This document shows positions 1 to 37,268 of a DNA stretch of 37,268 nt, piece by piece. Made by a program: the position numbers and the translations under genes. The notes beneath the pieces are model-generated. The model did not search any database. It saw only the letters and a program-made list of their open reading frames with translations, and was not told the DNA's origin. The DNA comes from Pirellulales bacterium. Lineage in GTDB: Bacteria > Planctomycetota > Planctomycetia > Pirellulales > JAEUIK01. Position 1 is the first letter of the stretch. Each line of letters begins with the position of its first letter. The stretch is from the NCBI GenBank assembly GCA_019745975.1, contig JAIESQ010000080.1:1-37268 (forward strand), read 5' to 3'.

Positions 1-55
1 AAACGCCGAAGGATTTCGAGTTTTTTTGCGCCCGCTGCCTTCCCAAGCCGCCCGA

Positions 56-669
56 CTATGCTTGATTGAGGGCTAGTTTCTCGGCGCCGTTTCTAATATT
101 CAGCGCGTGGAGTCGCTGCACGAAGTGAGTCTCTCCGGCAATCACCTCTTTTGTCTTGGCGACGACGTACAGCGTATTGGTGGCTGTGTCGATGACGCCG
201 GTCGACGTTATGCCGATCTCCGGTGTGATATCGTCGGTGTTCACGTCGGCTGTCGAGACCGTGGTTACTCCCTGTGCTGGCTTGAGAAAACTCTTGCGCC
301 AAAGAACGGTACCGTCTACCGCGTCAATGGCGTAGACACTGGCATGCTGAGTCGCCACATAGACCACGTCGTGCACGCCTTGATGGCTGCCCGTGGTGAT
401 CGAAACGTTGGCGACGACGAGCGGCTGCGCGTAGATCTGACCATCGACGGGCGTGGTGAACTGCTTGCCAAATTGCGCCACGTTGACGTTAGTGGGTTTC
501 AGGATTGTTTCGCTGGCATTGATGCACTGGAAAGGTTGTCGTTGTGGTATGTCACCACGTTAGTGGCAAACAACTCGCGACGCTCAAGCTGCTCCAAGCG
601 CAAACGACGGCGCGCCGGGCGACGACCAATTGATGGTGCCCTGTGTTCCAGAAAACGGGAGAATAGCAT
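56..669 (-). pseudogene. Truncated, frameshifted PQQ-like beta-propeller protein (relic)
   Basis: The 5' part begins at ATG 669 and encodes an Arg-rich leader with the motif LRLEQLERRELFA, the planctomycete LEPR-type N-terminal signal seen on large secreted proteins. It is followed by VVTYHNDN, the usual start of a planctomycete quinoprotein-like propeller. After NDNL the frame runs into a stop. One frame over, the sequence continues as NASETILKPTNVNVAQFGKQF and then propeller text (QIYAQPLVV, VYVATQHASVYAIDA, VLWRKSF). Restoring one base in the T-run near 526-530 gives the normal spacing between NDN and ET. The second frame stops at 56-58 after LHALNIRNGAEKL, so only about 200 residues remain of a protein usually much longer. 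The 55 bases beyond show no continuation. I read it as a decayed gene. The frameshift alone could be a sequencing error, but the truncation could not be explained that way. Confidence 0.7.
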
Positions 670-1003
670 CGATTGGTTCCTGTGCTTGATTCCTCGCGAC
701 TGTGACGCGACAACGTATACCTGGCAGGTGTAAGTTCCAGTCGTGCAACTATAACTGCCCGGCATCGACCGTCAAGAATAACAGTCACGCAACCCACGCC
801 GTGAATTCCTCGGAGTTGCAGCGCACTCGAGGCTCGACCACCCGACCAGCAGACTGACTAGTCGCCATGACCAGCCTCAATTTCCTGTACCACTGGCTAT
901 GAAGGTAAGGGTTGAGGAACGCCGCTGTGCTGCTGGAGTGGGGGTGCAGGCGCAGCCGGAGCCCGAACGTGTCGTCCGAACGTCCCTCAGACATAATGCG
1001 GCA
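670..1003. other. Intergenic stretch between divergent genes
   Basis: This stretch lies between the start of the minus-strand relic and the plus-strand membrane protein. Short open frames occur on both strands, but none has recognisable protein character. The frame of the downstream membrane protein stays open back to an ATG at 899, but that extension is Arg/Gln-rich and unlike the hydrophobic body. No RNA gene, repeat or convincing promoter was seen. Promoters for both neighbours presumably lie here. Confidence 0.4.
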
Positions 1004-1789
1004 ATGTTTCGCCGCCTTCCGATGTTCAGTGTTATTTTGGGCCACGTAGTTGCCACGCTTGCGATTTGGTGCGACGTAATTCCGGAACGATTGCCGGACC
1101 ATGAATGGATCATGCTCGGGTTTGCGCCGGCTCAGACGGCCCTATTGGTAGTCTGGGCAACGCTCGCTCGGTCAAGACTCTGGTGTCGCCTGCTGGTGTT
1201 TGGGGCGTATGCTCTCGCTTGGGTGAGTTGGGAAGAAAACTACGACTTCATGGGATCGCCGTGGCGATTGTTCCTCAAGTACGATCTACCAATCGCGGCG
1301 GTGGTTGGCGCCGTGTTGACCGCATGTCGCGGCGCGGGTTGGCGAATCCAACCGAAGCAGTGCGAATTCAAGTCTGAATCGCGGCGCTGGCAATTCAGCC
1401 TGCGACATCTTGTCATCGCCGTTGCCGTTGTTTCCGTGGCTTTTGGCATCGAAGCGAATTTGCATATCTTTCGCGCTCAGATCGAATCACCGGAGCTTGG
1501 AGTTGTCGTTTTTAGCTGCGCGGCTGTGATTCCGATCATCGTCTGGGCGGCGTTGGGACAGAGTCACCTTGCGCCGCGAGCGGCCGGATACGTCGGAGCA
1601 TCGTTGCTTTGGGTCGGGTTGTGGCTGTTTCTCGAACCTAACTCTGATTTACTCGAAGTGTTATTGACGTTCGTTGTTCCGACCCTCACCATCCTGCCCC
1701 TGAGTCTGTTGGCATTTCGCTTCGCCGGCTACCGACTGGTGCGGCTGGCCACGCCGGCAATTGCCGCGCCGGCGACTCCGACTAACTGA
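1004..1789 (+). CDS. Multi-pass membrane protein with QFSLR-type segment, function unknown
   Basis: This 261-residue reading starts at ATG 1004 (MFRRLPMFSVIL). An in-frame ATG at 899 would add 35 charged residues with no membrane character, and ATG 1022 is also possible. About six or seven hydrophobic segments are visible, near residues 8-24, 38-55, 60-76, 94-108, 133-150, 165-184 and 196-240. Residues 128-150 (RRWQFSLRHLVIAVAVVSVAFGI) match the QFSLR-L membrane insert common in planctomycete proteins, where its role is unknown. The C-terminus is Ala/Pro/Thr-rich and probably disordered. No catalytic motif is recognised. The gene stands alone: the left neighbour is a divergent relic and the right neighbour is convergent. 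Confidence 0.65.
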   Translation: MFRRLPMFSVILGHVVATLAIWCDVIPERLPDHEWIMLGFAPAQTALLVVWATLARSRLWCRLLVFGAYALAWVSWEENYDFMGSPWRLFLKYDLPIAAVVGAVLTACRGAGWRIQPKQCEFKSESRRWQFSLRHLVIAVAVVSVAFGIEANLHIFRAQIESPELGVVVFSCAAVIPIIVWAALGQSHLAPRAAGYVGASLLWVGLWLFLEPNSDLLEVLLTFVVPTLTILPLSLLAFRFAGYRLVRLATPAIAAPATPTN

Positions 1790-1862
1790 CGGGGCCCACC
1801 GCGCTTTCGCTGTGCAGTCCAGGCAGGCCGCCCGCGGATGGGAAAAGGATGGGATGGGAACA

Positions 1863-1905
1863 GGGGACGCAAGTGTTTTCACAAGAATGGTTGCGTCGCG
1901 TCCCC
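1863..1905. repeat. Intergenic imperfect inverted repeat (GGGGACGCAA / TTGCGTCGCGTCCCC)
   Basis: The left arm GGGGACGCAA (1863-1872) and the right arm TTGCGTCGCGTCCCC (1891-1905) can pair, with a few extra bases in the right arm. The same TTGCGTC(CC) word recurs five times at 35328-35455, in the other long intergenic stretch. It sits between two convergent genes, so a role in transcription termination is possible, but there is no T-run. Confidence 0.5.
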
Positions 1906-1963
1906 TTTAGGTCCCGGTCGTCGCGAAGTTTTCGCAGAGACCCCTGAAACGGGGATGCTGGGA

Positions 1964-2215
1964 TCAAATCAAGCCCTGCTCCTCGCCCCAGCTTTTCATG
2001 AATGCCTTCCGCTCAGGCGGCGGAATCAGCTTCATTCGTTCGACATCGGCCAGGCTGACAGACTTGAAGGCACTGGTATTTGACGCTGTACAGTACACGT
2101 GCATCCAATACGACTCGCACTGATCGCACTTTCCCAGCGTGAATTCGAATCCGCCCGCACTTCCCAAATCGAGCTCTGAAATCCAGGACTTCTGGCAGCA
2201 GGTTGGTTGGTTCAT
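1964..2215 (-). CDS. Small Cys-containing hypothetical protein (possible zinc-binding)
   Basis: The reading from ATG 2215 (MNQPTCCQKSW) gives 83 residues. An upstream in-frame ATG at 2290 would add a Cys/His-rich stretch of 25 residues. The body contains a CC pair near the N-terminus, the knuckle GKCDQC and a later YC, which together could bind a metal. It has no signal peptide or membrane helix. I do not recognise the family. The protein-like composition and lack of repeats argue for a real gene. It lies 103 bases beyond the end of the DUF1501 gene on the same strand and could be the last cistron of that operon. Confidence 0.5.
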   Translation of the reverse strand: MNQPTCCQKSWISELDLGSAGGFEFTLGKCDQCESYWMHVYCTASNTSAFKSVSLADVERMKLIPPPERKAFMKSWGEEQGLI

Positions 2216-2318
2216 CACGACCTCGACGCCTGGCCATGCTGTGGACGTCACTTCATCATGATGACAGGAGTCACCCAAAGTGTCATCCAAGCCCAGCCGC
2301 TTCCAGGCACTCTCGCTG

Positions 2319-3791
2319 CTAGGCGATGATCGCCCTGATCGGCTCGGCGCCCTCGACGCCGACTAGCTTCTGATCGAGCCCGTTGTAGAAATACGACAGG
2401 CGATTGGGATCGAGCCCGAGCTGGTACAAGATCGTGGCGTGCAGCTCTTTGACCTGGAGCCGATTCTCGACGGCGGCGCTCCCCAATTCGTCGGTCTTGC
2501 CGTAGCTGATGCCACCCTTGATCCCGCCGCCGGCCATCCACATCGTGAAGCCGTAGGCGTTGTGGTCGCGGCCGGTCCCTTTTTCGTACTCGGCCGTCGG
2601 CTGGCGACCGAACTCGCCCCCCCAGACGACAAGGGTCTCATCGAGCATGCCGCGGCGCTTCAGGTCGGTCAGCAAGCCGGCGATGGGCCGATCGGTTTCG
2701 CCAGCGTGCAGATCGTGGTTCGCTTTCAAGTCTCCATGGGCGTCCCAATTGGCATCGTTGTGGTTGCCGCCCGAATACAGTTGCACGAAGCGCACGCCGC
2801 GCTCGACGAGGCGCCGCGCCAGCAAGCACTGGCGACCGAAAACCTCCGTCTGTTTCTGGTCGACGCCATAGAAGGCGAGTGTTTGCGCGTCCTCCTGGCT
2901 GAGGTCGACCGCTTCGGGGGCCGCGGCTTGCATCTTGAACGCCAGTTCGTAGCTGGCGATCCGCGCTGCCAGGTTGGAATTATCGGCGCGGGGATGATGG
3001 TGCTCCTCGTTGAAGCCGCGGATCGTGTTGAGCATGGCGCGCTGCACGTCGCGGCTGACCCCCGGCGGAGACTCCAGATCGAGAATCGGCGCCCCTTGCG
3101 AGCGCATGACGGTCGCCTGGTACGTGGCCGGCATGTAGCCGCTGCTCCAGTTCTTGGCGCCACTGATCGGCCCGCCGCGCGGATCGAGCATGACCACGAG
3201 GCCGGGCAGGTTCTCGTTCGCCGTGCCCAGGCCATAGTTCACCCACGAACCGAGGCATGGGCTGCCGCTTAAGATCTTGCCCGAGTTCATCATCAACATG
3301 GCCGAGCCGTGGATCGGCGAATCGGCGGTCATCGAGTGCATGAAGGCGATCTCGTCGACGCAGTTGGCCAGGTGCGGAAACAACGTCGACACCCATTGAC
3401 CACACTGACCGTGCTGAGCGAACTGCCAGGGCGTTTCGACGATGCGACCCTGATTTTTGTGTCCGCCGCGGCCGAAGGTTTTGACGTCGACCGTTTTGTC
3501 GTTCATGCCCTGCATCGCGGGCTTAAAGTCGAATGTATCGATGTGGCTCGGACCGCCGTACATATACAGAAAGATCACGCTCTTGGCTTTGGCCGGAAAA
3601 TGCGGCGGGCGCGCGGCGAGCGGATTGGCCCAAGGAGTGACGCCATCGGCGGCGACCGACTGGCGGGAAAGGAAGCCATCATTTCCCAGCATTGCTGCCA
3701 GTGCCGTGCCAGTAAAACCGGCGCCGGCTTGCCAGAGGAATTCGCGCCGTGTGCGGCCGCAGAAGTTGCGGGCTGTGCGAGGGTTGCTCAT
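2319..3791 (-). CDS. DUF1501 domain-containing protein (exported, alkaline phosphatase superfamily-like)
   Basis: This 490-residue protein is a clear member of the DUF1501 family. The N-terminus carries an RREFLWQAGAGFTGTALAAML stretch, a twin-arginine export signal, so the mature protein is probably periplasmic. Family hallmarks are visible: KSVIFLYMYGGPSHIDTFD near residue 70, a TADSPIHGSAMLMMNSG segment, RGVRFVQLYSGG, NWDAHGDLKANH and TLVVWGGEFGR. The Asp/His/Glu-rich motifs fit a metal-dependent sulfatase/phosphatase fold, but DUF1501 has no firmly assigned activity. It lies 100 bases downstream of the PSCyt1/DUF1553 gene on the same strand, the standard planctomycete pairing, which suggests joint work on a sulfated or complex polysaccharide. 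Start ATG 3791 is supported by the Tat signal. Confidence 0.93.
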   Translation of the reverse strand: MSNPRTARNFCGRTRREFLWQAGAGFTGTALAAMLGNDGFLSRQSVAADGVTPWANPLAARPPHFPAKAKSVIFLYMYGGPSHIDTFDFKPAMQGMNDKTVDVKTFGRGGHKNQGRIVETPWQFAQHGQCGQWVSTLFPHLANCVDEIAFMHSMTADSPIHGSAMLMMNSGKILSGSPCLGSWVNYGLGTANENLPGLVVMLDPRGGPISGAKNWSSGYMPATYQATVMRSQGAPILDLESPPGVSRDVQRAMLNTIRGFNEEHHHPRADNSNLAARIASYELAFKMQAAAPEAVDLSQEDAQTLAFYGVDQKQTEVFGRQCLLARRLVERGVRFVQLYSGGNHNDANWDAHGDLKANHDLHAGETDRPIAGLLTDLKRRGMLDETLVVWGGEFGRQPTAEYEKGTGRDHNAYGFTMWMAGGGIKGGISYGKTDELGSAAVENRLQVKELHATILYQLGLDPNRLSYFYNGLDQKLVGVEGAEPIRAIIA

Positions 3792-3840
3792 CGTAGCGCT
3801 CTTATTGATAGCTCGTCTAGCAGTGCTCTATCGAACTTAG

Positions 3841-3894
3841 CACTGCTGGGCAAGCCAGCAGTGGCACCCAAACCAGGTATTGAAACTTCTTCTA
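3841..3894 (-). repeat. Dispersed palindromic repeat, copy A, at the 3' end of the PSCyt1/DUF1553 gene
   Basis: On the minus strand this element begins with the TAG stop codon of the upstream gene (3894-3892), then AAGAAGTTTCAATACC, a short variable part, TGGGTGCCA, and a hairpin CACTGCTGG-CTTGC-CCAGCAGTG. The 31 bases at 3841-3871 are identical to 36187-36217, downstream of hemE. The 45 bases 3851-3895 match 7731-7775, downstream of the GGDEF gene, with only a few differences. The 9-bp stem could end transcription or protect the 3' end, but no T-run follows. Confidence 0.8.
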
Positions 3895-6435
3895 GTCCAA
3901 GTAGACAAATTCGTTCAGGCTGTAGACCGCGACGCAGAACTGCTTGAGCGCGGCCTCGGGCGATAACGCATGCTGATCGCGCAGCGTGGCGAGCAGGTTC
4001 AGTCCGCGCTTGATCTCCCCGTCCGTCGGCTCGCGCTGCAGTGCTCGCCGCAGCGCGAGGGCTAGCTGCGCCTCCTGATTCTCGCCTGCGCGATCGCGCA
4101 GGTACTGCGCGAAGTGCTCCGCTTGCTCGTTGACGAACGAGCTGTTGAGCATGCCCAGCGCCTGGGTGGGCTGGGTGGTCACGAACCGGGCCGAGCAACT
4201 GGCATCGCTATCCGGGCCATCGAAGCTGGCCAACAGCGGCACCGCGAGCGAACGTTTGGCGTGGATGTAAATGCTGCGGCGCGCGCGCTCGGCCGGCGAC
4301 GAATTTCCCCAGCCAGCGCCGGGCATCGATTGGCCGGCCAGCACTTCCTTGGGGATCGTCACATAGACGCTGGGACCGAACATCGCGTCGCGGTTGAGGC
4401 TATCGTTGACTGCCAGAATCGAATCGCGGATTTCCTCAGCCGACAGCCGCCGCATATCGAACCGCCAACACCGATCGTTGAGGGGGTCGATTGCCAACGC
4501 CGGCTCGCTGGCCTGCGATGACACCTGGTAGGTGCTCGAGAGCATGATCAGCTTGTGCAAGCGCTTTAGTCGCCAGCCCCCCGCGACGAAGTCGCCGGCC
4601 AGCCAATCGAGCAACTCGGGATGGGTTGGCCGCGATCCATGGAAGCCAAAATCGCTCGTCGAGCGCACGATCCCGCGACCAAAGTGATAGTGCCAGATGC
4701 GATTGACCAGCACCCGCGCGGTGAGCGGATTGGCAGCGCCGGCGATCCAGTGCGCCAGTGCGCGCCGGCGGCCGGTCGAGGCTACGCCCGCGGCCGGAAG
4801 CGAAATCACGGGTTCAGGCGGCGACAGCACGGTCGGAAATCCTGGTTCGACCAGCGCCGCGGGCGCATGGGCATTGCCGCGCACCAAGACGTGGGTCGGC
4901 GGGCACTCGCGGCCGTGTTCTTTGACGCAGAGCGCCTTGTCGAGCACGGCCGGGCGGAACTTCGCCAATTCTTCGCGCTCGGCGATTAGCTCGACGTAAC
5001 GCTCGAATTCCTGCTGTGAAAGCGTGTTGCCGATTTGTCGCCGCGCGATCTCGACGCGCATCGCTTCGGTCTGCCAATCGTCTTTGTCGACGCCGACCAA
5101 GGCGGCCGCGATCCGCTGGTTGAGGGACTCAAGCGCGTCGTGAACTTCTTGCTGTTCGTGCTTGTGGCTGGTGATCTGCTCGTCGTTGCGGCGGGCATCC
5201 TCCGCACTGGTGAGGGTGCCTACCGAAGCGTCCTCGATGCTCTCTTGCGACCGCACGCCATAACGGCGGACATTGCGAAAGAAGGCCAGCATCCGGTAGT
5301 AATCGCTCTGCGGGAGCGGGTCGAGCTTATGGTCGTGACAACGCGCGCAGCCGATCGTCAGACCCAAGAACACCTCGCCCGTCGTGCGCACCAAATCGTC
5401 GAGGTCCTCGAACAACTCCTGCTCAGGGTCGACCGGTTCATCCTGCCAGATGCCCAGGCGGTAATAGCCCGTGGCGACGATCGTGTCGGGCGTGACGGTG
5501 TCCAGCTCGTCGCCGGCGAGCTGCTCGGTGACGAACTGGTCGTACGGTTTGTCGTCGTTGAAGGAGCGAATGACGTAATCTCGATAGCGCCAGACGAACG
5601 GCTTCGCCCCGTCGCGTTCGTAACTGTTGGTTTCGGCGTAGCGAACCAGATCGAGCCAATGCCGGCCCCAGCGTTCTCCATAGTGAGGCGACTCAAGCAG
5701 GCCGTCGACCACCCGCTCGAACGCCTCCGGCGAAGTATCGGCCAGAAACGCCTCGACTTGCTCGGGGGACGGAGGCAAGCCGATCAAGTCGTAATAGGCG
5801 CGACGCAGCAGCGCGTGTCTTGCGGCAGGTGGCGCGGGCCGCAGGCCGGCCTGCTCTAGCTTTGACAGCACGAACGCGTCGATGGGAGTGCGCACCCAAG
5901 CGCTATCGTTTAGCGCGGGCGGGGCGGGCGCGGCGATTGGCTGGAATGACCAAAAGGCCTTGGCTGCTTCGTCGACTGCTGGTGGGCCGTGGTTGTCCTT
6001 GGTTTGCCGAGCGAGTTCGCGCTCGCTCCCCCACGGCAGCCCCTGATCGATCCACTTTTTCAGGACCGCGATCTGCTCGGCGTTGAGCTGGCCGCTGGGG
6101 GGCATTTCGAGGCCGGCGTAGTTGATCGCCTCGAGCAGCAGACTTTCGCGCGGTGCTTCGAGCGCCACGGCCGGCCCTGAGTCGCCCCCCTTGAGGATTC
6201 CTTCTCGACTTGTCAGGTACAGACCACCTTTGGGACTGCCGTTGCCGCCGTGACATTTCAGACAGTGCTCGGTCAACAGCGGTTTAACTTCGCTATCGAA
6301 GAACGCGGCGGACTGGGCCGAATCCACCGGCGCGGGATCGGCACCGCGGCAAGTGGCGATCCCGCACAGTACGGCCACCGCGGCCAAAACTCGCAAGCTG
6401 CAACGGATCGATGCCACGATGTTGTTGTTTCCCAT
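3892..6435 (-). CDS. Planctomycete c-type cytochrome / DUF1549 / DUF1553 protein
   Basis: This 847-residue exported protein has a signal segment at residues 10-31. A planctomycete cytochrome C (PSCyt1) domain at about 45-135 has heme motif C58-L-K-C61-H62 and the GLEMPP segment. A DUF1549 (PSCyt2) domain at about 182-390 starts VRTPIDAFVLSKLEQAGLRP and includes a second CxxCH (C363-A-R-C366-H367). A DUF1553 (PSD1) domain at about 555-815 includes LTARVLVNRIWHYHFGRGIV, DFGFHG and SDASCSARFVTTQPTQALGMLN. No LamG or concanavalin-like insert is seen. These proteins are probably periplasmic and redox-linked, and are strongly expanded with sulfatases in planctomycetes, but their reaction is unproven. 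The gene reads directly toward the DUF1501 gene. Its stop codon is also the first triplet of a dispersed repeat. Confidence 0.94.
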   Translation of the reverse strand: MGNNNIVASIRCSLRVLAAVAVLCGIATCRGADPAPVDSAQSAAFFDSEVKPLLTEHCLKCHGGNGSPKGGLYLTSREGILKGGDSGPAVALEAPRESLLLEAINYAGLEMPPSGQLNAEQIAVLKKWIDQGLPWGSERELARQTKDNHGPPAVDEAAKAFWSFQPIAAPAPPALNDSAWVRTPIDAFVLSKLEQAGLRPAPPAARHALLRRAYYDLIGLPPSPEQVEAFLADTSPEAFERVVDGLLESPHYGERWGRHWLDLVRYAETNSYERDGAKPFVWRYRDYVIRSFNDDKPYDQFVTEQLAGDELDTVTPDTIVATGYYRLGIWQDEPVDPEQELFEDLDDLVRTTGEVFLGLTIGCARCHDHKLDPLPQSDYYRMLAFFRNVRRYGVRSQESIEDASVGTLTSAEDARRNDEQITSHKHEQQEVHDALESLNQRIAAALVGVDKDDWQTEAMRVEIARRQIGNTLSQQEFERYVELIAEREELAKFRPAVLDKALCVKEHGRECPPTHVLVRGNAHAPAALVEPGFPTVLSPPEPVISLPAAGVASTGRRRALAHWIAGAANPLTARVLVNRIWHYHFGRGIVRSTSDFGFHGSRPTHPELLDWLAGDFVAGGWRLKRLHKLIMLSSTYQVSSQASEPALAIDPLNDRCWRFDMRRLSAEEIRDSILAVNDSLNRDAMFGPSVYVTIPKEVLAGQSMPGAGWGNSSPAERARRSIYIHAKRSLAVPLLASFDGPDSDASCSARFVTTQPTQALGMLNSSFVNEQAEHFAQYLRDRAGENQEAQLALALRRALQREPTDGEIKRGLNLLATLRDQHALSPEAALKQFCVAVYSLNEFVYLD

Positions 6436-6581
6436 GGTCTCAGCGACGACCTCATTATAGCCAAGTATTGGCGGCGTTTATTTGGACGGCGGACTTATGC
6501 AACGTGCCGCTGGCAGAACGCAGCAGAGCGTATCGGCCGCCAATCAGCGATGCGACCGACCATCGCGCGCAAGAACGCACG

Positions 6582-7487
6582 TCATTCACGCGCGTCTTTG
6601 GCGAACCGAAACGGCTCGCCGCCCAGGAGGTCGGCACTGGTGATGGTCGAACACCAGTACTTTTCGACGTGCTCGACGACCAGATCGGTGCCGGTGAAGT
6701 GATCGACAAACGGCCGCATGCGGTGGTTGTACATCGTGTCGGTAAGGTCGCGGACCAGTACGACGTTCTTGCCGAGCTTGACCATCTGGCGGATCGCGAA
6801 GGACCGCCCCAGGACGCACATGTTGAGATGCACGCCGACGATGAGGACGTTGTCGATGTGGCGATCGGTGAGCAAATTGAAGACTTCCTGGCCGTCGTCG
6901 CTGATGGCGTCTGCCGGTTCGATCGCGATGAGATCGATCTGCCGCTGCCAAGGGGAGCTGATTTCGCATTTGGTAGGGCAATCGCACCCCATATCCGAGT
7001 CGTCGATCGGTAGCTCGGGCTCGCGCTTTGGATCGGGCCAGCACCAGCGCGTGCCCCAGCGGGTGGACTGCGAGAGCGGAATCGGCGTTTTGGCGAACGG
7101 TGCTGCCTGGGCCAGGCGACGCTGCGGCGTGTCCTTGTAGTAATCGACGCACGTACTGGGGGCATGGATGACGAGCACGCCCAGCTCGCGAGCGCGGTGG
7201 GCGAGCTTGTTCACGGGAGCGGCCAATTCGGTGACGCGCCCCGCCGCTCCTTGGCACCAGTGGGCATCCCACATGTCGCAGATGACCAGCGCGGTGTGGT
7301 GCGGGTCCCATTCGACGTCCTTTTCGACGGGAACGTACTTGTCGGATCCATCGCCCTCCTTTTTCAAGACACGGCTTCGAGTGTGAAGCAGTAGCTTTGT
7401 CGATTCGCGATACTCGGACCACGACGAAGTCGAAATCGCGGCTAAAGCGATGACCAGGACCAGCGCGATGCTCGCACGCAGTTTCAT
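6582..7487 (-). CDS. Exported cysteine hydrolase, isochorismatase fold
   Basis: The reading from ATG 7487 (MKLRASIALVLVIALAAIST) gives 301 residues with a clean signal peptide. The frame stays open upstream to 7679, but that extension is Arg-rich and lacks family character. Isochorismatase-family hallmarks are HTALVICDMWDAHWC, with the general-base Asp at residue 71, and VLIVGVHLNMCVLGRS, with the nucleophile Cys at 224 after the usual cis-peptide region. Relatives hydrolyse amides such as nicotinamide, or vinyl ethers, but the substrate here is unknown. The catalytic Lys of the D-K-C triad is not obvious: the strand DLIAIEPADAISDD seems to have Glu/Pro there. An extra Cys cluster (CDCPTKC, about 168-174) is unusual. 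The gene ends 146 bases before the PSCyt1 gene on the same strand. Confidence 0.85.
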   Translation of the reverse strand: MKLRASIALVLVIALAAISTSSWSEYRESTKLLLHTRSRVLKKEGDGSDKYVPVEKDVEWDPHHTALVICDMWDAHWCQGAAGRVTELAAPVNKLAHRARELGVLVIHAPSTCVDYYKDTPQRRLAQAAPFAKTPIPLSQSTRWGTRWCWPDPKREPELPIDDSDMGCDCPTKCEISSPWQRQIDLIAIEPADAISDDGQEVFNLLTDRHIDNVLIVGVHLNMCVLGRSFAIRQMVKLGKNVVLVRDLTDTMYNHRMRPFVDHFTGTDLVVEHVEKYWCSTITSADLLGGEPFRFAKDARE

Positions 7488-7730
7488 CGTGGTATTCTCA
7501 AAGTGGCGGAACTTGCTGACCCAAACCGCACCGCGCCAACCACCGTGACGCGGCCGGCGGATATCTTGACAGCGATCAGCATACCGGCCGCGACAGTAAC
7601 CCGCCAAACGTGCCAGGCAATGTGCAGCAATCGCGCTACTTCGAGTCGGCCGAGAGCACGGCGCTACCGGCCGTGCCAACCTACGGTTTCTTGGCCCGCG
7701 CGCGGATTACCTTAGCGCGCCCGTTTCAGA

Positions 7731-7775
7731 CAAGCCAGCATTGGCACCCAGGCAGGGTATTGAAACTGCTTCTAG
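7731..7775 (-). repeat. Dispersed palindromic repeat, copy B, at the 3' end of the GGDEF gene
   Basis: On the minus strand it starts with the TAG stop codon of the GGDEF gene (7774-7772) and continues AAGCAGTTTCAATACC...TGGGTGCCAATGCTGGCTTG, closely matching copy A at 3851-3895. Its hairpin arm is degraded: the sequence after GGCTTG is TCTGAAACG instead of CCCAGCAGTG. The rest of the gap 7488-7771 holds no recognised gene. Confidence 0.75.
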
Positions 7776-8701
7776 GTGCTGCAGAGGGTCTCAGCCGGCG
7801 TGAAGATCTCGACGCGGTTTCGCCCGTTGCGTTTCGCGCGATAGAGCGCGATATCCGCCTGCTGAATCAAGCTGTCCGGGGTAGCGAGTTCACCTCCGTA
7901 GGAGGTCACGCCGATGCTGGCAGTGACGGGGATCGGTCCCTCGGGCGATGAGACCGGCGACTCGGCGATGAACTCTCGCAACGAGTTGAGGCGATCGAGA
8001 GCAGTGTGGATATCGCATCGAGGGATGACGATCAGGAATTCTTCTCCCCCGTAGCGACCCACCGAGTCGTACGAACGGACGCGTGCGCGCATCCGGCTGC
8101 CGACTTCCGTCAACACGGCGTCGCCGGCCAGATGGCCGTAGGTGTCGTTGACCTGTTTGAAGTGGTCGACGTCGATCAACGCAACGGCCATAGATGTCTG
8201 CTCGCGCCCCGCCCGAGCAAGCTCCTGCGTCAGCGATTCGCGCACGGCGCGCCGGTTGGTGAGGCCCGTCAGCAAGTCATGCGTGGCCTGATGCCGCAGT
8301 TGCTCTCGGCCGGCGATGACCTCATCCATCAAACTCAGAACGCACAAACCGGCGCGCAAGCGGGCTTCCAGCTCTTGGGCATCGAAGGGTTTCGCCAGAT
8401 AGTCGTCGGCGCCGGCGTTCATGCCCTCGACGACGTCCTGTCGGGTTGACTTTTCGGTCAGCAAGACGATGTAGGTGTAGGGTTCTTGGCGGAGCTTGCG
8501 AATGTCGCGGCAGAGCTCAACGCCATCTTTGCCAGGCATCATCCAATCCAGGATGGCGAGCTGCGGCGCATCGGGCCCGCTCAGAATATTCCAGGCGGCC
8601 AAACCGTCGGAGACAACGACGACATCGTAGCCCCAGTTGGTCAGCACGGCCTTCAGTTGGCGCGCTGAAATGCGTTCATCTTCGGCAACGAGGATTTTCA
8701 T
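7772..8701 (-). CDS. Response regulator with GGDEF output (PleD-like diguanylate cyclase)
   Basis: This 309-residue cytoplasmic protein has a receiver domain at residues 1-120: acidic E7/D8, phospho-acceptor D52 in LAILDWMMPGKDG, and K104 in YLAKPFD. A GGDEF domain at about 135-305 follows (HDLLTGLTNRR, ALIDVDHFKQVNDTYGHLAGD). The active-site signature is intact as GGEEF at 218-222. An inhibitory-site motif RSYD (209-212) lies five residues before it, as in product-inhibited enzymes. It should make cyclic di-GMP from two GTP when phosphorylated. It lies 21 bases downstream of a free HPt gene on the same strand and is divergent from cheA, so the HPt protein or CheA is its likely phosphate donor. 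Its TAG stop is also the start of a dispersed repeat. Confidence 0.93.
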   Translation of the reverse strand: MKILVAEDERISARQLKAVLTNWGYDVVVVSDGLAAWNILSGPDAPQLAILDWMMPGKDGVELCRDIRKLRQEPYTYIVLLTEKSTRQDVVEGMNAGADDYLAKPFDAQELEARLRAGLCVLSLMDEVIAGREQLRHQATHDLLTGLTNRRAVRESLTQELARAGREQTSMAVALIDVDHFKQVNDTYGHLAGDAVLTEVGSRMRARVRSYDSVGRYGGEEFLIVIPRCDIHTALDRLNSLREFIAESPVSSPEGPIPVTASIGVTSYGGELATPDSLIQQADIALYRAKRNGRNRVEIFTPAETLCST

Positions 8702-8722
8702 AAGGTCGGCGCCCAGTAGTTT

Positions 8723-9106
8723 TCAGGAAAGCGCTTGCTGCACGCACTGTTTCAGCGACGCGATGAGCTCATCCGTACGACGGACCAGGGTGTCTACGGA
8801 ATTTCGAGCGCTTTCCAAGTCGTTGGCGCGGGCCAGCAATTCAAGCTGCTTGGCCAATTCGTAGGGCCCGGCCACGGTGAAATTGCCAATCGCACCGCAC
8901 AACGTGTGTGCCGCCAGGATCAGCCGGCTTTGATCCGCGCTGCCCAGCGCGCTACGGATTTCCGCGAACAGCGGTGGCGTATCCTCGATGAACATCTCCA
9001 CGAGCTCGGCGAAGAGATTCATGTCGGCGCCGATTCTCGTCAGCACCATGGTGGCGTCAAATGCCGCGACACTTCCTGGCGGCTCATGCTGGCCAATAGC
9101 AGACAT
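8723..9106 (-). CDS. Stand-alone HPt (histidine phosphotransfer) protein
   Basis: This 127-residue all-helical protein carries the HPt signature around H67: SRLILAAHTLCGAIGNFTVAGPYELAKQLE. The His, the glycines and the hydrophobic spacing are conserved, but the Lys usual two residues after His+1 (HxLKG) is Cys (HTLCG). The N-terminal DATMVLTRIGADMNLFAELVEMFIEDTPPLFAEI matches the first helices of ArcB-type HPt domains. It would shuttle phosphate between receivers, here most simply the GGDEF regulator encoded 21 bases downstream. It is divergent from cheA across a 312-base gap, so both arms may share regulation. Start ATG 9106 fits the domain length. Confidence 0.88.
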   Translation of the reverse strand: MSAIGQHEPPGSVAAFDATMVLTRIGADMNLFAELVEMFIEDTPPLFAEIRSALGSADQSRLILAAHTLCGAIGNFTVAGPYELAKQLELLARANDLESARNSVDTLVRRTDELIASLKQCVQQALS

Positions 9107-9418
9107 CTAGCGCTCTCGTACGTGGTGTGCCGATCGTAGCGCTGTGGTTCAGTCAAATGAGCGCTACACGACCGCCACATTGCCAAGCTAGCTCAGGAAT
9201 AAGGAACACGCGGAATTATCCATCGCAAATCTGAACGATCGTCGCGCATGCGAAAGGCCGTGAGCTATGGTTAGGCAGGTCCGCCTGCCAACACGCCCCA
9301 GAACACACCCCCCGAAATCGTCATTCCACGAGCGCTACCCCGCGAATCCTGATGCTGGGTCGTCTCGATCCCGCCTGCCCAAGACGAGCCGACGACTCTC
9401 GACAAAGAAGCGAGTCTC
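9107..9418. other. Divergent intergenic region between HPt and cheA
   Basis: This 312-base region should hold promoters for both arms of the chemosensory island. Two palindromes are visible: GTAGCGCT (9136-9143) facing AGCGCTAC (9160-9167) with a 16-base loop, and the perfect hairpin at 9274-9289. No confident -35/-10 or sigma-54 element could be picked by eye. No protein-like frame was found. Confidence 0.45.
9274..9289. repeat. Perfect short hairpin GGCAGG-TCCG-CCTGCC
   Basis: A 6-bp perfect stem with a 4-base loop lies 130 bases upstream of cheA. It could be a protein-binding site or part of a dispersed intergenic palindrome. Only one copy was noticed in the window. Confidence 0.4.
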
Positions 9419-11659
9419 ATGAGCGAACTGGAATTCATCACGCGCGAATTCCTCCTGGAGAGTTGCGAAAACCTCGACCAGTTGGATCGCGATCTGGTGA
9501 TGCTCGAGCAGGATCCGCAAAACCAGGAATACCTGGCCGGCATCTTCCGCACGATCCACACGATCAAAGGAAGTTGCGGGTTTCTGGGATTCGGCAAGCT
9601 CGAGTCGGTCACCCATGCGGGCGAGAGCTTGCTCAGCAAGCTGCGCGATGGCGAGCTGCAGTTGCAGGCCGAGACGACTACGGGGCTGCTTTCGTTGGTG
9701 GACGCCGTTCGCGAGATGCTCGCGAATATCGAAGTCGCCGGGTCGGAGGGGAGCCAGGACTACGCCGGTCTAATCGAGACGCTGATGCGGCTGCAGGCCG
9801 GCAAATCCGACTGCGACGCGAGAGCCGGCAACTCTTCGTCATCGGGAGGCGCCCTGGCCACTGAGGATTGCGGTGCCGGTCATAACGGCGGCGGTTCGTT
9901 GAGCGACGAAGACGCGCGCGCAAATCGCGTCACCATCGGCGAGGCCGCCCCTGGCGGCGTGTCCGATTCGACCATCCGCGTCGACGCCGGACTGCTCGAC
10001 AAACTGATGAACCGTGTTGGCGAGCTCGTGCTGGCTCGCAACCAGATCCTGCAATCGTCGAGCATGGCGTCGGATGCGGAGTTGCTGAGCACGGCGCAAC
10101 GCTTGAACCTGATTACCACCGAGCTGCAGGAAGGAGTCATGAAGACCCGCATGCAGCCGATCGGCAACATCTGGGGCAAGTTTCCGCGCCTGGTCCGTGA
10201 CCTGGCCCTGCAGTGTGGCAAGCAGGTGCAGATCGAACTGGAAGGCAAAGAGACTGAGCTCGACAAGACCATCGTCGAGGCGATCAAGGACCCGCTGACC
10301 CATCTGGTCCGCAACGCGGTCGATCATGGCATTGAAACGCCCGCGATGCGTCTGGCACGTGGCAAGCCGGCCGAAGGACGCCTGGTGCTGAGAGCCTTTC
10401 ACGAAGGCGGCCAGGTCAACATCGAGATCACCGACGATGGTGCTGGCCTGGATGTGGAGCGGATCAGCCAAAAGGCCATCGAAAACGGCTTGCTGACGCA
10501 CGATCAAATCTTACGGATGAACGACCGCGAAGTCGCGCAGTTGATCTTTGCTCCGGGGTTTTCCACGGCCGCGGCAGTTTCCAATGTTTCTGGCCGCGGC
10601 GTCGGCATGGACGTCGTCAAAACCAACGTCGAGAAGATCGGCGGCACGGTTGACGTCCAGAGCGTGCCCGGCAATGGAACCACGATCAAAATCAAGATCC
10701 CACTTACTTTGGCGATCATCCCAGCGCTGATCGTCACTTGCGACGGAGATCGATTCGCCATCCCGCAGGTCAGTTTGCTGGAGCTCGTGCGGCTGGAAGA
10801 GGAACAGGCTCGCAGCGGGATTGAGCGGCTGCACGGCGCACCCGTGTACCGCCTGCGTGGCCACTTGCTGCCGATCGTTGATCTGCGGCGCGAACTCGAG
10901 CTGCCGCCCCGCGCCGCGGCAGGGCCAGCCGACCTGAACAACAACGTCGTTGTCAATATCGTCGTGCTGCGGGCAGACGACCGGCAGTTCGGACTGGTCG
11001 TCGATGCCATCAACGATACCGAAGAGATTGTCGTCAAGCCGTTGGGCAAGCAACTCAAGGGAATCACCGTGTTTGCCGGCGCCACGATCATGGGCGACGG
11101 AAAAGTAGCGTTGATCCTGGATGTATTGGGCATGGCCCAACGGGCGCACGTCGTAGCCGAAGACCGCGAGCGGTCGCTCGTCGACCAGGCAACTCGTCCG
11201 ACGGAACAACATCGCGACCTGCGCACGCTCGTCATCCTGGCCGTTGGCGACCGCCGACTGGCGATCGATATTGCCCTGGTCTCTCGCCTGGAGGAGATAG
11301 CGCGAGCCGATATCGAGGGGGCTGACGACCGCGATGTGGTGCAATATCGCGGACAGATCATGCCGTTGTTGCACGTCGGCAAGCTGCTGGGCATTCCGCA
11401 CGCGGACGCCCAAGTCGATCGACCGCTTCAAGTGATCGTTCACAGCCAACGCGATCGCAGCGTCGGTTTGGTTGTCGACCGGATCATCGACATCGTGCAG
11501 ACGACCGTGGAGGTCACGCGCCCCGCCAACAACGACAACTTGTTGGCCTCAGCAGTGATCCAGCAACGCGTCACCGATCTCGTCGACGTACCGTCGCTGA
11601 TTCGCCGCGCGGATCCCATGTTCTACGAAGCATCCGTCGAGGAGGCGGTCGTCGCATGA
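9419..11659 (+). CDS. cheA: Chemotaxis histidine kinase CheA with two C-terminal CheW domains
   Basis: This 746-residue kinase couples receptor state to phosphorylation of CheY and CheB. The P1/HPt domain (about 1-125) has H47 in TIHTIKGSCGFLGF. A low-complexity linker (about 128-182) replaces the CheY-binding P2 domain, which is absent. The P3 dimerisation domain starts at STIRVDAGLLDKLMNRVGELV (about 184). The ATPase domain has the N box LTHLVRNAVDHG (293-304), G1 DDGAGLD (339-345) and GRGVGMDVV (392-400). A first CheW-like P5 domain spans about 432-580. A second spans about 600-740 (LRTLVILAVGDRRLAIDI, VQYRGQIMPLLHVGKLL, QRDRSVGLVVDRIIDIV). Tandem CheW domains are a known but minority architecture and may let the kinase form altered arrays. 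The stop overlaps the cheW start as ATGA. Confidence 0.95.
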   Translation: MSELEFITREFLLESCENLDQLDRDLVMLEQDPQNQEYLAGIFRTIHTIKGSCGFLGFGKLESVTHAGESLLSKLRDGELQLQAETTTGLLSLVDAVREMLANIEVAGSEGSQDYAGLIETLMRLQAGKSDCDARAGNSSSSGGALATEDCGAGHNGGGSLSDEDARANRVTIGEAAPGGVSDSTIRVDAGLLDKLMNRVGELVLARNQILQSSSMASDAELLSTAQRLNLITTELQEGVMKTRMQPIGNIWGKFPRLVRDLALQCGKQVQIELEGKETELDKTIVEAIKDPLTHLVRNAVDHGIETPAMRLARGKPAEGRLVLRAFHEGGQVNIEITDDGAGLDVERISQKAIENGLLTHDQILRMNDREVAQLIFAPGFSTAAAVSNVSGRGVGMDVVKTNVEKIGGTVDVQSVPGNGTTIKIKIPLTLAIIPALIVTCDGDRFAIPQVSLLELVRLEEEQARSGIERLHGAPVYRLRGHLLPIVDLRRELELPPRAAAGPADLNNNVVVNIVVLRADDRQFGLVVDAINDTEEIVVKPLGKQLKGITVFAGATIMGDGKVALILDVLGMAQRAHVVAEDRERSLVDQATRPTEQHRDLRTLVILAVGDRRLAIDIALVSRLEEIARADIEGADDRDVVQYRGQIMPLLHVGKLLGIPHADAQVDRPLQVIVHSQRDRSVGLVVDRIIDIVQTTVEVTRPANNDNLLASAVIQQRVTDLVDVPSLIRRADPMFYEASVEEAVVA

Positions 11660-12093
11660 AAATGTCGGACCAGTATTGCACGTTCTTCCTGGACGGACTG
11701 TTCTTCGGTGTTGAAGTACGGATGGTCCAGGAAGTGATACGCTATCAGGAGCTGACGCGCGTGCCGTTGGCATCGCGTGCCATCAGCGGTCTCATGAACT
11801 TGCGCGGCCAGATCGTAACCGCCATCAACCTGCGGCAGCGCCTGGGTCTGCCGGAGCGTACTGGCAGCAAGCTGCCGATGAATGTCGTCGTTCGCACAGA
11901 CGACGGCGCGGCGAGTCTGCTAGTCGACGAAATCGGCGACGTGCAGACGGTCGACGCTGACGCCTTTGAACGCATTCCCGACACGTTGCACGGGGAAGTG
12001 CGCACGCTCATCAAAGGCGCTTATAAACTTCCCGACCGGCTGCTGCTGACCCTCGACATCACCAAGGCGGCGACGCCGGAGACAGAGAAATAA
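11656..12093 (+). CDS. cheW: Chemotaxis coupling protein CheW
   Basis: This 145-residue single CheW domain links CheA to the receptor. Typical text is QYCTFFLDGLFFGVEVRMVQEVIRYQELTRVP, SRAISGLMNLRGQIVTAINLRQRLGLP (residues about 35-62) and ASLLVDEIGDVQTVD. LDITKA closes the fold, and a short charged tail follows. It overlaps cheA by four bases (ATGA at 11656), so the two are translationally coupled. The gap to the receptor gene downstream is 78 bases. It is the third CheW domain in the island, counting the two inside CheA. Confidence 0.94.
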   Translation: MKMSDQYCTFFLDGLFFGVEVRMVQEVIRYQELTRVPLASRAISGLMNLRGQIVTAINLRQRLGLPERTGSKLPMNVVVRTDDGAASLLVDEIGDVQTVDADAFERIPDTLHGEVRTLIKGAYKLPDRLLLTLDITKAATPETEK

Positions 12094-12171
12094 CAGGGTT
12101 TTCGTCCCCCCCGATCCATTTCCACCAAGCACCTACCACGCCAGCCCACCGAACCGCAGGAGAATCCTTCC

Positions 12172-13818
12172 ATGACCACGACCCTTCGTCGAACGAAGTC
12201 CAAGCGCGCCGGCAAAGCCGCCAGCCCACAACGCACGCTCGACCAGCACAACGACTACGCTTCGATCGTGGCCGCCATCAGCCGTTCGCAGGCCATCATC
12301 GAGTTCGAGCTCGACGGCACGATCATTACGGCCAACGACAACTTCCTTCGGACCATGGGATACAGACTCGAGGAGATTCAGGGTCGTCACCACGGCATGT
12401 TCGTGACGGAAGCCCAGCGCCAGTCAGCGGAGTACCGTGAGTTTTGGGCGCGGTTAGCCCGCGGGGAGTTCCAATCCGCGGACTTCAAGCGATTGGGGAA
12501 AGACGGGAAGGAAGTTTGGCTGCAAGCGTCGTACAACCCCGTGCTGGACGCCGGCGGGCGCCCGGTCAAGGTCGTTAAAATCGCGGCCGACATTACGGCC
12601 ATCGCCAACGCGCGGTCCGACGCGGCCCGCATCAGTTCGATGGTGGAGCAGGCACCGATTAACGTCATGTTCGCCGATCGGGAGTTCAGAATTCGCTATC
12701 TCAACCGTGCGTCCGCTAAGACACTGAAGGAACTCGAACACTTGTTGCCGGTCAAGGCCGATCAGGTCCTGGGACAATCGTTTGACGTTTTTCACAAACA
12801 GCCCGAGTACCAGCGACGCATCGTCTCCGACCCGAAGAACCTGCCACATCGCGCCGAGATCCGGCTGGGCAAGGAAACACTCGACCTGCTCGTGAGCCCC
12901 GTCTTTGGGGAAGACAAGAGTTTTCTTGGCGCCATGCTGACCTGGGACGTCGTTACCAAGCGGGTCGAGATGGAGATCGAGATCAAGGACAACAAGCGGA
13001 AGGCCGAAGCGCTCGGAGACATCTTGTCGACTGTGGCCGGCAACGCCGCGACGCTCAGTTCGTCGTCCGAATCACTGGCCGCCGTTAGTACGCAGATGGC
13101 CGCCAACTCCGAGGAAACCGCCGTGCAGGCCAACGTCGTTTCCGCGGCCGCCGATCAAGTCAGTTCGAACGTGCAGACCGTGGCGACCGGCGTCGAAGAG
13201 ATGAGCGCCAGCATCCGTGAAATCGCCGCGAATGCTTCGGAGGCGGCCAAGATCGTCGAGCAGGCGGTATTGATCGCCGGCACGACCAACCAGACCATCG
13301 CCAAGCTGGGCGATAGCAGCAACGACATCGGCAAGGTGATCAAGGTCATTACCTCGATCGCCGAGCAGACAAACCTGTTGGCGCTGAATGCCACGATCGA
13401 GGCAGCGCGCGCTGGCGAGGCGGGCAAGGGCTTTGCTGTCGTCGCCAACGAAGTGAAGGAGCTGGCCAAGGACACGGCCAAGGCTACCGAAGATATCGGC
13501 CAGAAGATCGAGGCCATTCAAATGGATTCGCGGGGCGCTGTCGAGGCCATCAAGCAGATCGGCGATATCATCGCCCGGGTGAATGCCATCTCCAGCACCA
13601 TCGCCAGCGCTGTCGAAGAACAAGCGGCCACGACCAATGAGATCAGCCGCAATGTGGCCGAGGCCGCCCAGGGATCGACCTCGATCGCGCAGAACATCAC
13701 CAGCGTGGCCAAAGCCGCCCAGAGCACGACCGAGGGGGCCAGCAGCACCCAGCAGGCCGCCTCCGAATTGTCGCGCATGGCGATCGAACTTCAGAAGATC
13801 GTTTCACAGTCTCGTTAA
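12172..13818 (+). CDS. Soluble methyl-accepting chemotaxis protein with two PAS domains
   Basis: This 548-residue receptor has no signal peptide or membrane helix, so it senses something inside the cell. PAS 1 (about 35-150) has [30 protein letters not shown] and [27 protein letters not shown], the redox/aerotaxis-like type that often holds heme or flavin. PAS 2 (about 155-265) has [25 protein letters not shown]. The signalling coiled coil (about 285-545) contains the conserved tip [39 protein letters not shown] sequence AGGAG lies at 12158-12162, nine bases before the ATG. No C-terminal CheR/CheB tether pentapeptide is present: it ends QKIVSQSR. It is the only receptor in the window and presumably the dedicated input of the island. 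Confidence 0.94.
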
Positions 13819-13873
13819 TCCGGCTGTTTACCTAACCAAAAACCCTGCGGTGACGAATTCGTTGAGGGAGTTT

Positions 13874-14263
13874 ATGCACGTCTTAATCGTCGACGACTCG
13901 CGGGCCATGCGGAGTATCCTCTCGCACATCTTGCGCCAACTGGGGCTGGAAGTGAGCGAGGCCGCCAACGGACGAGAAGCCTTGGACCGACTTCAAGAAC
14001 TCGATCAAGTGCAACTCGCCCTGGTCGATTGGAACATGCCGCACATGAACGGACTCGAATTCGTTCGTCAGGTACGCGCCGATTCGCGGTTCGACGACCT
14101 GCGATTAATGATGGTGACCACCGAAACCGAAGCGTCGCAACTCGTCACCGCCTTGGAGGCCGGCGCCAACGAATACGTCATGAAGCCGTTCACCAAAGAC
14201 GTCGTTCAAGAGAAGCTGAAGCTGATGGGGCTGTTGTGTGACGTGACAGTGTCGAACGCGTAA
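13874..14263 (+). CDS. cheY: Single-domain response regulator CheY
   Basis: This 129-residue receiver starts at ATG 13874 (MHVLIVDDSRAMRSIL), with a GAGGGAG purine stretch just upstream at 13864-13870. The open frame extends further 5' into the mcp gene, but that part lacks receiver character. Conserved residues are present: the VDD acidic pair, the phospho-acceptor Asp in LALVDWNMPHMNG, the Thr in MMVTTETE, and the Lys in YVMKPF. It has no output domain. With no flagellar motor genes in view its target is unknown and could be a pilus motor or another regulator. It lies 55 bases after mcp, in line with cheB. Confidence 0.93.
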   Translation: MHVLIVDDSRAMRSILSHILRQLGLEVSEAANGREALDRLQELDQVQLALVDWNMPHMNGLEFVRQVRADSRFDDLRLMMVTTETEASQLVTALEAGANEYVMKPFTKDVVQEKLKLMGLLCDVTVSNA

Positions 14264-14346
14264 TCCAGCCCGCTGCCTGCGAATTCACTGGCTTGGCAAG
14301 GCGGCCTGATCGTGATCCGGGCAGTCGGCCTCACTCTAGGACGCAG

Positions 14347-15444
14347 ATGAACAAGACCCGGGTACTCGTTGTCGATGATGCGGTGGTCGTGCGCCGGGTG
14401 GTGTCGCACGTGCTGTCGAACGATCCGGCGCTCGAAGTCGCCGGAACGGCCATCAATGGCCGGATCGCGCTGGCAAAACTGCCGCAGCTTCAACCCGATC
14501 TTGTCACGCTCGATCTGGAAATGCCCGAGATGGATGGCCTGGAAACCCTGCGCGCCTTGCGGCGCGACCATCCGCGCTTGCCAGTCATCATGTTGAGCCG
14601 CTTTACGGAGCGGGGAGCCACGACGACGCATAAAGCCATGACCTTGGGCGCCAGCGACTATGTGACGCTGCCGTATGGGGCGGAGAACATTAACGACGCC
14701 ATCCAGCGAATTCGCGAGCAACTGATTCCCAAAATCAAGATGCTCACGCGATCGACTCACTCGGCGGATGCCAATCGTGCGGCGACCAACAGTCAACCCG
14801 CATCGATTGCCGAGTATCGGCTGCCGTTTCCCCATGCGCAACGCCGCGTGGATATCGTGGCGATTGGCGTTTCGACCGGCGGCCCCGACGCGCTGGCGAA
14901 GATTCTGCCTGCCTTACCCGCGGAATTCCCCGTGCCCATTGTGATCGTGCAGCACATGCCGCCCGATTTCACATTTCGGCTGGCCGCCCAGCTCAGATCG
15001 AAATCCAAGATTCAGGTCAGCGAAGGGATGGCCAACGACTTGATCTTTCCAGGCCACGCCATGTTGGCCCCAGGTGGCCATCACATGTCAGTGGTCCGGG
15101 GTCCGCAAGGAATCCGCCTCCAGATGAGCGATTCGCCCGCGGAGAACTACTGCCGCCCCTCGGTCGACGTACTCTTCCGCTCGGTGGCGGAGGCCTACGG
15201 CGCGGGTACTTTGGCCGTGGTCTTGACGGGACTAGGCCGCGATGGGCTGCGCGGCTGCGAGCAGATTCGCGCTGCCGGAGGCCAAATCATCGTGCAAGAC
15301 CAGGCTTCGAGCGTGGTCTGGGGCATGCCCGGCGCCGTTGCTGGGGCAGGATTGGCCGACCAGATCGTGCCGCTCAACGATCTCAGCGACGAGATCACAC
15401 GCCGCGTCCGTTATAGCCGTACCGAAACAGCCCGACTGAACTAA
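14347..15444 (+). CDS. cheB: Protein-glutamate methylesterase CheB
   Basis: This 365-residue protein demethylates or deamidates receptor glutamates. A receiver (1-125) has D10/D11 and phospho-acceptor D56 in VTLDLEMPEMDG. A linker follows, then the methylesterase domain (about 168-355) with catalytic S176 (GVSTGGPDAL), H203 (VQHMPPDFT) and D299 (TGLGRDG). The receiver is odd: the near-invariant Lys of the VTKP motif is Leu (L108 in YVTLPYG), which usually impairs phosphorylation-driven switching. Start ATG 14347 gives MNKTRVLVVDD. The longer frame from 14293 adds 18 residues without receiver features. It lies between cheY and cheR, with 83 bases before it and 43 after. Confidence 0.93.
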   Translation: MNKTRVLVVDDAVVVRRVVSHVLSNDPALEVAGTAINGRIALAKLPQLQPDLVTLDLEMPEMDGLETLRALRRDHPRLPVIMLSRFTERGATTTHKAMTLGASDYVTLPYGAENINDAIQRIREQLIPKIKMLTRSTHSADANRAATNSQPASIAEYRLPFPHAQRRVDIVAIGVSTGGPDALAKILPALPAEFPVPIVIVQHMPPDFTFRLAAQLRSKSKIQVSEGMANDLIFPGHAMLAPGGHHMSVVRGPQGIRLQMSDSPAENYCRPSVDVLFRSVAEAYGAGTLAVVLTGLGRDGLRGCEQIRAAGGQIIVQDQASSVVWGMPGAVAGAGLADQIVPLNDLSDEITRRVRYSRTETARLN

Positions 15445-15487
15445 AGCTTCGCGCAACGCGCCAGGCACCATGAACACAGGCACGACC

Positions 15488-16366
15488 ATGTCGCTCACGC
15501 TCGAGAATTTCGATTACGTCGACGAACTCGTGCGCCAGCAATCGGCGATCGTGCTCGGCCGCGACAAGCGCTACCTGGCCGAAACTCGTCTCGCGTCCCT
15601 GGCCCGCGAAGAGGGATGCGAATCGTTGAACGAATTTGTTACCCGACTCCGCGTCCCGCACAATAACGGGCTGCGTGCGAAAGTGGTCGAGGCCATGACC
15701 ACCAACGAAACGCTGTTTTTTCGCGACAGCCATCCGTTCGAAAGCCTGCGACAAACGATTGTCCCGAAATTGATCGAGCGGCGGTCGGCGCAGCGATCGC
15801 TTTCGATTTGGAGCGCCGCGTGCTCCTCGGGACAGGAGCCTTACAGCATCGCCATGCTCCTGCACGAGCACTTCCCAGTGCTGCAAGGCTGGAATGTCCG
15901 CCTGATTGCGACCGACCTCTGCGCAGGCATGATCGAGCGCGCACGGTTAGGCCGATTTCGTCAGCTTGAGGTCAACCGCGGCTTGCCTGCGGCCTACTTA
16001 GTCAAGTACTTCCAACGCGAGGGACTGGACTGGCAGATCAATAGTAACGTCCGCCGTTTGGTCCAGTTCCTGCAGCTCAATTTGGCCGCTGATAACTGGC
16101 CGGCGCTGCCGCCACTGGACGTGATCTTCCTGCGCAACGTGTTGATCTATTTCGAGGTCCCGACCAGAAAGCAGATTCTCGGCAAGATTCGTCGATTGCT
16201 GCGCCCCGATGGGTATCTATTCCTCGGTGGAGCCGAAACGACCTTTCATGTGGACGATGCCTTCGAGTGCGTCTCGGTCGACAGCTCGAAGTGCTTCCGG
16301 TTGCGCGACGTCTGCCGCACCGAACCGCGGCAACCCGACAACATCCACTGCCTCGTGACTTCTTGA
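15488..16366 (+). CDS. cheR: Chemotaxis protein methyltransferase CheR
   Basis: This 292-residue protein methylates receptor glutamates using S-adenosylmethionine. The N-terminal helical domain (about 5-75) ends VVEAMTTNETLFFRDSHPF, the classic CheR junction. The SAM-binding loop is SIWSAACSSGQEPYSIAM (about 107-123), where most family members have SAGCSTGEEPYS. The later motifs LIATDLCAGMIERARLGRF, DVIFLRNVLIYFE and GYLFLGGAET are present. Start ATG 15488 was chosen because MSLTLENFDYV is the usual beginning. ATG 15470, six codons upstream, is possible. No TPR extension is present. Confidence 0.94.
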   Translation: MSLTLENFDYVDELVRQQSAIVLGRDKRYLAETRLASLAREEGCESLNEFVTRLRVPHNNGLRAKVVEAMTTNETLFFRDSHPFESLRQTIVPKLIERRSAQRSLSIWSAACSSGQEPYSIAMLLHEHFPVLQGWNVRLIATDLCAGMIERARLGRFRQLEVNRGLPAAYLVKYFQREGLDWQINSNVRRLVQFLQLNLAADNWPALPPLDVIFLRNVLIYFEVPTRKQILGKIRRLLRPDGYLFLGGAETTFHVDDAFECVSVDSSKCFRLRDVCRTEPRQPDNIHCLVTS

Positions 16367-16381
16367 ACCACTACGACTGAA

Positions 16382-16386
16382 AGGGA
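16382..16386 (+). promoter_or_regulatory. Ribosome binding site supporting the GTG start of cheX
   Basis: AGGGA lies six bases before GTG 16393. No ATG is available nearby in the frame, so this site decides the start. Confidence 0.6.
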
Positions 16387-16392
16387 ATTACC

Positions 16393-16884
16393 GTGTCTTG
16401 CCATGCCTTAGTACCCTTCAATCCGCTTGAAGTCGGTCAGCTCATTGAAACCGTCTGGACGGTGGTGCTGGGCTGCGACGTGCGACCGGTCAGCGTCCCC
16501 ACCGATTCTCAGCGCACGACCAACGTGCTGGCCGGGATCGTGGAAATCACGGGCGCGTGGGAAGGAGTCGTGGCGCTCGAGTGCCCGTTGGAGTTTGTCC
16601 GGCAGGCGGCCGCGACCATGTTCGAAGTCGAACCCGCACTGCTGACCTCAGATCAGCTTGAGGATGCGCTCGGCGAGCTGACCAATATCGTGGGGGGCAA
16701 TTTCAAAGCACTGTTACCGGCTTCGGCGCACCTCGGCTTGCCGGCCGTCGTGAAGAATTCCGTGCGAAATCACGCGTTGGCCGGCGCCACGGTGCTCGAG
16801 CAGCTCGCGTTTGAAACTTCGGGCTTCGTATTCGTGTTGTCGATCCTGGGCGCCACTTCCGCCGCGCTCGCACGCTTGGACTGA
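16393..16884 (+). CDS. cheX: CheX-type chemotaxis phosphatase
   Basis: This 163-residue protein starts at GTG 16393 (first residues MSCHALVPFNPLEV). It resembles the CheC/CheX/FliY phosphatase fold: a central ALECPLEFVRQAAATMFEV followed by the active helix LEDALGELTNIVGGNFKALLP, in which E95 and N98 form the ExxN catalytic pair that positions water for CheY-P dephosphorylation. Only one such helix is seen, as in CheX, whereas CheC has two. It would turn off CheY-P in this island, which has no CheZ. It closes the plus-strand operon, with only 26 bases between cheR and its start codon. Its stop lies one base from the end of the convergent oxidoreductase gene. Confidence 0.85.
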   Translation: MSCHALVPFNPLEVGQLIETVWTVVLGCDVRPVSVPTDSQRTTNVLAGIVEITGAWEGVVALECPLEFVRQAAATMFEVEPALLTSDQLEDALGELTNIVGGNFKALLPASAHLGLPAVVKNSVRNHALAGATVLEQLAFETSGFVFVLSILGATSAALARLD

Positions 16885-16885
16885 T

Positions 16886-19099
16886 TCACGACGCGGCGCC
16901 CAGTGCCGCGTCAGAAATCGACGACGGGACTTCAGGCGCCGCGACCTTAACCGTGAGTCTGACCGGAACGCCGTTGAGGATCGACTGCCCGACGACCGAC
17001 TCGACAGTCTGATCGTCGGTCCAGTCGTTGACCGAGAAGCCCGGGTGAGTGCCGGCTGTCGTTTGCCAGCGGGCCACCGCGGCATGTCCCCAGCCGTGTG
17101 GCAGGCTGACGACGCCGGGCCGCATCTCGTCGCTGATTTTGACCGGCACTTCACCGCGATGAACGCGGCTTTCGAGTATCGCCGTCTGGCCGTCGTGTAC
17201 GCCCGCCCTGTCCGCGTCATCGGGGTGCACGAGCAAGACGCACCTTGGCCGCCCCGAGACTAATTCCGGGACGTTGTGCATCCACGAATTGCAGGTCCGC
17301 AGTTCGCGCCGGCCAATCAAACGTAATGTGCCGTTCACGGGAGCGTCGGCCAATTCGCGGGCCAATTCGTCCATTGCCGCCAACAAGGGGGGTGCGCTCA
17401 AGTGAACTTTCTTGTCGCGGTGCGATACGCGGTGAGCAATGCCCGGCTTCAGTGGCCCCAGATCGAGCCCATGCTCGGCCCGCCGCAATTTCCTCAGGTT
17501 CAATCCCTGCGACCATGGCAAATACTTGTCGCCGAACGGACCCAGCCGCAGGAGCATGTCGGCCATTTGCTCGGGGCGCCAGTGAAGGCCGACCTTACGC
17601 GCCGCGCGATAGACGGCATCGAGCGGCTTGATGCCCGTCGGCCCGCCCCCCAGTCGATAGCACAACTCAAGCAGAATCTCCCAATCGGCGAACTGGCCGG
17701 GTCGTTTCTCCAGGACTGGCGGCGAGATGCGGGCGACGTTGCGGACCGCGACGCTGCCAAAGATCAAGTCGATGTGTTCTTCAACGAGGCTCCAGGCCGG
17801 CGGCAAGATGACATGCGCGTGGCGGGTCGTTTCGTTGATGTACAGATCGACCGAGGCCATGAACTCAGCGCCGGCCAGCGCCCGATCGAGCCGTTTGCTG
17901 TTGGGGCTCGAGAGCACAGGATTGCCAGCGACGGTCAGAACACCGCGGACCTGCCCCTGGCCTGGCGTCTCCATTTCTTCGGCCAGAACTGTCGTTGGCA
18001 ATTCTCCCAAGGTCTCCGGCAATCCGCGGACTCGACTGCGCCAGCGGCCGTGGCCGTCGCCGTTCATCTTGAGCGCGGGGGCAATGTCGAACGCCGGGTG
18101 CGGGAACATCCAGCCGCCGATCTCACCCAAGCGACCGGCAGCCAGATTTAACAGGTCGGTGGCGAAGGTCCCTAGCGTGGCATGCGGCGCCGCGCACGTG
18201 CCCATCCGCGAGTAGGCAACCGACGACTCGGCGGCCGCGAACTCGCGAGCCAGGCGGCGAATCGTTTCCGCCGGCACGCCAACATGCGGCGCGACGCGCT
18301 CGGGCGCAAATGCTGGCAGTTTTGGCTCGATTGCTTCCCAGCCACTAGAAAGCCGCGCGACGGCGTCGCGGCGCAGCAAGTTCTCTTCGACCAGCGTTTG
18401 CGTCATCGCCAACAGCAGCGCGGCGTCGCCCCCCGGGAGTATCGCCACGTGTTCGTCCGCGTCGCGTGCCGTCTCCGTAAAGCGCGGGTCGACAACCACC
18501 AACCGCCCGCCGCGGGCGCGCAGCTTCTGCAGCCGGCCGCGGATATCGGGAGCGGTGCAGACGCTGCCGTTCGACACGCGCGGGTTTGCGCCGACGCAAA
18601 GGAGATAGCTGGTGCGATCGATATCGGGAACCGGCATCGCCAGCGAATTGCCGAACAGGTAGTACGACGCGGCGAAGCGCGGCGCCGTATCTTGCGACGA
18701 GGCGCTGTGATTGTTCCGCGTGCCCAGCGTTTTCACGAGCCCGGCCCGCAGCATCAGGATGCCGTGGTTGTGAGCGATGGGGTTGCCCATGTACAGGGCT
18801 ACGGCGTGGCGGCCGTACAGTTTGCGAATCCGCTGCAGGCCCGCGGTCGTGAGACGATAGGCTTCTTCCCAGCCGATCGGTTCAAAATCACCGGCTGGCG
18901 TGCGGCGGACGGGTGTTCGCAAGCGATCGGGATCCTGATCGACGGTACCGAGCGTCAGCCCCTTCGGGCAAACATAGCCGTGCGACAGCGGGTCATCGGC
19001 ATCGCCGCGAATGGCCGCGATGCGGTTGTCCTCGATGTCGATGGCCAGGCCGCAGCCCGCTTCACAAAGCGTACAGGCCCGAAACACCGTGCGGTTCAT
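16886..19099 (-). CDS. Cytoplasmic molybdopterin oxidoreductase (formate dehydrogenase alpha-like)
   Basis: The reading from ATG 19099 (MNRTVFRACTLCEAGCGL) gives 737 residues. The frame is open to 19315, but that extension is Arg/His-rich and precedes the normal family start. The N-terminal [4Fe-4S] motif is C9-x2-C12-x3-C16-x27-C44-PKG. Family text follows: DPDRLRTPVRRTPAGDFEPIGWEEA, MGNPIAHNHG, VVVDPRFTETARDADEHVAILPGGDAALLLAM, ETTRHAHVILPPAWSLVEEHIDL, and a C-terminal molybdopterin-dinucleotide-binding domain with CNSWMHNVPELV and HPDDADRAGVHDGQ. The segment where formate dehydrogenases have Cys or Sec is Ser-rich (SASSQDT), so the metal ligand and substrate are uncertain. No Tat signal is present, so it acts in the cytoplasm. 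No FeS or diaphorase subunit is encoded nearby. Confidence 0.88.
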   Translation of the reverse strand: MNRTVFRACTLCEAGCGLAIDIEDNRIAAIRGDADDPLSHGYVCPKGLTLGTVDQDPDRLRTPVRRTPAGDFEPIGWEEAYRLTTAGLQRIRKLYGRHAVALYMGNPIAHNHGILMLRAGLVKTLGTRNNHSASSQDTAPRFAASYYLFGNSLAMPVPDIDRTSYLLCVGANPRVSNGSVCTAPDIRGRLQKLRARGGRLVVVDPRFTETARDADEHVAILPGGDAALLLAMTQTLVEENLLRRDAVARLSSGWEAIEPKLPAFAPERVAPHVGVPAETIRRLAREFAAAESSVAYSRMGTCAAPHATLGTFATDLLNLAAGRLGEIGGWMFPHPAFDIAPALKMNGDGHGRWRSRVRGLPETLGELPTTVLAEEMETPGQGQVRGVLTVAGNPVLSSPNSKRLDRALAGAEFMASVDLYINETTRHAHVILPPAWSLVEEHIDLIFGSVAVRNVARISPPVLEKRPGQFADWEILLELCYRLGGGPTGIKPLDAVYRAARKVGLHWRPEQMADMLLRLGPFGDKYLPWSQGLNLRKLRRAEHGLDLGPLKPGIAHRVSHRDKKVHLSAPPLLAAMDELARELADAPVNGTLRLIGRRELRTCNSWMHNVPELVSGRPRCVLLVHPDDADRAGVHDGQTAILESRVHRGEVPVKISDEMRPGVVSLPHGWGHAAVARWQTTAGTHPGFSVNDWTDDQTVESVVGQSILNGVPVRLTVKVAAPEVPSSISDAALGAAS

Positions 19100-19324
19100 G
19101 GCGGAGTCCCTGGGTGCAGGCGGATTGGCGCTGGAGGAAATTCTGACGTGGCCGCGTCCGCTTGGCAAATTGGCGATTCTCCGACGGCAGCCACAGGGCT
19201 CGATGTGGTGCTTTCTGCTGTGAGTTTCCTGGTCAATGCGATGCGCTTGGCAAGAAACATGCCCGTCTTCTCGTCTCCGTTCGGTAAATGCGACGAGCAG
19301 CGGCTTGATCGACAACGCGTCGTA

Positions 19325-22740
<3,416 letters not shown>

Positions 22741-22744
<4 letters not shown>

Positions 22745-23340
22745 GCGTCGACGCTCAGTTGACTTCCCAACCGCGCCCGTGCGACCTTCCAATCGCGCTT
22801 CACGGTGTCGACCGACACGCCCAGTGCCTCGGCGATCTGTTGGTTGGTCAGCCCCGCGAAGAATCTTAGCTGCACGATTTCGTGCTGCCGGGGGCGCTCC
22901 AGCCTGAGCCGCTGCAAGGCGCGATCGAGCGCTTCGAGGTCGCCGCCGCAACGAGCAGCGGCCGACTCGGTCAGTTCGTCGAGCCAGGGGTCCAGCGCAA
23001 CACGTTTCACCTTGCCCCCCTGGGACTCGGCCTGCTTGTGCCGCAAATGGTCGATCAGCAGCCGGCGCATCTGGTCGGCGGCGGCCGCATAGAAGTAGCG
23101 GCGGTTTTTCATCTGCCCGAGACGGCCGTTGGCCAGGAAGCGGCGAAACAGCTCTTGCACCACCTCGGTCGTGACCAGCGAATCGACATTCATCTGTCGG
23201 CGTCGGTGGCGAGCGATCACGCGAAGCTGGCCGTACACCAGCTCGCAGAACTGCTCGTAGGCCGCCTGTTCGCCAGCATCAATTCGGCCGATGAGCCGTG
23301 TCAGTGTGCCCGAAACGTCTTGAGCCTGGCCGCTTGCCAT
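22741..23340 (-). CDS. ECF-type RNA polymerase sigma factor (planctomycete, kinase-linked)
   Basis: This 199-residue sigma factor starts at ATG 23340. An in-frame GTG at 23355 is an alternative. Region 2 spans about 20-95: AYEQFCELVYGQLRVIARHRRR, SLVTTEVVQELFRRFLA and RRYFYAAAADQMRRLLIDHLR. Region 4 (about 135-195) has the helix-turn-helix HEIVQLRFFAGLTNQQIAEALGVSVDTVKRDWKVARARL. The DHLR...KQAESQGG linker is that of the ECF group found across planctomycetes and acidobacteria beside large Ser/Thr kinases. No anti-sigma factor is present, so phosphorylation by the overlapping kinase is the likely control. Its target promoters are unknown. Confidence 0.93.
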
Positions 23341-23560
23341 CGAGGGGCGCCCCACAAGCTGAGCGTGCTTTGGAAGCCGCTGGACCTGATTGTTGGCTCG
23401 CCACAGCCAATGTCAATCTCTGGACTGGGCGAACCAAGTCGCGCCGCAGCACCCCAATTTCGAAGAATTCCTGCCCCTCGGTGCCGGCCGAATCCGGGTG
23501 ACCCAAGTGGAGGGCAGTTCACCACCTAACCTGTTCACGTCGTCAACAAGAGAGTTCGCC

Positions 23561-23869
23561 ATGTCGAGCAAACCATCGAAGGAATCGCAAACTGTTGCCG
23601 CTAGTGCAGTTGCACAAGCGTTTCGGACGCTGACCCAGGCCGCGAAGCAGACCTTGCGCAGGATCGCCGAGGGCGATGATCAAGACGTTGACTACGGCTT
23701 GCTCAGCGACCTGGTCGAGGCGCTCCCGCTCACCACGGCCGAACACGGACTGATGATCCGGCGACTGGCCAACGCACAGATGTACTCGGCGCAAGGGGAG
23801 AAGGGGGCTGCTTTGTACGAAGTGACGATGGTCGCTCGCGTCGCCGCCCGTGCGATGAAGAGTTGGTAA
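23561..23869 (+). CDS. Small soluble hypothetical protein, 102 residues
   Basis: The reading starts at ATG 23561 (MSSKPSKESQTVAAS). The frame is open further upstream, but that part is not protein-like. The sequence is mostly helical and amphipathic: QAFRTLTQAAKQTLRRIAEGDDQDVDYGLLSDLVEALPLTTAEHGLMIRRLANAQMY. It has no Cys, signal peptide or membrane helix. The family is not recognised. It is divergent from the ECF sigma/kinase pair across a 220-base gap and could be a target of that sigma factor, but this is only inferred from position. Confidence 0.6.
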   Translation: MSSKPSKESQTVAASAVAQAFRTLTQAAKQTLRRIAEGDDQDVDYGLLSDLVEALPLTTAEHGLMIRRLANAQMYSAQGEKGAALYEVTMVARVAARAMKSW

Positions 23870-23904
23870 CCAGGTCCGCGCCTACACTACCCCGAAGGCT
23901 CAGT

Positions 23905-23935
23905 GTGAGCTCACGCTTACGCCAAGCGGGTGAGC
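23905..23935. terminator. Terminator-like hairpin after the 102-residue gene
   Basis: GCTCAC (23909-23914) pairs with GTGAGC (23930-23935), and GCTT (23915-23918) pairs with AAGC (23924-23927). This makes a 10-bp stem with a two-base bulge. The palindrome GTGAGCTCAC (23905-23914) overlaps the left arm. No T-run follows, so rho-independent activity is uncertain. The rest of 23870-24122 shows no gene. Confidence 0.4.
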
Positions 23936-24122
23936 GCTGCTTCGGCTATTCCGGAACCGGCGGGTGAGAACGGGCGCATGCGGCCAGCGGTACTACGTCT
24001 AAAGACTGTTCAACTAGTGTTGCAGGTCGAGCGTTTGCACGAGCCGCACTCGACACCGATAATCGGCACTCGCCGATCTGAGCATTGTCACGAAGCGATT
24101 CGCTCTACCCAGGGGATACTCG

Positions 24123-25403
24123 ATGCGCACGCTATTCTTCACCCTCATCTGGACGCTGATTTGCTTGGCGCCGTTGACGGCGGCTGCCGCGCCGTTGCCG
24201 TCGGTCGCGCCCGACCGCGTCGGCTTAGACGCCGCGGCGTTATCGGAGATCGACGCGCGCATGCAATCGTACGTGAGCGAGGGCAAGCTGGCCGGAATCG
24301 TGGTGCTCATCGCGCGCGAGGGCCGGGTGGCGCATGCCGGCGTGTACGGAAAGATGGACCTCGAGACGGGCGAGACCATGCGGCGCGACGCCTTGTTTCG
24401 CATCTACTCGATGACCAAGCCGATCACCGGCGTGGCTTTGATGACGCTCTTCGACGAAGGGAAGTTCCAGCTCGACGATCCCGTGAGCAGGTACTTGAGC
24501 GGCTTCGACCAGCTCAAGGTCTTCGCCGGCAAGGATGGCGACACGATCAAGCTCGAGGATTTAGAGCGCCCCGTCACGATCCGCGACTTGATGACGCATA
24601 CCGCCGGTCTGGCGTACGGACTGTTTCCCTTGAATCCCGTCGATGCGATGTACACCCAAGCCAAGCTGCTCGATCGCACGCAGAATCTTGACAGCATGCT
24701 CGAACGGCTTTTGAAGTTGCCCCTGGCGGCCCAACCCGGCGAAAAGTGGATGTACAGCATCGCCGTCGACGTGCAGGGCAAGCTGATCGAGGCGCTGTCG
24801 GGCAAGCCGCTCGACGAGTTTTTCGCCGAGCGGATTTTCAAGCCGCTGGCGATGTCCGACACCGCGTTTTCTGTCCCCGAGGAAAAACTCGCTCGGCTGA
24901 CGGTTAACTACCGCAAGCAGGATGGCAAGCTCGTGCCGGTCGACGGATCGAGAACGAGCCAGTTCGCCAGCAAACCAGTGCTGCTCTCGGGCGGGGGTGG
25001 CCTGGTCTCGACTGCCGACGACTATTTGCGGTTTGCGCAGATGATGCTCAACGGCGGCGAGCTCGACGGCGTGCGCGTGCTCCGCGCCGAAACGGTCGAG
25101 TTGATGACGCGCAATCATCTGGCCGACAAACTGGTGCCGATCGTACTGGGCCCGCTCCCGCTGGCCAACATGGGCTTTGGACTGGACTTCGCCGTGCGCG
25201 TCCGGACGGCCGAAGGCGAACCCGACGGTTCGCTAGGCGAGTATGGCTGGGGCGGAGCGGCGAGTACGCAGTTCTTCGTGGCGCCGCGCGAGAACCTGAT
25301 CTGCGTGGGGATGACCCAATTCATGCCGTCGACACCCGCGTACTTTCAAGACCTTCGCAAGCAGCTATATACCGGCATGCGCGAGGCTGCAGCCGCGAAG
25401 TAG
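24123..25403 (+). CDS. Exported serine hydrolase of the beta-lactamase class C fold
   Basis: This 426-residue protein has a signal peptide (residues 1-22, MRTLFFTLIWTLICLAPLTAAAA) and a Beta-lactamase/transpeptidase-like domain. The nucleophile motif is S96-M-T-K99 in LFRIYSMTKPITGVAL. The second motif is the Tyr of WMYSIAVDV (Y211-S-I, in place of Y-x-N). The third motif is probably in the YGWGGAASTQFFV region near residue 375. Relatives include class C beta-lactamases, D-aminopeptidases and esterases such as EstB. The YSI variant and lack of resistance context favour an esterase or peptidase over a true beta-lactamase. It stands alone, with 253 bases upstream, and converges on the cyclase-kinase gene. 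Confidence 0.9.
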   Translation: MRTLFFTLIWTLICLAPLTAAAAPLPSVAPDRVGLDAAALSEIDARMQSYVSEGKLAGIVVLIAREGRVAHAGVYGKMDLETGETMRRDALFRIYSMTKPITGVALMTLFDEGKFQLDDPVSRYLSGFDQLKVFAGKDGDTIKLEDLERPVTIRDLMTHTAGLAYGLFPLNPVDAMYTQAKLLDRTQNLDSMLERLLKLPLAAQPGEKWMYSIAVDVQGKLIEALSGKPLDEFFAERIFKPLAMSDTAFSVPEEKLARLTVNYRKQDGKLVPVDGSRTSQFASKPVLLSGGGGLVSTADDYLRFAQMMLNGGELDGVRVLRAETVELMTRNHLADKLVPIVLGPLPLANMGFGLDFAVRVRTAEGEPDGSLGEYGWGGAASTQFFVAPRENLICVGMTQFMPSTPAYFQDLRKQLYTGMREAAAAK

Positions 25404-25481
25404 TCGGGAATAAGCCAGCGCGGCGCGATCCAGAAAGAGTCCGCAGGTGGCGGATCGCGCGAGCGAGTCGTGGCCGGCAGT

Positions 25482-28400
25482 CTAAGAGCGCATCGCCTTG
25501 GCCAGCTCATCGCGATCCGACGGCCTGAGCAGGGCGAAGGCCTGGTCGCGCTCGAACCGCGCGGCGTCGCGGTAGCCCTTGTCGATGGCCCTGCGAATCA
25601 GGTCGATCGTCTCGACGCGCTTGCTTTCCTGCAATTCCGGCGAGGCGCTGGCCGTCAGCGCGTCGAGCACCGCCAGATCGTAGAGCTGCTCGCAGTCCTT
25701 GATTTGATCGACCGCGGCCGTGGTGTTTTCAGGTGCTCCTACCGTCTGGCCGATGAACTGTTCGAGCGATCTGCGGGCTTGGGCGGCTAGCTCAGCCGCC
25801 ATGGCCGATTTTTCGGCGACCCCCTGGCGGGCGCGAATCAGCGCCACGGTCGAACGGGCCTCGACGCCGTCGTACGACTCGGGCATTTCGGCGGCCAGAT
25901 GCGCGGCGGTCTCAACAGCCTCGCCGGCCTTCTTCAGGTCGCCGCGGTCGAGGCTCAACTCAGCGATGTTGCGGCAGGTATAGACCAGGTCGGTCTTGTA
26001 CTTCAGCACGGAGCGTTTCTTATCGTGCAGTTTGAGTTGCATGTCGCGCGCTGCCTCAAAGGCGGCCAATGCGTCGTCGACATGCCCTTGCCGCGACGCC
26101 AGGCGCCCCGAGTTCTGATAGCTGCGCGCTAGTTCGAAACGGCGATGGTCGTCGTCCTCGTTCTCCGCGACAAGTTGCTTGCGAATGCGCAAGGCTTCGT
26201 CGTAGGCTGCCTGCGCTTTGGACAAGTCGTTACTTTCGAGGTAGATGTCCCCCTGGTAGCCGTGGCTGCGGGCCAGCGCCTGTTGATAGCGGGCACATTG
26301 TCGCTGCACTTCGCCACTGACCAAGGCACCGGCGCTGGCGTCTTCCGCGGCGCAGTGCTTGCGGACGAGCCAATCGAAGTAGCCTTGGCTGACCAGAAAG
26401 TACTGAATCGCCTTCTCGAGCTGGGCGTCGAGCTCGTGATAGTTGGCCGCCAGGCTGTGGTAGCATTGCCCCAGCAAGTAGCGCACCTCCGGATCGTCGG
26501 GTTGCTCGTTCTGCAAGTTCACAAGCGCCTGGGCGGCGGCTTCGAGCTCGTCGCGTGCGCCGCGATCGCCCAGCTCGGTGCGCACTTCACCGCGCTTGAT
26601 GTGCAGCTCGAGGAGGCGCCCTGGCGGGACGGCGCGCCCCTGTGATTTGACTAATTCCTGGTGGGCGATCGCCCGTTCGTAAAGCTGGGAGGCCATTTGC
26701 GGGTCGAAGGCGCGAATGTCGTCGGCAAATTCCTGGAACAAGTTGTCGTAGTCGGGAAACTTCGCCAGGTACGAGGGATGCTCCTGGGCGAACGACTGAC
26801 AGTACTTGATCAGGGTTTGCCGCAGCCGGACCGACTCGGGCAAGTCGCGCATTTCGTCGCTGAGCGCTTCGTTAAACACATCGCGCATCGTTTGCACGGA
26901 GTCTTTGAACAGGTCGCTGGCGGCCTGCTCGAGCTCCTGTTCGCGCTGCAACCACCACGACTGCACAACAGGGATGCTCGCCAGCACGATCACCGCCAGC
27001 CCGATCGAGGCCCAATTCAGCACGCGCTTGCGCACCAAACGCCGGCGCCGCTTGGGGAGGGCCGCCAGGCGATCGGCCAGATCGCGGGCCGAAGGGAGCC
27101 GGCGATCCGGGTCGCCCGCCACGCAGTCGGCGATGTCGTGCACCAGCAGCGAGTCGGGAACGTCGCGCTCCCAGCCCGGCGCCAGGGCCTTGATCTCGCC
27201 GGCCGCCAACTGGTAGAGCAGCACGCCTAGCGAGTAGATGTCGGAGCGCGTGGTGGCGGGCTTGAGATCGATCAACTCGGGCGCCATGTAAGCCATGGTG
27301 CCCCCCGAGCTGTCGAGCGCCCCGGCGGCCACAGCCATGCTGATCGATTGCGACTTCTGCTGGGCAATGACTTCGCTGTTGACCTTGCCCATGCCGAAAT
27401 CGGCCAGCACCGGCTGCCAGCCGCCGCGGCCGTCCTTGCGCATGAGCACGTTGGCTGGCTTGATATCCAGATGCAGCACGCCGGCGGCATGCGCCGAATC
27501 GAGCGCGAACGCCACCTGCCGCACAATTTCGAGGCGTTGTGCGAGCGGCACCTGGCTGATGCCACCCTGCGATTCGAACCAGTCGGTGAGCGAGCCCCCG
27601 GCGGCGTATTCGTACTGCACGTAATACGGCGGCGCATTCTCGAAATGGTAGTCCAACACGTGCTGGATATCGGTGCGATCGCCAAGCATCGTGTGCATGC
27701 GGCCGAAGAGATCGACCTCGCGCCGCAGTCCCAACAGCCGTTCGGCGTCGAAGCAAAACTTGAAGACGTTTTGCGTCAATCCGCGCTCGGCCAGCCACAC
27801 TTCGCCAAAGCTCCCCGAGCCAAGCAATTGCTTGAGCGTCCACGTCGGGATTTTGAAGGGGATCGGCTCGCCGGGCTTGGGTCGCCACGACAGATCGTCG
27901 GAGTCGACGCGCCGCGCCTTCTCGCTGTTGGGGGGCGGTTCACCCGGGCCAATCCCCTCGGCGAAGACCTCGAAAATCTCGTTGGGTTTGCCCAGTCCCT
28001 TGAAGACGTACTCGCCGTGCGAGACCCAGCGCAGCGGCCGATCGATCTCTTGCCCGTCAACGGGCGGATGCCGCAGGACGTAGGCGCGGGCGTCGTCGAA
28101 GATCGTCCGCGTCATCAAAATTTGCCGCGGGCCCGCCAGCCCCATCACGCGCGCTGCCGTGTCGATGGCCAGGCCGGAGAAGGAGCCCGACTCGCGGCGG
28201 TTGACCTCGCCGGCGTGGATGCCAATCCGCACAGTCAGCGGCTCGAACCGCCACTGGCGCTGGACGAGGCGATACTGCAGGATCAAGGCCGCCTGCACCG
28301 CGCTGCTGCTGGTGACGAAGGTGCACAACCGGCCGTCGCCCAAATCCTGCAGAATCTCGCCGCCGGGAAGCGACGCGACCGTTGAACGCAGCAGTTCGTC

Positions 28401-28529
28401 GATCCAGCCGTATTCTTCCTTATACGCCTCGTTGCCGTACTGGGTCTTGAAACCCACCGAGTCGACGACATCGGTAAACAGGAATACCCGCTGATGCGTC
28501 CACCCTTGCTTGAGATCGTCCGTGCTCAT
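25482..28529 (-). CDS. Class III cyclase-like / Ser-Thr kinase / TPR membrane receptor
   Basis: The reading from ATG 28529 (MSTDDLKQGWTHQRVFLFTDVVDS) gives 1015 residues. An N-terminal class III nucleotidyl cyclase homology domain (about 12-192) keeps the metal Asp pair (D20, D65 in LGDG) and R127. It has Gln61, Ser116 and Asp123 where active enzymes usually have Lys, Asp and Asn. The kinase domain (about 228-490) has GSGSFGEV (237-244), K257, HLDIKPAN (D355 in a variant HRD) and DFG at 377-379. A membrane helix lies at about 504-524. The outer part (about 540-1000) is helical with TPR-like pairs (AIQYFLVSQGYFDW, AQAAYDEALRIRKQLV, ALAAFEAARDMQLKL). It would join an external TPR platform to intracellular phosphorylation. 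The cyclase part may only bind nucleotide. The gene is monocistronic. Confidence 0.92.
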   Translation of the reverse strand: MSTDDLKQGWTHQRVFLFTDVVDSVGFKTQYGNEAYKEEYGWIDELLRSTVASLPGGEILQDLGDGRLCTFVTSSSAVQAALILQYRLVQRQWRFEPLTVRIGIHAGEVNRRESGSFSGLAIDTAARVMGLAGPRQILMTRTIFDDARAYVLRHPPVDGQEIDRPLRWVSHGEYVFKGLGKPNEIFEVFAEGIGPGEPPPNSEKARRVDSDDLSWRPKPGEPIPFKIPTWTLKQLLGSGSFGEVWLAERGLTQNVFKFCFDAERLLGLRREVDLFGRMHTMLGDRTDIQHVLDYHFENAPPYYVQYEYAAGGSLTDWFESQGGISQVPLAQRLEIVRQVAFALDSAHAAGVLHLDIKPANVLMRKDGRGGWQPVLADFGMGKVNSEVIAQQKSQSISMAVAAGALDSSGGTMAYMAPELIDLKPATTRSDIYSLGVLLYQLAAGEIKALAPGWERDVPDSLLVHDIADCVAGDPDRRLPSARDLADRLAALPKRRRRLVRKRVLNWASIGLAVIVLASIPVVQSWWLQREQELEQAASDLFKDSVQTMRDVFNEALSDEMRDLPESVRLRQTLIKYCQSFAQEHPSYLAKFPDYDNLFQEFADDIRAFDPQMASQLYERAIAHQELVKSQGRAVPPGRLLELHIKRGEVRTELGDRGARDELEAAAQALVNLQNEQPDDPEVRYLLGQCYHSLAANYHELDAQLEKAIQYFLVSQGYFDWLVRKHCAAEDASAGALVSGEVQRQCARYQQALARSHGYQGDIYLESNDLSKAQAAYDEALRIRKQLVAENEDDDHRRFELARSYQNSGRLASRQGHVDDALAAFEAARDMQLKLHDKKRSVLKYKTDLVYTCRNIAELSLDRGDLKKAGEAVETAAHLAAEMPESYDGVEARSTVALIRARQGVAEKSAMAAELAAQARRSLEQFIGQTVGAPENTTAAVDQIKDCEQLYDLAVLDALTASASPELQESKRVETIDLIRRAIDKGYRDAARFERDQAFALLRPSDRDELAKAMRS

Positions 28530-28847
28530 GTCGAGCCACCGCCTGCCCGTTGCGCGACGAGTACGTTTGCTGGCATAGCGCAATTCTCTGGCTTCACCTG
28601 CGGTGAAGCAAGCGCCGAACACCGGGCGCGAAGATTCTCGGATCGCCAACGCTCACGCTGGCGGCGCGGCCACCAGATCGGCGACGTGTCCGGCTGCTGC
28701 CATTGCGGCACGCGGGTCGCGGCCGGCATCTCGAAGAATTTGTGCTTCGCCAGTTGCAGTCGGTCGGGGGCGGGTACATGATTGTCCCACGTTGACCCAT
28801 GTGGTTTCGCAGGCACGTGAAAGAATCCAAACGTCGAGGGAAGATCG
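28530..28847. other. Divergent intergenic region
   Basis: This 318-base stretch lies between the divergent cyclase-kinase and DUF1080 genes. The minus frame of the kinase stays open to 28649, but that part is Arg-rich and precedes the cyclase domain. No RNA gene or clear palindrome was noticed. Promoters for both genes should lie here. Confidence 0.4.
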
Positions 28848-29486
28848 ATGAAACCGGTGTATCGCGGAGTTGGTTTGGCGGCCTGGGTGCTCGCCATTTC
28901 GCTGTCGCCAGTTAGCGGCGCCCGGGCCGCTGACGACGGCGTCTGGGTGCCGCTGTTCGACGGCAAGTCGCTCGACGGTTGGGAGAAAGTCGGTGGCGAC
29001 AAAAGCGTGTGGGAAGTCGCCGACGGCGCGATCGTCGGCTCGGGCCAGGCCTCGATGCTTGTCTCGACCAAGGGCCCCTACAAGAACTTCCGCTACCGGG
29101 CCGAGTGCAAGATCAACGATCGCGGCAACTCGGGGCTATACTTCCGCACCACGCGCCGGCCGAGTTTTTCCGATGGCTACGAGGCGCAGATCGACAGCAC
29201 GCATCGCGACCCGATCCGCACCGGTTCGCTCTATGGCATGTGCCACGTCTACAAGCGCCTCGTCGAGCCTGACGCCTGGTTCACCTACGAGATCGAAGTG
29301 CGTGACGACGTGTGGCGCGGCAAGCCGATCACGCGCATCAAGGTGACCGTCAACGGCGACGAGCTGTACGAATACTTCGATTTCGCGCTGTCGTTCAAGG
29401 AAGGACATTTCGCCTTCCAGCAGCACGATCCGGGAAGCAAGGTCGCGATCCGCAAGGTCGAGGTGCTCGAATTGCCGAGCAAGTAA
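28848..29486 (+). CDS. DUF1080 / 3-keto-disaccharide hydrolase domain protein, exported
   Basis: This 212-residue protein has a signal peptide ending near ARA (residue 27) and a single concanavalin-like DUF1080 domain. Hallmarks are WVPLFDGKSLDGWEKVGG, WEVADGAIVGSG, FRYRAECKINDRGNSGLYFRTT, YEAQIDST, TGSLYGM, WFTYEIEV and the terminal GHFAFQQHDPGSKVAIRKVEVLEL. Characterised relatives hydrolyse 3-keto-glycosides in the periplasm. Many planctomycete copies are untested and may only bind sugar. It lies 55 bases upstream of an exported PQQ-like propeller on the same strand, so the two may be co-expressed. Confidence 0.9.
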   Translation: MKPVYRGVGLAAWVLAISLSPVSGARAADDGVWVPLFDGKSLDGWEKVGGDKSVWEVADGAIVGSGQASMLVSTKGPYKNFRYRAECKINDRGNSGLYFRTTRRPSFSDGYEAQIDSTHRDPIRTGSLYGMCHVYKRLVEPDAWFTYEIEVRDDVWRGKPITRIKVTVNGDELYEYFDFALSFKEGHFAFQQHDPGSKVAIRKVEVLELPSK

Positions 29487-29541
29487 GGTGCGCCGGACGC
29501 TGGTGGTCGAGTCGCGCGATGAGTCGAAGCGATAGCGCAAC

Positions 29542-30852
29542 ATGATGAATCGAGATCGAGTGCTGATTGTCGGCCTGCTGGTGTTAGGGCTTGCGCCGCC
29601 AGCCAACGCCGAACTGCCGTGGCCGCGCCGCAATGGACCCTTCGAAAACGGTTGCGCGGCCCCCAGCGATGCTCGCGGCGTCCCCACCGAGTGGGACGAA
29701 GCCACCGGCAAGAACATCGCGTGGAAGGTCGATCTGGAAGGTTTCGGCCACTCGACGCCGGTCATCGGCAACGGCCGGCTGTGGCTCACCGCCGCCACGA
29801 AAGACGGCAAGCAGCAGTTCGTTTATGCAATCGATACGCAAATCGGGCAGGTAATTCATCACAAGCTGCTCTTCGAAAATGCTGCACCTGAGCCCTTGGG
29901 CAACGAAGTCAACACCTATGCCTCGCCGACGTGCGTGCTCGAGGAAGACGCGGTGTACGTGCACTTCGGCAGCTATGGCACGGCGCGCCTCGATCCAAAG
30001 ACTGCCGAGGTCGTCTGGCAACGTCGCGATCTACCTTGTCGTCACTTCCGCGGACCAGGCTCATCGCCCTACGTGTGGCACGATCTGCTGATTCTTACGT
30101 TCGACGGCATCGATCAGCAGTACGTCACGGCGCTCGACAAGCGCACCGGCAAGACGATTTGGCGAACCGATCGCTCGACCGACTATCACGACCTGGACGC
30201 CAACGGCAAAGCGAAGCTCGATGGCGACCTGCGCAAAGCGTACGGCACGCCGGGCACCATCGACGTCGCCGGCACGACGCAACTAGTATCGATCGGCTCG
30301 CGGGCGGCGTTCGGCTACGAAGCGGCGACCGGACGAGAGATTTGGACGGTCACCCATGAGGATTTCAACGCGGCGGCGCCACCGTTGTTCTTCGAGAACC
30401 TGGCGATCATGAACACAGGCTCCGGCGGCGCGAAGTTCATGGCCGTGCGCCTCGATGACTCGACGCGCGGCAACGTCGACAGCACGCATATCGTGTGGAA
30501 TCGCACGCGGGGCAACTCCCGACTGAGCGGTCCAGCGCTCGATCGCGACCGTATCTGGATGCTGACCGACAACGGCGTGCTCTATGGACTGAGCGCCAAG
30601 ACCGGCGAAGAGCTGGCAGTGCTGCGGCTCGGCGGATCGTACGTCGCGTCGCCCGTTGTAGTTGGCGACCACCTCTATGCCTGTAACGAAGATGGCACGA
30701 CAACCGTCGTGCGCACGACGGTTCCTCCGGAGATCCTTGCCCGAAACGTGCTCGACGAAGGGATGCGGGCCTCGCCCGCCGTTGCCGCTGGGGCGATCTA
30801 TCTGCGCACGTTCACGCGGTTGTACAAGATCGCCACTGCCTACGCGAAGTAA
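29542..30852 (+). CDS. Exported PQQ-like beta-propeller protein
   Basis: This 436-residue protein has a signal peptide (MMNRDRVLIVGLLVLGLAPPANA, cleavage near residue 23). WPRRNGPFENGCAAPSDARGVPTEWDEATGKNIAWKVDL is the standard opening of the planctomycete outer-membrane-biogenesis-like (PQQ) propellers. Blades repeat with hydrophobic strands and KTG/ATG turns: TPVIGNGRLWLTA, ALDKRTGKTIWRTD, GYEAATGREIWTV, GLSAKTGEELAVLRLGGSYVASPVVVGDHLYACNEDGTTTVV. No PQQ-ligating dehydrogenase residues were identified, so it is probably a structural or binding propeller rather than an enzyme. ATG 29542 or 29545 could start it. It follows the DUF1080 gene, and 211 bases separate it from the next gene. Confidence 0.9.
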   Translation: MMNRDRVLIVGLLVLGLAPPANAELPWPRRNGPFENGCAAPSDARGVPTEWDEATGKNIAWKVDLEGFGHSTPVIGNGRLWLTAATKDGKQQFVYAIDTQIGQVIHHKLLFENAAPEPLGNEVNTYASPTCVLEEDAVYVHFGSYGTARLDPKTAEVVWQRRDLPCRHFRGPGSSPYVWHDLLILTFDGIDQQYVTALDKRTGKTIWRTDRSTDYHDLDANGKAKLDGDLRKAYGTPGTIDVAGTTQLVSIGSRAAFGYEAATGREIWTVTHEDFNAAAPPLFFENLAIMNTGSGGAKFMAVRLDDSTRGNVDSTHIVWNRTRGNSRLSGPALDRDRIWMLTDNGVLYGLSAKTGEELAVLRLGGSYVASPVVVGDHLYACNEDGTTTVVRTTVPPEILARNVLDEGMRASPAVAAGAIYLRTFTRLYKIATAYAK

Positions 30853-31051
30853 CGGCTGCATGCGATTTGAGCGGTTGGCAATTCCTCGCAACACGATCAA
30901 GTCCGTCTCCCGCTGAAGCAAAATCGGCTCGACCGCAATCGCACGTAACTCTTGATGGCGATTGCGCCGCCGACATGCGCACGCCGTTTGCGTAGCGACC
31001 GTTCTCGCCAAAACCACGATAAAATGACGGGCAAACGCGTCGTTCCGACGC

Positions 31052-31057
31052 AAGGAG
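31052..31057 (+). promoter_or_regulatory. Strong ribosome binding site before a GTG start
   Basis: AAGGAG lies six bases before GTG 31064. It is one of the best Shine-Dalgarno matches seen in the window and fixes a GTG start for the membrane protein. Confidence 0.75.
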
Positions 31058-31063
31058 AAAAAC

Positions 31064-31957
31064 GTGGACACTTCGCTTAAGGAGAATGATTGGTGGCGTG
31101 CCGCGGCACGCGAATCGCACGACCGCTTCGGCCACGACGCGACGCTCTCGACCGCGACCGATTCGGCGCCCCGCCAACGACGGCGGATTATTCGCCCCGC
31201 GATTCAAGCGGTGTGGCAGTTCGCGGGCTTCATGGTGACGTTGCCGTTGGCGCTGCTGCGCGGACGCAAGGGAGACTCCAACGAGGTCACCGTCTACACG
31301 GCGCACCCCAGCTTCTTCCTCTGGCCGCTGATCGTGATGGGCTTTGTCTGCGCGGAGATCGTCGAGCACTCGCCGCAACTGGCGGGCACGCTAGGGTGGG
31401 TCTACGTCTGGGTGCTGGTCTACTTTCTGGTGACGATGTTGTACGACTTCAGCACGCGCAAGCTCGCCCTATGGGCACTGATCTTCACGCTTATCTGGTT
31501 GACGTCGAAATACGTCGAGCAGGTGAAGCAAGTAGTGCTGCTGGGGGCCGTGTTCGACTACCTGGCCAGCTTGCATCCGAAACTGGATGCCGGCACGGTC
31601 ACGGTGTTGAGCTGGCTGCTGCTGTTGCCCTGGCTCGGTTCGCTGTTGCACATGGCCCTCAACGGCCGCAAGCGGTTCACGCCGAACGAAATCGGTGAGT
31701 TCCACTTCGGCGAGGGGAGCGAGCTCACCGACCGCACGGGCTTGCGATTCCGCACGAAGTATCGCGACGTGCTAGAGACGCTGCTCACGTTTGGCGGCGG
31801 CGATCTGTTGGCCGTCGACAATCACCAGAACGTGATCAAACGCTGGGACAACGTCATCGGCCTGTTCTTCTTCTGGAACGAGCTCGATCGCGTGCTGCAC
31901 CAGCGCGCCGTACTGGACATCCAGGACGAAAGCAAGGAGCAAGCCAAGAGCGAGTGA
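31064..31957 (+). CDS. Multi-pass membrane protein next to an APC permease, function unknown
   Basis: This 297-residue protein has a GTG start backed by AAGGAG. The N-terminal 43 residues are charged and soluble. Hydrophobic segments lie near 45-65, 83-101, 108-128, 134-149 and 178-198. The C-terminal third (about 200-297) is soluble and begins NEIGEFHFGEGSELTDRTGLRFRTKYRDVLETLLTFGGGDLLAVD. Its strand-rich pattern ending in an amphipathic helix is suggestive of a bacterial PH-like domain, but that is a guess. The family is not named here. It is followed after 75 bases by the permease gene on the same strand and is likely the first gene of a four-gene operon. Confidence 0.8.
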   Translation: MDTSLKENDWWRAAARESHDRFGHDATLSTATDSAPRQRRRIIRPAIQAVWQFAGFMVTLPLALLRGRKGDSNEVTVYTAHPSFFLWPLIVMGFVCAEIVEHSPQLAGTLGWVYVWVLVYFLVTMLYDFSTRKLALWALIFTLIWLTSKYVEQVKQVVLLGAVFDYLASLHPKLDAGTVTVLSWLLLLPWLGSLLHMALNGRKRFTPNEIGEFHFGEGSELTDRTGLRFRTKYRDVLETLLTFGGGDLLAVDNHQNVIKRWDNVIGLFFFWNELDRVLHQRAVLDIQDESKEQAKSE

Positions 31958-32032
31958 CTGCCGGAAACTGCTGTGCAATAACGTCCGCACTGTCACTCGA
32001 CTGCGCCGACGGCGGCGCGGGGCCAGGCAACC

Positions 32033-33857
32033 ATGTCTCACGATCGCTCTCGCGGCCAGCAGGCCACTAGCCCCTGGCCGCTCGTCTTGTGTCTGATCGG
32101 CGTCGACTATTTCAGCACGCTGGCGTACTTGCCCTCGATCGCCGTGGCGGCCGCCGGACCACTGGCGCCGGTGGCCGCCGCAGGCGTGGTGCTCGTGACG
32201 TTCTTGATGGCGCTGCCAATCTATTGGTACGTCGTGGGCTGCTCGTCCGACGGGCGCGGCGGGCATCTTCGAAGATCACGTCCCCGGCTGGCGCGGCAAG
32301 CTCGTCGTGCTCACGCTGTTGGGCTTCGCGGCGTCCGACTTTGTGATCACCCGCAGCTTGTCGCTGGCCGACGCCGCGATCCACCTGATCGACAACCCGC
32401 ATGGACAACGCTTGTTCGATCGCCTGCAAACGAACCGTTGGGTCGATACTTCGACCTGGTGGCCGCCGCTGGCCGGCGCGGCGCACTACCTGGCCGATCG
32501 CCAGGTGGCGATCACGCTCGGCCTGTCGATCGTGTCGTTCGCGCTCTGGCAGTTGTTCAAGAACGGCATGGCGCGGCGGATGCTGCAACTGACAGCGCTG
32601 GCGGTTGCCTGTTATCTGATCGTCAACGCCCTGGTGATCGGCAGTGGGCTGGTTTATGTGGCGCAGCACCCCGCGACCTGGCAAGGGTGGCGCGATGCGC
32701 TCTTTGTCGCTGAAGAGGCCACGAGCCAAGGGGGAGACCATGCGTCGGCCTGGTTGTGGACGTGGCTTGGCGTCGGGCTTTGGACCTTTCCGCAGATGGC
32801 GCTGGGGCTGACCGGCTTCGAGATGATCATGACGGTCACGCCGGCGGTGAGCGGGGCGACCGGCGGCAAACCTGGTTCGCGTGCCGGCCGTGTCCGCAAC
32901 ACGCGCAAGTTGATGGTCGTGGCGGCGTCGATCATGGCCGTTTACCTCACCAGCGCCGTGTTGGTGACGACGCTGCTCGTGCCGCAGCCGCAGATCATGC
33001 CAGGCGGACTGGCCGAGCATCGCGCACTGGCGTATCTGGCACACGGCTCGCCGCTGGCCGTCGATTCCGGTGGCCAAATCAATCCGCTGTTTGGCAACAA
33101 GTTCGGCGACTTGTTCGATCTGTCGACCGCCCTGGTGCTCTGCCTGGCGGGCGCGAGTGTGACGATGGGCTTGCAGACCCTGTTGCCGCATTACCTGAGC
33201 CGACTGGGGATGGAGATCAGTTGGGCGGGTCGCGTCGGCCTGATCATGCACCTGCTCAACGCGATCGTGCTGGTGATTACCGTGGTGTTTCGCGCCAGTC
33301 CTTCGTCGCAACAGTGGGCTTATACGACGAGCGTGTTGGTGCTCTTGGCCGGCGGCGCGCTGGCCATGGCCAAGGACTTGCAGCGGCGCAGCGGGACACG
33401 TTTGGCACGGTACCCGCTGCTCGCGCTGGCGGTGCTGGCGGGCAGTTTCTTCCTGGCCATGACCGCCTTGACGACGCTGGTGAATCACTCGGGGCTGACG
33501 ATCGCGCTGGCGTTCGTAGCGGCGATCCTCGCCAGTTCGTTTGTCTCGCGGTGGATCCGCAGTACTGAACTGCGTTTCGAGGGATTCGATTTCGTTGATG
33601 CGGCGACCGACAGCCGCTGGCACGAACTGTGTGGCTCGGAAGCCACGTCGGCTAGGTCGAATACGCGGCTCGACGTTCGACTAGTTAGTGGAACGACGTT
33701 CGACCCCATGGCGCTAAGCGTGCTTGCCGCGATCTCTGTATTCGTTGTCCCGGCTAACGAACTACCGAACAAACTGTCCGCCGATCGCTTGAGTCGATCG
33801 TTGCCGCGCGAAACAATCTCGACTGCACCACAACCTAGCGAGGGAGCCATCGCATGA
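32033..33857 (+). pseudogene. APC-superfamily permease-like gene with a frameshift
   Basis: The gene reads MSHDRSRGQQATSPWPLVLCLIGVDYFSTLAYLPSIA in the first frame up to VVGCSSDGRG near 32260. It then continues in the +1 frame as AGIFEDHVPGWRGK...LTLLGFAASDFVITRSLSLADAAIHLI to the stop at 33855-33857. Together these make a permease of about 600 residues with roughly 11-12 membrane segments, like the amino-acid/polyamine (APC) permeases common in planctomycetes. The shift falls in a GC-rich run around 32255-32268 (GGGCGCGGCGGGC) and fits a lost dinucleotide or a gained base. It may be a real inactivation, a sequencing error or, less likely, programmed. The stop overlaps the next start as ATGA. 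The last 60 residues look degenerate compared with the membrane core. Confidence 0.75.
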
Positions 33858-34969
33858 GCTCGGTACGAGTCCTGGTCGGCACGCGCAAAGGAGCTTTTGT
33901 TCTTAGCTCCGACGGCAAGCGTCAAAAATGGGATGTCAGCGGCCCGCATTTCGCCGGCTGGGAGATCTACCACATGAAGGGTTCGCCGGTAGACCCCAAT
34001 CGCATCTATGCCTCGCAGTCGAGCGGATGGTTCGGTCAGTTGATTCAGCGTTCGGACGACGGCGGAAAGACCTGGGCACCGGTCGACAACAAGTTTGTCT
34101 ATGAGGGGAACCCCGGCACGCACCTGTGGTACGACGGCACGCCTCACCCGTGGGAATTCAAGCGCGTTTGGCACTTGGAGCCTTCGCTTTCCGACGCCGA
34201 CACGGTTTTCGCCGGCGCCGAAGACGCCGCCTTTTTCAAAACAACCGACGGCGGCAAGTCGTGGCAGGAGCTGCCAGGATTGCGCCAACATGGCTCGGGC
34301 AAGTTCTGGCAGCCGGGGGCCGGCGGCATGTGCCTGCACACGATCGTGCTCGATCCCAGCGATCCGCAGCGGATCTATATCGCCATTTCGGCGGCCGGCG
34401 CGTTTCGCACCGACGATAGCGGCCAGACCTGGAAGCCGATCAATCGCGGGCTCAAGTCGGACCAGATTCCGAACCCCGAGGCCGAGGTCGGCCACTGCGT
34501 GCATCGCATCGCCATGCATCCTTCGCGTCCCGGTACGCTCTTCATGCAGAAGCACTGGGACGTGATGCGCAGCGACAACGCCGGCGACCAATGGCACGAA
34601 GTGAGCGGCAACCTGCCGACCGACTTCGGCTTTGTGATCGACGTACACGCGCACGAGCCCGAGACGATTTACGTCGTGCCGATCAAGAGCGACGCCGAGC
34701 ACTTTCCGCTCGACGGCAAGCTGCAAGTGTTCCGCAGCCGCACGGGCGGCAACCAGTGGGAAGCGCTCACCCGCGGTTTGCCGCAAGCCAACTGCTACGT
34801 GAACGTGTTGCGCGACGCCATGGCGGTCGACTCGCTCGACGAGTGCGGCGTGTACTTTGGCACGACGGGCGGGCAGGTTTACGCGTCGGCCGACGCCGGC
34901 GACAACTGGACCGCGATCGTCCGCGATCTCCCCGCGGTCGTATCGGTCGAGGTGCAAACCATCGCATGA
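33854..34969 (+). CDS. Asp-box (BNR/sialidase-type) beta-propeller protein, cytoplasmic
   Basis: This 371-residue protein has no signal peptide: it starts [17 protein letters not shown]. Six Asp-box motifs (S/T-x-D-x-G-x-x-W) can be read: [40 protein letters not shown] and SADAGDNW. The fourth to sixth are imperfect. They mark successive blades of a six- or seven-bladed propeller. Sialidase catalytic residues (the Arg triad) were not recognised, so an enzyme role is not supported. It overlaps the permease stop (ATGA at 33854) and the MoaD-like start (ATGA at 34966), so it is tightly coupled to both. Linkage of this kind of propeller to a MoaD-like protein is, to my knowledge, recurrent in bacteria but unexplained. 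Confidence 0.9.
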
Positions 34970-35262
34970 TTCGCGTCGTGTTGCCCTTTCATTTGCGGAT
35001 GTTGGCCAAGGTCGAGGGGGAAGTGCGGCTCGACTTCGACGGCGCGGCCACGCAGCGCGCCGTGATCGACGCGCTCGAAGCCCGCTACCCGATGCTGAGC
35101 GGCACGATCCGCGACTACCACACCGGGCGGCGGCGGCCGTTCCTGCGGTTCTTCGCCTGCGAAGAAGACTTGTCGAACCAATCGCCCGACGAGCCATTGC
35201 CCGCGGCGGTCGCAAGTGGCGACGAGCCGTATTTGATCGTGGGAGCGTTGGCCGGTGGCTAA
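34966..35262 (+). CDS. MoaD/ThiS-family ubiquitin-like protein
   Basis: This 98-residue protein starts at ATG 34966, overlapping the propeller stop by four bases. It has the beta-grasp order [49 protein letters not shown] and a C-terminal [10 protein letters not shown] ending in Gly-Gly. The GG end is what adenylating E1-like enzymes (MoeB/ThiF) activate to make a thiocarboxylate sulfur carrier. No moaE, thiG or E1-like gene is nearby, so use in molybdopterin or thiamine synthesis is not implied. The insert [25 protein letters not shown] is longer than in classic MoaD. Its translational coupling to the propeller suggests a joint role, perhaps as sulfur donor or protein modifier. Confidence 0.88.
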
Positions 35263-35327
35263 TGCGGCGGGCCACATGGCGCTGCGCACCGTCGGCCGCG
35301 CCCTCCAGAATAAGATTGCCCGGGAAT

Positions 35328-35455
35328 TTGCGTCCCTACCGTCCCGGCGTGCTGTTACATGCGGTTAACCTTTTTTCTATGAACTAGTTGCGTCGGGACG
35401 CAAATTGGAGAATCTTGCGTCCCGGTTGCGTCCCGCGGGGCATTTTGCGTCCCGG
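35328..35455. repeat. Cluster of TTGCGTCCC motifs
   Basis: TTGCGTCCC occurs at 35328-35336. TTGCGTC-GG-GACGCAA, a perfect inverted pair, is at 35388-35403. TTGCGTCCCG follows at 35415, 35426 and 35445. The same word builds the inverted repeat at 1863-1905. Confidence 0.7.
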
Positions 35456-35471
35456 TATGGGTCTCCGAAGC

Positions 35472-35584
35472 GTTAGCCGCGGAGCTTGCTCCGCGCGCTA
35501 GCAAGCACGACGCGACATCGAAACTCGCGCAGTGGTGGCGCGACGTCGCACGAGCTAGCGCGCGGGATAAATCTCGCGGCTAAC
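35472..35584. repeat. Inverted pair of 31-bp elements (GTTAGCCGCG...CGCGCTAGC)
   Basis: The left copy (35472-35502) and the right copy (35554-35584, inverted) share ends GTTAGCCGCG and CCGCGCGCTAGC. Their centres differ: GAGCTTGCT on the left, AGATTTATC on the right when read in the same direction. They are 51 bases apart. The shape resembles a REP pair or a small MITE-like element. Confidence 0.75.
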
Positions 35585-35620
35585 AAGGTAATCGTCGCGC
35601 AGCGCGCAGGGCACTCGCCA

Positions 35621-35676
35621 CCGTGGCATGGGCTTCTAGCCCATGTGCCATCACGGCCAGGATGGCCGTGCCACGG
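35621..35676. repeat. Double-hairpin element within an outer inverted repeat
   Basis: CATGGGCT-TCT-AGCCCATG (35627-35645) and CACGGCCA-GGA-TGGCCGTG (35652-35670) are two perfect 8-bp hairpins with 3-base loops. They are enclosed by CCGTGGCA (35621-35628) and TGCCACGG (35669-35676), so the whole block could form a cruciform or a three-way structure. Confidence 0.75.
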
Positions 35677-35838
35677 CAAGCGTGGGGTACGGTATCCGCG
35701 CGGACGGCGTTCCGTAGCCGCTGGCGGCTCGTTCATCCTAGCAATCGGTGGCTATTTGTCAAGACTAGTATGACCATTGTTACTAACATTATTTTGGTCA
35801 TAACGCGGCCCACGCAACCCGGACGGGGGGGCCATGAA

Positions 35839-35922
35839 CGACCCTGTCAGGGTCGGGGATCGATTTGCGGACAGTGTACCGAGGCCCGACGGCCTCGGCC
35901 GACAGAACCGGCCTGTCAGGCC
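35839..35922. repeat. Three consecutive perfect hairpins
   Basis: CGACCCT-GTC-AGGGTCG lies at 35839-35855, CGAGGCC-CGAC-GGCCTCG at 35880-35897, and GGCCT-GTC-AGGCC at 35910-35922. The first and third share the CCT-GTC-AGG core. Confidence 0.7.
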
Positions 35923-35965
35923 AGGACAGCGGATGCGTTCGACGAATCGTCTCGCGGGCGCTCTT

Positions 35966-36155
35966 GCGCTAGCCCGGATTTCTCACCAGCCATCTGCTAC
36001 GCGGAGCCCAAGTCCTGGGATGGCGGCGTCGCCGGGTGCGTCTCGATCCAGAGCGTATGAGCCAATACGCTTCCGGTCGATTCACACCCTGCTTCTTGCC
36101 ATCCAAGCACTTAACTCCGCTCGCGACGAAGTTGGTGAGAAATGCGGGCTAGCGC
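35966..36155. repeat. Inverted repeat, 23-bp arms 144 bp apart
   Basis: The left arm (35966-35988, GCGCTAGCCCGGATTTCTCA...) is the reverse complement of the right arm (36133-36155) with one mismatch. The 144-base interior has no gene. The pair looks like the ends of a small non-autonomous element or two inverted copies of one dispersed repeat. Confidence 0.7.
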
Positions 36156-36186
36156 GGCGGGATGGTGTTGGCGTTCGTGCGACAGA

Positions 36187-36217
36187 CACTGCTGGGCAAG
36201 CCAGCAGTGGCACCCAA
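36187..36217 (-). repeat. Dispersed palindromic repeat, copy C, downstream of hemE
   Basis: The 31 bases are identical to copy A at 3841-3871, including the hairpin CACTGCTGG-CTTGC-CCAGCAGTG. On the minus strand it begins seven bases after the hemE stop codon. Here the TAGAAG...CAATACC part seen in copies A and B is missing. Confidence 0.85.
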
Positions 36218-36223
36218 TCCAAA

Positions 36224-37268
36224 TCACTTGCGCAGCGAATGCACAAAATCGATCAGTGCGCGGGCGTTGTCGGGCGGGGTTTGCGGTAGGACACCGTGCC
36301 CGAGGTTGAAGATGTGCCCTGGGCGGCCGGCCGCCTGATCGACAATGGCCTTCGCGCGGCGAAAGATCTCCTCGCGATCCGCCAACAGCACCGCCGGGTC
36401 GAGATTGCCTTGCACGGCGCGATCGTGCCCCACCAGCCGCCAGCCGGCGTCGAGGTCGATGCGCCAGTCGAGCCCGATCACGTCGCCGCCCGCTTCGGCC
36501 AACAGCGGCAAGAGCGCCGGATTGCCGGTGGCGAAGTGAATCACCGGCACGCCGAGCGGCAACTGGCCGATGACTTCGCGCGTGTAGGGGAGGACGAACG
36601 TGCGGTAGTCGTCGGGGCTCAGGCAGCCGACCCAGCTATCGAAGAGTTGCACGGCCTGCGCGCCGGCGGCGATCTGGGCGATCAAGTAGCGCGCGACGGC
36701 GCGGGCCAGCCGGCTGGCCAGGGCGTGCCAGGCACCGGCGTCGCGATACATGAGCGTCTTGGTGTGCAGGAAGCTGCGGCTCGAGCCTCCTTCGATCGCG
36801 TAACTGGCCAGCGTGAACGGCGCGCCGGCGAAACCGATCACGGGAATGCGCTCGGGGAGGCCGGCGCGGGTGAGGCGCACGGTTTCCATGACGAAGTCGA
36901 GGGCGGCGACGCCGTCGAGCTCGAGCACGCGGTCGACATCGGCGGCGGCGCGCACGGGGTTATGGATCAGCGGCCCTTCGCCCTGCGCGAATTCGAGATC
37001 GAAGCCCATCGGCTCGAGGATCGGCAGCAGATCGGAGAAGATGATCGCGGCGTCGACGTCGAGCCGCTCGACGGTGCGGATCATCACCTCGGCCGAGAGG
37101 GCCGGGTTCTTGCAGAGCTCGAGAAAGGTGGTCTGGGCGCGGATCGCGCGATACTCGGGCAAGTAGCGCCCGGCCTGACGCATCAGCCAGATGGGGATGC
37201 GGTCGGTCGGCTCGCGGCGGCAGGCTCGCATGAAGGGGCTCTCGTGCCAGGCCGGCGGGGGACCGGCG
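36224..37268 (-). CDS. hemE: Uroporphyrinogen decarboxylase, 5' end outside the window
   Basis: This heme-pathway enzyme decarboxylates the four acetate groups of uroporphyrinogen III to give coproporphyrinogen III in the cytoplasm. The first in-frame ATG is 37231, but the frame is open to the window edge and the upstream residues (AWHESPF before MRACRREP) match the usual HemE N-terminus, so the true start lies beyond 37268. Signature residues are MRQAGRYLPEYR, the catalytic Asp in IIFSDLLPILEPMG, GFAGAPFTLASYAIEGGSS, and the C-terminal FNLGHGVLPQTPPDN. About 348 residues are visible, close to the normal length of about 350. No other heme gene is in the window. Confidence 0.96.
   Translation of the reverse strand, partial: AGPPPAWHESPFMRACRREPTDRIPIWLMRQAGRYLPEYRAIRAQTTFLELCKNPALSAEVMIRTVERLDVDAAIIFSDLLPILEPMGFDLEFAQGEGPLIHNPVRAAADVDRVLELDGVAALDFVMETVRLTRAGLPERIPVIGFAGAPFTLASYAIEGGSSRSFLHTKTLMYRDAGAWHALASRLARAVARYLIAQIAAGAQAVQLFDSWVGCLSPDDYRTFVLPYTREVIGQLPLGVPVIHFATGNPALLPLLAEAGGDVIGLDWRIDLDAGWRLVGHDRAVQGNLDPAVLLADREEIFRRAKAIVDQAAGRPGHIFNLGHGVLPQTPPDNARALIDFVHSLRK

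Follow-up and report, generated by a model that had tools for sequence, protein, structure and literature searches.

An Asp-box propeller with a conserved Cys/Sec/Asp site is paired with a SAMP1/CysO-like ubiquitin-like protein across bacterial phyla and includes predicted selenoproteins

Introduction

In the window, by which we mean the whole 37,268-nucleotide stretch of Pirellulales DNA analysed here, a beta-propeller gene and a gene for a small protein ending in Gly-Gly follow a membrane protein gene and a permease gene. The locus raises the question of which of these genes belong together, and what a propeller might do with a ubiquitin-like protein (Ubl). An earlier note on this DNA had taken the four genes for one operon, possibly a sulfur-carrier or protein-conjugation system linked to transport. 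Several prokaryotic Ubl systems offer a frame for the question. The sulfur carriers MoaD and ThiS are each encoded with one dedicated client enzyme, MoaE and ThiG, respectively; CysO of Mycobacterium has MoeZ, CysM and Mec as partners, and SAMP1 of Haloferax has UbaA and JAMM1.

Results

Propeller and Ubl form a two-gene unit

The strand, order and coordinates that the earlier note gave for four packed genes stand (Table 1), and both ATGA overlaps that it reported, at 33854 and 34966, are present in the sequence. The permease, however, is two frames and not one open reading frame: it starts at 32033 in one frame and reaches 33857 in another, with a switch at about 32240-32306 that we left unmended, and its end overlaps the start of the propeller gene by 4 nt. 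The long permease piece resembles Deinococcus proteins annotated as APC or amino-acid transporters (35-38% identity), and no transporter match to the permease was found among Pfam and NCBIfam profiles.

Table 1 Features of the locus in the window
Feature	Position	Strand	Remarks
Membrane protein, family not assigned	31064-31957	+	297 aa; outside conserved module
APC-type permease, frame-broken in assembly	32033-33857	+	Outside conserved module
7-bladed Asp-box beta-propeller, partner 1	33854-34969	+	371 aa; translation, Pfam, PDB 3b7f, model
Cys160-Leu161-His162, second C-x-H motif (propeller)	34331-34339	+	
Codon of Cys215 (propeller)	34496-34498	+	Alignment of 88 distant homologues
Codon of His217 (propeller)	34502-34504	+	Invariant, 88/88 distant homologues
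Gln232 to His234 (propeller)	34547-34555	+	
Codon of Arg320 (propeller)	34811-34813	+	87/88 distant homologues
ATGA start/stop overlap, propeller/Ubl	34966-34969	+	
MoaD/SAMP1/CysO-like Ubl, partner 2, Gly-Gly end	34966-35262	+	98 aa; translation, model, SAMP1 match
Gly97-Gly98, Ubl C-terminus	35254-35259	+	Alignment of 90 close sequences

Neither the permease nor the membrane protein was found by tblastn (E <= 1e-4) at any of 19 related loci having the pair or its Ubl. Fifteen of these have a flank long enough to reveal a directly preceding permease, 14 with more than 5 kb before the propeller and L168 with 2.3 kb; less than 0.7 kb is available for L167, L170 and L177, and the propeller is missing from L171. 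This absence speaks against the transport link and the four-gene operon, and the permease-propeller overlap looks like a local feature. Judged by sequence comparison, the real unit is two genes, propeller and Ubl.

The notion that these two might be neighbours in this genome only does not hold, since the pair is adjacent across phyla. Among the 80 best close loci (the best of at least 80 matches listed, not a random sample), the Ubl adjoins the propeller at 76; at the other four, three sequences stop less than 80 nt from the propeller and L097 has 180 nt. At distant loci the Ubl is adjacent in 72/88 (38/40 in Planctomycetota, 31/40 in Actinomycetota/Acidobacteriota and 3/8 in the plasmid collection), the remaining 16 being without a neighbouring Ubl. 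Gene calls at related loci were crude, script-based ones, and part of the training set of the broad Ubl profile came from Planctomycetota loci that were also searched with it, L194-L241 being outside that set. Organism and phylum names of the loci are those of the record titles, which include the cultured strains Hyphomicrobium facile DSM 1565 and Edaphobacter aggregans DSM 19364. Both gene orders occur. Of the 88 close pairs in which the overlap between the two genes could be measured, 75 have exactly 4 nt, a conservation that implies coupled synthesis, and in L217 a ThiS-type Ubl, a short linker and the propeller make up a single open frame of 459 residues, with both Pfam scores above cut-off. 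A search of 246 genomes from the window's phylum, in which part of the first-pass candidates were scored, found a close Ubl in five, the window's own included, and a close propeller in the same five. One genome, G037, has a Ubl with no propeller detected on the stretch examined. The propeller and Ubl trees agree: 71 distant pairs and 25 of 89 close ones, 96 in all, give r = 0.72, versus a permuted maximum of 0.115. That the two proteins would act as one functional unit is well supported by these comparisons.

The propeller family is widespread. Of the 246 genomes sampled from the window's own phylum, at least 109 have it (E <= 1e-20). The counts are at least 103 of 297 for the phylum to which L023 (record title Acidobacteria) belongs (E <= 1e-50), at least 91 of 396 for that of L073 (titled Actinomycetota) and, far lower, at least 4 of 247 for that of L096 (titled Deltaproteobacteria); these are lower bounds, as the searches scored part of the first-pass candidates.

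A conserved Cys/Sec/Asp site marks the propeller

The propeller belongs to the 3b7f-type Asp-box propellers by sequence (E 5e-68 to PDB 3b7f) as well as by fold (structural Z 49.6, seven blades in both, model pLDDT 92.6). It passes the Pfam Sortilin-Vps10 and short BNR/Asp-box repeat models, and no signal peptide is evident by eye. Entry 3b7f is Reut_B4987 of Ralstonia eutropha JMP134, a 'putative glycosyl hydrolase with BNR repeats' from the same family as the window propeller, and its function is listed as 'Not known' in the available part of PMC2716378.

Relatives of the propeller carry the annotations 'sialidase family protein' or 'exo-alpha-sialidase'. Such names, which stand in the plasmid records, would make the propeller a glycosidase or sialidase with an incidental Ubl next door, and the next sequence and structure matches after 3b7f are indeed GH74 propellers. 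Yet the sialidase-type Pfam models stay under cut-off (BNR_2 11.9 versus 31.4 bits, BNR_3 13.3 versus 27 bits), the Ubl recurs beside the propeller at close and distant loci alike, and the propeller has a conserved Cys/Sec centre; we consider the glycosidase reading very improbable.

That centre, which the earlier reading had missed, ranks as the strongest functional clue. Across 88 distant homologues, position 215 takes three states only: Cys (64), in-frame TGA (10) and Asp (14). His217 is kept in all 88, His162, His234 and Arg320 in 87 each, and Gln232 in 86, while Cys160 occurs in 56 of 74 Cys/Sec-type propellers versus 0 of 14 Asp-type ones. Cys314, a candidate for a second conserved Cys, was rejected, being Cys in just 5/88. 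This conservation argues strongly that the propeller is an enzyme and not a sialidase, with a putative active centre made of Cys/Sec/Asp215, His162, His217, Gln232, His234 and Arg320, often together with Cys160. From the strand order, the centre would sit at the propeller mouth, where the inner strands begin.

The Asp-type propellers retain the Ubl though they have no Cys or Sec at position 215, and 3b7f itself has Asp at this site when aligned with the window propeller. They form one group (11/11) in one tree; in the other, three changes are needed and no single clade appears even without L198. Leu stands directly before SGG in 11/11 readable distant Asp-type pairs versus 0/59 distant Cys/Sec pairs, but a coupling of this Leu to Asp-type propellers was dropped because the Leu also occurs in 12 of 90 Ubls from close Cys-type pairs, that of the window included.

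In-frame TGA codons predict selenoprotein members

Ten of 40 Planctomycetota propeller loci, from 8 genomes and 5 families, contain a single in-frame TGA, and the 40 show no other stop. In the multiple alignment the TGAs share one column with Cys (L145 is one column off in a pairwise alignment), the coding signal persists beyond the TGA, and Cys and selenocysteine (Sec) genes are interleaved on the tree. All 8 genomes have a tRNA-Sec above 65 bits, and SelB is above cut-off in 7; tRNA-Sec also exceeds the gathering score in 14 of 18 other genomes, so this machinery test is not discriminating. A SECIS-like hairpin lies downstream of the TGA in all ten, with best stems of 6-9 bp and an apical loop of GGC or GGT in 8/10. 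Stems in 23 Cys genes average 4.9 bp, although six of the 23 reach 6-7 bp. Hairpins were scored by stem length. The stem-length test gave P = 5e-5 with related genes counted as independent, and folding z-scores lent weak hairpin support (P about 0.05, with L145 one codon out of register and kinship ignored).

Might these codons be true stops or sequence errors? All ten genes come from draft genomes, which would suit that explanation. Against it stand the recurrence of one single codon at ten loci with Cys and Asp homologues, the conserved frame beyond the TGA, and the presence of both hairpin and Sec machinery, and we give it very little credence. We predict instead that the TGA propellers constitute an apparently undescribed selenoprotein family, whose Sec forms were seen in the window's phylum only. 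Known bacterial selenoproteins, such as AhpD-like proteins and arsenate reductase, likewise have a TGA at a conserved Cys, a downstream hairpin and Cys homologues. A TAG in L216 and L217 was rejected as a recoding event, these being natural ends at residue 369. The window propeller itself is of the Cys type.

The Ubl resembles SAMP1 and CysO and has a Gly-Gly tail

The 98-residue Ubl terminates in GALAGG, and its model (pLDDT 92.1) has a beta-grasp fold, with SAMP1 3po0 as the best PDB match (TM 0.75/0.81, E 2.8e-5, Foldseek) and CysO 3dwg as the second, which bears out the earlier view of a GG-ending ubiquitin-like protein. It has no Pfam match at E <= 1, and its SAMP1 family score is 12.4 versus 60 bits; distant partner Ubls score higher, up to 56.7 for SAMP1, and one passes moaD_arch (50.3 versus 49.5). 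That it might be the cell's ordinary ThiS or MoaD, a doubt raised in the earlier note, is ruled out by three other ThiS-family genes plus MoaE, all on other contigs of this genome; the cell's ThiS appears beside thiG on another contig (names assigned from translations).

The Gly97 and Gly98 columns are invariant in 90 aligned close Ubls, a few of which have residues beyond. In 85 of 89 close Ubls the protein terminates in GG, once as GGG, and 4 end otherwise. Residues beyond GG are found in 16 of 72 distant Ubls, five of the ten Sec-type among these; six of the 16 continue into another Pfam domain, in L217 the propeller itself, and the L201 Ubl has no GG.

Such extended tails and the one GG loss would suit a Ubl that is a non-covalent propeller subunit, its tail closing the mouth like a lid or sitting there as a cofactor-like ligand, with no E1 step. 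The Cys/Sec/Asp-His centre would then possibly be a metal site, for which the interchange at position 215 and the three conserved His are also fitting ligands. The conserved gene overlap with its implied coupled synthesis, the internal GG of the natural L217 fusion and the scarcity of linked E1 genes described below favour this arrangement too. It accords less well with the invariant GG of the close group, the SAMP1/CysO-like fold, and the occasional ThiF-rhodanese or JAB gene next to a pair; we regard it as unlikely, yet as a serious contender.

Activation genes adjoin a few pairs

Three loci, L053, L040 and L083, have a ThiF-rhodanese (E1-rhodanese) gene at most 100 nt from the pair, and L083 also has a Prok-JAB gene beside it. 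E1-like genes were found in only 3 of 187 loci; the chance of three within 1 kb is about 7e-4 if each 4.5 Mb genome is taken to have two E1 genes. The window genome's strong E1-like gene is unlinked to the pair and has no rhodanese domain. Among the 25 commonest of 127 families near close pairs, VOC/3-dmu-9_3-mt, YCII, DoxX, HxlR, sigma factor and AHSA1 recur, each in at most 9 of 144 neighbours, so that no third gene stands out as constant. At some pairs, the genes next door hint weakly at a link with electrophile or redox stress.

These neighbours also bear on protein conjugation, in which the Ubl would be attached to targets and the propeller would recognise targets or load or remove the Ubl via Cys/Sec215. 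The nearest fold is that of SAMP1, a protein modifier (a role also given in abstracts), the residues beyond GG resemble ubiquitin precursors, and a JAB-type peptidase domain lies beside the L083 pair. However, no E2-like family is present among the 25 commonest neighbour families in each of two sets (127 and 137 families), and Sec is typical of redox, not ligase, chemistry. Conjugation therefore appears improbable.

Discussion

The reading that we favour, as plausible if somewhat short of probable, is a two-component enzyme in which the E1-activated Ubl tail meets a Cys/Sec redox or sulfur-transfer centre of the propeller. A MoeB/MoeZ-type E1 that also serves other pathways would activate the Ubl at its Gly-Gly, probably forming a thiocarboxylate as in CysO and SAMP1. 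The tail would then insert into the propeller mouth, where Cys/Sec215 may accept or reduce the carried sulfur (or acyl group) or pass it to a small molecule. Where a Ubl extends beyond GG, the extra residues would first have to be removed, for which a JAB peptidase is a plausible candidate, unless such Ubls function without activation. Activation is proposed because of the SAMP1/CysO fold, the invariant GG in the close group and the ThiF-rhodanese genes by three pairs. The sulfur-carrier suggestion of the earlier note fits the same fold and neighbours, but activation, sulfur transfer and a small-molecule substrate are what we infer. The proposed mechanism is weakened by the rarity of linked E1 genes, by a GG that is sometimes internal or absent, by the Asp types and by the unpaired propellers.

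The pair shares with the CysO and SAMP1 systems a beta-grasp Ubl with a GG tail and, at a few pairs, adjoining ThiF-rhodanese or JAB genes. It differs in its constant partner, an Asp-box propeller in place of a cysteine synthase or a protein target, and in that E1 and JAB genes are mostly unlinked. With MoaD-MoaE and ThiS-ThiG it has in common the pairing of a Ubl gene with a client gene, although the propeller is unrelated to MoaE or ThiG.

Within the open-licence literature, excluding supplements, we found no publication linking a BNR-repeat or sialidase-type propeller with a MoaD/ThiS protein, and none on a propeller/BNR or 'sialidase family' selenoprotein. Term searches in the available parts of selenoproteome papers gave no propeller or sialidase selenoprotein; section 7 of PMC12013277, as far as it was available, names none, and the accessible portion of PMC1779556 mentions no propeller, sialidase or BNR. 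Both families have been masked by misleading names, sialidase for the propeller and MoaD/ThiS for the Ubl.

With this pair, prokaryotic ubiquitin-like proteins would gain a use beyond those known, and with the Sec propellers a fold not expected there would join the selenoprotein families; Cys/Sec215 and the GG tail are concrete targets for experiment. More tentatively, the propellers may be a Cys/Sec enzyme family for which the E1-activated Ubl tail serves as a swinging sulfur or acyl donor, a possibility to which we give rather less than even credence. If this is true, Ubls would have a client enzyme of a new kind, the Sec forms would found a selenoprotein family of their own, and the name 'sialidase' would conceal a small-molecule or redox-stress pathway of wide distribution.

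Conservation of the propeller-Ubl pair

Used as a query against GTDB contigs, the window propeller yielded at least 574 relatives; the best 80 share 77-87% identity with it, and their record titles span many phyla. The Ubl gene lies downstream of the propeller in 76 of these 80 loci. Among the other four, the contig ends less than 80 nt past the propeller in three, and the fourth, L097 (180 nt past the propeller), shows a Ubl-like start that then decays. Of 88 close pairs in which the overlap could be measured, 75 have one of exactly 4 nt (ATGA in the window). Among 246 genomes from the window's phylum, the close propeller and the close Ubl occur in the same five, one of which is the window's own.

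We also compared 88 distant propellers, mostly at 30-46% identity (L198 at 25%). The Ubl adjoins 38/40 propellers from Planctomycetota, 31/40 from Actinomycetota and Acidobacteriota and 3/8 from plasmid-collection loci, 72 in all, with the Ubl downstream at 50 of these loci and upstream at 22; no Ubl neighbour was found for the remaining 16 of the 88, three Rhodobacterales among them. Across 96 pairs, 71 of them distant and 25 drawn from the 89 close ones, the Ubl and propeller trees correlate at r = 0.72; the highest value among 2000 permutations was 0.115. As judged by these comparisons, the two proteins are paired, which bears out the earlier note in linking them. At one distant locus, L217, both lie in a single open frame in which ThiS and Sortilin-Vps10 each score over cut-off; it may be made as a single chain or from internal starts. 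Separately, a solo family propeller on a Rhodobacter sp. CZR27 plasmid adjoins the ergothioneine synthesis genes egtB and egtD, and an orphan Ubl with no propeller detected on the stretch covered (L171, genome G037) sits behind an open frame that reads, in translation, as transposase-like.

In the window, a membrane protein gene and then a permease gene precede the pair, and the earlier note had proposed a four-gene operon linked to transport. Neither upstream gene was found by tblastn in 19 related loci holding the pair or its Ubl, 15 of them with at least 2.3 kb of upstream sequence (more than 5 kb in 14, 2.3 kb in one) and four too short or lacking the propeller; at a twentieth, L185, there was no match to any of the five queries. 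The conserved module thus comprises two genes; a link to transport finds no support.

Features of the window, whose source genome is a 6.98 Mb draft, and of related loci
Locus	Positions	Strand	Feature	Remarks
Window	16886-19315	minus	ORF resembling, presumably, a molybdopterin-dependent oxidoreductase	reading of translation; ~15 kb from the pair
Window	32033-33857		APC-type permease, frame-broken	overlaps propeller start by 4 nt; frame shifts at about 32240-32306, either assembly error or real
Window	33854-34969	+	Asp-box propeller, 371 residues	translation
Window	34966-35262	+	Ubl, 98 residues, C-terminus GALAGG	translation
Window	35290-35760		non-coding; short phrases resembling palindromes recur	after the Ubl; by eye
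L191 (window's genome)	9075-9338		another ThiS-family Ubl, ending GGG	~5 kb from presumed thiS
L217	2254-3630	minus	459-residue open frame spanning both Ubl and propeller	GG internal

A conserved centre in the propeller

The window propeller model (pLDDT 92.6) is closest to PDB 3b7f (Z 49.6 across 354 residues), followed by GH74 propellers. The passage of PMC2716378 on 3b7f describes a 7-bladed Asp-box propeller with function 'Not known'. Alignment of the 88 distant homologues shows a conserved centre: H217 is present in 88/88, H162, H234 and R320 in 87/88 each, and Q232 in 86/88. Residue 215 is Cys in 64, TGA-encoded in ten and Asp in 14 (the Asp call of L198 being uncertain), and C160 accompanies 46/64 Cys, 10/10 TGA and 0/14 Asp forms. 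Active sites of propellers usually lie at the mouth where the strands start. The predicted strand order puts C160-H162, C215-H217 and R320 at or just before strand starts and H234 in a turn, probably at this mouth.

Predicted selenocysteine forms

Ten of the 40 distant Planctomycetota loci (L126, L128-L130, L132-L135, L139 and L145; 8 genomes, 5 families) carry a single in-frame TGA; no other stop occurs in any of the 40. Multiple alignment places all ten TGAs at the Cys215 site, while pairwise alignment puts that of L145 one column off. Each is followed by a SECIS-like hairpin with a best stem of 6-9 bp, starting at an offset of 19-23 in 9/10 and with a GGC or GGT loop in 8/10. The mean stem is 7.1 bp, versus 4.9 bp in 23 Cys genes (Mann-Whitney P = 5e-5, uncorrected for kinship); stems of 6-7 bp also occur in 6/23 Cys genes. 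Identity downstream of the TGA is as high as upstream, with third codon positions most variable. On a site-masked tree Cys and Sec genes interleave, requiring six changes (shuffled minimum 8).

All eight TGA genomes have tRNA-Sec (>65 bits), and seven have SelB over cut-off, the eighth genome being 85% complete. Since tRNA-Sec also exceeds the gathering score in 14 of 18 other genomes tested, its presence is consistent with Sec insertion but not discriminating; the four genomes without it hold Cys forms only. The window propeller is itself a Cys form, though its genome has both tRNA-Sec and SelB. No TGA was flagged in the homologue tables for three other phyla, and the term passages of six selenoproteome papers and one section of PMC12013277 name no such propeller family. 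We predict, from sequence, a new selenoprotein family in Planctomycetota.

The Ubl tail and its neighbours

The window Ubl model (pLDDT 92) has SAMP1 and CysO as its top PDB matches; the sequence alone gave no Pfam match and a SAMP1 score of only 12.4 bits. A weak SAMP1 match occurs in 64/90 close Ubls (best E 1.1e-5), and for eight of the distant partners the score is 32-57 bits. The GG is invariant across 90 close sequences and terminal in 85 of 89 full-length ones. Among distant pairs, 16 Ubls extend past it, mostly by 1-6 residues (L135 by 27); six of the 16 run on into another domain, leaving GG internal: LMWPc (L128, L165), AHSA1 (L134), DinB_2 (L141), in L223 a BipA-type GTPase and in L217 the propeller. 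The L201 Ubl has lost its GG.

ThiF-family E1 genes were found in 3/187 loci (L053, L040 and L083), each less than 100 nt from the pair and each with a rhodanese domain; the Poisson chance of three E1 genes within 1 kb is ~7e-4, assuming two per 4.5 Mb genome. At L083 the E1 is split over frames and a Prok-JAB domain adjoins; at L053 a JAB-like match lies ~4 kb off. In the window's own genome the single strong E1-like gene is not linked to the pair and lacks a rhodanese domain.

Possible mechanism

We propose that the Ubl would be activated by an E1 and its tail delivered to the propeller centre, where redox or sulfur chemistry would take place. Because Asp variants, internal GGs and one GG loss exist, uniform chemistry or activation should be assumed with caution: the chemistry may vary among pairs, or the Ubl may work without activation. 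Families near close pairs (VOC, YCII, DoxX, HxlR, AHSA1 and sigma-factor) hint weakly at electrophile or redox stress. The propeller-Ubl pair would represent a new form of Ubl-client-enzyme system, with a predicted new selenoprotein family.
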